A stretch of 64,000 bases of DNA, from NCBI GenBank assembly GCA_002839375.1, contig PGXY01000005.1:248001-312000 (forward strand), read 5' to 3'. Source of the stretch: Spirochaetae bacterium HGW-Spirochaetae-1. GTDB lineage: Bacteria > Spirochaetota > UBA4802 > UBA5550. How positions within the stretch are numbered: the stretch's first letter is position 1; each line of letters starts with the position of its first letter. The notes under the pieces were generated by a model. That model made no database searches. It was given only the letters and a program-made list of their open reading frames with translations, and was not told the origin of the DNA. Of this stretch, positions 1 through 64,000 are shown piece after piece. Made by a program: the position numbers and the translations under genes.

Positions 1-492
1 TGTTTCAATTACTCCCGAGATTCCCGGCGGAACCATGACGCGATGCAGTATACACGGCGATTCCTGTATCTCACCCACTACGGTTCCCGGCTTTACCGCG
101 TCTCCTTTCTTCGCCAGGACTTTGAGCGGCCATTTCTTTTCCGTGTCAAGAGGTGAAACTTTAATCCCCTTCCTGATATATGCGCCGCACCTTTCCTCTA
201 TACCTACCAGCGGCCTCTGTATGCCGTCATATATATTGGAAATAAGACCCGGTCCCAGAAGAACTGAAAGAGGACGTCCCGAGGATAGGACGGTATCTCC
301 GGGCCGCAGACCCGTATTATCTTCATAGACCTGTACAATGGTAACTTCATCGTGAAGACGGATAACCTCTCCCACCAGTCTGGACGGACCCACCTCGGCT
401 ATATCCAGCATGCTGACACCGCGCATACCCACGGCCTTTACAATGGGGCCATTCACATTGGTAATTGTGCCTGATAATACCGGATCATTCAT
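1..492 (-). CDS. ntpA: V/A-type ATPase catalytic subunit A, N-terminal part (ATPase 1)
   Basis: This is the N-terminal 164 residues of the catalytic A subunit of the peripheral V1/A1 head; the gene continues past the window edge. The start ATG at 492-490 follows a good ribosome site (GAGAGG). The translation carries the beta-barrel domain (GPIVKAVG, LVGEVIRL, VQVYEDNTG) and the start of the non-homologous insert (KKWPLKV, PPGISG). It aligns collinearly with the complete subunit A at 7950-9725 but is clearly divergent from it. The P-loop lies beyond the edge. It is the seventh gene of the minus-strand order G/H-C-I-K-F-E-A; B and D would be expected next, outside the window. Confidence 0.93.
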   Translation of the reverse strand, partial: MNDPVLSGTITNVNGPIVKAVGMRGVSMLDIAEVGPSRLVGEVIRLHDEVTIVQVYEDNTGLRPGDTVLSSGRPLSVLLGPGLISNIYDGIQRPLVGIEERCGAYIRKGIKVSPLDTEKKWPLKVLAKKGDAVKPGTVVGEIQESPCILHRVMVPPGISGVIET

Positions 493-533
493 CGTTGCTT
501 CCTCTCAGTTTTTCTCATCATGGCAGCTTTTTT

Positions 534-1184
534 TTAATTGTTTCCGAAGGGCGATAAGACCCCATATTCTTCAAGAACCGTATAGACGGCCCGTCTCAAC
601 CGATCCCTGTGCCGGTAAACAATACGGTCAATGCTCCCATTGTAAAGCATGCCTGATTCCTCGTGAAATATTTCGACACCCCCCATGGTTATACTCTCAT
701 CAACAGCGACTTCGCACTTTCCGGCCTTCGATCCCGCATATTTTTTAACCTTCTCTATCATGTCCCTGTCCGCGGGACCTATCTTTACGAGCAACATAGC
801 GCTACCTGTCATCTCGATAGCCTCATCAATATGACGAAATATAAAATCCGGATATTCGGGATTAAGACGCAATTTCTTCGCGGCATCACGGATCATAGTT
901 TCTATAAAGGATTCGATAATGGACAACCTGAGCTTTTTCTTTTCAATAACGGTCCTGTTTATAATTTTTGATTTTTCAAATTCTATTTCCCCGTCAGTCT
1001 GGTCATTCTCTTTCTTCCTGAATTCTTCCATTTCCCTTTCGTTATCGTTTTTGATTTTATCCATTTCCTCCGTGGTGAACCGATGTATCTCTTCAATTTT
1101 CCTGTTCACCTCCTGCTTCAATGAAGTCAGTATCCCCGCGGGGTCGCTTTGTGATGTTTCGTGTGCCTTTCTCTCATCATTCAT
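534..1184 (-). CDS. ntpE: V/A-type ATPase peripheral stalk subunit E (ATPase 1)
   Basis: The protein has 216 residues. The first 110 or so are highly charged and coiled-coil-like, rich in Glu and Lys. The C-terminal half is globular and includes the segments GGVEIF and DRIVYRHR near the end, as in V/A-ATPase subunit E. It forms the peripheral stator stalk together with the G/H subunit, linking the head to subunit I. It lies between subunits F and A of the same operon, with short gaps. It is longer and more acidic at the N-terminus than the paralogue at 11078-11668, and its similarity to that paralogue is weak. The ribosome site is modest (AGGA about 12 bases upstream). Confidence 0.85.
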   Translation of the reverse strand: MNDERKAHETSQSDPAGILTSLKQEVNRKIEEIHRFTTEEMDKIKNDNEREMEEFRKKENDQTDGEIEFEKSKIINRTVIEKKKLRLSIIESFIETMIRDAAKKLRLNPEYPDFIFRHIDEAIEMTGSAMLLVKIGPADRDMIEKVKKYAGSKAGKCEVAVDESITMGGVEIFHEESGMLYNGSIDRIVYRHRDRLRRAVYTVLEEYGVLSPFGNN

Positions 1185-1217
1185 GTCAGGTTATATCCTT
1201 GCTCCGAAAGCTCTCTG

Positions 1218-1523
1218 TTAAATAGCCACACCCAGGGCCTCGGTTATATATCCCAGCAGGGATTTCTCAAATCCCCGGGCATCGTCAATGCCGGGGATCT
1301 GTATAACAACGGGGCGGCTGCGGAGAAGATTCAACTCGCCGATAAAAGCCTCTATATCCTCAACGCAGTCCCGCGTTACCACGACCACTGCCGGATCCTC
1401 TGACTGCATCAAGGTCTCCAGTACATCCCGGGCCGTTTCCCGTGCTGCCACACGGCCGTCTATTCCGGCAATACGAAAGGCATTTACGGTGTGGACATCC
1501 CCCATAATATAAATACTTTCCAT
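1218..1523 (-). CDS. ntpG: V/A-type ATPase central stalk subunit F (ATPase 1)
   Basis: The protein has 101 residues, the usual size for the small Rossmann-like F subunit (called G in the Enterococcus nomenclature), which sits on the rotor shaft with subunit D. It begins with the pattern IYIMGD followed by a hydrophobic strand and a conserved AFRIAGIDG segment; VVVVTRD and PVVIQIPG are the later strands. The start ATG has AGGGA five bases upstream. It lies seven bases after subunit K and before subunit E, so translation is probably coupled within the operon. Confidence 0.88.
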   Translation of the reverse strand: MESIYIMGDVHTVNAFRIAGIDGRVAARETARDVLETLMQSEDPAVVVVTRDCVEDIEAFIGELNLLRSRPVVIQIPGIDDARGFEKSLLGYITEALGVAI

Positions 1524-1530
1524 AGAATCC

Positions 1531-1899
1531 CTATATCTTGTTCAGGATCATGATGGCGATGATGAGCCCGTATATGGCTATCCCTTCGGCCATGCCCAGA
1601 AACACCAGGGCCCGGCCTCCCACTTCCGGCTTTTCACTCATGGCCCCCATGGCAGCCGAACCTATCTTTGCCAGCGCATAGGCGCTGGTCATGCACGACA
1701 GGCCGACGGCCCCCATGGCCGCAAAGGTCATGGCAGCCCGGTCATAACTTTGCGCCGTCTTCAAACCTTCGTTAACCGCATCGGCGGCATAAATGTTTCC
1801 CTGGATACAGATAATCATCACTAAAAAGGCCGCCATGAGAAACAAAAACCGGATCACTTTCCTTTTCATGCCCATCATCATCCCTCCCGTAACATACAT
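1531..1899 (-). CDS. ntpK: V/A-type ATPase rotor ring subunit K, two-helix type (ATPase 1)
   Basis: The product has 122 residues from the first ATG. A signal-peptide-like hydrophobic N-terminus (about 17-38) is followed by a single membrane hairpin: helix 1 about 55-87 and helix 2 about 97-120. The ion-carrying carboxylate is Glu105 in the AEGIAIYG segment of helix 2, so there is one carboxylate per two-helix hairpin. No Gln equivalent to the Na+ ligand of known Na+ rings is evident in helix 1, so the ion cannot be assigned. The start at 1899 has GAGGAA upstream, directly after the subunit I stop. A second good site (GGGAGG) precedes a run of ATGs at 1881-1869, so the true start may lie there. 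Confidence 0.88.
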   Translation of the reverse strand: MYVTGGMMMGMKRKVIRFLFLMAAFLVMIICIQGNIYAADAVNEGLKTAQSYDRAAMTFAAMGAVGLSCMTSAYALAKIGSAAMGAMSEKPEVGGRALVFLGMAEGIAIYGLIIAIMILNKI

Positions 1900-1903
1900 A
1901 ATG

Positions 1904-3859
1904 TTATTTCCTCAGGGAAAACGGCTCAAAGGGCGTTCCATCTCCCTGGAAAAACCTGCTGAAGAATTCATAGTATTCCAGCCTCATGGACTGTATGCCG
2001 CATACCAGGCCTTCAAGCAGGATGATAAAAATGTTGCCGAAGATAAGAACCAGGTACACACCCGGCCCCGACATCTCCGGGTTTATTATTCCCGCCAGCG
2101 TGTATATGGCGATGCTCAATCCCGCATGGCTCAGGGCAAAGGCCCCGGCCCTGACAAAGGAAATTGTATTGCTTAAAAAACCGGAGAACATTTCGATTAA
2201 TTCCACTGCCGTCTCGACAATATATTCGAAGACCCCGTGGGGAAAAAGCCTGTCATGCACCTGAAACGGGTACAGTATGATATTTCTCATGATGAAAATT
2301 CCCACGGGGAAGCCAAGCCACAAAGCCAGCTCTTCCCGTGTCGGCAGTATTCCCTCGCGGACGAAACGAACGGCAATAAAAACCAGCATGAGGTAAACGA
2401 TAAGCCCCGGGAGCCCCTTCGTATCCAGCAGGGACCGGTCCCACCTGCCGGCAATAATGCCGTTTATGATATTCATAAGCACCGCCACGGTGATCAGCAG
2501 GGCGCCCATGACAATTGTGGCGAGAAAGAGCTCCATCATGTGCTCCATGGGATGAAACCACAGAGCCTGGATGATATGCTCGTTACTGAAAAAACTCCCG
2601 TAGAGAAAACCGAAAATTGTCGCTGAAATGCCGCAGGCGATGAGAATTCCGCCTCCATCGACCAGTGCCGGACGCCGTTCCATTCTCTTTCCGCCGATAT
2701 AGCGCAAAATAAATCCTGCAATTACAAGCACAAGTCCCTGGCCGGCATCGCCAAACATGACGCCGAACATAAGCACGAAAGAAAAGGCTGTCAGCGGCGT
2801 CGGATCCGCCTCGTCATTGCCGGGCATACCCAGGTTTTTCACAAGAAGCTCGAAAGGCCTGAACAAAAAATTATTTCTCAGGTTCACCGGTGCCTGGCGC
2901 CGGAATATCCATCTTTCTTTTTTTGATGAGACGTGGAGAAAATAACTATCTCCGCATATTTCATGCAGCACCTTTTCCAATCCCGGCACATCATCATGGT
3001 CAGCCCAGCCCGAGACGACAAGAACCTCTTCGGAAACGAGATGTTTTTCCCGGGCTCCCCTTATTTTCAATAGAACGGTATAACTCCCATAAATTTCCGT
3101 CATGGAGGGAATCCATGCCTCGAGGAAAAGCCGAAAACGTTCTTCCACCCGCGCACTCCTTTTATCCAGGTCCTCCCTTCTTTTATCAAGTCGCCGTATC
3201 TCATTCTGCAGTTTTTCACCGCCGGTCAGCATATCACTCCGGTCCCTGAATCCGTAGCGTGACAGTATGCCCATGACGTGCTCCCTGTATTTCTCCAAAG
3301 TCACACATACCGTGTAGGGACCGGCGCTCACCAGGTACGAACCAGCGCACTCACGCAGATCATCGGCATTCACCATCCTGTCCGTTTCACCCCAGATGAC
3401 GGTACATAGTTTCATGGACTTTAGCCCTTCAATGTCAATATCCAACTTCAGTAATTTCAACAGATCATTTTTTTTCTCATCAATTTCACTTATGGCGCCG
3501 TCAATCCTTGATTTAAGGGATTCATACTTTTCTTTCTTTACCTGTACGTCATTGATAAACCGAACATCGTCATCGAGTCGGCGGGAAAAAAGTTTTTCCT
3601 CATTCTGAAGGAACAATTCATAATCAAATTCCTCCAGCGTTTCTGGATCATATTCTTCAAGAAATTTCCCGGCCGAAACAAATGCATACATACTATCCTT
3701 TTCGCCATCCGTATCCGGTTTTCTTTTTAGCACTGCACGTTCATCGTCGACTTCGCTGAAATGGACATACTCGCGATTTCCCAGTTCATATATCAGCCCG
3801 TTATAATGCTTCTTAGTTATAACAAGGCTTATTTTACGTATGTCCGATTTTACAAACAT
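1904..3859 (-). CDS. ntpI: V/A-type ATPase membrane stator subunit I (ATPase 1)
   Basis: About 651 residues, the bacterial equivalent of eukaryotic subunit a. The N-terminal half is a soluble alpha/beta and coiled-coil arm that anchors the peripheral stalks. The C-terminal half, from about residue 340, holds seven or eight membrane helices that form the ion half-channels. Recognisable segments are TPLTAFSFVLMFG and FGDAGQGL at the first membrane helices and NTISFVRAGAFAL near the end, which carries the channel Arg. The ATG at 3859 overlaps the subunit C stop as TGATG, so I prefer it to an in-frame TTG at 3871. The paralogue is at 12236-14245. Confidence 0.93.
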   Translation of the reverse strand: MFVKSDIRKISLVITKKHYNGLIYELGNREYVHFSEVDDERAVLKRKPDTDGEKDSMYAFVSAGKFLEEYDPETLEEFDYELFLQNEEKLFSRRLDDDVRFINDVQVKKEKYESLKSRIDGAISEIDEKKNDLLKLLKLDIDIEGLKSMKLCTVIWGETDRMVNADDLRECAGSYLVSAGPYTVCVTLEKYREHVMGILSRYGFRDRSDMLTGGEKLQNEIRRLDKRREDLDKRSARVEERFRLFLEAWIPSMTEIYGSYTVLLKIRGAREKHLVSEEVLVVSGWADHDDVPGLEKVLHEICGDSYFLHVSSKKERWIFRRQAPVNLRNNFLFRPFELLVKNLGMPGNDEADPTPLTAFSFVLMFGVMFGDAGQGLVLVIAGFILRYIGGKRMERRPALVDGGGILIACGISATIFGFLYGSFFSNEHIIQALWFHPMEHMMELFLATIVMGALLITVAVLMNIINGIIAGRWDRSLLDTKGLPGLIVYLMLVFIAVRFVREGILPTREELALWLGFPVGIFIMRNIILYPFQVHDRLFPHGVFEYIVETAVELIEMFSGFLSNTISFVRAGAFALSHAGLSIAIYTLAGIINPEMSGPGVYLVLIFGNIFIILLEGLVCGIQSMRLEYYEFFSRFFQGDGTPFEPFSLRK

Positions 3860-4845
3860 CACACCCCGCAAATTATCCTTTTCCGCAGTTCATCGCGGGG
3901 ATAGTTGAATCGAATTCCCTCCATGACGGCGAAAATATTTTTGATCTGAAAATGCAGAAGGATGAGATAGCAGATAACGGGATTGACCGAATGATACTGG
4001 CGATAGAAAAATTTCCCGACCCTCGACCACAAAACATATTCCAGTTCACGCTCAAACAGGGAAAGATCGCTTCCCGCTTCACCATCAGCAGCCGGTAATG
4101 ACCGTTTCAGAATACCCTCCATGATCTTTTCCCATTTCTTCACCTGTTCCTCAGCAATGCCGAACCCTCCAGCAGGCTCCAGAAATTTCCTCATATATTC
4201 ACCACTAGCCCCATCATTCATGTCATAATACCTCTTCAGGCGTTCTCTCCATGTTATTCGTATATATGCCGCGGCACCGGCACAGATGGTGAAAATGTCT
4301 CCACGAAGCGTAGATGGAATTCGCCCCGGCACAAGAAAAATATATCTGAGAAGAAACCGGTCAGCATCCATCAGCGCATCTGCAGGGGAGAGATCATCAC
4401 GGGAAGACACAATGGAAGCCAGGTAGGATGTATGCGTCAATGTACGCATCACTTCCATCGTTATTTCCTGGTTCAAAACATCCCTTTCAAGGCTCTGGTG
4501 CGGCGATATGTCATACCATTGCCGTATATGGACATCCTGACCGGCAGCCCCGGTCAGGGCAAGTTTCAGATTCCGTATTTCGTAGCATCTCAGGAAGGAT
4601 AATAAGAGCTCCTGGTAAAAACGGCTGGCGCCATAGAGATCGACAACAACACGGATCTGCTGCCTGAATACATACTCCTTTGCTTTCAGAAAATCATCAT
4701 GCAGCATCCCGGGAGGGATGCCCGGCGCCGCCCCCTGCACGTTTCCTGTCCCCAGCATCTCGGCGTAATCTTTTTCCGAGAGCAGGTATCCGTGCAGCGC
4801 GTATACTTTTGCATGAACATAATCCCTGTCAGCAAAGCATCCCAT
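3859..4845 (-). CDS. ntpC: V/A-type ATPase subunit C (d-like rotor adaptor, ATPase 1)
   Basis: The protein has 328 residues, the usual size for subunit C/d, a helical cup that couples the central shaft to the membrane ring. The diagnostic segments are EIRNLKLAL in the middle and the C-terminal LLHFQIKNIFAVMEGIRF pattern, typical of the family. The ATG is preceded by AGGAG at close spacing. The stop overlaps the start of subunit I, and subunit G/H ends 14 bases upstream. This C gene comes second in the operon, whereas in the neighbouring ATPase it is fifth (10057-11064). The two operons therefore differ in gene order as well as sequence. Confidence 0.85.
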   Translation of the reverse strand: MGCFADRDYVHAKVYALHGYLLSEKDYAEMLGTGNVQGAAPGIPPGMLHDDFLKAKEYVFRQQIRVVVDLYGASRFYQELLLSFLRCYEIRNLKLALTGAAGQDVHIRQWYDISPHQSLERDVLNQEITMEVMRTLTHTSYLASIVSSRDDLSPADALMDADRFLLRYIFLVPGRIPSTLRGDIFTICAGAAAYIRITWRERLKRYYDMNDGASGEYMRKFLEPAGGFGIAEEQVKKWEKIMEGILKRSLPAADGEAGSDLSLFERELEYVLWSRVGKFFYRQYHSVNPVICYLILLHFQIKNIFAVMEGIRFNYPRDELRKRIICGV

Positions 4846-4859
4846 GGGGGCTCCTGTAT

Positions 4860-5168
4860 TTAAATTTTAAGCAGTAAATCCACTATAACATCCTCAACCT
4901 TTCTGCATAATTCATGATTTCCGCCAAGTTTCTCCCCTTCAGCCCTTACGGCATCAAGCGAGTGAGCCGAACTTTCTTTTACTTCCCGTATCGCTCTGTT
5001 TTTTCTTGCTATATTTTCCTCCCTTATTTTTGCCTGGAGTGCATGTCGATTTCCCTGCTCTGCGAGTCTGAAATCATCAAGATTTTTCCTCGCCGCACCG
5101 CGGGCCTCATCAATAGCCATTGACGACTCCTGCTCCACATCAAGAATATGTTTGATAGTCTCATCCAT
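4860..5168 (-). CDS. ntpF: V/A-type ATPase peripheral stalk subunit G/H (ATPase 1)
   Basis: The protein has 102 residues and is almost entirely predicted helix, rich in Ala, Glu, Arg and Lys, with the pattern DVEQESSMAIDEARGAARKN typical of the peripheral stalk coiled-coil subunit. It pairs with subunit E to form the stator. It is the first clear ATPase gene of this operon. The ribosome site is weak. It starts 41 bases downstream of the gene at 5209-5730, so that gene may be co-transcribed. Low-complexity coiled coils are hard to assign from sequence alone; the call rests on position, size and composition together. Confidence 0.78.
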   Translation of the reverse strand: MDETIKHILDVEQESSMAIDEARGAARKNLDDFRLAEQGNRHALQAKIREENIARKNRAIREVKESSAHSLDAVRAEGEKLGGNHELCRKVEDVIVDLLLKI

Positions 5169-5208
5169 GATGATTTACGCATTTATAGGTACACATGTCG
5201 TTCATCAT

Positions 5209-5730
5209 TTACTTGTTATAAAATGAATTCTCAAAGAAAATCGTCTCCGCTTGTGCCGGATCAATGGTGCCAAATTCTTTCAGCTTTTCGTGCATGGCCT
5301 CGATATATCCCCTGATAGTATAGTATTCGGCCCTGTCGAAGAAGAGAATAATCCGGTCATTCAGCTCCCGCATCTGATGAAGCTGAAAGGCCGAATCAAA
5401 GGCGCTTTCATGTACGACAAAAACCCACAGTGTTCTCCGCAATACGACGGAGGCCCGGTGCACCTCGCAGAGCGGTATGCCCATCCTGAACAGCTCCTTG
5501 CCCTGGTCCGCGTAGCTCCTGCCTATTTCCTCCTTGGTAGTATCGTAGCTTATCCACTGGCCCATGTTCTTCAATATCATCTTGGCCTTGTTCTCCACAA
5601 ACTTCGTGTTATGCTCCGTATACGATGATGTGGTAGGATCAGCCAGGAGGCCCTTTATCCATCGTTTAACTATGAGATCGGCATGCTTCTCAACCAGTTC
5701 AACCAGCTTGTCGGAAATCAAATGTAACAT
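5209..5730 (-). CDS. Small soluble helical protein, RsbRD N-terminal-like (tentative)
   Basis: The product has 173 residues. An upstream in-frame ATG at 5814 would add 28 residues, but the ATG at 5730 has a strong GGAGG at ideal spacing, so I use that start. The protein is all-helical in appearance with no signal peptide or membrane segment. Its opening (LVELVEKHADLIVKRW) and the central EIGRSYADQGKELFRMGIPLCEVHRA resemble the globin-like sensor domain at the N-terminus of RsbR/RsbRD stressosome proteins, without the usual output domain. This resemblance is from memory and uncertain. It sits alone between the two V-ATPase gene sets, in the same orientation, which makes a link with ATPase expression or activity possible but unproven. 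Confidence 0.4.
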   Translation of the reverse strand: MLHLISDKLVELVEKHADLIVKRWIKGLLADPTTSSYTEHNTKFVENKAKMILKNMGQWISYDTTKEEIGRSYADQGKELFRMGIPLCEVHRASVVLRRTLWVFVVHESAFDSAFQLHQMRELNDRIILFFDRAEYYTIRGYIEAMHEKLKEFGTIDPAQAETIFFENSFYNK

Positions 5731-5809
5731 TGTGTACCTCCATGATATAAAATAGAAATTCACCCCGCAGATAATCGTCACGATACGAAGCAACGAATAT
5801 TTACAGGCA

Positions 5810-5848
5810 TGCACGTATATTTTTTTTATATAAAAAGTTACACGTGCA
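5810..5848. repeat. 10-bp inverted repeat between the two V-ATPase operons
   Basis: The arms are TGCACGTATA (5810-5819) and TACACGTGCA (5839-5848), complementary except for one position that would be a G-U pair in RNA. They surround a 19-base A/T-only core containing T8. The element is 80 bases upstream of the start of the 5209-5730 gene and 62 bases beyond the end of subunit D of ATPase 2. It could be an operator, a terminator or an RNA processing hairpin. No T-run follows the second arm on the minus strand, so a classic terminator is less likely. Confidence 0.6.
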
Positions 5849-5909
5849 TATTCAGTTTAACAAATCTACCGGCATCAGTCAAAATATTTGGAATATTTTA
5901 TCAATTTTC

Positions 5910-6581
5910 CTAAAGTGACGGATACCTGCTGACACCGGGATAGGCCGATACCTGCGCACGGGGCGCCCTGACAATATCTTTGATCCGCATAAGCTGGGTC
6001 TTGGTGTTTCTTTCATTCTCTTCTAGTTTCATAGTGATATAGCGTATAGTCTCTTCAATATTTGGAATTAAAATATACTCCAGTGCATTTACCCGTCTCT
6101 TGGTCTTTTCAATTTCATTGGCCACCATCATTGCCTGCTTTTCCCTGCCGGCAAGTACCACCAGGCTCTGGGCTGCGTCCCTGAACAGGGAAAGCGAATA
6201 ATCCAGGCCCTGGGAAGTCTGTACAAAGCCGTAGCCTCCCGTACTCTGCCGGTCAAGACCCAGGGTAAATTCTGGGACACGGAGATTGAGCCGCGGCACC
6301 AGGGTAATTTCAAGATCACTGCTGCCGCCCGATGACATCAAAGCAGAAGCCACAGCCTCGGGGAAAGTCACATACCCGGCAAAGGTCATAAAATTACCGG
6401 CCTGGGCAAGTTTTGCGTCCACAAGCGCCCTGGACTGCCACATTTCACGGGCAAGTTTCAGCACTATCCGAATAAGCTCATCCAGTTTGTCCTTTAGAAG
6501 TTTGTGACCCCTGCGGGCCAGCACCAGTTTTTTCCTGAGCTTCAGTAGCTCCATGCGCGTAGGGCTGACATCAAGAATCAT
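5910..6581 (-). CDS. ntpD: V/A-type ATPase central shaft subunit D (ATPase 2)
   Basis: The protein has 223 residues. Long antiparallel helices at both ends (about 1-70 and 130-205) form the rotating shaft inside the A3B3 head. The N-terminal [28 protein letters not shown] pattern is diagnostic for V/A-ATPase subunit D. The start overlaps the end of subunit B by 11 bases. It is the last gene of the operon order G/H-I-K-E-C-F-A-B-D; an A+T-rich gap with an inverted repeat follows. Confidence 0.95.
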
Positions 6582-7953
6582 TCTCCCTCCCGAGAAAGAG
6601 GTCCATGAGTTTCAGATTAATACGCTTCAGTTCCTGTCGCGGGAAAACCTTCAGGAGGGACCATCCAAGATCAAGTGTCTCTACAATGGACCGGTTGGCG
6701 TAATATCCCTGGGAAACATACAGTTTTTCGAATTCCCCGGCAAAGCTGTAATATATTTTATCAATCTCTGAAAGCGCCGATTCACCGAGAATGACGGCTA
6801 GTTCCTGCATCTCCTTACCCCGGGCATAAGCGGCAAACAGCTGATTGGAGAGATCGGCATGATCCTCCCTGGTCTTGCCCTCGCCGATTCCCTTGTCCTT
6901 GAGGCGCGAAAGGGAAGGCAGCACATCAACGGGAGGATCAATGTTTTTCCGATACAGACTCCGTGAAAGGATTATCTGTCCTTCGGTTATGTATCCTGTC
7001 AGGTCCGGTATGGGATGGGTCTTGTCGTCCTCGGGCATGGTTAGTATGGGAATCATGGTGATGGATCCCTTTCTCCCCTTTATCCTGCAGGAACGTTCAT
7101 AAATAGTGGAGAGGTCCGTATATAAATATCCGGGATAGCCCCGGCGCCCCGGCACCTCCTTCCGGGCAGAGGCAATCTCCCGCAACGACTCACAGTAGTT
7201 TGTAAAATCGGTAAGTATGACCAGTACGTGCATATCCATTTCAAATGCCAGGTATTCGGCCGCCGTAAGGGCGACACGCGGCGTAGCAATCCGCTCAATG
7301 GCCGGATCATCGGCAAGATTAATATAGAGCACCGATCTCTCCAGGGCTCCCGATTCCACGAACTCACGCATAAAGAAATCCGACTCCTCGTAGGTAATCC
7401 CCATGGCCCCGAATACGACGGCAAAGCTCTCCTCTTTCCCCAGCACCGAGGCCTGCCGAGCGATCTGCGCCGCCAGTTTGTTATGCGGCAAACCAGATCC
7501 CGAGAATAGGGGGAGCTTCTGACCGCGCACCAGCGGGTTGAGCCCGTCTATGGAGGATATGCCGGTTTGTATGAATTCATTGGGATAATCCCTGGCGAAG
7601 GGATTTATAGGCGCTCCATTTATATCCAGCATTTTTTCCGGCAGAATATCGGGTCCGTCATCAATGGTCCTCCCCATGCCATTGAATATTCTCCCCAGCA
7701 TGTCGGGAGAAACGGCAAGCTCAACGCCCCGGCCCTGAAAACTGATTCCCGTTTCCGGCACATCGATGCCGCTCGTCCCTTCAAAGACCTGCACGAGGGC
7801 CGTGTCATATTCCAGTTCAATGACCTTGCCCCGGCGTTTTTCTCCCGTGGGGAGTATAATCTCCACCAGTTCCTCGTTTTTAACACGCCTCACATCATCG
7901 ACGAGGATAAGGGGACCGACGATATTCTTGATCGTTTTATATTCCCTTCTCAT
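6571..7953 (-). CDS. ntpB: V/A-type ATPase nucleotide-binding subunit B (ATPase 2)
   Basis: The protein has 460 residues, full length for the non-catalytic B subunit. It has no Walker A motif; at that position it reads GSGLPHN, as normal for B. Family landmarks are [19 protein letters not shown]-like text after residue 110, [12 protein letters not shown] and [15 protein letters not shown]. Three B subunits alternate with three A subunits in the head. The gene overlaps subunit A by 4 bases (ATGA) and subunit D by 11, indicating translational coupling. Confidence 0.96.
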
Positions 7954-9725
7954 GACGCACCCTCCCGGTTTCCGGCCAGGCGTTCCCCTATCTCTACATC
8001 GATAAGCTCCTTGATATCCTGTATTTTTTCCGTGTCTCCGTCGGGAATGAACTTGGCCCTGGCGATGTCCTGTTCAACATCCATCCGGTCGAAAAGCGTA
8101 TAAGCATGGCCTTCATCAACGATGGCCTTTCTGAGGCGGTCGCGGTAATACAGGATAAGATCCAGCATGAAAAACTGTTTTTTCAGGCTTGTATAGGTAT
8201 CGCTGTCATCGAAGGCGTTCTGGTGCAGAAAATCCTGCCGTATGATCCTGGCAATTTTCATGACGAGGCGATCGGGCGAACTGAGAGCCTCAATGCCGAC
8301 AAGTCGCACAATCTCCTCAAGCTCCGATTCCTGTTCGAGCAGCATGATGGTCTGCCGTTTCAGAACGGGGAACTCCGGGCTGACGCGCTCCGCCATGAAG
8401 GCTTCCATCTCGTTATCGTAAAGAGAATAGGACCTGAGCCAGCTGATGGCGGGAAAGTGCCGCTGGAATGCCAGCTTGTCCTCCAGGCTCCAGAAGACCT
8501 TTACCACGCGCAGCGTGGCCTGCACAACCGGGTCCGAGAGATCACCCCCTGCCGGCGATACGGCTCCTACAACAGAAAGGGCTCCCTCCCGCCCGTCGCT
8601 TCCCAGGCACTGGACACGGCCCGCCCGTTCATAAAAGGCCGCAACCTTTGACGCCAGGTAAGCGGGATACCCTTCTTCACCGGGCATTTCCTCCATCCTT
8701 CCGGAAATCTCCCTCATGGCCTCGGCCCACCGTGATGTTGAATCGGCCATGAGCGCCACGGAATATCCCATATCCCTGAAGTATTCAGCTATGGTGATCC
8801 CGGTGTAGACCGACGCCTCCCGGGCGGCCACGGGCATATTGGATGTATTGGCGATAAGCACCGTGCGTTTCATGAGCGGATACCCCGTCCGCGGATCTTT
8901 GAGCTCTGGAAACTCCTGGAGCACATCGGTCATCTCGTTTCCCCTCTCGCCGCAGCCCACATAGACGACTATGTCGGCATCGGCCCATTTGGCCAGCTGG
9001 TGCTGGACGACGGTCTTTCCCGATCCGAAGGGACCGGGAATGCAGGCCGTACCGCCCTTGGCCACGGGGTACAGGGTATCGATAACGCGCTGTCCCGTTG
9101 TGAGCATTTCTCCCGGCGGTATTTTTTTGACAATGGGCCGTCCCATCCTGACGGGCCAGACCTGCAGCATGGGCACTTCCTTTATGCCCGAGACAGTCTT
9201 TATGCGCGCCACCGGTTCCGTGATAGTGTAGTCCCCTTCAGTTATGGATTCTATGGTCCCCCCGATACCGCAGGGTACCATTATTTTATGCACCACAATT
9301 TCCGTTTCCTGGACCGTTCCCAGTATATCGCCTCCAACGACCTCCCTGCCGGGGGAAACCTCTGGCGTGAAATGCCATTTCCGCTCCCTGTCCAGGGCAG
9401 GAACATCAATACCCCGGGCGATAAAATCGCCCCACTTCTCCCGTATTTTATCCAGGGGCCGCTGGATACCGTCAAAAATGGACTCCATGAGCCCCGGCGC
9501 CAGTTCCACTGAAAGGGGCATGTCGGTCCTCTCTATTTCTTCGCGGGTTCCCACACCGGCAGTTTCCTCATAGACCTGGATCGACGCCGTATCTTCTTTA
9601 AGCTCGATTATCTCTCCCACAAGCCTTTTAGCGCCCACGCGCACCACATCATACATCCTGGCGCCCGACATGTTCTGCGCCACCACCAGCGGACCGGAGA
9701 TCTTTGTTATCATTCCTTTTTTCAC
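7950..9725 (-). CDS. ntpA: V/A-type ATPase catalytic subunit A (ATPase 2)
   Basis: The protein has 591 residues, full length for the catalytic subunit that binds and hydrolyses or synthesises ATP. Visible parts are the N-terminal beta-barrel, the A-specific non-homologous insert (about 110-190), the P-loop GPFGSGKT at 231-238 (Lys237), the catalytic Glu region GCGERGNEM just after, and the Walker B/arm region [12 protein letters not shown]. The ATG overlaps the subunit F stop (ATGA), and the stop overlaps the start of B. The partial gene at 1-492 is its paralogue from the second ATPase. Confidence 0.97.
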
Positions 9726-10060
9726 GATTTTGTTATCCCCTCTATTTCAAAACCAATAGCCTTTCTCACGGCACTGCCCAGCCGCTCCATCATGAAATTA
9801 GATTTTCCCTTTCTTCCTGGAATCGCAGAAATGGCAGGCAGGGGACGTGCCGCATATTCCGACAGGATATCTTCCATGCCCGTCAGGAGATCATCGCTGA
9901 CAAAGATGATCGCATATCCCTCACCGGCAAAGCGCCGTACGGCATCCCGGGCCTCGTTCAGATCCTCCGTGCTCACAATAACGGCACCAATGGACAGGAA
10001 GGGCAGAACATCTTTCCCCGGTCCCACGGCAGCCATCTTTCCCGCTTCTTTCTTCATCAT
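9722..10060 (-). CDS. ntpG: V/A-type ATPase central stalk subunit F (ATPase 2)
   Basis: The protein has 112 residues. It has a short basic N-terminus, then the Rossmann-like fold of subunit F with strands FLSIGAVIVST, YAIIFVSDDLL and PAISAIPG. It sits on shaft subunit D and modulates coupling. Four-base overlaps join it to subunit C upstream and to subunit A downstream, matching the E. hirae order C-G-A (its G is this subunit). It is clearly divergent from the paralogue at 1218-1523. Confidence 0.85.
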   Translation of the reverse strand: MMKKEAGKMAAVGPGKDVLPFLSIGAVIVSTEDLNEARDAVRRFAGEGYAIIFVSDDLLTGMEDILSEYAARPLPAISAIPGRKGKSNFMMERLGSAVRKAIGFEIEGITKS

Positions 10061-11064
10061 CCCCTCACCATGGTCTCGGGAAGCCGCATCTCAATCCATT
10101 CCACTCCCAGCCCGGACCGTATAGCGCTCAGCAGTATACCTATCACCCGAAGCTCCAGCTCCACAGCCCAGGCATGGGTGAATACCGGTTCTGCACCCCA
10201 GACGAGGTATTGCGCCGCCCTGAGATAATCCGTCAGGGTATTGTCACATTCCCTTTCAACGGCAAAGGGATTCTGCCGGGCCTGGGAGACCGCGTGACCA
10301 ATGCGCACAAGGTCATATCGTTCAGCTGTTTCCCTCAGTTCATCCAGTACGTCACCGCGGGCAGAACGAAATATGTAAGGATCGATATTTCCGCCATCGA
10401 TAAAGAGAACCTCATTGAGTCCATCATGGTCACGCATATCACCGGCACGTGCGAATATTTTTATATTGGCCATATCAATTGAAAGGAGAATAAATTTATG
10501 GATAAAACTGCTCCCGGTTTTCAGGCTCCTCTGAATAAGGTCATGGAACAGTGAAGCGTCAAGACACAGGTCAATGGTTATGAGCATCTTTGTCCGGTAC
10601 CAGGACTCAACAGCGGCCGTAACGGCATGCTCCATTGCAGGAGGAAGCAGATGAAACTGCTCACTTATAAAGATTTCCTTCATGATCTCTACGGGAATTA
10701 TTCCATGTGATACGAACAGCGAATCATCGGGTATATCAAGAAGGGATTTTTTCAACATGACCCTCATATTATGGTAATCATATCCAATACGAAGAAGGGC
10801 ATTAAAATTCTCATCACGGACAAAGTTCTCTACAAGATTAAAGAGTCGGCTCCGCCGCCACTCCATGAGTCTGTCCAGATCAAGGCCCTCGCCGAAGCCG
10901 AAATAATCGGCATAGACAGTTTCCTTCAATATTTCGACACAGGCATCGTCACCTGAAGTTTCCATGAGACGCCGCACGAGGGACTCGGTCAGGAGCCGTG
11001 TTTCCATCGCCCTTATGAGGCCCGTCAGAAAAATGTGCCGCCGGTCACCTGTCCATAACGACAT
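10057..11064 (-). CDS. ntpC: V/A-type ATPase subunit C (d-like rotor adaptor, ATPase 2)
   Basis: The protein has 335 residues, the usual size of subunit C. It is helical, with the recurring pattern LLRIGYDYHNMRVMLK in the first third and FILLSIDMANIKIFARA at about two thirds, the family's repeated helical motif linking hydrophobic positions with N-[LIM]-[KR]. It ends with VWGAEPVFTHAWAVELELRVIGILL, a conserved C-terminal region. It connects the D/F shaft to the K ring. Position five of the operon agrees with the E. hirae layout. Confidence 0.87.
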   Translation of the reverse strand: MSLWTGDRRHIFLTGLIRAMETRLLTESLVRRLMETSGDDACVEILKETVYADYFGFGEGLDLDRLMEWRRSRLFNLVENFVRDENFNALLRIGYDYHNMRVMLKKSLLDIPDDSLFVSHGIIPVEIMKEIFISEQFHLLPPAMEHAVTAAVESWYRTKMLITIDLCLDASLFHDLIQRSLKTGSSFIHKFILLSIDMANIKIFARAGDMRDHDGLNEVLFIDGGNIDPYIFRSARGDVLDELRETAERYDLVRIGHAVSQARQNPFAVERECDNTLTDYLRAAQYLVWGAEPVFTHAWAVELELRVIGILLSAIRSGLGVEWIEMRLPETMVRG

Positions 11065-11077
11065 CTTTCACCATCCT

Positions 11078-11668
11078 TTATGAAAACAGCATAGAAATGA
11101 TATCAATCTGATAGCGGTCAGCCATGACCTGCACTGCTGCATCCACCGTGGCGTTGAATTCCCTTTTACCCTCCCGGAGATACAGGCCGCCGCCGGTCTC
11201 CCTGTTTTCCCGGGAAAGTGTTATTTCAGAGACTTTGCTGATGACCGCCCCGGCCTCGCTGTTCAGCCTTTCCAGGACATCCTGAGTAAATAATACTTCA
11301 TCGTCCGATGAAACGATGATCTCCTCCCGTCCCGTCTGCACGCCTTTAATCACAACGCGTTCCATGAATCGCCTATATGTCTCACGGTTATCCTTCAACT
11401 CCCGTGCCAGGTCCATGAGCACTTCACCGATAACAGCACGTTTTTGCCGGAGCGCCATTTTCTTCAGCTCCAGATTATGAATGGACCGCACCCGGTTATA
11501 TTCAGCGCGGTACAGTGCATCGAGTTTTTCCTGTGCCTGAGCTGCCTGGTTGTCATACTCCTGCTGCAATGCATCACGGCGCTCCACGACAGCGGTCTCA
11601 CCGCCGCGTGCTATCTCCCGCGCTTTCTCACGGGCTTCAGTAACAATTTTTTCCGATAGGCTGTTCAT
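11078..11668 (-). CDS. ntpE: V/A-type ATPase peripheral stalk subunit E (ATPase 2)
   Basis: The protein has 196 residues. The N-terminal half is a charged coiled coil containing REKAREIARGGE and QEKLDALYRAEYNRVR. The C-terminal globular half contains GVQTGREEIIVSS and ends with REFNATVDAAVQV-type text typical of subunit E. With the G/H subunit it forms the stator stalk. A 73-base gap separates it from subunit K, the largest within this operon; nothing convincing is seen in that gap. GGAG precedes the ATG. Confidence 0.9.
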   Translation of the reverse strand: MNSLSEKIVTEAREKAREIARGGETAVVERRDALQQEYDNQAAQAQEKLDALYRAEYNRVRSIHNLELKKMALRQKRAVIGEVLMDLARELKDNRETYRRFMERVVIKGVQTGREEIIVSSDDEVLFTQDVLERLNSEAGAVISKVSEITLSRENRETGGGLYLREGKREFNATVDAAVQVMADRYQIDIISMLFS

Positions 11669-11741
11669 TTTACCGCTCCGTCCTCTTTGTCCTCCCTTGT
11701 TGAGTTGGTGCCGATAACCGCTTACCGGTCGCGAGCTCCCC

Positions 11742-14245
<2,504 letters not shown>

Positions 14246-14253
14246 AGACACTC

Positions 14254-14565
14254 CTATTCCATTATTTTATTCAGCAGAAACGCCACAACCTCGTCCTTTT
14301 TCTTCATTCCTCTTTGACGAATTTTTTCAATTTCCTCCCGCGTTTCCCGTTCCTTCAGTTCACCGTCACGGGCGGCATCCAGGGCAGCCCTGTTCCTGGT
14401 TTCCTGCTTTCGTTTCTCACTTTCCGCCTGAAGCATTTTTATTCTATTTTCATATTCTTCTTCAAGACGTTCCAACTGTTTCTCCACTTCCCTGGTCGCC
14501 TCGTTGATGATATCAGCGGCATGTTTTTCAGCCTCTTTTATGTCGGTTATGAGTTTATTGGTCAT
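14254..14565 (-). CDS. ntpF: V/A-type ATPase peripheral stalk subunit G/H (ATPase 2)
   Basis: The protein has 103 residues forming one long charged helix with heptad-like spacing (TNKLITDIKEAEKHAADII at the start, typical of AhaH/NtpF). It is the first gene of the operon. Its stop lies a few bases upstream of subunit I. It pairs with subunit E as the stator. A promoter-like sequence lies about 60 bases upstream (14627-14655). Confidence 0.85.
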   Translation of the reverse strand: MTNKLITDIKEAEKHAADIINEATREVEKQLERLEEEYENRIKMLQAESEKRKQETRNRAALDAARDGELKERETREEIEKIRQRGMKKKDEVVAFLLNKIME

Positions 14566-14626
14566 GATAGTTTTATATCCATATATTCATATGAAATTGA
14601 CCACACTGGCAAAGACCCGTACTCTA

Positions 14627-14655
14627 TTAATACCAGTATGCCGGGGCAGAGTCAA
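14627..14655 (-). promoter_or_regulatory. Sigma70-type promoter of V-ATPase 2 operon
   Basis: On the minus strand TTGACT (14655-14650) is followed after 17 bases by TATTAA (14632-14627). Transcription would begin near 14620, giving a leader of about 55 bases before the first ATPase gene. The fit to the consensus and the position support it; it has not been mapped. Confidence 0.6.
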
Positions 14656-14803
14656 ATTTTTTGAATTTTTTAACAAAAAAATCCTTCACATGGCATAAAA
14701 AACTGAAAAGCAGTTGTGATAATCGCGGGATTTATATACATCATCTAAGGATCTGTTTTGTCCCAGCAGTCAATGAATGCATCTTCACTACAGGAGCACG
14801 GCA

Positions 14804-16051
14804 ATGATGGCAATTTCGGCAAATGAAAAAAATATTAAAAATATCCTGGCCTTCACCGATGAAATTGTGCAAAGATTTCCCGGACGGATCACCGGATCGG
14901 AACCGACACAGAAGGCCGGGGCCCGCATAAAAGAAGTCCTTTCCTCCTTTTGCGACAGAACCCTCAGTGAAAAATTCATCAACAGGCCCGACGGATTTCT
15001 CCGCTTCATTAAATATGTGTCGGTCTTTTACCTCGCGGGAGCCCTTATTCTTTTCATGAGACCTGAACTGGTTCATGTCACAACCCTCCTGCTTATCCTC
15101 TCGGCAGCAATGTTCCTCTCGCAGTTCGTCCTGTACCTGGGATGGTTCGATTTCCTGGCACCGGAAAAAAAAGGGAAAAATATCTACGGCATTATCGAAC
15201 CCTCGGGAGAGGTAAAACAACAGATCATCATCTCGGGCCACTACGACGCGCCCTATGTTTTTACCTGGCTCTCCCGGGCCCGGTCGCTCCTGTACGTACC
15301 GGTCATCGTCTCGGGAGTCATTGTCATCATAGCGTCCCTGGCCGGCACCATGGCCTTGAGCATCATGAGTCTCACGGGCAATGCTGCTCCCGGTTTCGCT
15401 CCTGCCGTGCAGTGGTTCATGATAGGAGGCATTCCCTTAATCGCGCCCCTGTTCTGGTTCACAACGGGGAGGATATCTCCGGGAGCCGGTGACAACATGG
15501 TGGCCGTTGCCATAGCAACTGAAGCGGGGAAAATATTCCGCGAGGCGGGAAAAAAGGTGCGTCCCCTTAAACACACGCGCCTGGTCATCATGGCCTTTGA
15601 TGCCGAAGAAGCGGGACTCAAGGGTGCCCACGCCTGGTGCCGCTCCCACCGGGAAGAACTTCTTTCCCTGAAGACCTTTAATCTCAATATCGACAGCATC
15701 TACAACCTGCGGCACCTGGCTTTTTTCACCCGGGACATCAACAGCATTGTCCCCCTTTCAAAGAAAATGGCCCTCCAGTGCCGCGACATCGCCGGGAGTC
15801 TCGGATACAAGGCCATTGCGCTTCCCCTTCCCGTGGGAGGCGGCGCCACGGACGCCGGGGAATTTGGCCGCATCGGCGTTGAGGCCACCAATATCATCGC
15901 CATGGACCTTAATGCAATACGGAAAGATTTGGCCTATCACACGGAACGGGACACAGTTGAAACCATTGAACCCGAAGCGGTAAAGGCCGTGCTCGATATT
16001 TCCCTGCAGTATATCATGCAAAAGGACGAGGAAATATCCATAAAGAATTAA
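14804..16051 (+). CDS. M28-family zinc peptidase with embedded membrane helices
   Basis: The product has 415 residues. The start at 14804 is chosen because AGGAG lies seven bases upstream; an ATG at 14777 has none. The metal ligands of the M28 aminopeptidase family are all visible: His146 and Asp148 (SGHYDAP), Asp230 (GAGDN), Glu268/Glu269 (DAEEAG), Asp297 (NIDS) and His379 (YHTERD). Unusually, two membrane helices (about 69-85 and 91-112) precede the first ligand, and two more (about 163-188 and 202-220) lie between the His146 and Asp230 ligands. It is probably a membrane-anchored exopeptidase. The gene is divergent from the ATPase operon and stands alone. Confidence 0.85.
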   Translation: MMAISANEKNIKNILAFTDEIVQRFPGRITGSEPTQKAGARIKEVLSSFCDRTLSEKFINRPDGFLRFIKYVSVFYLAGALILFMRPELVHVTTLLLILSAAMFLSQFVLYLGWFDFLAPEKKGKNIYGIIEPSGEVKQQIIISGHYDAPYVFTWLSRARSLLYVPVIVSGVIVIIASLAGTMALSIMSLTGNAAPGFAPAVQWFMIGGIPLIAPLFWFTTGRISPGAGDNMVAVAIATEAGKIFREAGKKVRPLKHTRLVIMAFDAEEAGLKGAHAWCRSHREELLSLKTFNLNIDSIYNLRHLAFFTRDINSIVPLSKKMALQCRDIAGSLGYKAIALPLPVGGGATDAGEFGRIGVEATNIIAMDLNAIRKDLAYHTERDTVETIEPEAVKAVLDISLQYIMQKDEEISIKN

Positions 16052-16163
16052 GAGCACCGTCGGCCCCGGCGTACAAACTTTATCTTCGCAGAAACCAGGA
16101 GTCGCCACCCCTGGAAGACAGGCCGCCCCCGGCGAAAACATCTATGATTTTAATTTACTGATT

Positions 16164-16196
16164 TTCGCCACCCCCGAAGGGGGTTAAAAAGGCGAA
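16164..16196 (+). terminator. Strong nested hairpin after the M28 peptidase gene
   Basis: An inner stem ACCCCC-GAA-GGGGGT (16170-16184) is enclosed by TTCGCC (16164-16169) and GGCGAA (16191-16196), with TTAAAAA between the arms on the right. It lies 112 bases after the peptidase stop. No T-run follows, so it may be a factor-dependent terminator, a transcript end or a structured element of the ACT gene leader. Confidence 0.5.
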
Positions 16197-16222
16197 CTAA
16201 TCCATCATATTCTTTAATAACT

Positions 16223-16245
16223 TACCCTCTGAAAAATTCAGGGTA
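16223..16245 (+). promoter_or_regulatory. Hairpin in the ACT-gene upstream region
   Basis: TACCCTCTGAA and TTCAGGGTA form a stem around AAA, with a two-base bulge (CT) in the left arm. It follows the nested hairpin by 26 bases. The rest of the 365-base gap (16052-16416) holds no convincing gene. Confidence 0.4.
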
Positions 16246-16386
16246 GTTAGAGCTGTTTGAATGAATCGGCGAAGAACGATTTTTATTGAATATTTAATTC
16301 ATCCGCCGGGGGCCGTAACATTTAAATTAATCTCTCCTTCCACATGAAATAGTGTAGACAGGGAAACAGGGGAATGATATTCCTTT

Positions 16387-16405
16387 GCTTATGTTGTTAA
16401 TAAGC
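16387..16405 (+). promoter_or_regulatory. Hairpin abutting the ribosome site of the ACT-domain gene
   Basis: GCTTAT (16387-16392) and ATAAGC (16400-16405) form a six-base-pair stem with a seven-base loop. It ends immediately before the GAGG ribosome site of the gene at 16417. It could tune translation initiation. Confidence 0.45.
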
Positions 16406-16416
16406 GAGGTCACGCC

Positions 16417-16872
16417 ATGATAGCCTATCAACTGACAGTTCCTGCCGACAATGCTCCGGGAAGGCTCGCCGGTGTTACGGGCGTCCTGAACAGGGAAAAA
16501 ATCAATATTCGTGCTATAACCATATCATCCTTCGGAGAGCGGGGATTTTTCAATATCCTCGTCGATGACCCGAAGGGAGCGCAGAAAGCCCTTTCGAAAG
16601 AAGGCCTTTCCGTTGAGTTGAAGGAAGTCATCGCCGTCCTTATTGAGGATAAACCGGGAGGACTGGACCGGCTCGTACAGTTCCTGGCGGCAGAAAAAAT
16701 CAACGTAGAAAATGCCTACGGCTTCGTTCTCGAGAGCCGCCAGAAGGCCGTTTTTGTCATCCAGGTAGACCAGATCGAAAAAGCCCTGAAAATGCTGGAA
16801 AAAGAAAAATTCAAGACGCTGAGCGCCGAAGCCCTGGCTGCCATAGAGCCCTTCCATTATATGAAGTACTGA
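16417..16872 (+). CDS. Tandem ACT-domain regulatory protein
   Basis: The protein has 151 residues made of two ACT domains back to back (about 3-70 and 72-145). The first opens YQLTVPADNAPGRLAGVTGVL and the second begins IAVLIEDKPGGLDRLVQFLA, each with the glycine turn typical of ligand-binding ACT folds. There is no attached enzyme. Stand-alone double ACT proteins of this type are usually taken as amino-acid sensors; in many anaerobes they lie near phenylacetate-CoA-ligase-type genes, but none is seen here. GAGG precedes the ATG. The ligand and partner are unknown. Confidence 0.88.
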   Translation: MIAYQLTVPADNAPGRLAGVTGVLNREKINIRAITISSFGERGFFNILVDDPKGAQKALSKEGLSVELKEVIAVLIEDKPGGLDRLVQFLAAEKINVENAYGFVLESRQKAVFVIQVDQIEKALKMLEKEKFKTLSAEALAAIEPFHYMKY

Positions 16873-17043
16873 TCCGCGAACTCAAAAAGAAATGTTACTA
16901 CGGAGACCGGGCTGGGAATATGTTAGTATTCGCCGCATCGAGGATATTAGATAAGCGACTTAATAACATTTTCGTATATAACAAGTTGAGCGCAATTGAC
17001 ATGGATGATAAAAATATTATTTTAACATTTATTAATTACTAAA

Positions 17044-17544
17044 ATGGAAATTCTAATACGAAACGCCATAAACAACGATCTTCAGGAAATTATTGATATA
17101 TTGAATCAGGCTATAAGAACCCGCAAATTAGTCGGCTTTACTAAGGAATTTAATGTTGAAGAAAGAGAAGAATGGTTTTTAGATCATTCACAGGATAATT
17201 ATCCTATACTCATTGCTGAATGTAACAATAAAATTCTTGGTTGGATCAGTATCAGTCCTTATAGAAAAGGCCGGGAGGCTTTAGATAAAACCGTTGAAGT
17301 AAGCTGTTTTATTCATACTGATTACCAGAGACAGGGAATAGGAAATAAATTATTATCAGAAATACTGAAAATTTCAAAAAATTCAGGGAAGACAAATATA
17401 ATTGCCATACTATTTAACACAAATATTGGAAGCTCGCTATTATTGGAAAAACATAAATTTGAAATATGGGGTGTTTTACCGGAAGTAGCTGAACTGGATG
17501 GCGTAAAATTCAATCATGTTTATTATGGAAAGAAATTATTCTAA
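17044..17544 (+). CDS. GNAT N-acetyltransferase, phosphinothricin-acetyltransferase-like
   Basis: The protein has 166 residues with a complete GNAT fold. It opens IRNAINNDLQEIIDILNQAI. The acetyl-CoA loop is YQRQGIGNKLLSE, and the late GSSLLLEKHKFEIWG pattern is shared with Pat/YwnH-type enzymes that acetylate small amines such as methionine sulfoximine or phosphinothricin. It transfers acetyl from acetyl-CoA to an amine; the substrate is not known. Base and codon use are visibly richer in A+T than in the neighbours (many AAT, AAA, TTA and ATA codons), and it is flanked by A+T-rich sequence. It is a plausible recent horizontal acquisition. Confidence 0.85.
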   Translation: MEILIRNAINNDLQEIIDILNQAIRTRKLVGFTKEFNVEEREEWFLDHSQDNYPILIAECNNKILGWISISPYRKGREALDKTVEVSCFIHTDYQRQGIGNKLLSEILKISKNSGKTNIIAILFNTNIGSSLLLEKHKFEIWGVLPEVAELDGVKFNHVYYGKKLF

Positions 17545-17597
17545 AGAAGCACCAATTTCGCCCAGACAAGTATAGCCGCAAGACATTAGCCTGCCCG

Positions 17598-18899
17598 TTA
17601 CTTCACGAACCCCGGTAAGAACAAAGCGATCTGCGGAAAGGGGATGAGCAGCAGCGTCCCGATTACCAGGGCGATAAGCAGAGGAATTACACCTTTGAAG
17701 ATAACATCCAGCGGCACATCTCGCGCCACGCCGCTCACCACGTAAACATTGACGCCCACGGGGGGCGTTATGACACCAATCTGCGTCACCAGCACGATGA
17801 CCACGCCGAACCAGATGGGATCAAAGCCGAACTTTATAACCACGGGGTAGAAGATAGGCACTGTCAGCATGATAAGAGCCAGGGCATCGATGAAGCAGCC
17901 GCCGATAAGATATACCAGTATAATGAACATCATGATAACCGCCGCCGGCAGGCTGAATCCTGAAATCCAGTTGGCGATATCAAAGGGAATGCGTGACACG
18001 GCAAGAAAATGGCCGAAGATCGTGGCACCGGCCACAATCACCAGGATCATGCAGGTAATCCTGGTCGTTTCAAAAAGCGAGGTGATAAACCCCTTCCATG
18101 AAAGGTTTTTCCGCACAACCGCCACGAGTATAGTCCCGAAGGCCCCGACGCCTCCTGCCTCGGTGGGGGTGAATACTCCGGTGAAAAGTCCTCCCATTAC
18201 CAGGACAAAAATCGCCAGGGTCTCTGAAACACCCCTGAGGGCGATAAGCTTTTCCTTCACCGTTGTTTTGGGTCCCCGGGGCCCCAGCTCCGGCTTCAGC
18301 GTGGTCCAGACGAGTATGGTGATGACAAAAAACAGGGTCAACATGATACCGGGGATGATCCCCGCCATAAAAAGCTTGCCGATGGATTGTTCCGTAAGTA
18401 TTCCATAAACGATAAATATGACGCTGGGAGGAATGAGTATGCCCAGGCTCCCGCCGGCGGCCACTACACCCGTGGCAAGTCCCGGCTTGTAATTATAGCG
18501 CTTCATTTCCGGCAGCGTTGCCGCGGCCATGGTTGCCGCCGTGGCGTTGGTTGAACCGCAGATGGCGGAAAAAAATGCGCAGGCGCCCACCGTGGCAATG
18601 GCAAGACCCCCGGGGAGATGACCGATGTTCTTATAGGCCGCGTCAAAAAGCCGTGTACTTATTCCCGCGTGAAAGGCCACCTGTCCCATGAGAACGAAAA
18701 GCGGGATGACCGTAAGGTCATAAGACCCGAAAGCGTTGAACATGTCCTTGGCAATCAGGTTCAGCGCTGCATCGGGCGAGACTATGGCGCCGAAGCCAAA
18801 AGCACCGATTATGGCCATGAGAAAACCGATGGGCATCCTTATAAACATCAGGACGATGAGAGCTATTATTCCGACTATACCGATGACAGTGGGACTCAT
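17598..18899 (-). CDS. dctM: TRAP transporter large membrane subunit DctM
   Basis: The protein has 433 residues with about 12-13 membrane helices, full length for the TRAP large permease. Landmarks include MFNAFGSYDLTVIPLFVLMG, FSAICGSTNATAATMA and GGSLGILIPPSVIFIVYG. TRAP systems import organic acids or similar solutes with Na+ (or H+), using a periplasmic binding protein. It overlaps DctQ by four bases. It is the last gene of the operon dctP-dctQ-dctM. Confidence 0.96.
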   Translation of the reverse strand: MSPTVIGIVGIIALIVLMFIRMPIGFLMAIIGAFGFGAIVSPDAALNLIAKDMFNAFGSYDLTVIPLFVLMGQVAFHAGISTRLFDAAYKNIGHLPGGLAIATVGACAFFSAICGSTNATAATMAAATLPEMKRYNYKPGLATGVVAAGGSLGILIPPSVIFIVYGILTEQSIGKLFMAGIIPGIMLTLFFVITILVWTTLKPELGPRGPKTTVKEKLIALRGVSETLAIFVLVMGGLFTGVFTPTEAGGVGAFGTILVAVVRKNLSWKGFITSLFETTRITCMILVIVAGATIFGHFLAVSRIPFDIANWISGFSLPAAVIMMFIILVYLIGGCFIDALALIMLTVPIFYPVVIKFGFDPIWFGVVIVLVTQIGVITPPVGVNVYVVSGVARDVPLDVIFKGVIPLLIALVIGTLLLIPFPQIALFLPGFVK

Positions 18900-19381
18900 T
18901 CTATATCAACTCCCCGCATGGACTGCATGCTCTCAGCTATAAGGACCAGGCACAGGAGAAGGCATCCCGCTGACACTCCCATGACAAAGGGATACGTCGG
19001 TATCTGCAGAGTCAGCGACACTTCACCGGTATCCCTCAGATTCATGGCGTAAAGCATGCTCTGCCACGCAGCCACGGCGAAAAATACCGTGGCTATCAGA
19101 TTGTTCACAGTATTGACCGTCATTTTTATCTTCTCGGGAAATTTCTGCATGATAAAGTCAACGGAGATATGGCCCTTTTCAATGGAGGTGTATCCCAGGG
19201 AAAAAGAAATGGTCAGGGCGCCCAGGAGTCCCACTACATCATAGGTTCCCGGTATGGGGCACCTGAAAAGGCGGAGTATGACATCGATAACTGTGATGAC
19301 CATCATAAGGGCGATCGACAGGGCCGATATCCAGTTCGCCCGGTCGGCTACAAAGAATATTATTTTCGTTAAACGTATCAT
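18896..19381 (-). CDS. dctQ: TRAP transporter small membrane subunit DctQ
   Basis: The protein has 161 residues with four membrane helices (about 17-37, 50-70, 92-112 and 130-150), the normal DctQ layout. It contains the conserved YDVVGLLGALTISFSLGYTSIEKGHISVD-type region after helix 1. It forms a complex with DctM that receives solute from the binding protein. It lies between dctP and dctM, overlapping the latter by four bases. Confidence 0.93.
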   Translation of the reverse strand: MIRLTKIIFFVADRANWISALSIALMMVITVIDVILRLFRCPIPGTYDVVGLLGALTISFSLGYTSIEKGHISVDFIMQKFPEKIKMTVNTVNNLIATVFFAVAAWQSMLYAMNLRDTGEVSLTLQIPTYPFVMGVSAGCLLLCLVLIAESMQSMRGVDIE

Positions 19382-19446
19382 TATTTTATAGAGTGCTGAT
19401 ATCCACCGCTCCCTTTCCGGGTCGCGGCGGATGGCTGCTGCCGTAT

Positions 19447-20466
19447 TTATTTGCTGCGTTCAGCGATAAGTTTTTTAAGCTCCTTCACTGCCTTGCCGCC
19501 GTCAATGCCCTTTTTCTTCGTTTCAGCAACATAATTGTTGAGCACGGACTCCACGGCCTTTACCCAGCGGGCACTTTCCTCTTTTGTCAATTCAACAATG
19601 GTATTTTTCAGTTCCAGGGTGTATTTTCTTCCCTCAACATCCACATCATCCCAAGTCTTTCCATGGACCGTGACCCACTCGTCACTCACATCCGTAAATA
19701 TACTTTTTACATTTTCAGGCAGGGATTCCCACTTGGTTTTGTTCATGACAACGAACATGGAGGTGGTATAGCCTATCTCCTTGCAGTCCGCCGTATATTT
19801 TATCACCTCGCCCTGGCGCCATCCCTTCAGGGTCTCGATGGGAGCGAAGGTCCCTTCAACAACGCCCTTCTGAAGCGCTTCATAGGTGGAACCCTGGGAC
19901 ATGGCCACGGGAATTCCCTTCAGGGCCTCAACCACTTTCGCGCTCAGCCCCGTGGAACGTATCTTCAGACCCTTTATATCTTCCAGTTTCGTCACTTTTT
20001 TCTTCGTGTGTAGAAGCCCGGGCCCGTGAGCATGCAGGTACAGGACTTTTACATCCCTGAGTTCTTCGGGTTTCATCCTTTTATAAAAATCATTGACTGC
20101 CTTAGTGGCAACCATGCCGCTGGGATATCCCAGGGGAAGGTCTGCCGTTTCCATAATGGGAAATCTGCCGCGCGTATAGGCAAAGCAGGACATGCCCAGA
20201 TCTGAAATGCCATTGACAACACCGTCATAAACCTCGTTTGCCTTGGTCAGGGTGCCGCCGGGAAAAATGTTGATCTTGACAGATCCGTTCGTTCTTTTTT
20301 CAATTTCCTTTGCCCAGGAAACAGCGGCCTTGCACTGTTCATGGGTCGGCGGAAAAAATATGCTGTAGGACAGCTCTATTACATCACCTTTGCCGGATTT
20401 TCCGCATGACGCGGAAAGCATAACGGCTAATGAAACACTCAGAACCACCAAACACAGTTTCTTCAT
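19447..20466 (-). CDS. dctP: TRAP transporter periplasmic solute-binding protein DctP
   Basis: The protein has 339 residues. The N-terminal [21 protein letters not shown] segment is a lipoprotein-type signal with Cys21 in SASC, so it is probably anchored to the membrane. The mature part has the DctP fold: [11 protein letters not shown], the conserved IRSTG (the TRAP Arg that binds the carboxylate) and [11 protein letters not shown]. It binds a carboxylate solute and hands it to DctQM. The exact substrate cannot be told. It is the first gene of the operon; a hairpin lies 54 bases upstream (20520-20539). Confidence 0.94.
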
Positions 20467-20519
20467 ATCGGGATACTCCTGTTTAAATTATATGTCGTTG
20501 GGATGGATAAAAGAATGCC

Positions 20520-20539
20520 CTCCCCGAATCTCCGGGGAG
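20520..20539. terminator. Hairpin between the small membrane protein gene and dctP
   Basis: CTCCCCG and CGGGGAG form a seven-base-pair stem with a six-base loop. On the minus strand it follows the stop of the gene at 20722-21099 and precedes dctP. It may be a weak terminator or part of the dctP leader. Only a short, broken T-rich run follows. Confidence 0.4.
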
Positions 20540-20721
20540 ACCTTTGATTATATTTGAACATAACCCCCGATTTTAGAAAGAAAAGCAAGTAAAATTAGCT
20601 CCGGCACCTGAAAATGTAAGAGAACCCGTTAAATTGTGTTATAGATACTCCTCTGCAGTCGAAGTCTTTTCGCACATCCCTTCCGGCGATGAGCCCCGTC
20701 GCCTGACACCAGGAGTCCCTT

Positions 20722-21099
20722 TTATACCCTGTTCAGAAACAGAAGAGCGTAACCCGCGGCAATAAGAAAGCAGACTATCCAGACAATGAACTCCTCAAAG
20801 GAATAACCGAAAAATATGATGCCCGTAACCAGCCGTATCAGATAAAATCCGGAAATGAGAATGAAGAAAGAACCGGCATGCCGAACTGCCGCATTGCTCC
20901 TGGCCAGAAGAAAACTCATGACGGAAAAATAGAGCAATATGAAAATGATGAGGATATTGGCGATCTGCACGATGCCCCGGTTATCTTTTGACAACTGTGC
21001 AAACTCCGTCTGCCAGTTAAATATCTTCCAGAAAAACATATGAAAGACGGCCAGCGCCCCATTGATGATGCAGCCCGTATACAATATGCCCTGTTTCAT
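20722..21099 (-). CDS. Small four-helix membrane protein, function unknown
   Basis: The product has 125 residues from the ATG at 21099, chosen because GGGGG precedes it; an upstream start at 21156 lacks a ribosome site. Four hydrophobic segments are visible (about 5-25, 44-64, 72-95 and 101-122). I do not recognise the family. Similar small membrane proteins of about 120 residues are widespread. It is not obviously tied to the TRAP operon downstream or to the gene upstream, which is on the other strand. Confidence 0.65.
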   Translation of the reverse strand: MKQGILYTGCIINGALAVFHMFFWKIFNWQTEFAQLSKDNRGIVQIANILIIFILLYFSVMSFLLARSNAAVRHAGSFFILISGFYLIRLVTGIIFFGYSFEEFIVWIVCFLIAAGYALLFLNRV

Positions 21100-21382
21100 A
21101 TTCGCCCCCTTTATTCTCCCGCGACCACGGCAACCATCCGTACGGGATGGCCGCATTTAACCACCACGGGCAGATAAAAACAAGAACATTTCGGGCATGG
21201 AAGGCCACATGATACCGATGGAAGAAAAAAAATAGTTGCATCTAATAAGCTAATGGCGTATCTACAGTACTAGCCGGACGACAGAAACGTCATATGCATA
21301 CATTTTCTCATTTTTCCCCGGGAAGGGTCCGCATAATCCCGGTTATGCCGAACATTTACCAATTAAACTGGAGCATCCGCCC

Positions 21383-22750
21383 TTGAGTGAATTTGACAGC
21401 CTGTTCGATGACGATGAGAAGGAGAGTCATGATTTTGACAGCTTCTTTCAGGAAGAACCGCTGGAAACCGATGATTCCGGTCTTCTCAAGGATTTGCATG
21501 ATCTCATCGATTTTGACGAGACCGGTTCCACCGAAAAAGAAAAACAGACAACCATCCCCGGGACTCCCGAAGATAAAAAGCCCGCTCCGAAGCCCGTCGA
21601 AAAAAAAGAGGAGAAACCTCCTCTCTGGTGGCTTGCTGTCAATGATGAATTCGCGGCACTGGATAAAACATACCATGAATCCATGGCACAATATTATCGT
21701 ACCATTGTCAGGAAGGACGACCTGGCCATGATCAGGAGAATCCATAAAATTCCCGACAACTGGAAAGACTTTGGAGGAATCAATGATGCCTCCCTGAACC
21801 TCTCGGAGTACGATAAACGACGGCTTTCCGACATGAAAAATTACAAGGCCTGGGAACTCAAAATGGAAAGCATGAATCTGCATTTCATCTCCACGGCGGA
21901 AAATGTACTCCTGGAGTGCCTGTCCCACCGGCCCGTACCCTTCGAGGAGATCGATGAGGCCCGGGACTCCATAAACCAGCTCATCATGGAGGTTGAACGC
22001 AATCCCGACAATTTCAAATACCTCTTCCTCAGCCTTGCCAAGCGGGCCATCAGCGACTTCTACTACCTCATGAACAGCACCATGCGTTTTTATCAGAAGA
22101 GCCAGTTTGATTTCCGCCGCGACACGGCGATAGTACTGCAAAACTGGGTGACCATGATGAACACCCATAAAAACCTCTATGGAAATATCGAGACCATCAA
22201 AACACTGAAGAAATCCATTGACCCCTATTTCAAGGAGAGTTCCACTCCCACGGGTTATAAAATGGATGATGTTCGTGTGCGAAAATACCTGGAGAGTATT
22301 GAGAAGGACGCCGGCTTTATAACCTCGCTGCTTAGAGGGATGAACCTGTCACGGAACCTGCTCATTAAAATGCGCAACGACTACCGCTTCCTCCTGTTCT
22401 ACTACAATGGAAAAGACGGCAAGCTCTATCGGTATAATTACGTCATCATGAATTTTGAGGAGAAGTTGAAAAACGGTATCATAACGAAGGAGATATTCAA
22501 CGGATTTAAGGACATCCGGGACGCCTTCATGGAACTCAAGAATTATATCGAAAGCATGGGGCTGATAAAATTCGGAACGGGAGAGTTCACGTATTTAACC
22601 ATCCTGGAATTCACCTACAAGAGCGCCAAGTTTTTCGAGGCCTTTCTCCTGAGAAAGGGGCAGTACGAGAAGCTCTCGGACCTGCGGAGCGACGTACTGT
22701 ACTATGTGGAAAAAGAGATGGAACTCCATTCAAAAAAGAAACGGGGATGA
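21383..22750 (+). CDS. Acidic-N-terminal helical protein of unknown function
   Basis: The product has 455 residues. Translation appears to start at TTG (21383) with GGAG nine bases upstream; the next in-frame ATG is about 100 codons later. Residues 1-50 are extremely acidic (EFDSLFDDDEKES), followed by a Pro/Lys/Glu-rich linker to about residue 78 and then a helical domain of about 370 residues with many aromatic residues. There is no signal peptide and no membrane helix. I do not recognise the family. The disordered acidic head and basic tail (HSKKKRG) suggest a protein-interaction or scaffold role, but this is inference. The stop is ten bases from the convergent thioesterase stop. Confidence 0.75.
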   Translation: MSEFDSLFDDDEKESHDFDSFFQEEPLETDDSGLLKDLHDLIDFDETGSTEKEKQTTIPGTPEDKKPAPKPVEKKEEKPPLWWLAVNDEFAALDKTYHESMAQYYRTIVRKDDLAMIRRIHKIPDNWKDFGGINDASLNLSEYDKRRLSDMKNYKAWELKMESMNLHFISTAENVLLECLSHRPVPFEEIDEARDSINQLIMEVERNPDNFKYLFLSLAKRAISDFYYLMNSTMRFYQKSQFDFRRDTAIVLQNWVTMMNTHKNLYGNIETIKTLKKSIDPYFKESSTPTGYKMDDVRVRKYLESIEKDAGFITSLLRGMNLSRNLLIKMRNDYRFLLFYYNGKDGKLYRYNYVIMNFEEKLKNGIITKEIFNGFKDIRDAFMELKNYIESMGLIKFGTGEFTYLTILEFTYKSAKFFEAFLLRKGQYEKLSDLRSDVLYYVEKEMELHSKKKRG

Positions 22751-22760
22751 CAGTGACCCG

Positions 22761-23147
22761 TCACGAATGTTTTCTCAGCACCGTCCCCTGAAAAGTCGCT
22801 ATAAGCAAATCGTTTTTTTTCACATCCATCCGATAAATGCCGGTTCGTTTTGTCGTATGGATGCGTATCGCTTCGGCGCTGATGGTGTCGCCCACTGCGA
22901 CGGCGCGCATAAAGGAGCCGCTCACGTCCAGGGCAAAGGACGGGCTGTGGTCGCTGTTGGATGCCGCGGAAAAGGCCACGTCGGCCAGTGAAAAGATGAG
23001 CCCGCCGTGGGGAACGCCGAGAAAATTCAGCATCTGTCCGGTCACGGTGAGGGAACAACGGGCGTATCCTTCGCGCACCTCTTCCACAAGAATTCCGAGA
23101 AGTTTCGCATAGGGGTCTTCCCTTACCATATCACGCAGTTTATCCAT
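22761..23147 (-). CDS. PaaI-family hotdog thioesterase
   Basis: The product has 128 residues from the ATG at 23147, which follows GGGAGG closely; an ATG at 23174 has a poor site. The hotdog-fold signature is clear: VPHGGLIFSLADVAFSAASN, with the HGG turn and the acidic residue (Asp) of the active-site helix, as in PaaI and YbgC-like acyl-CoA thioesterases. It probably hydrolyses an aryl- or acyl-CoA to the free acid. No degradation pathway is nearby, so a housekeeping role is likely. Confidence 0.87.
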   Translation of the reverse strand: MDKLRDMVREDPYAKLLGILVEEVREGYARCSLTVTGQMLNFLGVPHGGLIFSLADVAFSAASNSDHSPSFALDVSGSFMRAVAVGDTISAEAIRIHTTKRTGIYRMDVKKNDLLIATFQGTVLRKHS

Positions 23148-23189
23148 TGATTCCTCCCGAAATAATTCATGCAAGACTTTAAAAAATGA

Positions 23190-23858
23190 TTATGACCAGT
23201 CATGGATCGTCCAGCCTCGTCGTGCGGCCAGGGTACGGAGCTTTCTGTCGGGCCTTACGCAGCGCGGATGGGCCACAACCTCCATGACATGCGAATCGGC
23301 ATAGGAATCGCCATAGTAGTACGATGATGACAGGTCATGGCCCTTTTGTGAACAGAATTCCCGTGCTCTTTTCAGTTTCTCCCTGCCGTGGCAGTAGGGC
23401 CGGCTGAGGCGCCCCGTCAGTTCGCCGCCCTGCACTTCCAGTTCCGTGCAGAGCATATCGGACATGCCCAGATATTTCACGACCCTGTCGCAAATATAGT
23501 TCGTCGAGGCCGACAGCATCACGGTCATGCCGCCCCGCTTGTGATGCTCTCCGATCTCCTCCACTGCCTCACGCCGGATGCGCTGCTTGATATAGTCCCG
23601 GAAAAGATCATCGTTGTGGCGCAGCGTCTCCTCAAGAGAGGCGCCGGTGAATCGCCGGGCCAGGATTTCCATGGCGCCATTGGCATCAATCAGGCGAAGC
23701 TTGTAGAGGAGCATGGCGTAGATGAAGCGCACCCTATCCCGGGCGTGGATCAGCTTCCGGTCTTTCATGTACCGCACAAAAAGCAGACCGCTCGAGGTGT
23801 CCAGGATCGTGCCGTCCAGGTCGAAGAAGGCGATGTAGGTTCCTTTTTTGTCATGCAT
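23190..23858 (-). CDS. HAD-IB family phosphatase (SerB-like)
   Basis: The protein has 222 residues. HAD motif I is FFDLDGTIL (Asp13 nucleophile, Asp15), motif II is the Ser in VMLSAST, and motif IV is GDSYADSHVM near the C-terminus. A helical cap sits between motifs I and II. This is the HAD-IB group that includes phosphoserine phosphatase and CicA-like enzymes; the substrate is unknown. The convergent thioesterase-type gene lies 42 bases downstream in the same direction, so the two may be co-transcribed. Confidence 0.88.
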   Translation of the reverse strand: MHDKKGTYIAFFDLDGTILDTSSGLLFVRYMKDRKLIHARDRVRFIYAMLLYKLRLIDANGAMEILARRFTGASLEETLRHNDDLFRDYIKQRIRREAVEEIGEHHKRGGMTVMLSASTNYICDRVVKYLGMSDMLCTELEVQGGELTGRLSRPYCHGREKLKRAREFCSQKGHDLSSSYYYGDSYADSHVMEVVAHPRCVRPDRKLRTLAARRGWTIHDWS

Positions 23859-23974
23859 GAATCAATATCCCTTACAAGAAAATATCCTGCAAGGGTTAAT
23901 AATTTCAGAATTTTATTCAACCATAATTTATAATATAAATTCCGGTCCTTTCCTGATAATTACAATAAAAGACC

Positions 23975-24003
23975 TTGATTTCTCTGAGTACCCATTCTAT
24001 ACT
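23975..24003 (+). promoter_or_regulatory. Sigma70-type promoter for the secreted protein gene at 24061
   Basis: TTGATT (23975-23980), 17 bases, then TATACT (23998-24003). Transcription would start near 24010, about 50 bases before the ATG. Confidence 0.55.
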
Positions 24004-24060
24004 TATACTGACAATGCCAATTGTGCGTATATACTCTTAACAGGAGATGATGGACAGTTT

Positions 24061-24804
24061 ATGAAAAGAAAAACAACAGCCTTCCTAACCATTTTTCTGT
24101 CACTTTTTATCGCTGCAAACAGCGCTTTCGCCCAGGGAGCAAAAACAACGATCCCGGACCAGGAAGCAAAGGAACGCCTCGCCTATATTCAGACAGCCCT
24201 CCACAACGGGCAGACCTCATCCAATATCTGGTACTGGACATGGATCGGTGTATACAGCACCGTGGCAATCACCCAGTATTCCCTTTTCTTCGCCACTGAT
24301 GCCATTGATCCCGACAATAAAGATCACTGGAAACAGGACCAGATGGCCGGCGCCATAACATCGACCCTCGGCGTTATCGGACTGGCAATCGACCCCATGG
24401 TCCCGGCCTATGCCCTGGGACGCTTCAAAGATATGCCCGAGGGTACTCCCGAAGAACGCCTGCTGAAGCTGAAAGAAGCGGAAATCTGGCTGAAAAAAAG
24501 CTCACAGCGCGAACTCGACGGCCGGTCATGGCTTTCCCACACGCTTAATTTCGCCGTTAACCTGGCGGCGGGACTCACAATCTGGCTCGCCTTTGACCGG
24601 TCTGTTGTGGACGGCCTTATTACCTTCCTCCCGGGAATGGCCGTAGGGGAGCTGCAGATATGGACACAGCCCACGGGCGCCATTAACGACTATGATAAAT
24701 ACAAGAAAAGATTTATGACGGGATACGTACCGAAGCGCGATGACGATGTGAACTGGTTCTTCGCCGCTTATCCCGGCGGTATGATAGCAGGACTGCGTTT
24801 CTGA
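24061..24804 (+). CDS. Exported or membrane protein of unknown function
   Basis: The product has 247 residues from the ATG at 24061. An in-frame open stretch extends upstream to 23848, but the ATG at 24061 begins a textbook signal peptide (MKRKTTAFLTIFLSLF, cleavage after SAFA). Three moderately hydrophobic helices follow (about 55-80, 95-120 and 160-190). I do not recognise the family. It ends AGLRF with a C-terminal Phe, a feature of barrel proteins, but the body is helical, so a barrel is unlikely. It probably resides in the inner membrane or periplasm. A consensus-like promoter lies just upstream. Confidence 0.7.
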   Translation: MKRKTTAFLTIFLSLFIAANSAFAQGAKTTIPDQEAKERLAYIQTALHNGQTSSNIWYWTWIGVYSTVAITQYSLFFATDAIDPDNKDHWKQDQMAGAITSTLGVIGLAIDPMVPAYALGRFKDMPEGTPEERLLKLKEAEIWLKKSSQRELDGRSWLSHTLNFAVNLAAGLTIWLAFDRSVVDGLITFLPGMAVGELQIWTQPTGAINDYDKYKKRFMTGYVPKRDDDVNWFFAAYPGGMIAGLRF

Positions 24805-24835
24805 CAGCGCAGTCCCGAATCCGTAGAGTTGGAAT

Positions 24836-26410
24836 TTAAACCCTGAAATATTCCACGGCCTTCCAGAGTACCGTGGCATTGCCCTGCAATGAATCGGCGG
24901 TTGAAGACAGTTCCTCCGCCGATGCCGCATTGCTCTGCGTTACGCCATTAAGCTGGTTCATGCCCTCGCTGATCTGTTCTACGCCCAGGTCCTGTTCATG
25001 CGAGGCCAGGGATATATCATGGATCAGGTCAGCAGTCTTCTGAATCTTCGGTCTGATATCACCTATAAGTTGACCGGCTTTATCGGAAATTTTCTGACTT
25101 TCAACCAGCAAAGCAGTGATTTCCTGCGATGCATTCTGGCTTCTTTCCGCCAGAGTACGTACTTCTCCGGCCACCACGGCAAAGCCCTTCCCGTGTTCCC
25201 CGGCCCTGGCAGCCTCGATGGCGGCATTCAAAGCCAGCATGTTTGTCTGATATGCAATATCCTCAATAAATTTTATTTTTCCATTTATCTGCTTCATGGA
25301 TTCCACCGTTCTCATGACGGAAACGCCCACCTCTTCGGATTGTTTGGCCGTTTCCTGGGCAAGGTTGTTTGTATCATTCGATTTATTGGAGTTTCCCGTA
25401 ATACTGGCCGCCATTTCCTCAAGGCTCGAGGATATTTCCTCCAGGCTTGAAGCCTGCTCATTGGCCGAGGATGCCAATTCCGATGCTGCGTCATTTATCG
25501 AGGAACTGCTCATGCTTACCGCCTCCGAGGCCTCTTTGACATTCCTTATCACATCACGAAGTTTCCTGATGAGGCTGTTGGCATCGTAACAAATGGTCCC
25601 GATCTCACTCGAGGAAATCATGGGAACTCCCTCTATCAGAAAATTTCCCTGCTCCATTTCCTTCAAAGCCAGTGACAGGACTGTAGTGCTTACCTTAATA
25701 TTTTTTGTCATAAGATAAAGCAGCGAGAGTATAATGAGCAGCGAGAAAAGAAGAATAAAGGAAACATGGAGAGCCATATTTTCCAGAACAATAATTTTTG
25801 AATTCACAAGATAAAGCAAATACCCGAAGATAACAATCGGAACAAGAGCAACGGAAAGACTGAGGAGAAGAATACGCACATTCAGAGGAAGGCTCTGATA
25901 CTGACCGGGAACAAGTACCGCATCGCGAATGCTCTCTTCGGAAAGAAGACCGCCCAAATTGTTTTCACAATTGAAATAAGAAATAGTAACATTAATAAAT
26001 CCCATTAGGGGAACAATCAGCAGAAGGGGTACCAGATTTTGCAGGGAAAAACCCGCCTGAAAGTATACCAGAGTGGGTATGACAAGTATTGAGAGGGTCC
26101 AGTTTAAGATTAAAATCTTCGCGAAGGATAATGGAAAATTAAGTATTTCGCTTTTAACAAGGCCTCTGTCATAATTCTCATCATAAAAATGGGCGACCAT
26201 TCGCGACAGGAGACGACGCGACCTGACGGTCTCACAGATAATGGCAAAAATAATAAAACCACTTACATCGACAAGAAAATAGAAAAGCTGGGTTGATGTA
26301 AATCCTCCCGTAAAATAGACAAAATAAACAGCCAGTGGGACTGCCAGTAAATATGAATATAAATCAGTTGTCATTACCGTTGATTTATATAGTTTCCCTG
26401 TTGTTATCAT
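24836..26410 (-). CDS. Methyl-accepting chemotaxis protein, six-helix, no large periplasmic domain
   Basis: The product has 524 residues. The start at 26410 follows GGAGG; an ATG at 26446 lacks one. Three pairs of membrane helices occupy the first 240 residues or so with only short loops, so the sensing part is in the membrane. The cytoplasmic signalling domain follows, with the receptor tip NMLALNAAIEAARAGEHG KGFAVVAGEVRTLAER pattern that binds CheA and CheW. Acidic/Gln positions flanking the tip are candidate methylation sites. It indicates that the organism is chemotactic. No che or flagellar genes lie in the window. Confidence 0.93.
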   Translation of the reverse strand: MITTGKLYKSTVMTTDLYSYLLAVPLAVYFVYFTGGFTSTQLFYFLVDVSGFIIFAIICETVRSRRLLSRMVAHFYDENYDRGLVKSEILNFPLSFAKILILNWTLSILVIPTLVYFQAGFSLQNLVPLLLIVPLMGFINVTISYFNCENNLGGLLSEESIRDAVLVPGQYQSLPLNVRILLLSLSVALVPIVIFGYLLYLVNSKIIVLENMALHVSFILLFSLLIILSLLYLMTKNIKVSTTVLSLALKEMEQGNFLIEGVPMISSSEIGTICYDANSLIRKLRDVIRNVKEASEAVSMSSSSINDAASELASSANEQASSLEEISSSLEEMAASITGNSNKSNDTNNLAQETAKQSEEVGVSVMRTVESMKQINGKIKFIEDIAYQTNMLALNAAIEAARAGEHGKGFAVVAGEVRTLAERSQNASQEITALLVESQKISDKAGQLIGDIRPKIQKTADLIHDISLASHEQDLGVEQISEGMNQLNGVTQSNAASAEELSSTADSLQGNATVLWKAVEYFRV

Positions 26411-26553
26411 TCTATCTGCCTCCTTTCTGTTTAGAAATTTATGCAAGCCCTGCTACACTATTTGATATGCACGTATAAAGCACCTTTTAAACACATAAGA
26501 GAATTTTACTTGTTTATCTACAAAATATCAATAACAATAATATCATCATCTTT

Positions 26554-29500
26554 TTAATAGGCCAGCACGGGCCCAAGCCATTTTTCCACGACGGCAGCAT
26601 CCATGCCTTTACGAAGGGCATAATCCTCGAGCTGCCGGCCCGTTATCTTCCCCACACTGAAATACTTCGCTTCAGGATGGGCCATATAGTAGCCGCATAC
26701 CGAGGCAGCGGGAACCATCATCATGCTTTCCGTGAGAGACAGTCCCGCTTCATTACCGGCATCGAGAAGCCGGAATATGATTTCCTTGTCGGTATGGTCC
26801 GGGCAGGGCGGATATCCCGGAGCGGGGCGGATGCCCCGGTATTTCACCCGAAGTATTTCATCCATGGAGATATTTTCATCCTGTGCATAGCCCCACCACT
26901 CCCGGCGCACAACCAGGTGCATATACTCGGCGAATGCCTCGGCCAGTCGGTCAGCCAGTATTTTCGCCATGATGGCGCCAAAATCGTCCTTTTCACGGTT
27001 GAACCGCTCCACCATATCATCGAGGCCATGACCGGCCGTAACGACGAACAGACCCAGGTAATCCCTTATCCCCGATTCAACGGGTGCCAGGTAATCTGCC
27101 AGGGAGAGATAATAAGGCGTGTTCTGTTTTCGTTTCTGCTGGCGAAGCATGGGGAAGGAGTCCAGGACGCTGCGCCGTGATTCGTCGGCATAAACGTCGA
27201 TGGTGTCTCCCCTGCTTGCGGCCGGGAAAAAACCCGCGACACCCCGGGCCTTCAAAAGTCCTCCACGGACTATTTCATCAAGCATGGCCCGGGCGTCCCG
27301 GATCAGCTTCGTCGCCTCCTCTCCCTTCACCGGATCATGCATCACATCGGGCCAGGCCCCGTCCATTTCCCAGGCTATGAGAAAATAACGCCAGTCGATA
27401 TATTCTATAAGTGTTTCCAGGGGGACTTCGTCCATGACCCGTACGCCCGTAAAGGAAGGCACGGGCGGATCATAGTTTTTCCAGTCAAGCCGCAGCCGCT
27501 TTTCCCGCACCTCGTCCAGGTCGAGGTAAAGCACCGCGTCCCCGGCAGCGCCTTTTCGTTCCCGTTCTCTCCCGTGCTTTAAGTCGTTTTCTTTTATAAA
27601 GGATATTTTTTTATCCTCGTTCAGAAGCGCGGCAGTCACAGTCACGGCCAGGCTGGCGTCCCTGACATGGACCACGGGACCGCGGTAGCGCGGCGCTATC
27701 TTCACGGCCGTATGAAGGGCCGATGTTGTGGCGCCGCCGATGAGCAGGGGAACGGTGAAGCCTTCCTCTTCCATTCGCGACGCCACCTGGGCCATTTCAT
27801 CAAGCGATGGCGTGATGAGCCCGCTCAGTCCGATCATATCCACGTTGTGCTCCCGGGCGGCCCGGGTAATATCAGCCGCGGGAACCATGGTGCCCAGATC
27901 AATGATCTCATAATTATTGCACTGCAGAACCACGCCCACGATATTTTTACCGATGTCATGGACATCACCTTTTACCGTGGCCATGAGAATTCGTCCCCGT
28001 GCCGACACATCTCCCTGCTGCTCCTTCTCCCTTTCTATATGTGGCATAAGTCCCGTCACGGCCATTTTCATGACCCTGGCGCTTTTTACCACCTGGGGCA
28101 GAAACATTTTACCGGAGCCGAAAAGATCCCCCACGATATCCATGCCGTCCATGAGCGGGCCTTCGATAACATCCAGGGCTCGGTCCTTTCCAAGCCGGCA
28201 CTCCTCCGTATCGCTTTCGATATGCCGGGTTATGCCCTTCACCAGGGCATGGACAAGCCGCTGTTCCACGGGCCAGGTCCGCCATTCCTCGCGGACAGCC
28301 GTGCTTTCCTGTGCGGCGCTCATGGTTCCGGCGGCCTCGGTCAGTTTCTCCGTGGCATCATCACCGCGGTCAAAGAGAACATTTTCGATACGAGTGCGCA
28401 TATCACGGGGAATATCATCATAGACCGGCAGCGCGCCGGCATTGACTATCCCCATATCCATGCCGGCCCGGATGGCATGATAGAGGAACACGGAATGGAT
28501 AGCCTCACGGACCGCGTTGTTTCCCCGGAAGGAAAAAGAAATATTGCTCACACCCCCGCTCACCAGGCTCAGGGGAAGCGTCTTCTTGATAATACCGACC
28601 GTTTCTATGAAATCCATACCATAACTGCGATGCTCGACTATTCCTGTGGCTACGGCGAATATATTGGGATCGAATATGATATCCACGGGATCGAACCCTG
28701 CCTTTTCCGTGAGAAGTTCGTAGCTGCGGCGGCAGATCTGTATTTTCCGCTCCAGCGTGTCGGCCTGTCCCTTTTCATCAAAGGCCATGACGATCACAGC
28801 CGCCCCGTACTTCATTACGGAGCGGGCCTGGCGCAGAAAGGCATCCTCACCTTCCTTCAGGCTGATGGAATTGACCACGCCCTTTCCCTGCAGGCACTGC
28901 AGACCCGCCTCCAGCACCTCCCAGCGCGATGAATCAATCATAAAGGGGATCTTCGCCACGTCGGGCTCGGCTGCCAGAAGGTTCAGGAAGGTTACCATCT
29001 CCATTTTTGCGTCCAGCATGGCGTCATCCATGTTGATGTCCAGCATCTGCGCCCCGCCAGCCACCTGTTCGCGCGCCGTTTCCACGGCCTCGGCGTATTG
29101 TTTCTCCTGGATGAGGCGGAGAAATTTCCGCGATCCCGCCACATTGCACCGCTCCCCGACGTTGACAAAGAGGCTGTCGCTTTTAATAAGCAGGGGCTCC
29201 AGGCCGCTCAGCATGGTATACCGGGGTCTCTCCCTGCGCTTCAAGGGGGGGCACGAACCCAGGGCCTTCACAATGGCCCGGATGTGCTCCGGCGTGGTGC
29301 CGCAGCATCCGCCCACGATGTTGACGAACCCTTTGGAAACGAATGTCTCCAGGACCGCTGCCATGTTCTCCGGCGTATCATCATACGCTCCCAGTTCATT
29401 GGGAAGCCCGGCATTGGGATGAATGCTGATGAAGGTGCTGCTGAACCGGGCCAGTTCCCCGGCGAAGCGGATCATTTTATCGGCACCGAAGGCGCAGTTG

Positions 29501-30231
29501 AGACCCACACTGAGGGGTCTGGCGTGGGCCACGGAAATCCAGAAGGCCTCCACGGTCTGTCCCGACAGAATTCTGCCGCTCTCATCGGTCACGGTGCCGC
29601 TTATCATGATGGGCAGTTCCTTATCCTTCTCCTCAAAAAGACTCCTGAGAGCGTAAATGGCCGCCTTGGCATTAAGCGTGTCGAATATCGTCTCGATGAG
29701 AAAAAGATCGGCGCCGCCGTCCATGAGTCCCCGGGCCGCCTCACGGTAAGCGGCAGCCAGTTCCATGAAGGACAAGGTTCGGAATCCCGGATTGTTCACA
29801 TCGGGAGACATGGAGAGGGACCTGTTCGTCGGGCCCAGGACACCGGCTGCGAATCGGGGTTTATCCTCACTGCTGAATCGTTCCGCCGCTTCCCGGGCCA
29901 GTTCGGCACCGCGCCTGTTCAGTTCATAGGTCAGCCCCTCAGTGCCGTAATCGGCCTGGGACACGGCCGTGCTGTTGAAGGTATTGGTCTCCACGATATC
30001 GGCACCGGCTTCGAGGTACTGGCAGTGTATGGTGGAGATGATATCGGGCCGGGTCAGGTTCAGTATATCATTGTTTCCTTTCAGTGGCAGTTTATGCCGG
30101 GCAAAACGATCCCCGCGGAAATCTTCCTCGGAGAGAATGTGCATCTGGATCATGGTCCCCATGGCCCCATCGAGAAATAAAATGCGTTTCTCCAGAAGAG
30201 CTTCTATCGGCCATCGTTCGCCTTGAGTCAT
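26554..30231 (-). CDS. metH: Cobalamin-dependent methionine synthase
   Basis: The protein has 1225 residues, full length. It transfers methyl from methyltetrahydrofolate to homocysteine through cobalamin. Domains in order: homocysteine-binding barrel with zinc Cys246, Cys309 and Cys310; pterin-binding barrel (about 350-620); cap and B12-binding domains, with the cobalt ligand His758 in DVHDIG; and the C-terminal AdoMet-binding reactivation domain, with [12 protein letters not shown]. All key residues are present. It stands alone on the minus strand. The 319-base region upstream (30232-30550) holds three contiguous stem-loops (30253-30302) and, on the other strand, the promoter of the next gene. 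No known riboswitch class was recognised. Confidence 0.98.
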
Positions 30232-30252
30232 AGGTTATGCGCTCCCTCATAA

Positions 30253-30302
30253 ATTTGCGCCGCAAATGCCCCTATCGGGCAGTATCTCTCACGTGCAGAT
30301 AC
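30253..30302 (-). promoter_or_regulatory. Three contiguous stem-loops in the metH leader
   Basis: Read on the plus strand: ATTTGC-gcc-GCAAAT (30253-30267), TGCCC-ctatc-GGGCA (30267-30281) and GTATCT-ctcacgtgc-AGATAC (30282-30302). The stems touch one another, filling 50 bases just upstream of the metH start. They form equally on the minus-strand transcript. The array does not match the B12 or SAM-I riboswitch consensus as I know them. It may control metH translation or mRNA stability. Confidence 0.5.
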
Positions 30303-30473
30303 CGTAATGATAGCACAGCCTCTTTTTATTTGCCAGATTAATTTGTGAAGCTCTATCTTTCCCTCTAATAAAGTATATTTGCATATCGATAATAATTATA
30401 GTAGAGTACATTTTTAATAAAATATTTGCTAAACATTTTCATTATTTATTTATTTTTTTTGCAATAATGCTGA

Positions 30474-30501
30474 TTGACATAATTGGACACTAGTGTATAA
30501 T
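30474..30501 (+). promoter_or_regulatory. Near-perfect sigma70 promoter of the hydrolase gene
   Basis: TTGACA (30474-30479), 16 bases, then TATAAT (30496-30501). The start would be near 30508, 43 bases before the ATG at 30551. Both hexamers are consensus; this is the strongest promoter seen in the window. Confidence 0.8.
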
Positions 30502-30550
30502 TCCGTACAGACGGTTTAAATTTAATCTCACTAAGGGGAGAGGGAAAACA

Positions 30551-31567
30551 ATGAACAGGAAACTCATGATTTTATCACTTCTATGCATCCTGTGTCTTCC
30601 GGCAGCGGAAACTTTCGCCATGAGCAGCATTGAGGCTCCGGGACAGGCGCTCACGGGATACGGGTCAAGCGCGAATTACATCTGCTCGAGCTACAAGGAA
30701 TACCGCGTGGGCGACTGGTATGATCCATGGAGCGGAGACTGGTGCTGGTATTATGTGCCGGAGAAACTGAAAAACGGGACATCAGCCCCCGTGGCAATCA
30801 TTCTTCACGGGATGATGCTCATGTCACCGGATATTTATAAAGACCAGATCGCCCACCTGTGCAAACAGGGATACATCGTACTGTTCCCGCAGATCAACAA
30901 GGGCGGACTGGCTGGTCTTGCCACGGACAATGACCAGAACCTCATGATGCATCGCGCCATCGATTCGGTCAATACGGCTCTTGATGCCCTGGGAACAAAG
31001 GCCGACCAGGACAACCTGGTCCTTTACGGTCATTCCCTGGGAGGACTCATTGCCATGTGCTGGGCCGCCAATGAAGGGACTGCCATAGCGCCTCCCGTGA
31101 AAAGCATGGTGCTCGTGGAGCCCTGCATCTACTCAGCCATTCCGGCCTTCGTCGATGTGTTCGTCACCATCACGGAACTGGATTTCATCACGAAAGCGCA
31201 AGCCGCAACCTGCCCCGTCATCATGATCACCGGCGAGGATGATTCTATCGCTCCTCCCTCCACGGCCATTGAGGCCTATGATGCCCTGAGCAATGTATCG
31301 TCCAAGGCGCTGTACCAGGTGTATTCCGACCGTTACGGCGATGAGGAGCTCATTGCCGATCACATGGCGCCCATCTGCGATGACGGCTGGATGCCCTCAT
31401 GGGCCATGGACATGCTGGGCGGCGACGGTGAAGTGGACACCCTGGATTACCGTGTTTTCTGGACTGCCATGGATGCGGCCTTTGATTCTGTCGTAAATAT
31501 TGATTTTGACATGGGAGCCTGGAGCGACGGGACCCCGGTACTGGATGTGGAAAAACTTCGTCCCTGA
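30551..31567 (+). CDS. Secreted alpha/beta-hydrolase (esterase/lipase-like)
   Basis: The protein has 338 residues with a signal peptide cleaved after about residue 23 (LPAAETFAM). The fold is alpha/beta hydrolase: oxyanion region ILHGMM, nucleophile elbow GHSLGG with Ser162, acid Asp230 or Asp231 (GEDDS) and base His271 (ADHMAP). It resembles chlorophyllase/dienelactone-hydrolase-like enzymes. The substrate is not known. The N-terminal mature part is rich in Trp, Tyr and Cys. The gene has its own consensus promoter and a strong terminator, so it is a single-gene unit, probably well expressed. Confidence 0.87.
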   Translation: MNRKLMILSLLCILCLPAAETFAMSSIEAPGQALTGYGSSANYICSSYKEYRVGDWYDPWSGDWCWYYVPEKLKNGTSAPVAIILHGMMLMSPDIYKDQIAHLCKQGYIVLFPQINKGGLAGLATDNDQNLMMHRAIDSVNTALDALGTKADQDNLVLYGHSLGGLIAMCWAANEGTAIAPPVKSMVLVEPCIYSAIPAFVDVFVTITELDFITKAQAATCPVIMITGEDDSIAPPSTAIEAYDALSNVSSKALYQVYSDRYGDEELIADHMAPICDDGWMPSWAMDMLGGDGEVDTLDYRVFWTAMDAAFDSVVNIDFDMGAWSDGTPVLDVEKLRP

Positions 31568-31614
31568 CGCCCGCCAGTTCACACTAAAAAATTCTTACAA
31601 AAATAAAGCCAAAT

Positions 31615-31663
31615 AAAGCGGCTGTATCATGATTTATCATAATGATATAGCCGCTTTTTATTT
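31615..31663 (+). terminator. Rho-independent terminator after the hydrolase gene
   Basis: AAAGCGGCT-(G)TATCAT at 31615-31630 pairs with ATGATAT-AGCCGCTTT, which runs into a T-run (TTTTT) up to 31663. It is a long stem with a short loop, 48 bases after the stop. It is the clearest terminator in the window. Confidence 0.85.
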
Positions 31664-31787
31664 GTGCCTGTTTTGAAAAGCCGACAACTTATTTTTGCAG
31701 TGCATGAAAATAATAGTTGCATTCAAACAATCACGTCATTAATCTTTTCATTCGCAGATAGTAACAGCATTAATAAGAGAGGTCGTC

Positions 31788-32780
31788 ATGGCAGATTTAT
31801 CCACCACCTATATGGGACTGGAGCTGAAAAACCCCCTGGTTGTTTCCAGCTGCGGTCTCACCGGGTCCCTTGAAACAATAAAAGAAATCGACCGTGCCGG
31901 AGCCGGGGCTGTCGTCCTCAAATCCCTCTTCGAGGAAGAGATCTCGGGCGAGATAAACTCCCTTTCCTCGTCGGAGAAGGGGACCGGGTACGGCGTCGAG
32001 GCCGATGATTACCTCCGATATTACGTAAAACAGAATGCCGTGGATAATTACCTGACCCTGATCCGTGAGGCGAAAAAAAACATTTCCATCCCGGTCATCG
32101 CCAGCATCAACTGCAGCACGGCAAAGGGATGGACTTCCTTCGCGAAAAAGATAGAACAGGCCGGTGCCGATGCCCTGGAAATAAACATGTTCATCCTCCC
32201 CTCGGACCCCAAAGAGAAAAGTACTGATATTGAAAAAATTTATTACCAGGTGGCGCGCGACCTGAAAAAAATCGTAAATATCCCCATAGCCATGAAGATC
32301 AGCCCCTATTTTACCGGTCTCACCAACATGATAACGGGGCTTTCCGAAACAGACCTGGGCGCCATTGTTCTCTTCAACCGCTTCTTCAGCCCCGACATAG
32401 ACCTGAAAACCATGGAGATAGTATCGGCGGGAGTCTACAGCAATCCCGGTGATATAGCCCTCCCACTGCGATGGATCGGCATCACGGCAGGAAAGGTAAA
32501 GTGCGACCTGGCGGCCTCAACAGGCGTCCATGACGGGCCTGACGCCGTGAAGGTCATCCTGGCCGGAGCCCGCGTCGCCTACGCGGCATCAACGTTGTAC
32601 ATCAACGGCATACAGCATATCCCCGTCATGCTCGGCCAGATCAATGACTGGATGGACAGCAACAATTACCAGTCCATTGACAAGTTCCGCGGCGCCCTGA
32701 AACGGCGCGATTCCGCCGCAACACGGCGTTTTGAACGGGCCCAGTTCATGAAATATTTTTCCAGTCATGAACAAAAGTGA
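31788..32780 (+). CDS. Dihydroorotate dehydrogenase-like flavoprotein, unlikely to be PyrD
   Basis: The protein has 330 residues with a TIM-barrel FMN fold like class 1 dihydroorotate dehydrogenase: opening YMGLELKNPLVVSSCGLTG, strand ALEINMF, MKISPYFT and a late GVHDGPDAVKVILAGA phosphate-binding region. The usual NLSCPN motif that carries the catalytic Cys and orotate-binding Asn is absent: the equivalent place reads NMFILPSD. A role in pyrimidine synthesis is therefore doubtful. Genes of this DHOD-like type occur widely in anaerobes; their reaction is unknown to me. GAGAGG precedes the ATG. It lies far from pyrB-pyrC. Confidence 0.8.
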   Translation: MADLSTTYMGLELKNPLVVSSCGLTGSLETIKEIDRAGAGAVVLKSLFEEEISGEINSLSSSEKGTGYGVEADDYLRYYVKQNAVDNYLTLIREAKKNISIPVIASINCSTAKGWTSFAKKIEQAGADALEINMFILPSDPKEKSTDIEKIYYQVARDLKKIVNIPIAMKISPYFTGLTNMITGLSETDLGAIVLFNRFFSPDIDLKTMEIVSAGVYSNPGDIALPLRWIGITAGKVKCDLAASTGVHDGPDAVKVILAGARVAYAASTLYINGIQHIPVMLGQINDWMDSNNYQSIDKFRGALKRRDSAATRRFERAQFMKYFSSHEQK

Positions 32781-32792
32781 CCATGTTTTCCG

Positions 32793-35285
32793 CTACGGCA
32801 CTCGTTTAAAAATAATTTCATGTTTCTTCCCTTCTTCTATCTGGCGGGAAGAGAAATTGATGATCCTGTATTCCCCCTTCAGGTACATATCAACCTGGTC
32901 ATCGTAATATGCGCTACCGCTGTTTCCCGAGTTGCCTGATGGGAGAACGGCAAAACTGCGTTCCATGTTTCCATAATCGATCAGTCGCCGCGTTGATGGC
33001 ACGCTGGTGACCTTATAATCATGATTGCCGAACTTCCCGCCGAAACGGTTGACGGTCCGGAAGGCGCCGGGAGCCTCGTATGGTCCCAGATTAAAAATAA
33101 TATTCAATGGCTTTTTAATTCCCAGGGGATGGGCAAATTCAATAGTGTGCAGCCGTCCCCACCTCCAGTCATTGGGATCTGAGCCCATTTTTTCCACTCC
33201 CTCCGCCACGGCATCGCTGAATGCCCTCGTTATCACATCCCGGCGCGTCTCCCTGATGCCCGTGTTCCGGTCATCCCACAGCCGCGACTCTTCGTCCTTT
33301 ATGAACACCTTGTAAAAATTCCAGTGTTCACTCAGGCTGGCATATTGTTTAAGCAGATCCTCTCCCAGTTCGTCACGCAGCGCCAGGCTCGTTATGTGAT
33401 AGTTATTCATGTGGAATATCGCCGCGCCCGGCGAGTCAATGGTATTGATTCCATTCCACGACTTTAAAATCGAAAAGGCCTCCCTTTCGGTTCCCGACAT
33501 TCCCGCAAAGGGTTTCCCATCACCCTCAAGTATTCGCGATATTTCCTTTACGATGGACTGAGCCGACTGTGATTTCATGTCGGTCTGAATCTTCTGCAGT
33601 TCTTCCAGCGACCATTTTTCCTTTGATCGAAGCAGTTCGATAATCCGGGCCGCCCTGTCCGTGGGAACCCAGTAAGCAGCGATTTTTTTCATGGGTCCCA
33701 GAGGTTTTACCGTGGACATATTATTTGCCGTAACAATAATGCCGCTTGCGGGATTCTTCATACGGGGGTTTAACCGAAAAGGAAGATAACCGATGATGTC
33801 ATCCCTTCCTGAACTCCCGTCGAGAATGCTCATGGTATTGACATGATCACGATACATCGGCAATTTCCCCACTGCCCACCAGGCGATATTCCCTTTACTG
33901 TCGGCGTAAGAGACATTGAAGCCCGGATTCGCTATCATCGCAATTGCCTTTTCAAAAGACTCCATGTCGTTGGCCACGGACATTGCATAGGCCGCATCCA
34001 GTACGGGGTTCTCATTCTGCAGGTGAACCCACTGCATGGAAACAGGCTTGTCTTTATATCCTTTGATAAAGTCCGAAACAATGGGCCCGTGGGGTGTGAC
34101 AGCGACTTCATATTCGATGCTGTCACCGCCCTTAACCGCGATAGTCTCCCGGTAGCGCTTTAACCGGGTCCATGACCCCTTGTACATGACGAGATCCCTG
34201 TTTTTCTCATTGATAGTCTCATAGTAGAGATCGCAGTCATCGTTCTCAAACATGGTGACAGTCCATCCCCGGTATTTATTATGGCCCAGCATGGGGAAGG
34301 GGACCAGGGCGATATGATAACCGTAGTTGCCATAATCACCATAGGATATATGCGCTTCATACCATATTCCCGGATTGGAAAGTCCCACATGGGGATCATT
34401 GCCCAGGATGGCTTTTCCCGAAGCGGAACGTGACGGCGCTATCACCCAGGAATTGCTGCCGTCCAGTGGTTCGCTAAGCCGAAATGCCTTCCGGAGTTGA
34501 ATGATAAGATCATTTTCCTTTATGAAATCGCCGTTTCCATCTGCTTTTTTTTGATCCCCGGCGATATTATTTCCCCCTTCATCGGAACAGGAAATGCTAT
34601 CACCCTTATTATAGTCTATAGAGGTTTCCATTATAGTTACGGGCTTCTGCCGTGAGTAGCCCGGGAAAAGCTCGTCCATATCAATATCTGGCACCTTTTC
34701 TTTGATCATACCATAGACTGAATCATTCTCCAGGCCGTGAACAAAATTGAAAGCCATATATCCCAGCATGACAACGGAGTCCACCCTGGTAAACGCCGCA
34801 GGTTTAAACCCGAGAAGAGTAAATTCCACCGGCAGGTCCTGCGTTTCAACGAAATAATTGATGCCCGACAGAAAGGCGTCGGTGAGTTTCAGTGCTTCAG
34901 GATTGATCCGCCCGGGGTCAGCCAGGTATTCCTCGGCTTTACGTCTCAGCATCAGGGTACGGAACCGCTTATCAACATCGATAAGTTTCGGCCCGAGGAT
35001 CTCAGCGAGCTCGCCCCTGGCAAGCCGGCGCTGCAGCTCCATCTGGAAAAGCCTGTCCTGGGCGACGGCAAAACCATAAGCGAAGTAGGCATCTTCTCCG
35101 TTATCGGCCGTAATATGCGGTACTCCCCATGAATCCCGCACAATCCTTGCTTCATGGTGAATGGCACTTACAACATATGACCCGTCGTAATCGGGACTTT
35201 TAGAAACAAGGAACACCTTCACGGAGACAGCAATTATCACCACAACAACAATTATCAATATGCCAGTTATTTTCAACCATTTCAT
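32793..35285 (-). CDS. Penicillin acylase family (S45) N-terminal-nucleophile hydrolase
   Basis: The product has 830 residues from the ATG at 35285, which has GAGGAGG upstream; an ATG at 35321 is less likely. A membrane anchor or signal lies at residues 5-26. The small-chain region (about 40-240) is followed by a spacer and the autocatalytic cleavage site: Ser277 in DGSNSW becomes the N-terminal nucleophile of the large chain. Family text includes IVRDSWGVPHI, GNDPHVGL and NRFGGKFGNH near the end. Relatives cleave penicillins, acyl-homoserine lactones or other amides; the substrate is not known. The leader has three stem-loops (35324-35391). Confidence 0.92.
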   Translation of the reverse strand: MKWLKITGILIIVVVVIIAVSVKVFLVSKSPDYDGSYVVSAIHHEARIVRDSWGVPHITADNGEDAYFAYGFAVAQDRLFQMELQRRLARGELAEILGPKLIDVDKRFRTLMLRRKAEEYLADPGRINPEALKLTDAFLSGINYFVETQDLPVEFTLLGFKPAAFTRVDSVVMLGYMAFNFVHGLENDSVYGMIKEKVPDIDMDELFPGYSRQKPVTIMETSIDYNKGDSISCSDEGGNNIAGDQKKADGNGDFIKENDLIIQLRKAFRLSEPLDGSNSWVIAPSRSASGKAILGNDPHVGLSNPGIWYEAHISYGDYGNYGYHIALVPFPMLGHNKYRGWTVTMFENDDCDLYYETINEKNRDLVMYKGSWTRLKRYRETIAVKGGDSIEYEVAVTPHGPIVSDFIKGYKDKPVSMQWVHLQNENPVLDAAYAMSVANDMESFEKAIAMIANPGFNVSYADSKGNIAWWAVGKLPMYRDHVNTMSILDGSSGRDDIIGYLPFRLNPRMKNPASGIIVTANNMSTVKPLGPMKKIAAYWVPTDRAARIIELLRSKEKWSLEELQKIQTDMKSQSAQSIVKEISRILEGDGKPFAGMSGTEREAFSILKSWNGINTIDSPGAAIFHMNNYHITSLALRDELGEDLLKQYASLSEHWNFYKVFIKDEESRLWDDRNTGIRETRRDVITRAFSDAVAEGVEKMGSDPNDWRWGRLHTIEFAHPLGIKKPLNIIFNLGPYEAPGAFRTVNRFGGKFGNHDYKVTSVPSTRRLIDYGNMERSFAVLPSGNSGNSGSAYYDDQVDMYLKGEYRIINFSSRQIEEGKKHEIIFKRVP

Positions 35286-35323
35286 AGGCTCACCCCTCCT
35301 CATCGCACTACGTTTACTCAACC

Positions 35324-35391
35324 GCAGCCAGCCGGCGGTTGGCTGCCGCCATCTCAGGATTTCCTGAGACAGACATCTGCTCGTTGCAGAT
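35324..35391 (-). promoter_or_regulatory. Three tandem stem-loops in the acylase gene leader
   Basis: Plus-strand reading: GCAGCCA-(9)-TGGCTGC (35324-35346), CTCAGGA-TT-TCCTGAG (35353-35368) and ATCTGC-TCGTT-GCAGAT (35375-35391). All stems are perfect. They lie 39-106 bases upstream of the acylase start on the minus strand. The rest of the 303-base gap to 35588 is A+T-rich with no gene seen. Function is unknown. Confidence 0.55.
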
Positions 35392-35588
35392 CCTGTTTAT
35401 GGCATCTTAAATCCTCTTACATAAAACTGGAAAATGCAAATCATTTTTATTATACCTGCGATGTGTCCCGCACCAGTATTCCATTATTCCGGTATTAATA
35501 AATATTTATTGTGTTGCAACTTTTCAATACCTGTGACATCTATGTTTTATATAAACTTCAAAAATTCAGGTTTTTTATCAACAATACC

Positions 35589-36113
35589 ATGAAAAAGATT
35601 ATTCTCTTTATTGTCATTCTGGCCGCTCTTCCCCTCCATGCCGCCACTGTCTATATCGCTCCCCAGATTGAACTGGGCGCCGGCCTGGGCGATTTTTATG
35701 AAGATTATGAACTCAATCCAGGACTGGGTCCGGGTCTCCTCCTGGGAGTCGGTGTGACCAGCCAGGTCTCCTTTGAGGGCGAAGTACAATTTATTTACTG
35801 GTTCGCCGATGAGCCCGGCTACCTTGACATCACCTATTATGAAATTCCTTTCTACCTGGGAGTCAATTTCCGCCTGAACGATACCGTTGGTATCACGGGA
35901 GGAATGGGCGGCGTGTATCAGTACTATAGAACTGAGGTAGACTTAGGTTTTGTCTCACCCCATACCGACAGATCCGAAACGAATTTTTCCTTCTTCGCGG
36001 GACTTGATATATGTCTCAACAGGATTATATTCCGGCCGAAATTCGTCTGGATCGATAGCGGCATTGACACCTACTCCCTTCAGCTCGCCGTGGGCTATAA
36101 AATAGGGATGTAG
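35589..36113 (+). CDS. Outer-membrane beta-barrel protein (porin-like)
   Basis: The product has 174 residues from the ATG at 35589, where a signal peptide begins (KKIILFIVILAALPLHA, cleavage after HAA or HA). The mature part alternates polar and hydrophobic residues with many Gly and Tyr, as in eight-stranded barrels: LGAGLGDFYED, FEGEVQFIYWF, YYEIPFYLGVNFRL, VGITGGMGG and a final LQLAVGYKIGM. It resembles OmpW/OprF-type or OmpA-like barrels without an attached domain. It supports a diderm cell envelope. No ribosome site is evident. Confidence 0.78.
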   Translation: MKKIILFIVILAALPLHAATVYIAPQIELGAGLGDFYEDYELNPGLGPGLLLGVGVTSQVSFEGEVQFIYWFADEPGYLDITYYEIPFYLGVNFRLNDTVGITGGMGGVYQYYRTEVDLGFVSPHTDRSETNFSFFAGLDICLNRIIFRPKFVWIDSGIDTYSLQLAVGYKIGM

Positions 36114-36198
36114 ACGGGCCCGCTGTCCTTAATTGTTACGACATGTTCACAAAAGCTGCATACACCCAATATCACCGCACCATACGAGGAGGATAGTA

Positions 36199-37656
36199 AT
36201 GCGCATCATTGCACTGTTCATATCAATCTCTTTCATGATCCTATTTGCCGTACATGACACCATCGGGACACCCCGTCCGTCATCGTCACACGATTCGGCT
36301 CCCATCCTGGTCTGCGGAGCCGGTCACGGCGGGCTCCTGGCCGCTGCACGGCTTGCCGCGGCCGGTCATCATGTCATACTCTTTGAAAAGAAAGAAGAAT
36401 CCCGCCTCGGGTGGGACTGGCATGACAATTTTCTCGCCCGCTCCTTTCACGATGCCGGGCTGAAAGACCCGGAGTGGAATGATTTCATCCGTGTAAACGA
36501 TTTTACTTTCATAAGCCCAGACGGGAATTACCGCATAACAACTGAAATACCGCTACAGAACCGTGAGATTGCCATGGATCGGAAAACACTGATAGGCATG
36601 CTCGTGCGCCATGCCCGGGAATCGGGAGTTGATATCCGCTGGAAGAGCGAGGTCTCGGGACCTGTTATCGAAGACGGCATCGTAACGGGCGTCATCGTGA
36701 ATGGCATAAAACAGTACGGCAGCCTGGTGATCGATTCCGCCGGAATCGACAGCCCCGTGCGAAGGGGACTGCCTCCTTCCTATGAAATAACGCGTGAAAT
36801 CGGCCGCGGGGAACGTATCAACGTCTACCGGGCCTATTACAGCCTGAACAAAGCCGTCCCGTACGATGAACGGGAATATCGCGTATACCTGGGAATAAAC
36901 GGAATGCGGGGCATTGCTTGGGTTCGCACTATCGACGGGGCCTGCGATGTTCTCATCGGCTCCATTGATCCCCTCGATACCGCAACCATGGAAACCATCA
37001 TGGGGAAGATCAGGACAGAAAACAGGCAGGTGGACGACACCCTCATCCGCGGCGGTTCTTTTGCATCCATCCCCCTCCGGCGCCCCCTTGATCTTTTCGT
37101 AGGACACAATTACGCAGCCATCGGAGACGCCGCGGCCATGACCGTACCGGTGATAGGTTCCGGTATTGAAAACTCCTTCAAAGCGGCCGTCTTCCTCTCC
37201 GAAACGGTTCTCAGTCTCGGCAAGCCCGGTTCCGGGAGCGGAATTGCTTATCACCGCCAGGATCTCTGGGATTACCAGTACCGTTTTTACCGCGACCGTG
37301 GAGCTCGGCTTTGCGGACTTGACAGGGTAAAATATTTCCTCCTCACGGCACCCTGGGATGACCTGAATGACCTGTTCCGGAAAGGGCTGCTCCAGGCCTC
37401 CGATCTCGAAAAGCCCCTTCTGGGAGAAAGTATTGAAATATCAACGGGCAGTATGATACTCCGCTTCTTCAAAGGTTGGTACCGGCCCGACCTGCTGCTT
37501 CCCATGAAAAGCATGCTCGATGATTCCCGGGAAATTATGGAATGTGCCCTTGCCATACCGCCCCGCTGGGATGAGAAAAAAATCACGCGTTGGCGGAAAG
37601 AATTAAATCATCCTTTTACCACATACAGCACAGCTCTCAAGGGCAAAACCCCCTGA
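36199..37656 (+). CDS. Exported or membrane-anchored FAD-dependent oxidoreductase
   Basis: The product has 485 residues from the ATG at 36199, which follows GAGGAGG. An N-terminal hydrophobic segment (residues 2-19) is a signal or anchor without twin Arg, then comes the FAD dinucleotide fold ILVCGAGHGGLLAAARLAAAGH, and the second FAD motif AAIGDAAAMTVPVIGSGIENS at about 330. The architecture is that of geranylgeranyl-reductase or aromatic-hydroxylase-like flavoproteins. A Sec-type signal on an FAD enzyme is unusual, because flavoproteins normally fold in the cytoplasm; the segment may instead be an anchor. The substrate is unknown. It may follow the porin gene in one transcript. Confidence 0.8.
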   Translation: MRIIALFISISFMILFAVHDTIGTPRPSSSHDSAPILVCGAGHGGLLAAARLAAAGHHVILFEKKEESRLGWDWHDNFLARSFHDAGLKDPEWNDFIRVNDFTFISPDGNYRITTEIPLQNREIAMDRKTLIGMLVRHARESGVDIRWKSEVSGPVIEDGIVTGVIVNGIKQYGSLVIDSAGIDSPVRRGLPPSYEITREIGRGERINVYRAYYSLNKAVPYDEREYRVYLGINGMRGIAWVRTIDGACDVLIGSIDPLDTATMETIMGKIRTENRQVDDTLIRGGSFASIPLRRPLDLFVGHNYAAIGDAAAMTVPVIGSGIENSFKAAVFLSETVLSLGKPGSGSGIAYHRQDLWDYQYRFYRDRGARLCGLDRVKYFLLTAPWDDLNDLFRKGLLQASDLEKPLLGESIEISTGSMILRFFKGWYRPDLLLPMKSMLDDSREIMECALAIPPRWDEKKITRWRKELNHPFTTYSTALKGKTP

Positions 37657-37681
37657 TCCCATCCCAAAAATACGAACCGCG

Positions 37682-37721
37682 ATGGATTAATCATATTTTT
37701 AAAAAATATTGATTAATCCAT
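37682..37721. repeat. 12-bp perfect inverted repeat upstream of the SLOG-like gene
   Basis: ATGGATTAATCA (37682-37693) and TGATTAATCCAT (37710-37721) flank a 16-base A/T core that can itself nearly pair. It lies 25 bases after the flavoprotein stop and 53 bases before the -35 box of the next promoter. Operator or bidirectional terminator are both possible. No T-run follows it. Confidence 0.65.
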
Positions 37722-37774
37722 TGACAGATTGAATCATATCGTGGTTTTCATCCATTCCGGCTTCAAATCCGGTA

Positions 37775-37803
37775 TTGACATAAATCACAATGAATAATAG
37801 AAT
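37775..37803 (+). promoter_or_regulatory. Sigma70-type promoter for the SLOG-like gene
   Basis: TTGACA (37775-37780), 17 bases, then TAGAAT (37798-37803). Around the -10 box lies a short imperfect dyad (GAATA to TATTC, 37792-37810) that could be an operator. The start codon is at 37838. Confidence 0.65.
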
Positions 37804-37837
37804 ACTATTCATATATTAAAGAGAGGAAGATACAATC

Positions 37838-38395
37838 ATGACAGAAAATTCAGCATTTACCCTTTACAGCGGGGCCCACAGGGGAGCCGAATGCGAGTTC
37901 GGGGAACAGGCGGAAAAATGGGGAATCAAAGAAGTAAACTTTTCCTTTGAGGGCCACCAGGTGGAGCGCAACAGCGGCATCGTTGTTCTCACCGAGGAGG
38001 AGCTTTCCCGTGGTGATGTAAGCATGGAAATCGTATCAAAACGCCTGGGACGGCGCTATCATCACGTGGATAAAATCCGCAGGGTCATACAGTCCATCTT
38101 TCACATGGTAAACAACGGGATTTATGTCTTTGCCATTGGATGGATACAGCCCGACGATACCGTTAAAGGCGGCACCGGCTGGGGCGTGGAACTTGCCAAG
38201 CTCTTCAACCGCCCCTTGAGCGTTTTCGACCAGGACAAGAAAAAGTGGTACACATGGAAAGACAACAGCTGGATCGATGATATGCCCGTCATCAGCGAAA
38301 AAACCTTCGTGGGAACCGGAACGCGGAACCTGACCGACGAGGGCAAGACCGCCATCCAGGACCTGTTTAAAAGATCCTTCGGCCCGGCGAAGTAG
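37838..38395 (+). CDS. SLOG/LOG-like Rossmann protein (tentative)
   Basis: The protein has 185 residues, soluble. The N-terminal LYSGAHRGAECEFG resembles the nucleotide-binding glycine loop of SLOG/LOG proteins. The central GTGWGVELAKLFNRPLSVFDQ and the C-terminal FVGTGTRNLTDEGKTAIQDLF also fit that superfamily, where the GTGTR segment is common. SLOG proteins bind or hydrolyse nucleotide-derived signals, and some act in defence systems. Here no effector gene is seen next to it, so a defence role is not supported. The assignment is from motif memory and moderate. GAGAGGAAG precedes the ATG. Promoter and dyad upstream suggest regulated expression. Confidence 0.55.
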   Translation: MTENSAFTLYSGAHRGAECEFGEQAEKWGIKEVNFSFEGHQVERNSGIVVLTEEELSRGDVSMEIVSKRLGRRYHHVDKIRRVIQSIFHMVNNGIYVFAIGWIQPDDTVKGGTGWGVELAKLFNRPLSVFDQDKKKWYTWKDNSWIDDMPVISEKTFVGTGTRNLTDEGKTAIQDLFKRSFGPAK

Positions 38396-38453
38396 CCCCG
38401 TCTCTTCATACCGGTCCCGATTCCGATGCATGTATACCCGGTCTGAATCGGGA

Positions 38454-39107
38454 CTATTCAAAAATCAATTCACCGAAGGATTCATAGCGGTGGAAATCAG
38501 GTTTTTCCGTCTTGACCGGGTTCCACGACAGGTAATGAGGCTCCGGTGTATCATCGCCGCATTTATAAAAATTGCCCCTGGCCCGCAATCCACCGAAGGA
38601 ATGCAGGCCATCATGGACAAAAATGTCCACGGGAATAGCAAGTGCCAGCTCCCAGAAAAAATCACCGTTTCGCTCCTCAAGCGGGCCCGGTCCCAGGGAG
38701 GAACGTGTTTCTATTGACCGCAGAATCACCGGATCAATATCGGAGCGGTCACCCCGCCCCGATCCATACGACACGTGGGGCACGCCCGTGCAGTTGAATT
38801 CCAGGTTATAATAGAAACCGTCGGAGCATGGTGAAAAAAAGAATTCCACGCAGCTGTCGCGGTGCACCGGGCCGTTGATCCCCGTAATACTTGAAAGAAG
38901 ATGTTTTTCCCTTACATAATATTTCAGCCATATCCGGTCTCCCCCGTGTCCAATCCTGAAGGTTACCTGCGGCGTCGTTGAAAATTCGGGCCAGTTCAGG
39001 GTATCGACGCCGCACAATACAGTTTGCTCCTCGAGAAAAACATGAATGGCATCAATTCCCGAAGCGGTTTCACCGGTTTTAATCAATGGTATGTGCAGCT
39101 GCTTCAT
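38454..39107 (-). CDS. Carbohydrate-binding family 9-like protein
   Basis: The protein has 217 residues with the CBM9-like beta-sandwich pattern: IWLKYYVREKHLL, then VHRDSCVEFFFSPCSDGFYYNLEFNCTGV, where the Asp-Ser-Cys-Val-Glu and Tyr-Tyr-Asn-Leu-Glu segments are characteristic. It lacks a signal peptide and any catalytic domain. Proteins of this type are common in Bacteroidota and anaerobes; some bind sugars, many are unstudied. No ribosome site is evident, and a -10 box lies only five bases before the ATG (39112-39117), which suggests a leaderless mRNA. The stop is 59 bases from the convergent SLOG-like gene. Confidence 0.75.
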   Translation of the reverse strand: MKQLHIPLIKTGETASGIDAIHVFLEEQTVLCGVDTLNWPEFSTTPQVTFRIGHGGDRIWLKYYVREKHLLSSITGINGPVHRDSCVEFFFSPCSDGFYYNLEFNCTGVPHVSYGSGRGDRSDIDPVILRSIETRSSLGPGPLEERNGDFFWELALAIPVDIFVHDGLHSFGGLRARGNFYKCGDDTPEPHYLSWNPVKTEKPDFHRYESFGELIFE

Positions 39108-39111
39108 TTCG

Positions 39112-39139
39112 TATATACTCGCATTTCAGGAAATCACAA
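39112..39139 (-). promoter_or_regulatory. Promoter placing the CBM9-like mRNA start at or next to its ATG
   Basis: On the minus strand TTGTGA (39139-39134), 16 bases, then TATATA (39117-39112). The ATG at 39107 comes five bases later, so the transcript would begin at or next to the start codon. Confidence 0.45.
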
Positions 39140-39185
39140 TAAAAAATAATTTTCTTCCCTGCAAGTGATTAATTGACAAAACCGG

Positions 39186-39191
39186 TATAAT
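39186..39191 (+). promoter_or_regulatory. Consensus -10 box before the 27-codon ORF
   Basis: TATAAT at 39186-39191 gives a start near 39198, about 22 bases before the ATG at 39220. The matching -35 region is poor. A TTGACA at 39173-39178 is too close (seven bases) to pair with it. Confidence 0.4.
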
Positions 39192-39219
39192 CTGTAATTA
39201 GTGGAGGAGGATAGATCTC

Positions 39220-39303
39220 ATGACGCTGGGACAGTACATCGCCCGGGTATGTATAGATCATGCCGGAGAAATCGACATCATCTGCGAGGAGAATAAAGCA
39301 TGA
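39220..39303 (+). CDS. 27-residue ORF overlapping the next gene (possible leader peptide)
   Basis: An ATG at 39220 with a very strong ribosome site (GGAGGAGG) opens a 27-codon frame that ends with TGA at 39301-39303. That stop overlaps the ATG of the next gene as ATGA. The peptide starts MTLGQYIARV and ends EENKA, with no signal or membrane segment. The strong site and exact overlap argue for real translation, either as a small protein or to couple translation to the downstream gene. It could also be a remnant of a larger gene. It is too short for homology reasoning. Confidence 0.55.
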   Translation: MTLGQYIARVCIDHAGEIDIICEENKA

Positions 39304-39779
39304 GCATTGACAGAATCATCATACTTTTCTTTATAGCATTCCTGGTTTTTATTGCCCTTTTTTACCGCAGGGCCATTCTCTCGCGCCTCCCGGGACTTTC
39401 CGGAGAAGCGATCCTGGGCGAAGAGGACGAAGTCGCCGTATATGAAACGGGCGGTCCCCGCACTATGTGCTACAACAGGTGCCGTGTCCGCCTCACCGAT
39501 TCTCGCATCATCATCGCTCAGAAGATGCTCTTCCCCCGTAATGCCTTTCATCTCCGCTACGTCATATCATATCGCGTTGCCGAGGCAAGGACGGACCTTC
39601 TGACGGTCCTGAAAAAGGGTTACTATGACATAGAGGTACCGGCTTCCCTCGTCAGCCTTTCCGAAAAGGGAGCGGGCATATCGGTGAACCTTCCCATTTC
39701 ACCTTCGAATAATCGCATGATAGAGTTTGATATTCAGCGATCCGGTGAATTTCTCCGCATATTCACGCCATCAAGTTAG
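39300..39779 (+). CDS. Membrane-anchored small protein of unknown function
   Basis: The protein has 159 residues. One N-terminal membrane helix (residues 5-22) is followed by a basic stretch and a globular part of mainly beta character (about 35-155) with VAVYETGG, CRVRLTDSRIIIAQ and SVNLPIS. The pattern is reminiscent of PH-like or GRAM-like domains on membrane proteins, but I cannot assign a family. It overlaps the 27-codon ORF by four bases, so its translation is likely coupled to it. Confidence 0.65.
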   Translation: MSIDRIIILFFIAFLVFIALFYRRAILSRLPGLSGEAILGEEDEVAVYETGGPRTMCYNRCRVRLTDSRIIIAQKMLFPRNAFHLRYVISYRVAEARTDLLTVLKKGYYDIEVPASLVSLSEKGAGISVNLPISPSNNRMIEFDIQRSGEFLRIFTPSS

Positions 39780-39837
39780 CGCGTTGTCATATTTCTGTAA
39801 CGACCGGATATAAGCACGACAACCAGGGGGATAGAAG

Positions 39838-40374
39838 ATGAAAACTGAAACGATAATGTGGCTTTTCCCCGTTTTTTTTATGCTCCATGAATTCGAGGAG
39901 ATTATTTTCCTGCCGGGATGGCTGAAACAGAACATTGATGAAATGGCCGGGAAATATCCCCGCCCCCTGGGCAGACTTCGGCCTCATTTTGAAGCCATGT
40001 CATCGGCTGGTTTCGCCCTGGCCGTGGCCGAAGAATTCATCATACTCTCAGTGCTGACATTTATTTCCGTTGAGTATGCCTTTCACTCGCTCTTTGCGGC
40101 GCTCCTTCTTGCATACCTGCTGCATGTAATTATCCACTGTATCCAGTCGCTGGCCATACGCCGATATGTTCCGGCCGTGGCCACGGGAATCCTGAGCGGC
40201 TTTTACGCCGTTTATGCCCTGCACCGCCTGAATGTCTTCTCCTCCCCGGACCTGGTGTTCATCATTACAATCACTCCCGCCATCCTTGCATTAATGACAG
40301 CGAACCTGCTGATCATGCACAGGGTCATGGCACGTTTTGAAAAATGGAAACGGGCTGGAGGAATAAGGGACTAA
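39838..40374 (+). CDS. HXXEE-domain membrane protein
   Basis: The protein has 178 residues with about five membrane helices. The first carries MLHEFEEIIF, the His-x-x-Glu-Glu motif that names the HXXEE family, and a second acidic site EEFIIL lies about 65 residues later. A metal-binding or enzymatic membrane function has been suggested for the family, but it is uncharacterised. GGGGGATAGAAG precedes the ATG. Its stop overlaps the convergent nqrF stop by four bases. Confidence 0.8.
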   Translation: MKTETIMWLFPVFFMLHEFEEIIFLPGWLKQNIDEMAGKYPRPLGRLRPHFEAMSSAGFALAVAEEFIILSVLTFISVEYAFHSLFAALLLAYLLHVIIHCIQSLAIRRYVPAVATGILSGFYAVYALHRLNVFSSPDLVFIITITPAILALMTANLLIMHRVMARFEKWKRAGGIRD

Positions 40375-41609
40375 AACTTATCGTAGCGGATCATTTCCGG
40401 TTCCACTCCCAGGCTTGAAAGCATGGCCACCACGGCATCGATCATGACGGGCGGGCCGCAGAGATAGTATTCAATGTCTTCGGGAGTCGGGTGGTTGTTC
40501 AGGTACTTCTCATATATGACCTGGTGGATAAATCCCGTGTAGCCCTTCCACTGCGATTCCGGCGAAACTTCGGAGAGAGCGACGTTGAACGAAAAATTCC
40601 TGAATTTTTTTTCAATTGCTTCAAATTCGTCGTCATAAAAAATCTCCCGCTCAGATCGGGCTCCGTACCAGAAGCTCACCTTTCTCTTCGTCTTCAGCGT
40701 ATGGAACAGGTGGAATATGTGGGAGCGCATGGGCGCCATGCCGGCGCCGCCGCCTATATACATCATTTCCCGGTCCGTATCCTGCATGAAAAACTCCCCG
40801 TAGGGGCCCGATATGGTCACGGCGTCGCCGGGCTTTCTGCTGAAGATAAAGGACGACATCAGGCCGGGAGAGACGTTCCTGAACCGCCTTTTTTCCCGGT
40901 CCCAGGGGGGGGTTGCGATACGCACGTTCAGTTTTATAATATTCCCCTCGGCCGGATGGTTTGCCATGGAATAGGCCCGCGATATGGGCTCGCCGATCCT
41001 CGTCTTTAACGAAAAAAGGTCCATATCCTCCCATTCATCGCGATATTCATCCTCTACTGCTATGTCCTTCGAAAAATCCACGGAACAGGCCGGGGCCTCA
41101 ATCTGTATATATCCCCCTGATTGGAATTCCAGCCGCTCACCCTCGGGAAGCTGCACCACGAACTCCTTGATATAGGTGGCAACGTTCCTGTTGGAGACGA
41201 CCCGGCATTCCCATTTCTGGATGGAAAAGACCTCCTCGGGTATGCGGATACGCATGTTTTCCTTCACCTTCACCTGGCAGGCGAGCCGGTATCCCTCCTT
41301 GGCCATTTTCCTGTTTATATGCGTGGTCTCCGTGGGAAGGAGGTCACCCCCACCTTCCTCGACGCGGCACTTGCACACACCGCAGGTTCCGCCGCCGCCG
41401 CAGGCCGAGGGGAGCAGGATTCCCTGCCCCGAAAGGGTGTTCAGCAGGGTCTTGCCCGATTCAACGGTGAGTGCCTTGGCCTCGTCATTATTGACAATGA
41501 TCTTTACCGCTTCCCTGTTCACCAGGGTATACTCGGCCCCCACTATCACAAAAGTGAGGAAGAGTATCACGGCAACCGATATGCCCAGCGTTGTCAGTAT
41601 CATTATCAT
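40371..41609 (-). CDS. nqrF: Na+-translocating NADH:quinone reductase subunit F
   Basis: The protein has 412 residues. It is the NADH-oxidising entry point of Na+-NQR. An N-terminal membrane helix (about 3-27) is followed by a [2Fe-2S] ferredoxin domain with Cys70, Cys76, Cys79 and Cys111, the same spacing as in Vibrio NqrF. Next comes an FAD-binding domain with SRAYSMAN, then an NADH-binding domain ending in a YLCGPPVM-type segment. It is the last gene of the operon nqrM-A-B-C-D-E-F and ends overlapping the convergent HXXEE gene. Confidence 0.97.
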   Translation of the reverse strand: MIMILTTLGISVAVILFLTFVIVGAEYTLVNREAVKIIVNNDEAKALTVESGKTLLNTLSGQGILLPSACGGGGTCGVCKCRVEEGGGDLLPTETTHINRKMAKEGYRLACQVKVKENMRIRIPEEVFSIQKWECRVVSNRNVATYIKEFVVQLPEGERLEFQSGGYIQIEAPACSVDFSKDIAVEDEYRDEWEDMDLFSLKTRIGEPISRAYSMANHPAEGNIIKLNVRIATPPWDREKRRFRNVSPGLMSSFIFSRKPGDAVTISGPYGEFFMQDTDREMMYIGGGAGMAPMRSHIFHLFHTLKTKRKVSFWYGARSEREIFYDDEFEAIEKKFRNFSFNVALSEVSPESQWKGYTGFIHQVIYEKYLNNHPTPEDIEYYLCGPPVMIDAVVAMLSSLGVEPEMIRYDKF

Positions 41610-41618
41610 GGATGACCT

Positions 41619-42230
41619 CTACAGTTGTATCCCCGAAAAGATCATGAATGCCATGGCCATGAGGCCCGTGATGATCATGGTGATTCCCAATCCCCGCAGG
41701 GCATGGGGTACATTGGAATACCTGATTTTCTTCCGTATTGCCGCCATGAGAACAATGGCAAGAAACCATCCCATCCCTGATGCCGCCCCGAATACCGTTG
41801 TTTCGGCAAGACTGTATTTCCTCTCCACCATGAAAAGGGCTACACCCAGAATGGCGCAGTTAACGGTGATGAGGGGAAGAAATATACCCAGGGAACTGTA
41901 CAGGGCCGGGGAGAATTTCTCAATGATCATTTCCAGCACCTGAACTATGGCGGCGATAACGGCAATAAAAAAGATATAGGTCATGAAGCTCAGGTCCACA
42001 TCCTTCAGGATGGGATTGATCCACACCAGGGCTCCTTTCCGCAGAATGTATTCATTAAGAAGCCAGTTCGCCGGCGCTGTAATGGTTAGAACAAAAATAA
42101 CTGCCACCCCCAGACCCACGGAGGTCGATATTTTTTTCGAGAGGGCCAGGAAGGAACACATGCCCAGGAAATAGGCCAACAGGATGTTATTGACGAAAAT
42201 CGAGTTTATGGCGAGGTTAATGAGTTCCAT
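41619..42230 (-). CDS. nqrE: Na+-NQR subunit E
   Basis: About 203 residues with six membrane helices. Its opening [24 protein letters not shown] and the internal half-repeat with [14 protein letters not shown] are typical; NqrD and NqrE are related inverted-topology subunits that hold an iron cofactor between them. I use the ATG at 42230, which matches the family's start. An in-frame GTG at 42245 overlapping the nqrD stop is an alternative. Confidence 0.95.
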
Positions 42231-42241
42231 GTCCGTTCCTG

Positions 42242-42886
42242 TCACTCCTCACGGTGTCCCGTTATTGATCGCTGTATCCATATGAAAAATCCCAGTATTA
42301 TGAAAGCCCCCGGCGCCAGGACCATGAGGCCGTTGTTCACATAACCGGCATTATAAGCGAACTGGGGAATGACCTTAAATCCCAGGATATTCCCCGATCC
42401 CAGAAGTTCCCGGAAAAATCCCACAACAGCGATGACAAAGGCGTATCCCAGGCCGTTTCCCAAACCGTCGAGGATGGATGGCCATACCCGGTTGCCCATG
42501 GCAAAGGCCTCGAGCCTTCCCATGACAATGCAGTTGGTAATGATAAGACCCACGAATATGGACAACTGCTTGGACACCTCGTAGGCATAGGCCTTGAGTA
42601 TCTGGTCCACCAGGATAACCATGACCGCAACGACTGTCATCTCTACGATGATACGGACCTTCCCGGGAATGAAGTTTCGGATCATGGAAACAACCATATT
42701 GGAAAGAGCCACGACAGTGATAACGGCCAGGCCCATGACAAGAGACGGCTTGAGCTGCGAGGTCACGGCCAGGGAAGAGCATATTCCCAGCACCTGCACG
42801 GTGATGGGATTATTTTCGTTCAAAGGCTGAATCAGGACCTTCCTGTTTTTTCCTGAAAAAAGAGGTTCCTTTTCCATGGATATCAT
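42242..42886 (-). CDS. nqrD: Na+-NQR subunit D
   Basis: The protein has 214 residues with six membrane helices. Landmarks are [21 protein letters not shown] and [18 protein letters not shown], where the Cys in TNCIVMGR is an iron-centre ligand region. GGAG lies before the ATG, which overlaps the nqrC stop as ATGA. It forms the membrane core with NqrB and NqrE. Confidence 0.96.
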
Positions 42887-43656
42887 GGGACCATTCTCCT
42901 TCGGATTGTTTTAAAATATGGTTCATAGATAAGAAGATTTTTTCTGATCAGCTTCGTTACGCCGTTCCCTGTCAGGGTGGCCCCGCTTATACCGTCCACT
43001 TTATGAACCGCTCCTGGCATTGACTCGTTCACCTTCCCCTTTACGACACTGACCGATACCAGTTCACCCTTTTCATCGAGTATCTTTTTCCCGATAAAAC
43101 TTTTCTGAAACCATTCCTTTTCTATTTCCGCACCAAGACCGGGTGTCTCACCGTGCTTGTAAAAGGTTATTCCCGTGATGGTATTGAGATCGCTTTGCAG
43201 GGCAAGGTAACCGTATAAGGTTGACCACAGGCCTTTCCCCACAATGGGGATGCAGTACGAAATATATTCATTGCTGTTAGCTTCCTTTCTTCTCAAAAAT
43301 ATCGGAAACAGGCGCTGCTCCTCGGGCTTGTCCATTTCCGCCTCGATACTGATGCGTTCCGGAATTTGTTCCCCTTTCACGATCTCGCCCCGGGAGTTTA
43401 TAACCAAACTCACGATATGGTCCCGATAGCATGCAGTTATATCGCAGCAGAGCTTTTCCGAAAGCGGTCCCCGGCGGCAATCCTCCATTCCCTGCGGCAT
43501 GAGCCCCACGGCAGCAACGATGTTCCGCTTCATGTCCGCTTCCATGTTGAGCATCTGACGGTCTCTGAGAGACTGTGACGCCACGGACAGAATGAGGGCG
43601 GCAGCCACGGCGATAACGGTGATAAAACCGAAGGTGTAGGCATTACTCTGTCGCAC
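42883..43656 (-). CDS. nqrC: Na+-NQR subunit C, covalent FMN protein
   Basis: The protein has 257 residues. A single N-terminal membrane helix (about 8-28) anchors a periplasmic domain. The FMN attachment site is Thr227 in DGISGAT, the motif recognised by flavin transferase ApbE. It relays electrons between membrane subunits. It overlaps nqrB and nqrD at its ends. Confidence 0.95.
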   Translation of the reverse strand: MRQSNAYTFGFITVIAVAAALILSVASQSLRDRQMLNMEADMKRNIVAAVGLMPQGMEDCRRGPLSEKLCCDITACYRDHIVSLVINSRGEIVKGEQIPERISIEAEMDKPEEQRLFPIFLRRKEANSNEYISYCIPIVGKGLWSTLYGYLALQSDLNTITGITFYKHGETPGLGAEIEKEWFQKSFIGKKILDEKGELVSVSVVKGKVNESMPGAVHKVDGISGATLTGNGVTKLIRKNLLIYEPYFKTIRRRMVP

Positions 43657-44812
43657 GTCGACGCCTCCTTCTCACATTGAACCACACGACGATATTGTCG
43701 ATAAGCGGCGCGAAGGCGTTCATGAACAGTATGGCCAGCATCATGCCCTCGGGATAGGCCGGGTTGAGCACCCTGACGAGAATGGCCAGCACTCCGATAA
43801 AAAATCCGTAAAATATTTTCCCAATATCCGTCGCAGCCGAACTGACAGGGTCCGTGGCCATGAACACGGCGCCGAAAGCAAAGCCGCCCATGACAAGATG
43901 ATAATGGGGCGGCAGGGCCATAACACTGCCGGGTGATGGTGCAACGGCGTTAAAGACCAGAGCCATAACGGTACCTCCGGCGAAAACCGATATCATGGTG
44001 CGCCAGCTGGCAACGCCGTTCAGCAGGAGAAAAGCGGCGCCCATGAGAATGGCCATGGTGGACGTCTCCCCCACGCTTCCGGGAATGAGCCCGAGGAACA
44101 TGGTCCAGAAGGTGTACCCTTTCTGCGCCAGGACATCAACAATGGGAAGCGGTCCCTGCACCGCAGCTACGGCCAGGGGTGTTGCCGCCGTATAGGTATC
44201 CACCATGTTCTGTCCGAAGGCGGTCCAGACACCGTCACCGGAAATTGATGCCGGATAGGCGAAAAAGAGAAAAGCCCTGGCTACCAGGGCCGGGTTGAAT
44301 ACATTCATGCCCGTGCCGCCGAAAAGTTCCTTCCCAACAACCACACCGAAGGAAACGGCAATAGCAAGCTGCCACCAGGGTATGGCGGGCGGAACGATGA
44401 GCGGCAGAAGAAATCCCGTTACCAGGAATCCCTCGTTTATTTCATGCTTACGCACAACAGCAAAGAGAATCTCCCAGAATCCGCCCACGGCATAGACGAC
44501 TATGAAGAGAGGAACCACCAGGAAAGCCCCCCTGGTCATGCATTCAAAAAATCCCGGATAACGGCCCATGGAGGCGAAATGCTGGTACCCGGCGTTAAAC
44601 ATGCCGAAGGCCATGGCAGGGAGTCCCGCGTATATCACGGAAATCATGAGGCGCTTGATGTCATAATAGTCGCGGATATGAGCCCCTTTCTCCGTTCGTT
44701 TGGGACCGACGAAGGTTATGGTCACCACCATTTCAAAAATGGGATAGAACAGTTCCAGCTTTCCTCCCCTGGTGAAATGCGGCTCGATTTTTTTCATTAA
44801 CCTGTCTATCAT
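43643..44812 (-). CDS. nqrB: Na+-NQR subunit B, covalent FMN and quinone-site protein
   Basis: The protein has 389 residues with about ten membrane helices. The putative FMN-bearing Thr is Thr211 in TAATPLA, at the position of Thr236 in Vibrio NqrB; the usual Ser-Gly before Ala-Thr is replaced by Thr-Ala, a small deviation. Other conserved text: GTGMNVFNPALVARA. It holds the quinone site and a Na+ path. It overlaps nqrC by 14 bases. Confidence 0.96.
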   Translation of the reverse strand: MIDRLMKKIEPHFTRGGKLELFYPIFEMVVTITFVGPKRTEKGAHIRDYYDIKRLMISVIYAGLPAMAFGMFNAGYQHFASMGRYPGFFECMTRGAFLVVPLFIVVYAVGGFWEILFAVVRKHEINEGFLVTGFLLPLIVPPAIPWWQLAIAVSFGVVVGKELFGGTGMNVFNPALVARAFLFFAYPASISGDGVWTAFGQNMVDTYTAATPLAVAAVQGPLPIVDVLAQKGYTFWTMFLGLIPGSVGETSTMAILMGAAFLLLNGVASWRTMISVFAGGTVMALVFNAVAPSPGSVMALPPHYHLVMGGFAFGAVFMATDPVSSAATDIGKIFYGFFIGVLAILVRVLNPAYPEGMMLAILFMNAFAPLIDNIVVWFNVRRRRRRATE

Positions 44813-44814
44813 TA

Positions 44815-46182
44815 CTAACCCTCGCGCTCAATCAGGTCAAGGCCGCGGCGCAGCAGTTCCTGGAAATCATTTTTCGAAGGATCAACGTACTCGCAGAGGG
44901 CAAAATCCTCCTCTATCACCTCGTAAATACCCAGCCCCTCCATTTCCTCGATATCTTCGGCAAGTATGCTTTTCAGGAGAAATACGGGATAAATATCCAT
45001 GGGAAGAACCTTTTCATATATTCCCGTGACGATGAAGGCCCGCTTGCTGCCGTTGAGCGACGCCTTCTGTTCAAATCTCACCCGGGGCAGCAGCCTGCTG
45101 AGATAGTAGGACAGGAAGGTCCGTGAAAAGCTCATCTTCTGGGCTCCCAGGGTAGTCCACCCGAGAAGTTCATAATGCGCCGGTTCGGGGATTACGGTTA
45201 TCATGTTATCATAAAATGAAATGAATCCGTCATAGGAAACCTTCTTCCCCGTAAAGACATCGCCGGAGATAAACCGAACATCTTCATCATAAAAATACTC
45301 CACAAAACTGCTCAGCTGGGCACCGCGGATGGTGCGGAAATACTTCCTGTTCTGGGCCGGGGAGCCTGCCACGGTCACGATCGTTTCCGGCGACAGCTTT
45401 CCCTCCATGAACAGCCGCCCGATACACATGACGGCCTGCACTGAGCAGGTCCATACGATATCATGCCTGCCCCTGATGGGTGCTATATGATGGATGTGGA
45501 CGCCCACATTGCCGGCGGGATGGGGACCGGATATATGATGCAGTTCAACGCCCTCGGCTGCGGTAAAAGCTCTTGACAGGTTCCCGTGACGGGCGTCAAC
45601 GGCGAGATGTACTTTTCCGTCCGTGAGGCGCGACAGTATATCAACGCCCTTCTGAAAACATTCCTCGTTGCCGTGAACAATGAGATTCCAGTCCGGTGAT
45701 ATGGGAGCCGTATTCATGGCGGAAATGAATATATCCCGGGGAGTGACACGCGGATCGGCTATCTTTCCGAAGGGCCGCTGAATGATGAGAGGGAAAAGGC
45801 CCGACCTGAGGAGAACGGGGATTATATCCCCGCGGTTCATGGAGGAAATGCTTTTCCGGGGAATTTTAATATTTTCCCGCTGCTGTTTCCCGTCGGTCTC
45901 GATGACGATTTCCTGTATAACGCGCCGTTCGCCCCGGACAATATCCACGACCCTGCCGCTGGCCGGAGATGTAAAGAGAATATCGTCATTATTCTTGTCC
46001 TTATAGAGAGCCGTACCCACTTTAACCCTGTCACCCGTTTCTACAAGAAGACGTGGCTTCAGACCGGTAAAATCCGTGGGTTTGCACGCCACTTTCTCAG
46101 GGAACGGGGCATTCTCAAAGGCCTTGAAGGTCTCGCCCTCAAGGCGCAGATAATATCCTTTTTTTAACTTTATCTCAGCCAT
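44815..46182 (-). CDS. nqrA: Na+-NQR subunit A
   Basis: About 455 residues, soluble, located on the cytoplasmic face. It begins AEIKLKKGYYLRLEG, like biotinyl-lipoyl/SLBB-type NqrA proteins, and contains VGTALYKDKNNDDILFTSPASGRV, related to the RnfC fold. I use the ATG at 46182; an in-frame GTG at 46191 is possible. No clear ribosome site is seen, and translation may depend on upstream nqrM. Role in quinone binding is established for the family. Confidence 0.95.
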   Translation of the reverse strand: MAEIKLKKGYYLRLEGETFKAFENAPFPEKVACKPTDFTGLKPRLLVETGDRVKVGTALYKDKNNDDILFTSPASGRVVDIVRGERRVIQEIVIETDGKQQRENIKIPRKSISSMNRGDIIPVLLRSGLFPLIIQRPFGKIADPRVTPRDIFISAMNTAPISPDWNLIVHGNEECFQKGVDILSRLTDGKVHLAVDARHGNLSRAFTAAEGVELHHISGPHPAGNVGVHIHHIAPIRGRHDIVWTCSVQAVMCIGRLFMEGKLSPETIVTVAGSPAQNRKYFRTIRGAQLSSFVEYFYDEDVRFISGDVFTGKKVSYDGFISFYDNMITVIPEPAHYELLGWTTLGAQKMSFSRTFLSYYLSRLLPRVRFEQKASLNGSKRAFIVTGIYEKVLPMDIYPVFLLKSILAEDIEEMEGLGIYEVIEEDFALCEYVDPSKNDFQELLRRGLDLIEREG

Positions 46183-46224
46183 TATGGTCACATGGTATAT
46201 GCAATTTCATTCAGCTGTATCCCG

Positions 46225-46419
46225 TCATTTTTCTTTAAGTGTACATCGACCCTGATCAATCCGTCCACATGAGGAACAAACCTGGCCTGTCGGGCCTTCC
46301 CGTTCCATTCCACACGATGGCGCATTGAGATCATTGCCTTTAATAAGCTTTTTCAACACCAGCGAAAGCATGAAAAAAAGCAAAATAATGAAAACCAGTA
46401 TAAAGGTGATCCATGTCAT
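46225..46419 (-). CDS. nqrM: Na+-NQR maturation factor NqrM-like
   Basis: The protein has 64 residues: one membrane helix (about 3-25), then a basic stretch and four Cys at 36, 48, 51 and 59 in the order SCG-(n)-CSSC-(n)-C. This matches NqrM, the small protein needed to insert iron into NqrD/E. It is the first gene of the nqr operon. In Vibrio NqrM follows nqrF and apbE; here it is at the front, and no apbE is present in the window. The promoter is at 46454-46481. Confidence 0.82.
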   Translation of the reverse strand: MTWITFILVFIILLFFMLSLVLKKLIKGNDLNAPSCGMEREGPTGQVCSSCGRIDQGRCTLKEK

Positions 46420-46453
46420 TTCGATATTGCCTGGAAAGATATTTTATTAATTA

Positions 46454-46481
46454 ACTATATTCTAAATAATTTAAAAGTCAA
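46454..46481 (-). promoter_or_regulatory. Sigma70-type promoter of the nqr operon
   Basis: On the minus strand TTGACT (46481-46476), 16 bases, then TATAGT (46459-46454). Transcription would begin near 46447, about 28 bases before nqrM. It lies in the A+T-rich gap after pyrC. Confidence 0.65.
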
Positions 46482-46637
46482 ATATAATATTCCCCCCTCC
46501 AGTTTATTAATTTAAAAAAGTATAGCGCATGTGCAGAGATTAATCAAATAAAATTTTTCATCGCAATTCGCGCGGATTTAAAAGCGCCATTTAACTCATT
46601 TCATACACGCTTATTAATGAGGAGAACAAAGGGGTAT

Positions 46638-47918
46638 TCAGGATTCGTTTGAATAGACTATATTGCCGTTGCAGATTGTATATTCTACAGAACCATACAT
46701 CTCCATACCGAGAAAGGGGGTATTTTTACAGTGTGAGAGGAGAAAATCTTCATCCACGAGAACCTTCTTGTCGGGATTGATGATTGTAATATCGGCAGCC
46801 ATGCCTTTCTTCAGTTCGCCGCGCTGCAGATTCAGTATGCGTGACGGGTTGATTGTCACTTTTTCAAAGGCTTCTATATATGAAAAACCGTTTTCCTTCA
46901 CCAGAACGGTGATGATGAGGGGAACAGCCGTTTCAAGGCCCACGATGCCAAAGGGCGCATATTCCATTTCCTGCATCTTTTCGTTCTCCGAGTGAGGCGC
47001 ATGATCCGTGGCTATGACATCGATAATGCCCTCCTTGAGCCCCTTGATTATGGCCTTCCGGTCCTCCTCGCCCCTGAGAGGGGGATTCATCTTGGCCATG
47101 GCCATATGACGCGCCACGACACTGTCGGTAAGGGAAAAGTAATGGGGAGCCGTTTCGCAGGTAACATTGATTCCCGACTTCTTCGCCCATTCAATTATGG
47201 CCACGGTTCCCCCCGAAGAGATATGGCACACATGGAGCCGGCCCTTGGCCAGTCGCGTGAGCAGCAGGTCCCGTGCCACCATGATTTCTTCCGATTCCCG
47301 GGGAATCCCCTTGAGGCCCAGGAGCGTGGAATTGACACCTTCATTCATGGTACCTTTATCTGCCAGTTCCAGGTCCTCGGAATGGGCCAGGAGAGGCACA
47401 TTGAACATGCGCGAATATTCCAGCGCCCTGCGCATGACGATGGAACGCACCACGGGACGGCCGTCATCACTGAAGGCCACGGCACCGGCGCTGATGAGCT
47501 CGCCCATTTCAGAAAGCTCTTCCCCCCCGGAACCCCTGGTGATGGTGGCCACGGGGAACACATTGATGGGGCCCTTCTCCGCCTCGAACTTGATAAACCG
47601 GACCAGGGCCTGGTTGTCTATGACAGGATTGGTGTTGGGCATGGTACAGACGGAGGTAAATCCGCCTTTAGCCGCGACGTGCGATCCCCCGATGATGGTT
47701 TCCACATCTTCGCGTCCCGGTTCCCTGAAGTGGACATGAATATCGATAAGTCCCGGCAGCACGAGACATCCCTTTGCATCAATGACACCGGCATCATCGC
47801 TCACATCGATCTGCGGGGCTATTTCGGCAATCATATCATCGGATATGAGAATATCGAGCTTCGCATCGGTTCGTGACGCGGGATCTATAACTCTTCCGTT
47901 TTTGATGACAATTTTCAT
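46638..47918 (-). CDS. pyrC: Dihydroorotase
   Basis: The protein has 426 residues, a type I dihydroorotase that closes carbamoyl-aspartate to dihydroorotate. Zinc-binding DIHVHFREPG comes early, and the late ATDHAPHS carries the catalytic Asp. All expected motifs are present. The start overlaps the pyrB stop by four bases (ATGA), so the two are translated together. Type I proteins often associate with PyrB. Confidence 0.97.
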   Translation of the reverse strand: MKIVIKNGRVIDPASRTDAKLDILISDDMIAEIAPQIDVSDDAGVIDAKGCLVLPGLIDIHVHFREPGREDVETIIGGSHVAAKGGFTSVCTMPNTNPVIDNQALVRFIKFEAEKGPINVFPVATITRGSGGEELSEMGELISAGAVAFSDDGRPVVRSIVMRRALEYSRMFNVPLLAHSEDLELADKGTMNEGVNSTLLGLKGIPRESEEIMVARDLLLTRLAKGRLHVCHISSGGTVAIIEWAKKSGINVTCETAPHYFSLTDSVVARHMAMAKMNPPLRGEEDRKAIIKGLKEGIIDVIATDHAPHSENEKMQEMEYAPFGIVGLETAVPLIITVLVKENGFSYIEAFEKVTINPSRILNLQRGELKKGMAADITIINPDKKVLVDEDFLLSHCKNTPFLGMEMYGSVEYTICNGNIVYSNES

Positions 47919-48865
47919 TTTGCCTCGCTCATCTCTTCCAGGGGTGCTCCGCCTGCCAGGAGATAGAAAATAGCCATACGCACGGCCACACCATTGGTTA
48001 CCTGTTCGTTCATGATCAGGTTCGGGCTTTCCGCCACGTCATTGCTCATCTCCACACCGCGATTCATGGGCCCTGGATGCATGATGATTATATCCTGTTT
48101 GCAGCGCTCCAGGCGCTTTGCATTGAGGGCGAACTGCCGGTGATATTCCCTGATGGAGGGGAAAAAGGCGCTCTGTTGTCGTTCACGCTGTATGCGCAGC
48201 ATATTTATAACGTCCAGTTCGGGCAGTATCTCGTCAAGATTGTAGGATATGTCCACGCCGTAAACTTTGAAGTCGTCGGGCACCAGGGTCGGGGGACCGC
48301 AGAGGATCACGTCCGCGCCGAGCCGTTTAAAAACCTCGATATCGGAGCGGGCCACCCTTGAATGCTGTATATCTCCCACGATACCGATACGCAGTCCTTC
48401 CAGGGTGCCCCTCTTCTCCAGGATGGAATAGGCATCAAGAAGGGCCTGCGTCGGATGGGCATGGAAACCGTCACCGGCATTGATGACCGAAGCCTCAATA
48501 TTTTGAGATAAAAAATGCGGCGCAAGGGCCGCTCCGTGTCTCATAACAATGTAATCCGCCTTCATGGCTTCCAGTGTATGGACAGTATCTATAAGGGATT
48601 CCCCCTTGACAACACTGGACGTGGAGACCGTCACGTTGATAAGATCGGCCGAGAGCCGTTTCGCCGCAAGATCGAAACTGAGCCTGGTCCGGGTGGACGG
48701 TTCATAAAAGAGGGTACATACCGTTTTCCCGCGCAGTACGGGCACACTCTTCACGGAACGGGTGAACACTTCCTTGAAAAATTTTGCATTTTTACAGATT
48801 AAATTAATTTCTTCCGTGGTGAGCGACTGAATGTCCAGAAGGTCTTTTCGTTTTAGCGAGTTCAT
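47915..48865 (-). CDS. pyrB: Aspartate carbamoyltransferase, catalytic subunit
   Basis: The protein has 316 residues. It makes carbamoyl-aspartate from carbamoyl phosphate and aspartate. Carbamoyl-phosphate binding motif PSTRTRLSF is present, as is MHPGPMNRGVE with the loop that binds aspartate. No regulatory PyrI gene follows; pyrC does. The 115-base gap upstream contains A+T-rich sequence but no clear promoter pair I would call firmly. Confidence 0.97.
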   Translation of the reverse strand: MNSLKRKDLLDIQSLTTEEINLICKNAKFFKEVFTRSVKSVPVLRGKTVCTLFYEPSTRTRLSFDLAAKRLSADLINVTVSTSSVVKGESLIDTVHTLEAMKADYIVMRHGAALAPHFLSQNIEASVINAGDGFHAHPTQALLDAYSILEKRGTLEGLRIGIVGDIQHSRVARSDIEVFKRLGADVILCGPPTLVPDDFKVYGVDISYNLDEILPELDVINMLRIQRERQQSAFFPSIREYHRQFALNAKRLERCKQDIIIMHPGPMNRGVEMSNDVAESPNLIMNEQVTNGVAVRMAIFYLLAGGAPLEEMSEAK

Positions 48866-48980
48866 ATCAAAATTAATTTTTATTGAAAGATGGTAAAATT
48901 GTCAAACTAAAATTTCTCTGCATTATACTTAAATGCCATATTTTTTCCTGCGACAACGGTTATCAGGGTTTATAAAGGGC

Positions 48981-49763
48981 TTACAGGGTATTATAGATGA
49001 GATGTATACCTATTATGAGCAGGGCAAAGATGAATATTTCCTTCAGCCTGCTGTCGTCGATGACGGATGAGAGTATTCGCCCAAACTGCCCTCCAATGAT
49101 AGCACCGACCCAGCAAAGAATCAGTATGGTGATCATTTCTGCGGTAAATGCATGTTCCGTAAAGGTCAAATGAAACACGGAGCCCATGAACGCAATGGAA
49201 AAATTCAAAAAAAGGGCCGTGCCCACGGCATAATTCATGGGGATCTTCAGTTTGCTTCTCATGACAGGTATAAGGAAATCACTGATGCCGATGGAGAGAA
49301 ACCCCGAGAGTATGCCGAAAAAAAGGCCCTGAATTCTGAACCACCACGGGGCCTTTATGCTGCGATCCTCTTCAAGACTGGCGTCGTACTTTTCAGTCTG
49401 AAAAACGAAAAATATGGAAACGGCGATCGTGGTGATACCCAGCATTCCCTTCACGATGCCGGGATTGGCAACGCGTTGATTGAAAAATGCTCCCAGGAGG
49501 ACTCCGGCTGCAATGGGCAAACCCATGCCTGCAAGAAGACGCCAGTAGACCGTCCTATGGCGGATGTTCCAGAAAGTGGCTGAACCCATCCCAACGACCT
49601 GGATGAGAAAAGAAAACATGATGGCCTTGGCTGGATCAAAACCCCTGACAAGTATAAAGTACGGGGCCCAGAGGAGCCCTCCTCCGATGCCTATGAGAGA
49701 GGCCACCGTAGCTATGGTCATACCCAGCGGTATGAGCATCCAGTTATCTAATATGGCATTCAA
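48981..49763 (-). CDS. TauE/SafE-family permease 2
   Basis: The protein has 260 residues with seven or eight membrane helices, of the DUF81/TauE/SafE family. The IGIGGGLLWAPYF segment at helix 1 and the half-repeat ILSGFLSIGISDFLIP are typical. Family members export sulfite, sulfoacetate or other organosulfur anions. Translation appears to start at TTG (49763) with AGGAA five bases before; an ATG at 49739 is the alternative. It is the second permease of the repeated pair at 48981-52112 and follows a HAMP protein gene. Confidence 0.88.
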   Translation of the reverse strand: MNAILDNWMLIPLGMTIATVASLIGIGGGLLWAPYFILVRGFDPAKAIMFSFLIQVVGMGSATFWNIRHRTVYWRLLAGMGLPIAAGVLLGAFFNQRVANPGIVKGMLGITTIAVSIFFVFQTEKYDASLEEDRSIKAPWWFRIQGLFFGILSGFLSIGISDFLIPVMRSKLKIPMNYAVGTALFLNFSIAFMGSVFHLTFTEHAFTAEMITILILCWVGAIIGGQFGRILSSVIDDSRLKEIFIFALLIIGIHLIYNTL

Positions 49764-49817
49764 ATTATTTCCTGTTCCTTTACCGGTCCGTGTTTTTCCT
49801 CTAACAGCAAGACCGTA

Positions 49818-50480
49818 TTACTCATCGATATTGTTACGAAGACTCTCTATGGTATAGAGCACAAAGGTGTCTTTCAGCAATTCGAGCTGTTTAACATCAC
49901 GTGTGAGCTTGTCAATATTCATTTTTATCGTCGACAACCTGATGGGCCGCTCCGCCAGGGCCCCCTGGAAAGTTTCCAGGTTGTCCTGCAGATCAAAAAC
50001 AACGCGCTCGAGCTGAGCCACAACCTCCTGGAGGTTTATGGACAGGTCATTGATGAGATTCCCCAGTATCGCTATCTCATCTTCTGTTTTTATATCTATC
50101 CGTATACTCAGATCCCCTTCGGCCATCTTTCCGGCCTGATCGATCATATACTGCATCGGCGAGGCTATCTGCCATACAAACATGAAAAGCACGACGGCGG
50201 AAACCAGTATCAGTATGAGAATCATGACGATAAACTTGCTCGCCAGGCTGTCCAGGGCCGTGTATATGTGCTCAACGGGACGTTTCCCCTCTTTGATCAG
50301 CATCACTTCCTTCGTGACTTTGTCCCTGTATCGATCGCTTTTAATTTCCCAGAGAAATTCTCCCGCCACAAAGACATTGGCGATGGCAATCAGCAGGAAA
50401 TAGAAAATCATCCTTTTCCGAAGGCTTGTTTTTTTCGGCCTGTTCATCCCGGCAAGAATCATTTTAATCTTTTTCAGCAT
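49818..50480 (-). CDS. HAMP-domain membrane protein without output domain, copy 2
   Basis: The protein has 220 residues. A helix at about 24-43, a short periplasmic region (about 45-80) and a second helix (about 83-105) lead into a HAMP domain (about 106-160; MAEGDLSIRIDIKTEDEIAILG). The C-terminal 60 residues form coiled coil. There is no kinase, cyclase, GGDEF or chemotaxis tip. It is related to the 261-residue copy at 51327-52112. It sits between two TauE/SafE permease genes. Confidence 0.82.
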   Translation of the reverse strand: MLKKIKMILAGMNRPKKTSLRKRMIFYFLLIAIANVFVAGEFLWEIKSDRYRDKVTKEVMLIKEGKRPVEHIYTALDSLASKFIVMILILILVSAVVLFMFVWQIASPMQYMIDQAGKMAEGDLSIRIDIKTEDEIAILGNLINDLSINLQEVVAQLERVVFDLQDNLETFQGALAERPIRLSTIKMNIDKLTRDVKQLELLKDTFVLYTIESLRNNIDE

Positions 50481-50536
50481 CTTCCTTTATCCTTCCGGCC
50501 CGGCATTCCAGGGAGCACAATGGTTCCCTGCAGTAT

Positions 50537-51310
50537 TCAACCCAACAGCCATTTTATACCCGTATATATATAGAAAACAGCAATGACAGAAAGAGCCAGG
50601 GCAAAGATCACTTTAATCAGCCTGTCGGGCAGAAAACGGGACACATAGACCCCTATCTGGGCGCCGATCAGGGTCCCGGTCCCGGTAAAAATCCAGAGAT
50701 CCCACAGAATCAGCCCGGCGTGAAGATTCAGAATTGTTATTACCCAGTCGGCTGTCGCCTCCACCAGGATTGCCGTGGCATTGGCCCGTTTTGTCTTGAT
50801 ATTGAGACCCCTTTCAAGCACGGGCTGCGCCAGCTCGCAGATGCCGCTTCCCGTTGTGGCTGAAAAAAGCCCTCCTATGGGAGGTATCCACATGAACCCG
50901 TATATGTCTTCGATGGGGATATTCTGTTTCTGCCCGAAATACCGCCGCAGGGCATTATAAAGCTGCATGGAGGCCAGGCCCAGAATAACGAATCCCAGGA
51001 CGAGCTTTATCAGGTCCGCCTGAACAATAAGCAATATATGATTCCCCAGTACCACGCCGGGAATGGTGAGCATGATCATGGTAAAACCGATGGGAAGTTC
51101 CACCATCCTGTACCAGAGATAACGCAGCGCACCGCTCGTCATGCCGATCGTTTCCGTGGCTATACCCGTGGCTACTGAATTCTGAATAGGGATTTTCAGC
51201 ACCAGGTTGTAGATGGGCTGAAAGAGAACGCCTCCGGAAAAACCCGATGAATTGGCGAGTATGGCAATCACAATGGAGACGGGAAACATATACCAGTATT
51301 CAAAACTCAT
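50537..51310 (-). CDS. TauE/SafE-family permease 1
   Basis: The protein has 257 residues with seven or eight membrane helices. SSGFSGGVLFQPIYNLVLKI opens the first half-repeat and GLFSATTGSGICELAQPVLERG the second, as in TauE/SafE. It is divergent in sequence from the permease at 48981-49763, so the duplication is old or the genes were recruited separately. It is preceded closely (16 bases) by a HAMP protein gene. AGAGGAAC lies before the ATG. Confidence 0.88.
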   Translation of the reverse strand: MSFEYWYMFPVSIVIAILANSSGFSGGVLFQPIYNLVLKIPIQNSVATGIATETIGMTSGALRYLWYRMVELPIGFTMIMLTIPGVVLGNHILLIVQADLIKLVLGFVILGLASMQLYNALRRYFGQKQNIPIEDIYGFMWIPPIGGLFSATTGSGICELAQPVLERGLNIKTKRANATAILVEATADWVITILNLHAGLILWDLWIFTGTGTLIGAQIGVYVSRFLPDRLIKVIFALALSVIAVFYIYTGIKWLLG

Positions 51311-51326
51311 GTTGTTCCTCTTTTAT

Positions 51327-52112
51327 TCACTGCCCGGACTTCGCGGTTTTTTCATAATTCTCAATGGCCTCACGGATTTCATCCTGGGAAATTTCCGATT
51401 TAATTTTATAAGTCTTGTACATATTGACGAAGGTCTCCAGCGATGAAAGATCATATGTCATCATTTCCAGGAGTACCACGATATCCTGGGCATTCTTCAG
51501 CATCCCCCTGAATTCCGAAACGCGCATCTTTTTCATTTCGATGATCTCATCGCTTTTCTCCTCGGGGATAAGGTCGCTGAGAAGATGCATGGCCGCCCCG
51601 ACCTTTTCCTTATGGCGGCGGATATCCCGTTTCACCTGGTTGATCATATCCAGGAGCTTTTCATTCATCTCATTTATCAGAGTGCCTATCTGCCCGATTT
51701 CGTCATCGGATTTCACGGGAACGCGCACTGTCAGGTCCCCTTCGGCGAGCCGCTTTGTGGCCTCCACCATGCCGTCCATGGGCGAAACAATATCCTTGGC
51801 AAACATGAAAAATGCGGCGACGATGCACCCGCTCACAACAAGGAGGAGCAATATCATCCTGTCGCGGAAATTATGTATGGGTTTAAACACGGCATCCTCG
51901 GAAAAGGCACTTCGTATCCTCTGCAGATCGGCCGACGGCACTTTCCTCTCGATACTTTTCATCAAATTATTGGTTATCTCCATCTTCATGACGGGAGAGC
52001 TCATTTCAAGTACAATCTCGGCGCTCACTGAAATGGAAACGATGGCGATGAGAAGAAAATACAGCAGGAGTTTCTTCTTCAAACGGGACATTTCATTCTT
52101 AAATTTCAGCAT
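51327..52112 (-). CDS. HAMP-domain membrane protein without output domain, copy 1
   Basis: The product has 261 residues. The start ATG at 52112 follows GAGAGG; a GTG directly before it is less likely. Two membrane helices (about 14-33 and 82-108) flank a short periplasmic segment. HAMP follows (about 109-165; LAEGDLTVRVPVKSDDEIGQIG), then a helical region to the C-terminus with no recognised output. It is homologous to the copy at 49818-50480. Linked to permease 1 and, 42 bases upstream, to a phosphodiesterase. Confidence 0.82.
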   Translation of the reverse strand: MLKFKNEMSRLKKKLLLYFLLIAIVSISVSAEIVLEMSSPVMKMEITNNLMKSIERKVPSADLQRIRSAFSEDAVFKPIHNFRDRMILLLLVVSGCIVAAFFMFAKDIVSPMDGMVEATKRLAEGDLTVRVPVKSDDEIGQIGTLINEMNEKLLDMINQVKRDIRRHKEKVGAAMHLLSDLIPEEKSDEIIEMKKMRVSEFRGMLKNAQDIVVLLEMMTYDLSSLETFVNMYKTYKIKSEISQDEIREAIENYEKTAKSGQ

Positions 52113-52154
52113 CACCAGTCCTCTCGAAAAATTCTCCCATGATCCCGATCATAT

Positions 52155-52811
52155 TCATTTTACGGCCCTGCCTTCCGTGACATTCACCGTGTCCGTGAGA
52201 TCGATCTGCATGTATCTGCCGCTTTTAAAGGCACCACTGTTAACCACCAGGCAGCCTCCCAATTCCGCCGTACCCCGTGCTTCATGAATATGCCCGCACA
52301 GGCAGAGCCGTATGTCGTGATCAAGAATGAAGTCCCTGAGCACCTGGCTGCCTCCGCGGAGACCAAGAAAAGTCCTGTCCCGTGTTTTTCGCGGCGGTGT
52401 ATGAGAAACAAGGACCTTTATGCCGGCCGTATCAACGAAACGGTATCCCTGTTCAAGAATGTCGTGGATCTGCTCGTCGCTGTATTCACAGGGCGTATGC
52501 ATGGGCGTTGAATTTGATCCCCCCAAACCGAAAAAACCCGTAGAACCGCTTTGTTTCCCCATTCCATGCACGGAATATCCCCGCTCCTGCAGAAGGTCCT
52601 GGATATCCTCTCCATCCCAGTTGCCGTGAACGGCGATTATATTCCTGTTTTCTTTTTCGATCCTTTCCAGAATTTCTTCGGCCCCCCGACGCGCGCCTGC
52701 ATGCGATATATCCCCGGCCAGGACGATCATATCGGCTCCCTGCAGAACAGGTCCCATTGAATCCAGAAAAGCGTGGTTGCCGTGAATATCGCTCATGAGA
52801 ATAATTTTCAT
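52155..52811 (-). CDS. YfcE-type metallophosphoesterase
   Basis: The protein has 218 residues with the calcineurin-like metal motifs in order: SDIHGN, AGDISH, GNWD and GHIHE. YfcE/MJ0936-type enzymes hydrolyse phosphodiesters, with two divalent metals. It lies 42 bases ahead of the HAMP-permease cluster in the same direction, so it may be co-transcribed with it. The in vivo substrate is unknown. Confidence 0.9.
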   Translation of the reverse strand: MKIILMSDIHGNHAFLDSMGPVLQGADMIVLAGDISHAGARRGAEEILERIEKENRNIIAVHGNWDGEDIQDLLQERGYSVHGMGKQSGSTGFFGLGGSNSTPMHTPCEYSDEQIHDILEQGYRFVDTAGIKVLVSHTPPRKTRDRTFLGLRGGSQVLRDFILDHDIRLCLCGHIHEARGTAELGGCLVVNSGAFKSGRYMQIDLTDTVNVTEGRAVK

Positions 52812-53019
52812 TGTTAACCTTCACCGTACGGATGTTCCCCTCTACTATATCCTGCCGAATTGATATTGCAACAAAAAAATATGGGGGTATTGATGACATT
52901 TTCTTCTTGCAATCATACAGTGGGCTGTCAAATATGCAAATGTTTTATGGGCACCTCTAAAAATTTGGTTTATGCATTAATAAAATGAAAAACCTTATTT
53001 TCCAAATAATTGTGCCCGC

Positions 53020-53057
53020 AAGGGAACCTCCATATAATTATTTATTGAAGTTCCCTT
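53020..53057. repeat. 8-bp inverted repeat in the gap before tatD
   Basis: AAGGGAAC (53020-53027) and GTTCCCTT (53050-53057) flank a 22-base A+T-rich loop. It lies 83 bases upstream of the tatD ATG. The 328-base gap (52812-53139) between divergent genes is otherwise A+T-rich, with no gene or clear promoter pair seen. Confidence 0.5.
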
Positions 53058-53139
53058 ATGTATATTTTCCACCTGAACAGGAAGAATATTCTTTTCCACA
53101 ACGCGATGTAACACTGTTCACCACAGGGATAAAAACAAT

Positions 53140-53934
53140 ATGTATATAGATACACACGCACATTTTGACCTTGTACTGGAGGACCCGGGGATCGACGAGG
53201 AAACTCTGCTGAAAAATATGGAGAGCCATGGGGTCATGCACGCCGTTCAGGTTTCCATAGAACCGGCAGGGCTTCAATGGTCCCGGGAATTCGCCGAGAG
53301 AAACCGGCACAGTGGCGTTCTATTCACTGCAGGGATTCATCCATCCACAAGAGCCGATGACGACGATTGCAAAATACTGTCCGCCTTTGTAAAGGACTGC
53401 GATGTTCCGGAAACCAGGGAGCTGCTTTTCGGAATCGGCGAATGCGGACTCGATTATTACCGCATGAGGCAGCCCCGGGAGATGCAGATCCGATCCTTCG
53501 AGTTTCAGCTATCGCTGGCTGAGAAACACGGCCTCCCCGTCATTGTTCATTCCCGCGAGGCCTGGAAGGAAACCATTGATATACTGCGCAGCCACAAACC
53601 GGCTCAAGGCATAATGCACTGTTTTCCCGGCGATGTGGCCATGGCGCGCGAGGCTCTTGACCTGGGGTTTTATCTATCATTCGCCGGTAATGTCACGTAT
53701 AAAAAAGCCGAGGCGCTGCACGCCTCGGCCGCCTTTGTCCCTCACGACAGGCTTCTTATTGAAACCGATGCGCCCTTCCTCACCCCGGTCCCGCTTCGCG
53801 GCCGGCAGAACAGGACGGAATACATAATCAATACTTATACGTTTATCGCGGATCTGAGAAAATGTCCTGTTGCAGAGATACAAAAGGCCGTATTTGGCAA
53901 TTTCATTAGACTGCGCGGAGAAAAGGCTGCATAA
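53140..53934 (+). CDS. TatD-family metal-dependent hydrolase
   Basis: The protein has 264 residues. TatD signatures: DTHAHFD at the N-terminus, GECGLDYYR, VIVHSREAW, MHCFPGD and ETDAPFLTPVP. TatD proteins are metal-dependent deoxyribonucleases acting on 3' ends or in quality control. It starts a plus-strand run with nadB (64-base gap). The ribosome site is weak (AGGGAT). Confidence 0.92.
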   Translation: MYIDTHAHFDLVLEDPGIDEETLLKNMESHGVMHAVQVSIEPAGLQWSREFAERNRHSGVLFTAGIHPSTRADDDDCKILSAFVKDCDVPETRELLFGIGECGLDYYRMRQPREMQIRSFEFQLSLAEKHGLPVIVHSREAWKETIDILRSHKPAQGIMHCFPGDVAMAREALDLGFYLSFAGNVTYKKAEALHASAAFVPHDRLLIETDAPFLTPVPLRGRQNRTEYIINTYTFIADLRKCPVAEIQKAVFGNFIRLRGEKAA

Positions 53935-53998
53935 AACTATGGAAAGAATAATGCGCTTATCCGGCTTGCAGAATAAAATAAATGGATAAATCAGACAT

Positions 53999-55654
53999 AT
54001 GGAACCGGGAATATTTACATCGGATTATCTGGTCATTGGAAGCGGCATAGCCGGGCTCACTTTCGCCATCAAGGCATCGCAGACCGGGACAGTGCATGTA
54101 GTCACCAAGAAAAAAGATTTTGAGTCCAGTACCAACTACGCACAGGGAGGAATTGCCTCGGTGCTGTCGCCGGAAGATTCCTTTGCCCGTCATATTGAAG
54201 ACACGCTTCTTGCCGGGGCCGGCCTCTGCGATACCGAGGCTGTGGAAATACTGGTCCGTGAAGGACCCAACGCCATACGCGAGCTTCTGAGCTGGGGGAC
54301 GGAATTCACCTTTGTCAGTGACACTAACGGCGAAATAGTCCTCGACCTGGGCAAGGAAGGCGGGCATTCCATCAACCGCATCGTCCATGCCGCGGACCTG
54401 ACTGGAAAGGTTATAGAGCAGGCTCTGCTACAGAAAGTATCGGAGATAAAGAATATAATCCTTTTTGAAAATCATACAGCCGTGGATCTTCTCACGGAAC
54501 ACCAGCTGAAGTCAGATCCCGGCGATAACATTCACTGCTACGGCGCCTACATACTGGATAACGCTACGGGACAGGTAAACATTTTCAGCGCCCGTGTGAC
54601 TCTCCTGGCATCGGGAGGTGTCGGCCAGATATATCCCCATACAACCAATCCCGACATCGCCACGGGTGATGGAATCGCCATGGCATACCGCGCCGGAGCC
54701 ATCGTGGCCGACATGGAATTCATACAGTTTCATCCCACGTCCCTGTACACGGAAAAAAAATCCACGGACCCGGTTTTCCTCATCAGCGAGGCTGTACGGG
54801 GAGAGGGAGCTATCCTCCTCAATTCCCGCGGCGATCATATAATGGGAAAAGTGCATCCGCTGAAGGACCTTGCTCCCCGTGACATCGTGGCCAGGGCCAT
54901 TGACCGCGAATTGAAACACCTGGGCGACACCCATGTCTTCCTCGATATTACGTCCAAAAGCCGCGCCTTTCTCCAGAACCGCTTCCCGCAGATATTCATG
55001 CGCTGCCTCGATGAGGGCATCGATATTTCCCGGGAGCCCATACCCGTTGTGCCTGCCGCTCATTATCTCTGCGGCGGCATCGTTTCCGACAAGCACGGAA
55101 AGACAAACATCGAGTACCTGTATGTTTCTGGCGAGTCGGCCTGCACGGGCGTTCACGGTGCCAACAGGCTTGCCAGCAACAGCCTGCTGGAAGGAGTCGT
55201 TTATTCCATCCGCGCCTTCGAGCACGCCTCTCGTTTCATACAGGAAACAAAAGAAAAAACAGCCATTCCACAGTTTCCCCCCTGGAACAAGGAAGGCACC
55301 TTTGACCTGAATGAATGGATTCTCGTTCAGCATAACATGGAAAATGTAAAAAATCTCATGTGGGATTATGTGGGAATAGTCCGCTCCGACATGAGGCTCG
55401 AGAGCGCGTACAAGAGAATACTCATGCTGGCCGAGGAAATTCACGAAGTGTATAAAAAAAGCACCCTGTCATCACGCATGCTGGAACTCAGAAACCTGGC
55501 CACCGTGGCCAAGCTCATCATAAAAAGCGCACTTACCCGCAAAGACAGCATCGGACTCCATTACAATTCAGATCATCCCGGGACCGGGCCTGACAAGGTC
55601 AATGTGGTACTCCGCTCCGATCATGAACCGACACTGATAAAACTGAGGCACTGA
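53999..55654 (+). CDS. nadB: L-aspartate oxidase
   Basis: The protein has 551 residues, full length. It oxidises aspartate to iminoaspartate for NAD synthesis with FAD. The FAD motif VIGSGIAGLTFA is at about 12-24, then STNYAQGGIAS, and the late HGANRLASNSLLEGVVY typical of NadB and fumarate-reductase-like flavoproteins. QuinA and NadC genes are not in the window. A GNAT gene follows after two bases. Confidence 0.95.
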   Translation: MEPGIFTSDYLVIGSGIAGLTFAIKASQTGTVHVVTKKKDFESSTNYAQGGIASVLSPEDSFARHIEDTLLAGAGLCDTEAVEILVREGPNAIRELLSWGTEFTFVSDTNGEIVLDLGKEGGHSINRIVHAADLTGKVIEQALLQKVSEIKNIILFENHTAVDLLTEHQLKSDPGDNIHCYGAYILDNATGQVNIFSARVTLLASGGVGQIYPHTTNPDIATGDGIAMAYRAGAIVADMEFIQFHPTSLYTEKKSTDPVFLISEAVRGEGAILLNSRGDHIMGKVHPLKDLAPRDIVARAIDRELKHLGDTHVFLDITSKSRAFLQNRFPQIFMRCLDEGIDISREPIPVVPAAHYLCGGIVSDKHGKTNIEYLYVSGESACTGVHGANRLASNSLLEGVVYSIRAFEHASRFIQETKEKTAIPQFPPWNKEGTFDLNEWILVQHNMENVKNLMWDYVGIVRSDMRLESAYKRILMLAEEIHEVYKKSTLSSRMLELRNLATVAKLIIKSALTRKDSIGLHYNSDHPGTGPDKVNVVLRSDHEPTLIKLRH

Positions 55655-55656
55655 GC

Positions 55657-56124
55657 ATGTTACGGGGAATTTCCATACGCAGGCTGGAGATCAGGGACCT
55701 TTCCGGTATTGCCGGGCTGCGGAATCTCGTGTGTGAAGGCGGCATGGCCGGGCAATTCCTCTGGAACGTGGAACATATCGCTTCCCTGCTGACAACGGAC
55801 ATGAGTCTTTCTTTCGTAGCCCTGCAGGGAAAAAAGCTCATAGGCTTTCTCATTGCCTCAGCTGAAAATAATTACGACTCTCCTTCGGTAGGCATTGCCT
55901 GCCTCGCCGTTGCCCCCGGCCTAAATGGAAGGGGAATAGAGGAAAAACTGCTGGACGGCCTGAAAAATGAGATGATACACAGGCATATTTACAGTGCCGG
56001 CGTGGAGCTGCCAGAAGATAATATTGATATGATAGCCATTTTTAATAAATATGGATATACGGCTGAAAACCGACATATCAGGATGCGCTATCAAGTGCAT
56101 GAAATACGAGAGGAACGCAAGTGA
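55657..56124 (+). CDS. GNAT-family N-acetyltransferase
   Basis: The protein has 155 residues with a GNAT fold. The start is just after the nadB stop, so coupled. It opens IRRLEIRDLSGIAGLRNLV; the acetyl-CoA-binding stretch LAVAPGLNGRGIEEKLLD is somewhat degenerate compared with the usual Q/R-x-x-G-x-G/A; the Tyr near the C-terminus (NKYGYT) fits. The substrate is unknown. Its stop overlaps the start of the aminotransferase. Confidence 0.8.
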   Translation: MLRGISIRRLEIRDLSGIAGLRNLVCEGGMAGQFLWNVEHIASLLTTDMSLSFVALQGKKLIGFLIASAENNYDSPSVGIACLAVAPGLNGRGIEEKLLDGLKNEMIHRHIYSAGVELPEDNIDMIAIFNKYGYTAENRHIRMRYQVHEIREERK

Positions 56125-57320
56125 AAAAAAAATCATCATCGCCCATCAACCTTGAAGAACTGGTTTCATCAACGGGGAAGGAAGTGCCGCCATCGGGCAT
56201 ACGCGAGTTCTTTGATATTGTGTATAAAATGCCTGACTGCATCTCACTTGGCGTGGGCGAGCCCGACTTTGACACTCCATGGCGCATATCGGACAGCGGC
56301 ATTTATTCCATAAAAGACGGATATACCCATTATACGCCGAACCGCGGCCTTCCGGAACTGAGGAAACTTGTCGTGGAATATATTAAAAAAAATATCGGCA
56401 CCGGTTATGATCCCGATCAGGAAACCATCATCACCATGGGCGTAAGCCAGGGCCTGGACCTGGCCCTGAGGAGCATCATAAATCCCGGCGACGAGATAAT
56501 CATTTTTGAACCCTGTTATGTTTCTTACGGCGCCAATATCAGCATGCTTCATGGCGTTCCTGTTGTCGTACCCACGTATTTTCACGAGAATTTCCGTATC
56601 AGCGTGGACAGGCTTCGCGAGGCCATCACGCCCAGGACAAAGGCCATCCTGCTGAATTACCCTTCCAATCCCACGGGCGTTTCCCTGGACAAAAAAACCC
56701 TTGAGAACATCGCCGGTCTGGCCATGGAGCACAACCTCCTGGTTCTTTCCGATGAAATATACTCGGCCATTACTTTCGGTTCCCGCCATGTATCCATAAC
56801 ATCCCTTCCCGGCATGAAGGAGCGTACCATCTACCTGAACGGTTTTTCCAAATCCCATGCCATGACGGGCTGGCGACTGGGATTCGTATGTGCACCGGAA
56901 TACATAATAAGCATAATGCTGAAAATTCACCAGTACATCGCCCTGTGCGCCTCCTCCATTGCCCAGTACGCGGCGATTGAGGCCATGGAGCACGGCGAAA
57001 AAGACGTACTGCGCATGAGAGGCGAATACATCAAGCGAAGAAATTTCATCGTCAACCGCTTCAACGAGGCGGGCCTGCCCTGTCTCATGCCCGACGGAGC
57101 CTTTTACGTATTCCCCGATATTTCCTCCACGGGTCTTACCTCGAAAGAATTCGCCCTGAAGCTGCTTAACAGTAAAAAAGTGGCGGTGGTTCCGGGAAAC
57201 GCCTTCGGCAAAGCGGGAGAAAAATACATCCGCTGTTCCTACGCCACATCGATGGAAAACATCAGGACCGCGCTTCAGCGTATTGAAGAATTCGTAAAGG
57301 AACGGTCATGGGAATCATAA
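56121..57320 (+). CDS. Class I pyridoxal-phosphate aminotransferase
   Basis: The protein has 399 residues. The start is GTG (56121), overlapping the GNAT stop, with GAGAGGAAC upstream. Fold type I: GVSQGLDLALRS, NYPSNPTG, DEIYSAI, Lys244 in GFSKSHAMTGWRLG that binds the cofactor, and an Arg near the end (RCSYATS). Likely an aspartate- or aromatic-type aminotransferase of the AspC/PatA group. It is downstream of nadB, which consumes aspartate, but a functional link is only possible. Confidence 0.92.
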   Translation: MKKKSSSPINLEELVSSTGKEVPPSGIREFFDIVYKMPDCISLGVGEPDFDTPWRISDSGIYSIKDGYTHYTPNRGLPELRKLVVEYIKKNIGTGYDPDQETIITMGVSQGLDLALRSIINPGDEIIIFEPCYVSYGANISMLHGVPVVVPTYFHENFRISVDRLREAITPRTKAILLNYPSNPTGVSLDKKTLENIAGLAMEHNLLVLSDEIYSAITFGSRHVSITSLPGMKERTIYLNGFSKSHAMTGWRLGFVCAPEYIISIMLKIHQYIALCASSIAQYAAIEAMEHGEKDVLRMRGEYIKRRNFIVNRFNEAGLPCLMPDGAFYVFPDISSTGLTSKEFALKLLNSKKVAVVPGNAFGKAGEKYIRCSYATSMENIRTALQRIEEFVKERSWES

Positions 57321-57805
57321 TAGACGGGCTGAACCTCATATATAAATTTCCCGAGCTGGAATCTCTCATGTACGTGAACAGGCTCAACGATGCCCGGAAG
57401 GGCCTCATCGACATTCTCAAACAATATCACCGAATTAAACCCGTGGAGATACGGGTGGTTTTTGACGGAAAAAGGAACCAGGGCGACACGACGCTTCAGG
57501 AAAAACTGGGCCCGATAAAAGTCTATTATTCCCACGATTATACGGCCGATCATCTCATAAAGGAATTCATCAAACAGGATAAAAATCCCCGCATGACCAC
57601 GGTGGTGACATCGGACAAGGAAATTATTTCATATGTTAACCGTTTTAAGGCCGTAGTCGTCAGGAGCGAGGAGTTTTCATCCCATGTAACGAAGACCATC
57701 GAGGAAGAAGGAAGACCCATTGTTCCAGAAAAGGAAGTGGACCCCGTACTGTCACAGGAGGAGATTTCCTTCTGGGAAAAAATGTTCAGGAAAAAAAATG
57801 GGTAA
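57308..57805 (+). CDS. NYN-domain protein, YacP-like
   Basis: The protein has 165 residues with the PIN-like NYN ribonuclease fold: IIIDGLNLIYKFP at the N-terminus supplies the first acidic residue, RVVFDGKRNQGD and TVVTSDKEIISYV the others. YacP/Rae1-type proteins cleave RNA on ribosomes. Start overlaps the end of the aminotransferase by 13 bases, so it closes this operon. Confidence 0.85.
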   Translation: MGIIIDGLNLIYKFPELESLMYVNRLNDARKGLIDILKQYHRIKPVEIRVVFDGKRNQGDTTLQEKLGPIKVYYSHDYTADHLIKEFIKQDKNPRMTTVVTSDKEIISYVNRFKAVVVRSEEFSSHVTKTIEEEGRPIVPEKEVDPVLSQEEISFWEKMFRKKNG

Positions 57806-57834
57806 AAGGCTTTTATAGGGGCAGGCGGGGATTT

Positions 57835-58728
57835 TTACCTGCCGAGATTGTTTGCCAGAAATTCCATACCGTCGGGAAGTATCTTTTTCCAGAACCGCCA
57901 GTCATGAACACCATAGTGTACTTCCTTGTACACTACAGAGTATTTGCCTTTCTGTTTCTGGAGCTGCTTCAGTTTCATTGCCAGGAGCATGGATTGTTCC
58001 TTGGGCACTATATAATCCTTGGCACCATGGGCCAGGAAAACAGGGATATCTTCCAGGTTAACGGCAAGCTTCATGATATTGTCATCATTCTCCCAGCGAT
58101 CCTTGAATTCTTTGTAATCTCCATAGACCGAAGCCGTAAGTCTGTCCCTGGTCATGGAAAGAGGGTCGTAATCACCGGAAAAACCTGCAGCGGCGCCGAA
58201 TATATCGGGATGCTTCGAGGCCATGAGGAGTGCCCCCCGCGCCCCGGTACTGTTTCCCATTATGCCCGTTAGCTTTTTATTCGTGGCAAGAGCAAAAGTA
58301 TTGCGCAGAAAATTGACAAGGACCTCCGACACATATTCCCCGCCGGGCATGGCGCCCCATTTCACCTTCGTTTCAGGATAAAAAGCCGACTCATACAGGG
58401 TCGCTCCCATGTTGGGACAGACAAGTATAAAATTATATTCATCGGCCAGCTTCTCAATGGCAGTATTCGTTTCCCAATCTCTCATTGCTCCCTTGTAGCC
58501 ATGCAGAACGATGAGAGTCCGGAGCCTTTCCCCCTTTTTGTATGCGCGGGGAAAATAAATCTGCAGTGATCCGGTATAGTCTTTTCCGCCATACGTGTAT
58601 GGAACCTTGAGGTCCCTCATCCATTTCCCCGAATGTATGTCGCCTGTGTAGGTAAACTTACCGGTTGTCCCGGAACATTCCAGCAGGAGACCCGCCATCA
58701 GTACAAATATGCCCCATTTGTTGCTCAT
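57835..58728 (-). CDS. Lipoprotein esterase (EstD/PHB-depolymerase-like hydrolase)
   Basis: The product has 297 residues from the ATG at 58728, which has GGTGGAG upstream; 58779 is a poorer start. Residues 1-18 form a lipoprotein-like signal ending LLLEC, with Cys18 to be lipidated; the relaxed lipobox is the kind accepted in spirochaetes. The alpha/beta fold has nucleophile Ser160 (MGNSTGA), Asp238 (HGAKD) and His275 (YGVHDW). The substrate is not known. It converges with the NYN gene; a small hairpin (GGCAGG to CCTGCC) lies between. Confidence 0.82.
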   Translation of the reverse strand: MSNKWGIFVLMAGLLLECSGTTGKFTYTGDIHSGKWMRDLKVPYTYGGKDYTGSLQIYFPRAYKKGERLRTLIVLHGYKGAMRDWETNTAIEKLADEYNFILVCPNMGATLYESAFYPETKVKWGAMPGGEYVSEVLVNFLRNTFALATNKKLTGIMGNSTGARGALLMASKHPDIFGAAAGFSGDYDPLSMTRDRLTASVYGDYKEFKDRWENDDNIMKLAVNLEDIPVFLAHGAKDYIVPKEQSMLLAMKLKQLQKQKGKYSVVYKEVHYGVHDWRFWKKILPDGMEFLANNLGR

Positions 58729-58901
58729 AATACTCCACCGTAATTGATTGCCGGCTCGCGCCTCTTCAGCAAAATCCACGTTATACTATATAACCGGGTG
58801 AATTATTGCAAGGAATTTATTGTTTTTTCCACAGCTCATTATGAAGGATGACACCACTGAGGTGCGGAGCACGTGGAGATTGTATTTACAAGGAAACTTT
58901 T

Positions 58902-59612
58902 TTAGATGTACCCCTCTTCCTTCAGGCTCAGAAATGATGTATTAGTGAGAATCACGTGGTCCAGGAGCGGTATCCCTATTATTTTCCCTGCCTCGGCAAT
59001 CCTCTCCGTCGCCGCTATATCCTCCTTCGATGGGGCCGTTACACCCGAGGGATGGTTGTGACAGATAATCACCGCTGATCCGCCCTCCCTGATGGCATCA
59101 CGGAAAACCTCCCGTGGATGAACAATAGCCTCGGAAATCGTCCCTATGGATACGACCGTCTTCCGCAACACGCGGTTCTTATTATTCAGTATGAGCACCC
59201 GGAATTCCTCCTTCAGGAGCCCCGCCACTTCGGGGAGAAGCAGTTTCCACACGGCCTCGGGCGATGAAACATGAGTCATGGATGCATTCTCCAGGATAGC
59301 CCTTTTCCCCAGCTCAAAAGCGCAGTGAATCCTTATTGCCTTCCGGAGACCGATTCCGCACTCCCGAGCCAGCTCACGGATCCCTGCCCTGGAAATACCC
59401 GTAAGACCTCCCAGTGACTTGAGAACGGCCGATGAAACCTCAAAGACATCGGCTCCTGCGTTCCCGTTTCCGATGATTACGGCAAGAATATCCATGTCGG
59501 AAAGATTTTTCACATCCTCACCGGCGATACAGCGCTGCACCGGCATTACAAAATTATCATGATATTTCGCTTTTTTTATTTTTATCTGCACTATTTTAGT
59601 CTTCTCCATCAT
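58902..59612 (-). CDS. radC: RadC-family JAB/MPN protein
   Basis: The protein has 236 residues. The N-terminal helix-hairpin-helix-like part (about 35-115) is followed by the metal-dependent MPN+ motif HNHPSG...D near the C-terminus with an upstream Glu. RadC proteins are widespread and associated with recombination and natural competence, but their biochemical role is unclear. It is a single gene with no SD of note. Confidence 0.93.
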   Translation of the reverse strand: MMEKTKIVQIKIKKAKYHDNFVMPVQRCIAGEDVKNLSDMDILAVIIGNGNAGADVFEVSSAVLKSLGGLTGISRAGIRELARECGIGLRKAIRIHCAFELGKRAILENASMTHVSSPEAVWKLLLPEVAGLLKEEFRVLILNNKNRVLRKTVVSIGTISEAIVHPREVFRDAIREGGSAVIICHNHPSGVTAPSKEDIAATERIAEAGKIIGIPLLDHVILTNTSFLSLKEEGYI

Positions 59613-59709
59613 TATTTTATTGATTGTAATTTTTCCCCCTATATATAATTAACGAAGACGACACTGGTAATATGCAAAGAAAAGACCGATTTTTATAAAG
59701 GAATTATTG

Positions 59710-62700
59710 ATGGTAAAAGCTTTCCCCTTCATTCTTTCCCTGGCTATCCTTGCCGCAACAGCAATGCCGGGACAGTTTGCATGGACTCAGACAGCGGAGA
59801 CAAGGGAGGAGGCGTATCTCCTGCATAAGGCCCGCTGCGATTACAACGGAGCCCTTGATATACTGGGTGACTGGTCCGTGCAGGAAAAAAATGCCGATAT
59901 TCTTGAACTGAACCTGTTCAGAATAATGGAACTGGCGAAGTATCCCGAACAGTTTGATACGGTGATGTCCATACTTGACAGGATTTCTGAAAATCCTCTT
60001 ATGGGGAATACTCTTTTCCTGCAGGAGCGGCTTCTCCTGTGCAGACAGGATATTCTTCTCAGGAAGGGGAATATCCGGGAAGCACGGCGAATACGGGACA
60101 GCCTGGGATACCTGGACTTTAACCTCCTGGGCCCCTTCCCGGCGCGAAACAGTGACGAATTTGACAAAGATTATATTGATGAAAAATCATATGTTCCCTC
60201 CATGGAGATAAAGGGCAAAACGGATCTTATTTCATGGTTCGGAGCAGTGCCCGATCTTTCCGGCGCCATCAACATCGGTGAATTGTGTCCCGACTCAGGG
60301 GACAGTTATTTCTATCTCCGCCGGGAAGTGAACATCACAAAAACAGGTCTGTACGATATAGTGCTGGGAAAATCCGGTTTCTGTGATATTAAGATAGACG
60401 GCATGACCATCTATTCCAGCCGGGAAAAACATGGATTCTCCCGGGACCAGTACGTCATAACGGTTTTTCTTCGCGAGGGAAGCCACCGACTGATAATTAA
60501 AACAGGTGATTCTCGCGACGGCATAGTTGTTTCATGCCGGCTAAGAAAAAGATCCGACAACCCGCAGGAAACAGATCCCGGTGACGCATCCAGCCGGAGA
60601 TGGACCTATTTCCCGGCGCTGCGTGAAGCCCTGAACAAAGACGACAAGAGATCGCTGTTCACTGCCGCCTATCTTTATTACCTGACGGGTCTGAATCCCG
60701 ACGGGGTTTCAGTTACGGCTGAATATGCATCACGCATATCGGCGGGAAGCCTCTTATACCAGGCTGCTTCATACTATCGGGGCATGGCCGAATCAGTGCC
60801 CGATGAAAAAGAAAAATACCTGCGAATTGCACGGTCCGGCGACGGAGACAACCTGGAGGCCCTGAGCGAAATAACCGCCATGAAGATACGGCATCATTTT
60901 TTTTACGAAGCATGGCCCCTTATAGAAGAACTGGAACGCCATGGCAGGTCCATGTATTCCGTCATGGCGTTAAAAACGGATTTCTTTCTTGAAAAAAAAT
61001 GGCACCGTGATGCCCTGAAAACGGCCGATCTGATTCAGAATACGGCATACTCATCGCAGTCTCACTTATACAGGGCACGGATTTATATGGATCAGGATAA
61101 TTATCGTGATGCCGCTGCCAGCCTGGAAATATTACTATCCCTCGATCGCGGCAACCGCACCTATCAGCGCCTGCTCATAGGTGCTTACAACGGGATGTCC
61201 GATATGCTTGCAATAGTCAGGACGGCATCGGCCTGGACGGCCTTGCACCCCAATGATATGGATATGTTTATCATTCTTTCAAAGGCCGTTAAAACAACCC
61301 AGGGAGACCAGGCCGCCCTTCCCTATCTTACTGCGGCGCTGAAACGTTCTCCCTATAACAAGAACATCCTTCACCAGCTAGGCCTTGTCTATCATGCCAT
61401 GAACAAAAGGAACACCGCGCTTTATTATCTCCGCCTCTCGGCCGCCCATGACCCCGACAATCACGCCCTGAAGCAGTATATCGCCCTGCTCGCCGGCGAG
61501 GAGGACCATCTCCTCCCCTACCGATGGACCGGAGACATCAATGAACTGGAAAACCGCTCTCTGCATTACGCCGACGAAAAGGCCGTGTACCTCCTCAGTG
61601 AAACCATGATCCGTGTTCAGCACGATGGTTCTTTTGAAAAGAATGAACGCCGTATCATCAAAATACTCAATGACGAGGCCATTGATTCTTTCAGGAATCA
61701 GTATATCATCTATGAACCGGAAACGGAAGCTGTCGGGCAGGTAAAATGTACGGTCACGAACGGTCCCAACAGCATTGAGATGTCGGAGCGATACGGCAAA
61801 TCCCTGTCGGACCCTGAGAGCAGGCTCTATTACAACCTGGAAGCTATCATTCTGCCCGTAACCAATCTGCGCCGGGGGAGCGTTATCGACTTCAGCTATA
61901 CAATCAAAAACAGGGGCGGCAGGGAATACAAAAATTATTTTGGTGAAAAAATAACCATCGGGAGTCAGTACCGGATTCTTCAGATGAATGTCACCCTCAG
62001 CCACCCCGGGGATAAAGACATTTACCTCCACACCGGATCGATTGACCGTACAAAGATACTCACCCACAGACAGGGAAGCCATATAATATTTCACACGACC
62101 CTTTCAGATATCGCGCCCTATAAAAGGGAAACGGCCATGCCTAACGAATCACAGATCCTTCCCGTTCTTTATTTCACATCACAGCCTTCCTGGAACACGC
62201 TCACGGAATTCTACCGGTCCCTCCTGAAAAATAAATCCATTGTCAGCGATGAAATGAAAAATGCTTTAAAAAAAATAATCAGGCCGGAAGACTCTCCGGT
62301 GGAAAAGACGCGTAAAATTTTTAACCATGTGACCGATGAGATACGGTATGTGGGGTTTGAACTGGGCCTTGGCGGGATACAACCGCGTTCCACGGATCAG
62401 ACCTATCACTCCCGAATGGGAGACTGCAAGGACGTATCCCTGCTCCTTGCCGCCATGCTCAGGCAAGCGGGAGTCCCCGCTCATATCGCGTTGGTCCGGA
62501 CCAGGGACCGGGGTACGGCAAATCTGGACGTTCCTTTTCTCGGTGAATTTAACCATGCGCTCTGCTATGTAGATATTGAGGGCGGATTCTTTCTGGATGG
62601 AACGGTCGACAACACGGGCTACCGTGAACTCCCGTCGGACGACCGGCATGTCTCAGGCCTTGTCATATTTGATACGGGATACCGTTTCATCGATACGGGG

Positions 62701-63348
62701 AGCAGTATCTATGAAAATACTATCGATACGGTAACCAATTCCGTTACCATAAATAGCGACGGGAGCGTCATGCTTGAACGGGAACTGGAAAAGAAGGGGG
62801 CTTCGGCTTCCTCGGCACGGCAGTCCCTTAAAAACAGGGATGAAAAACTTAAATCGCTGAATGAATACTGGAATGACCACTTTCCGGGCGCCCGTGTCTC
62901 CTCACTGGACATACAGGGGATGGACCGTGATGAACCGGTTCTCTACCGGTATAAGGTGGCAATCCCGTCCCTGATGCATATTGAAAACGATGAAATCATC
63001 TTCAGGCCCTTCCTGGTTGCCTCGTCCTATTACAGCAACTATGCAATGATAAAAACGAGGCAGCACCCCCTTGTCTTCTCCGATAAATGGGAAACGCTGG
63101 AGAACCTGACCTATGTCCTGCCGCCCGACTACTCGGTTAATTATCTGCCGGAATCCGAATCCTTCAATCACGAAAAGTTCACGGCAACCTACCGGTATTC
63201 CCTGTCAGATAAAAAAATCGTTATTCAGGCCAGGATATGCGTCAAAACCCGCAGCATCGGGCAAGAGGAGTATGAGGCATTCCGCAACTTCACCCGATTC
63301 ATTGACCGAAAAGAGATGGAGCGGATAGTTCTGGAAAAAAAACCATGA
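59710..63348 (+). CDS. Secreted DUF3857/transglutaminase protein with TPR-like repeats
   Basis: The product has 1212 residues from the ATG at 59710 (a TTG precedes it); AGGA lies seven bases upstream. Signal peptide at 1-26 or so. A beta-rich region (about 130-290), TPR-like helical repeats (about 300-600), a DUF3857-type domain (about 610-850) and a transglutaminase domain follow. The catalytic triad Cys906 (GDCKDVS), His949 (NHALC) and Asp963 (LDGTVD) is present, so the enzyme may be active. A C-terminal beta-region follows. Related proteins in Bacteroidota and others act in the envelope; the substrate is not known. Confidence 0.88.
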   Translation: MVKAFPFILSLAILAATAMPGQFAWTQTAETREEAYLLHKARCDYNGALDILGDWSVQEKNADILELNLFRIMELAKYPEQFDTVMSILDRISENPLMGNTLFLQERLLLCRQDILLRKGNIREARRIRDSLGYLDFNLLGPFPARNSDEFDKDYIDEKSYVPSMEIKGKTDLISWFGAVPDLSGAINIGELCPDSGDSYFYLRREVNITKTGLYDIVLGKSGFCDIKIDGMTIYSSREKHGFSRDQYVITVFLREGSHRLIIKTGDSRDGIVVSCRLRKRSDNPQETDPGDASSRRWTYFPALREALNKDDKRSLFTAAYLYYLTGLNPDGVSVTAEYASRISAGSLLYQAASYYRGMAESVPDEKEKYLRIARSGDGDNLEALSEITAMKIRHHFFYEAWPLIEELERHGRSMYSVMALKTDFFLEKKWHRDALKTADLIQNTAYSSQSHLYRARIYMDQDNYRDAAASLEILLSLDRGNRTYQRLLIGAYNGMSDMLAIVRTASAWTALHPNDMDMFIILSKAVKTTQGDQAALPYLTAALKRSPYNKNILHQLGLVYHAMNKRNTALYYLRLSAAHDPDNHALKQYIALLAGEEDHLLPYRWTGDINELENRSLHYADEKAVYLLSETMIRVQHDGSFEKNERRIIKILNDEAIDSFRNQYIIYEPETEAVGQVKCTVTNGPNSIEMSERYGKSLSDPESRLYYNLEAIILPVTNLRRGSVIDFSYTIKNRGGREYKNYFGEKITIGSQYRILQMNVTLSHPGDKDIYLHTGSIDRTKILTHRQGSHIIFHTTLSDIAPYKRETAMPNESQILPVLYFTSQPSWNTLTEFYRSLLKNKSIVSDEMKNALKKIIRPEDSPVEKTRKIFNHVTDEIRYVGFELGLGGIQPRSTDQTYHSRMGDCKDVSLLLAAMLRQAGVPAHIALVRTRDRGTANLDVPFLGEFNHALCYVDIEGGFFLDGTVDNTGYRELPSDDRHVSGLVIFDTGYRFIDTGSSIYENTIDTVTNSVTINSDGSVMLERELEKKGASASSARQSLKNRDEKLKSLNEYWNDHFPGARVSSLDIQGMDRDEPVLYRYKVAIPSLMHIENDEIIFRPFLVASSYYSNYAMIKTRQHPLVFSDKWETLENLTYVLPPDYSVNYLPESESFNHEKFTATYRYSLSDKKIVIQARICVKTRSIGQEEYEAFRNFTRFIDRKEMERIVLEKKP

Positions 63349-63355
63349 CTAGGCC

Positions 63356-64000
63356 TCATCGATAGAGCAGATAGAATTCCTTCAGATAGCTGTCCGCGAT
63401 CTTCCGGTTATCGATCATGACAACATTCTCGTCATTCCGCCTGCTGGCGTTCCGCGAGAAATTATAGGAGCCGGTTATAACCCGGCAGCCGTCAATTACA
63501 ATGACCTTGTGATGCATGGCATACCTGTTTCGGTCGGTTTTTACGGGCAGGCCCTCGAGTTTCATCTTGGTATACTCTGAATACTTTGAGCGTGTATCTC
63601 TCTTTTCAAACAGCCCGTAAACGGGAACACCCTCTTTAAATTTTTTAATCATGGCCTCGCCAATGCCTTCACTGGTGAAGGAAAAGGCCATGAAATGAAT
63701 GCTCGCTTCTGCCTTCTCTATTCTTTTTATAATGATTCGTTCAATATCATCCTCAGGTGAGAAGTAGGCATTAATATGAGAGTCATCGATCTTTACATAG
63801 TATTTTTTCTGGAAAAAGGGGAAGGCCATAAATTCCTTGCGGTTGCCGAAAATTCCCGAATCATGCATTTCACTGAATTCCTTCAGAAAAATATCGGCAA
63901 GCTCCGATGATGCGATGCAGATGGCATTGTTGTTATTCTTCCGGGATCCGTTGTCCGTTATATTGTACGAGCCGGTCCAGACGGTATTTCCGTCAATCAC
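63356..64000 (-). CDS. Phospholipase-D-family protein, C-terminal part
   Basis: The fragment has 214 residues; the 5' end lies outside the window. Two related halves are seen: the tail of the first (DGNTVWTGSYNITDNGSRKNNN) and a complete second HKD motif (HHKVIVID, then TGSYNFSRNASRRND). This layout fits bacterial PLD-like nuclease or phosphatidyl-transferase proteins such as Nuc or cardiolipin-synthase-like enzymes. The spacing of Asn/Ser after HKD favours the nuclease group. Signal peptide and first HKD His cannot be seen. The stop is eight bases from the convergent transglutaminase gene stop. Confidence 0.82.
   Translation of the reverse strand: MIDGNTVWTGSYNITDNGSRKNNNNAICIASSELADIFLKEFSEMHDSGIFGNRKEFMAFPFFQKKYYVKIDDSHINAYFSPEDDIERIIIKRIEKAEASIHFMAFSFTSEGIGEAMIKKFKEGVPVYGLFEKRDTRSKYSEYTKMKLEGLPVKTDRNRYAMHHKVIVIDGCRVITGSYNFSRNASRRNDENVVMIDNRKIADSYLKEFYLLYR

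Follow-up and report, generated by a model that had tools for sequence, protein, structure and literature searches.

HAMP-only membrane proteins paired with TauE/SafE permeases in Spirochaetota suggest an undescribed link between transporters and sensory pathways

Work on HAMP domains has treated them as linkers within one protein chain, and TauE/SafE permeases are widespread transporters whose role is mostly unassigned. The window analysed here, 64,000 nucleotides of contig PGXY01000005.1 from Spirochaetae bacterium HGW-Spirochaetae-1, brings the two together, in that two membrane proteins with a HAMP domain and no output domain are each followed by a gene for such a permease. What could a HAMP domain convert when nothing on its own chain is there to be switched, and does the permease have a part in it?

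The five genes of the run lie on the minus strand in the order that the initial annotation had given. The first, PDE, encodes a YfcE-like phosphoesterase of the calcineurin type (52155..52811; Pfam Metallophos_2, E=8e-17), and is followed by HAMP1 (51327..52112, 261 aa), PERM1 (50537..51310; Pfam TauE over residues 9-246, 4e-29, 102 bits), HAMP2 (49818..50480, 220 aa), and PERM2 (48981..49763, with a TTG start; Pfam TauE over residues 11-255, 1e-36, 127 bits). PERM1 and PERM2 are both full-length TauE/SafE (TSUP) permeases scoring above the curated cut-off of PF01925 (32.6 bits), and they belong to different subfamilies. PDE lies upstream of HAMP1 in only five of 24 loci, and is probably no more than a loose associate of the HAMP1-PERM1 pair. 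Among the open reading frames of the window, no cheA or cheY was seen beside the HAMP-permease pair.

HAMP1 and HAMP2 share one layout: two hydrophobic helices around a short extracytoplasmic stretch, a HAMP domain placed after the second membrane helix, and a tail of approximately 70-105 residues, which in HAMP1 is helical. The HAMP domain occupies residues 104-155 of HAMP1 (51648..51803; PF00672, 51 bits, E=1.8e-13) and residues 101-152 of HAMP2 (50025..50180; PF00672, 40.5 bits, E=3.5e-10). Pfam finds no output domain after it in either protein before the frames end, so that the proposed architecture of two membrane helices and a HAMP domain, with nothing to follow, is borne out; likewise, the suspected kinship of the two proteins is real, as they are related over the full length, including the first membrane helix (31% identity; profile E=5e-25). 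In a profile search of solved structures, HAMP1 matches only the HAMP regions of chemoreceptors and kinases, and PERM1 matches none; AlphaFold models of HAMP1 and PERM1, built from three sequences each, were unusable (mean pLDDT 46 and 47). Such short HAMP proteins are a small minority: 106 HAMP matches in four genomes include eight in open reading frames of less than 300 aa, seven of which are linked to TauE, and the other one is no more than 130 bases from the end of its contig.

The initial annotation took the locus for a duplicated module, and here the permeases tell otherwise. PERM1 has only 23% identity to PERM2, and in the permease tree PERM1 groups with non-spirochaete (cyanobacterial and haloarchaeal) permeases and not with PERM2, the outgroups having been picked with PERM1 as the query, a choice that favours this grouping. 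Because PERM1 is nearer to those permeases than to PERM2, the window does not hold one duplicated unit, and simple tandem duplication of a HAMP-permease pair is contradicted by the tree, with the bias of its outgroups toward PERM1 kept in mind. TauE/SafE permeases as such are found in all 14 control genomes; the best plasmid relative of PERM1 is 28.7% identical and lies beside molybdate ABC genes, and no characterised protein is among the close relatives. Export of sulfite or sulfonates was considered on the basis of gene context and set aside, as sulfonate genes were not recognised in the vicinity of the pair. The one pointer to sulfur there is a BigR/YgaV-like ArsR regulator gene found after PERM1 in two genomes, which scores below the BigR equivalog cut-off.

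We surveyed 296 genomes of the phylum Spirochaetota, and found HAMP1 orthologues in 25 of them. HAMP1 stands directly upstream of PERM1 in every one of the 24 genomes with PERM1, which represent seven families, and the sole HAMP1 that lacks PERM1 ends at a contig edge. The spacing is usually 20 bp or less, with an overlap of 1-4 bp in nine cases. HAMP2 adjoins PERM2 in seven of the nine genomes with PERM2 and makes a second, separately inherited pair; there are also HAMP2 proteins without an adjacent permease (L046, L047 and L058) and PERM2 genes without an adjacent HAMP protein (L062 and L063). Three HAMP subtypes can be told apart, each with its own TauE subfamily, and helix 1 varies with the permease. 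In the look beyond the phylum, a peptide-pattern scan of genome contigs found one spirochaete relative, and a search of plasmids with the helix-1 peptide gave no match. The recurrent linkage for which the initial annotation had called for a neighbourhood survey was thus found, and the pairing of HAMP-only proteins with TauE permeases is real and close to obligate.

Which part of HAMP1 might meet the permease? The juxtamembrane segment and first membrane helix (residues 9-39, 51996..52088) have a mean identity of 77% over 25 orthologues, and helix 1 is 85% identical between four genomes, as compared to 37-59% in seven control HAMP receptors of the same genomes. The corresponding region of HAMP2 (residues 18-49, 50334..50429) is likewise the best conserved part of that protein, with a mean identity of 67% over ten homologues, and the helix-1 regions of HAMP1 and HAMP2 have a common signature, Y-F-x-L...V-x2-E-x3-E-x2-S, counted in 35 sequences. 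No other part of HAMP1 is conserved as well as helix 1, whereas in the control receptors this is not so; binding of a membrane partner is therefore suggested, and residues 9-39 are a candidate permease-binding helix.

The neighbours of the pair in other genomes suggest where a signal might go. In 12 of the 24 HAMP1-PERM1 loci, the product of the next gene crosses the membrane several times and has an MCP signalling domain, with the usual tip sequence, but no HAMP domain of its own (7TM-MCP); HAMP and output domain are therefore on different polypeptides. All 12 of the 7TM-MCP genes, full or cut by a contig end, are directly downstream of HAMP1-PERM1. The membrane domain has no counterpart in Pfam and is distantly MASE3-like; it is present in 14 of 374 genomes, each time beside a HAMP-TauE pair, and would represent a new sensory domain family known only from this setting. 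At two more HAMP1-PERM1 loci this position is taken by a soluble, MCP-like coiled protein. A diverged HAMP-TauE-7TM triad occurs within cheA-cheY-cheY-cheX/C-like-cheY clusters in two further genomes, of two genera (L119 and L120). The third gene downstream of the pair and the triad in the cheA/cheY cluster favour the permease and HAMP protein as an input of chemosensory type. The chemosensory link is not universal, because 12 genomes with the first pair, that of the window and 11 others, are devoid of 7TM-MCP; no orthologue was found elsewhere in the window's genome, where HAMP2-PERM2 stands as a second pair in place of a dedicated 7TM-MCP. As for the possibility, raised at the outset, that the HAMP proteins would match a known partner kinase system, it is partly borne out for the diverged members with their cheA/cheY cluster.

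We give an even chance to the reading in which the permease and the HAMP protein together serve as an input unit in the membrane, reporting the state of transport or of the ligand to chemosensory-type signalling. The adjacent permease would be the ligand-recognising or transporting subunit, and the HAMP protein, probably a dimer held by its HAMP domain, would be the signal-converting one, probably docking on the permease via its unusually conserved first helix. A change in the permease, with substrate bound or in transport, would reach the HAMP domain through helix 1 and from there the helical C-terminus, whose target would be another protein. At half of the related loci that protein is probably the adjoining 7TM-MCP, and in the diverged form the triad belongs to a cheA/cheY operon; in the window's genome, which lacks 7TM-MCP, the target would be one of the other MCPs. 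The fuller version, a split permease-based chemoreceptor in which the TauE permease recognises the ligand, the HAMP-only protein converts, and the 7TM protein, with or without an MCP tail, signals to CheA (in the window's genome, a form that has both HAMP-permease pairs but lacks a dedicated third protein), is tentative, and we would sooner call it plausible than probable. The region after the HAMP domain speaks against such a model: it is poorly conserved in HAMP1 (35% identity between four genomes), which is unusual for an element predicted to contact a conserved partner. The unpaired HAMP2 and PERM2 genes also count against it, as does the absence of 7TM-MCP from half of the genomes with the first pair.

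In the view of the initial annotation the HAMP protein senses or gates transport directly, and the signal might accordingly run the other way, to the permease: the periplasmic stretch, or a C-terminus that may be a bundle of sensor helices in the cytoplasm, would do the sensing, and helix 1 and the HAMP domain would set the activity of the permease. Obligate pairing and a conserved helix 1 fit this equally well, and no output gene adjoins the pair in the window or in several relatives; we nevertheless consider it unlikely, as the extracytoplasmic stretch is short and is the least conserved part of HAMP1 (20% identity), and the MCP-type and cheA/cheY neighbours in relatives point to a signalling output. 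The HAMP protein may instead be a partner in assembly, stability or oligomerisation of the permease, its HAMP domain being only a dimerisation coiled coil with no part in signalling. Translational coupling, matched inheritance and the low conservation of the C-terminus (31% identity in the orthologue alignment) agree with that, but the HAMP core (P111, G125-D126-L127 and D137-E138) is kept in 35 of 35 sequences, as expected for a signalling HAMP, and the association with MCP and CheA genes is a further point against it, which makes this account improbable.

Joint regulation from a common promoter, of proteins that do not act together, might be read from the otherwise housekeeping surroundings in which the pair is often found, such as pyrBC downstream of it in family f1. 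It is very improbable, given that the pair stays intact while its flanks change completely (17 upstream and 10 downstream gene families at 24 loci), that paired subtypes never mix, and that helix 1 suggests a membrane partner. That PERM1 and PERM2 are plain sulfite or sulfonate exporters beside functionless remnants of sensor kinases can scarcely be credited: the Pfam name TauE/SafE and the ArsR gene after PERM1 in two genomes would suit it, BigR-type operons being known to carry a TauE-related sulfite transporter (PMC5823870), but HAMP1 retains invariant residues across 25 genomes with no orphan copies, a degenerate HAMP protein would not stay with the permease in 24 of 24, no sulfonate-degradation genes were recognised beside the pair, and polar residues E184, D188, N177 and N195 are found only in PERM1 among the TauE relatives compared.

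The constant pairing of a HAMP protein that has no output domain with a permease, together with the receptor-like protein or chemotaxis genes beside it in relatives, hints at a means, so far undescribed, of connecting transporters to the sensory pathways of bacteria. If one TauE subfamily does the sensing within a signalling complex, some TauE permeases would gain a testable function, and there would be a new answer to how the state of a transporter reaches a chemosensory kinase; if a HAMP domain acts from one protein on another, conversion need not be tied to output on the same chain. In keeping with the first impression that no system of this kind had been described, literature searches for HAMP with TauE or sulfite exporter returned only a Leptospira transcriptome paper on unrelated genes, and those for a chemosensory-TauE link returned nothing relevant.

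Transporters that act as co-sensors have precedents, which speak for the reading preferred here, and other known systems invite comparison. In the co-sensing pairs of DctA or DcuB with DcuS, and of LysP with CadC (PMC6978683), a secondary transporter likewise passes information on its substrate to another membrane protein, which does the signalling; DcuS and CadC, however, carry an output of their own, a kinase or DNA-binding domain, whereas HAMP1 and HAMP2 have none, and the permeases paired with the latter are of the TauE/TSUP family, unlike those transporters. Ks-Amt5, a fusion of an ammonium transporter with a histidine kinase and without a HAMP domain (PMC5764959), similarly has a transport fold as the sensor that feeds a phosphorelay, but within one polypeptide and with a transporter of the Amt family, whereas in the HAMP-TauE case the conversion would fall to a HAMP protein on its own chain. 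PERM1 resembles the described TauE/SafE exporters, including TauE of the bigR operon (PMC5823870), in its full-length Pfam match; those exporters have no HAMP partner, and PERM1 differs in its own conserved polar residues. Finally, canonical chemoreceptors likewise rely on conversion by HAMP, and their MCP signalling domain is found in the relatives of our pair, but there the order TM-HAMP-MCP is laid out in one chain, whereas in the HAMP-TauE relatives the HAMP and MCP parts are separate polypeptides and the permease is an obligate third part.

The minus-strand run at 48981-52811 of the window (C5:248001-312000 of a 5.2 Mb genome) encodes, in this order, a YfcE-like phosphoesterase (52155-52811), the HAMP-only membrane protein HAMP1 (51327-52112, 261 aa), the TauE/SafE permease PERM1 (50537-51310, 257 aa), and a second such pair, HAMP2 (49818-50480, 220 aa) and PERM2 (48981-49763, 260 aa). 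Both permeases contain a full-length Pfam TauE domain; in the HAMP proteins, HAMP is the sole significant Pfam domain, and hydropathy indicates two membrane helices in each (residues 16-34 and 86-104 of HAMP1, 25-43 and 84-102 of HAMP2). HAMP1 and HAMP2 are full-length homologues, including the first helix and the C-terminal region. HAMP-only proteins are rare: in four genomes, eight of 106 HAMP matches fall in ORFs shorter than 300 aa, of which seven are HAMP1 or HAMP2 proteins and the eighth lies less than 130 bases from a contig end. At L049:4984-5839 (contig C12 of the window genome) and at L101, a half-length TauE match (profile positions 1-112) with an internal stop codon adjoins a second short ORF, and is possibly a split two-gene permease or a decayed one.

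We performed profile searches for HAMP1 and PERM1 in 296 genomes, all within the phylum Spirochaetota and most of them fragmented (probably metagenome-assembled), and found HAMP1 in 25 and PERM1 in 24. The HAMP-only/TauE neighbourhood, to which the initial annotation had drawn attention, is recurrent: HAMP1 immediately precedes PERM1 in all 24 PERM1 loci read, which represent seven families and 21 genera, and the 25th HAMP1 gene (G013) ends less than 60 bases from a contig end. The intergenic gap is at most 20 bp in 21 of the 24 loci. In nine, the two reading frames share 1-4 bp, suggestive of translational coupling. The genomes are related and the 24 cases therefore not independent; the better argument comes from the reshuffled flanks, as the pair is bordered by 17 upstream and 10 downstream gene families, so that the linkage is more than frozen synteny. 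It is genuine and close to obligatory. Upstream of HAMP1 in five genomes (L034, L035, L036, L039, L040) there is a homologous protein, the L035 copy being a radical-SAM/B12-binding protein.

The 25 HAMP1 orthologues are most alike in the juxtamembrane region and first membrane helix (mean pairwise identity 77%), followed by the HAMP domain (68%), the second helix (56%), the region after HAMP (31%) and the extracytoplasmic stretch (20%); the figure for the whole of PERM1 is 69%. In four genomes, the first helix of HAMP1 is 85% identical, against 37-59% in seven other HAMP receptors of the same genomes, while the region after HAMP is 35% identical, against 42-72% for the output region of these controls, so that HAMP1 inverts the usual pattern. 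All 35 HAMP1 and HAMP2 proteins share Y18-F19 and E36 of helix 1, and 33 have Glu at position 32. The HAMP core residues P111, G125, D126, L127, D137 and E138 are likewise kept in 35 of 35, which argues against degeneration. Judging from these alignments, helix 1 probably contacts a membrane partner that is itself conserved, and the only constant candidate for this role is the permease. Two structure models, of HAMP1 and PERM1, were of too poor quality for use.

In 12 of the 24 loci, PERM1 is followed by a protein of about 560 residues, 7TM-MCP, which begins with a membrane domain of some seven helices and has an MCP signalling domain at its C-terminus; Pfam detects no HAMP domain in these proteins. 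A 7TM-MCP profile recovers these 12 genomes again, with the gene immediately after pair 1 (HAMP1-PERM1) every time; contig ends truncate two copies, and in G005 the remainder is on another contig. A soluble MCP-like coiled protein takes its place in L033 and L043. The profile of the membrane domain matches 14 of 374 genomes, with all 14 copies beside a HAMP-TauE pair. This domain has no significant match in Pfam and a weak one to MASE3 in NCBIfam, and is a candidate new domain family. No 7TM-MCP orthologue was found in the window genome, where HAMP2-PERM2 occupies the place taken by 7TM-MCP in relatives. An unrelated MCP (536 aa) at 24836-26446 on the minus strand of the window has only the MCP signalling domain in common with 7TM-MCP.

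A diverged triad in G203 (L119) and G185 (L120) consists of a HAMP-only protein, a third TauE subfamily and a 7TM protein lacking the MCP part (L119:5716-6738, L120:5857-6888; weak MASE3 resemblance). In both genomes the triad comes after cheA, two cheY-like receivers, a cheX/cheC-like gene and one more receiver, and a receiver protein is encoded behind it. The helix-1 signature of HAMP1 and HAMP2 is absent from the HAMP proteins of the triad, so helix 1 varies with the subfamily of the permease.

These loci are read most simply as encoding a membrane input unit that feeds a separate chemosensory-type output. The permease would perform recognition or transport, the HAMP protein, probably as a dimer, would convert the signal, and a separate chemosensory-type partner would provide the output. 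The sequences establish linkage, domain content and conservation; what we infer is contact through helix 1, the direction of signalling and the output partner in the window genome. It is also possible, as the initial annotation proposed, that the HAMP protein directly gates transport. As for the substrate of such an input unit, an ArsR gene most similar to the YgaV/NolR/BigR type directly follows PERM1 in two genera (L053:7854-8153, L054:4642-4935), a weak hint at sulfur (PMC5823870). The closest relative of PERM1 found outside the spirochaetes, on a Picosynechococcus plasmid (L116:360-4074, 28.7% identical), adjoins molybdate-binding and molybdate ABC transporter genes, a weak hint at another oxyanion.

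HAMP2-PERM2 is a second pair: we found ten HAMP2 and nine PERM2 genes, adjoining in seven cases and located at unrelated sites in most genomes. Mixed pairing of HAMP1 with PERM2 or HAMP2 with PERM1 was not seen, save for the tandem pairs in the window and in G006 (L026). HAMP2-type proteins without a permease precede a secreted CIA30-domain protein in L046:5210-6556 and L047:4501-5852 (74.9% identical between the two genomes). In families f38 and f41, HAMP2 or HAMP2-PERM2 is followed by an MTAN/futalosine-hydrolase-like nucleosidase (weak PNP_UDP_1 match) at L058:4310-4918, L059:3814-4401, L060:6694-7335 and L061:3577-4167; in L058 it comes directly after HAMP2, and PERM2 is elsewhere in that genome. 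A simple duplication of the HAMP-permease pair, as in the duplicated module of the initial annotation, is contradicted by the 23% identity of PERM1 and PERM2 and by a TauE tree in which PERM1 clusters with plasmid-borne permeases of cyanobacteria and haloarchaea (support 100/96), apart from PERM2, the outgroups having been found with PERM1 as query, a sampling that favours this grouping. Two histories would fit: great age of the pair, or the joining of different permeases to HAMP proteins that are themselves related.

Chemoreceptors that carry HAMP and MCP domains on a single chain are known. We tentatively suggest, at somewhat less than even chances, that the present system is a split chemoreceptor. 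In the open-access literature we found no account of an obligate pairing between a HAMP-only protein and a TauE permease, nor of the 7TM partner. Transporters acting as co-sensors are known from DctA/DcuS and LysP/CadC (PMC6978683), and the Ks-Amt5 fusion is a known co-sensing transporter (PMC5764959). The HAMP-TauE system would fall within this known kind, transporter-coupled sensing.
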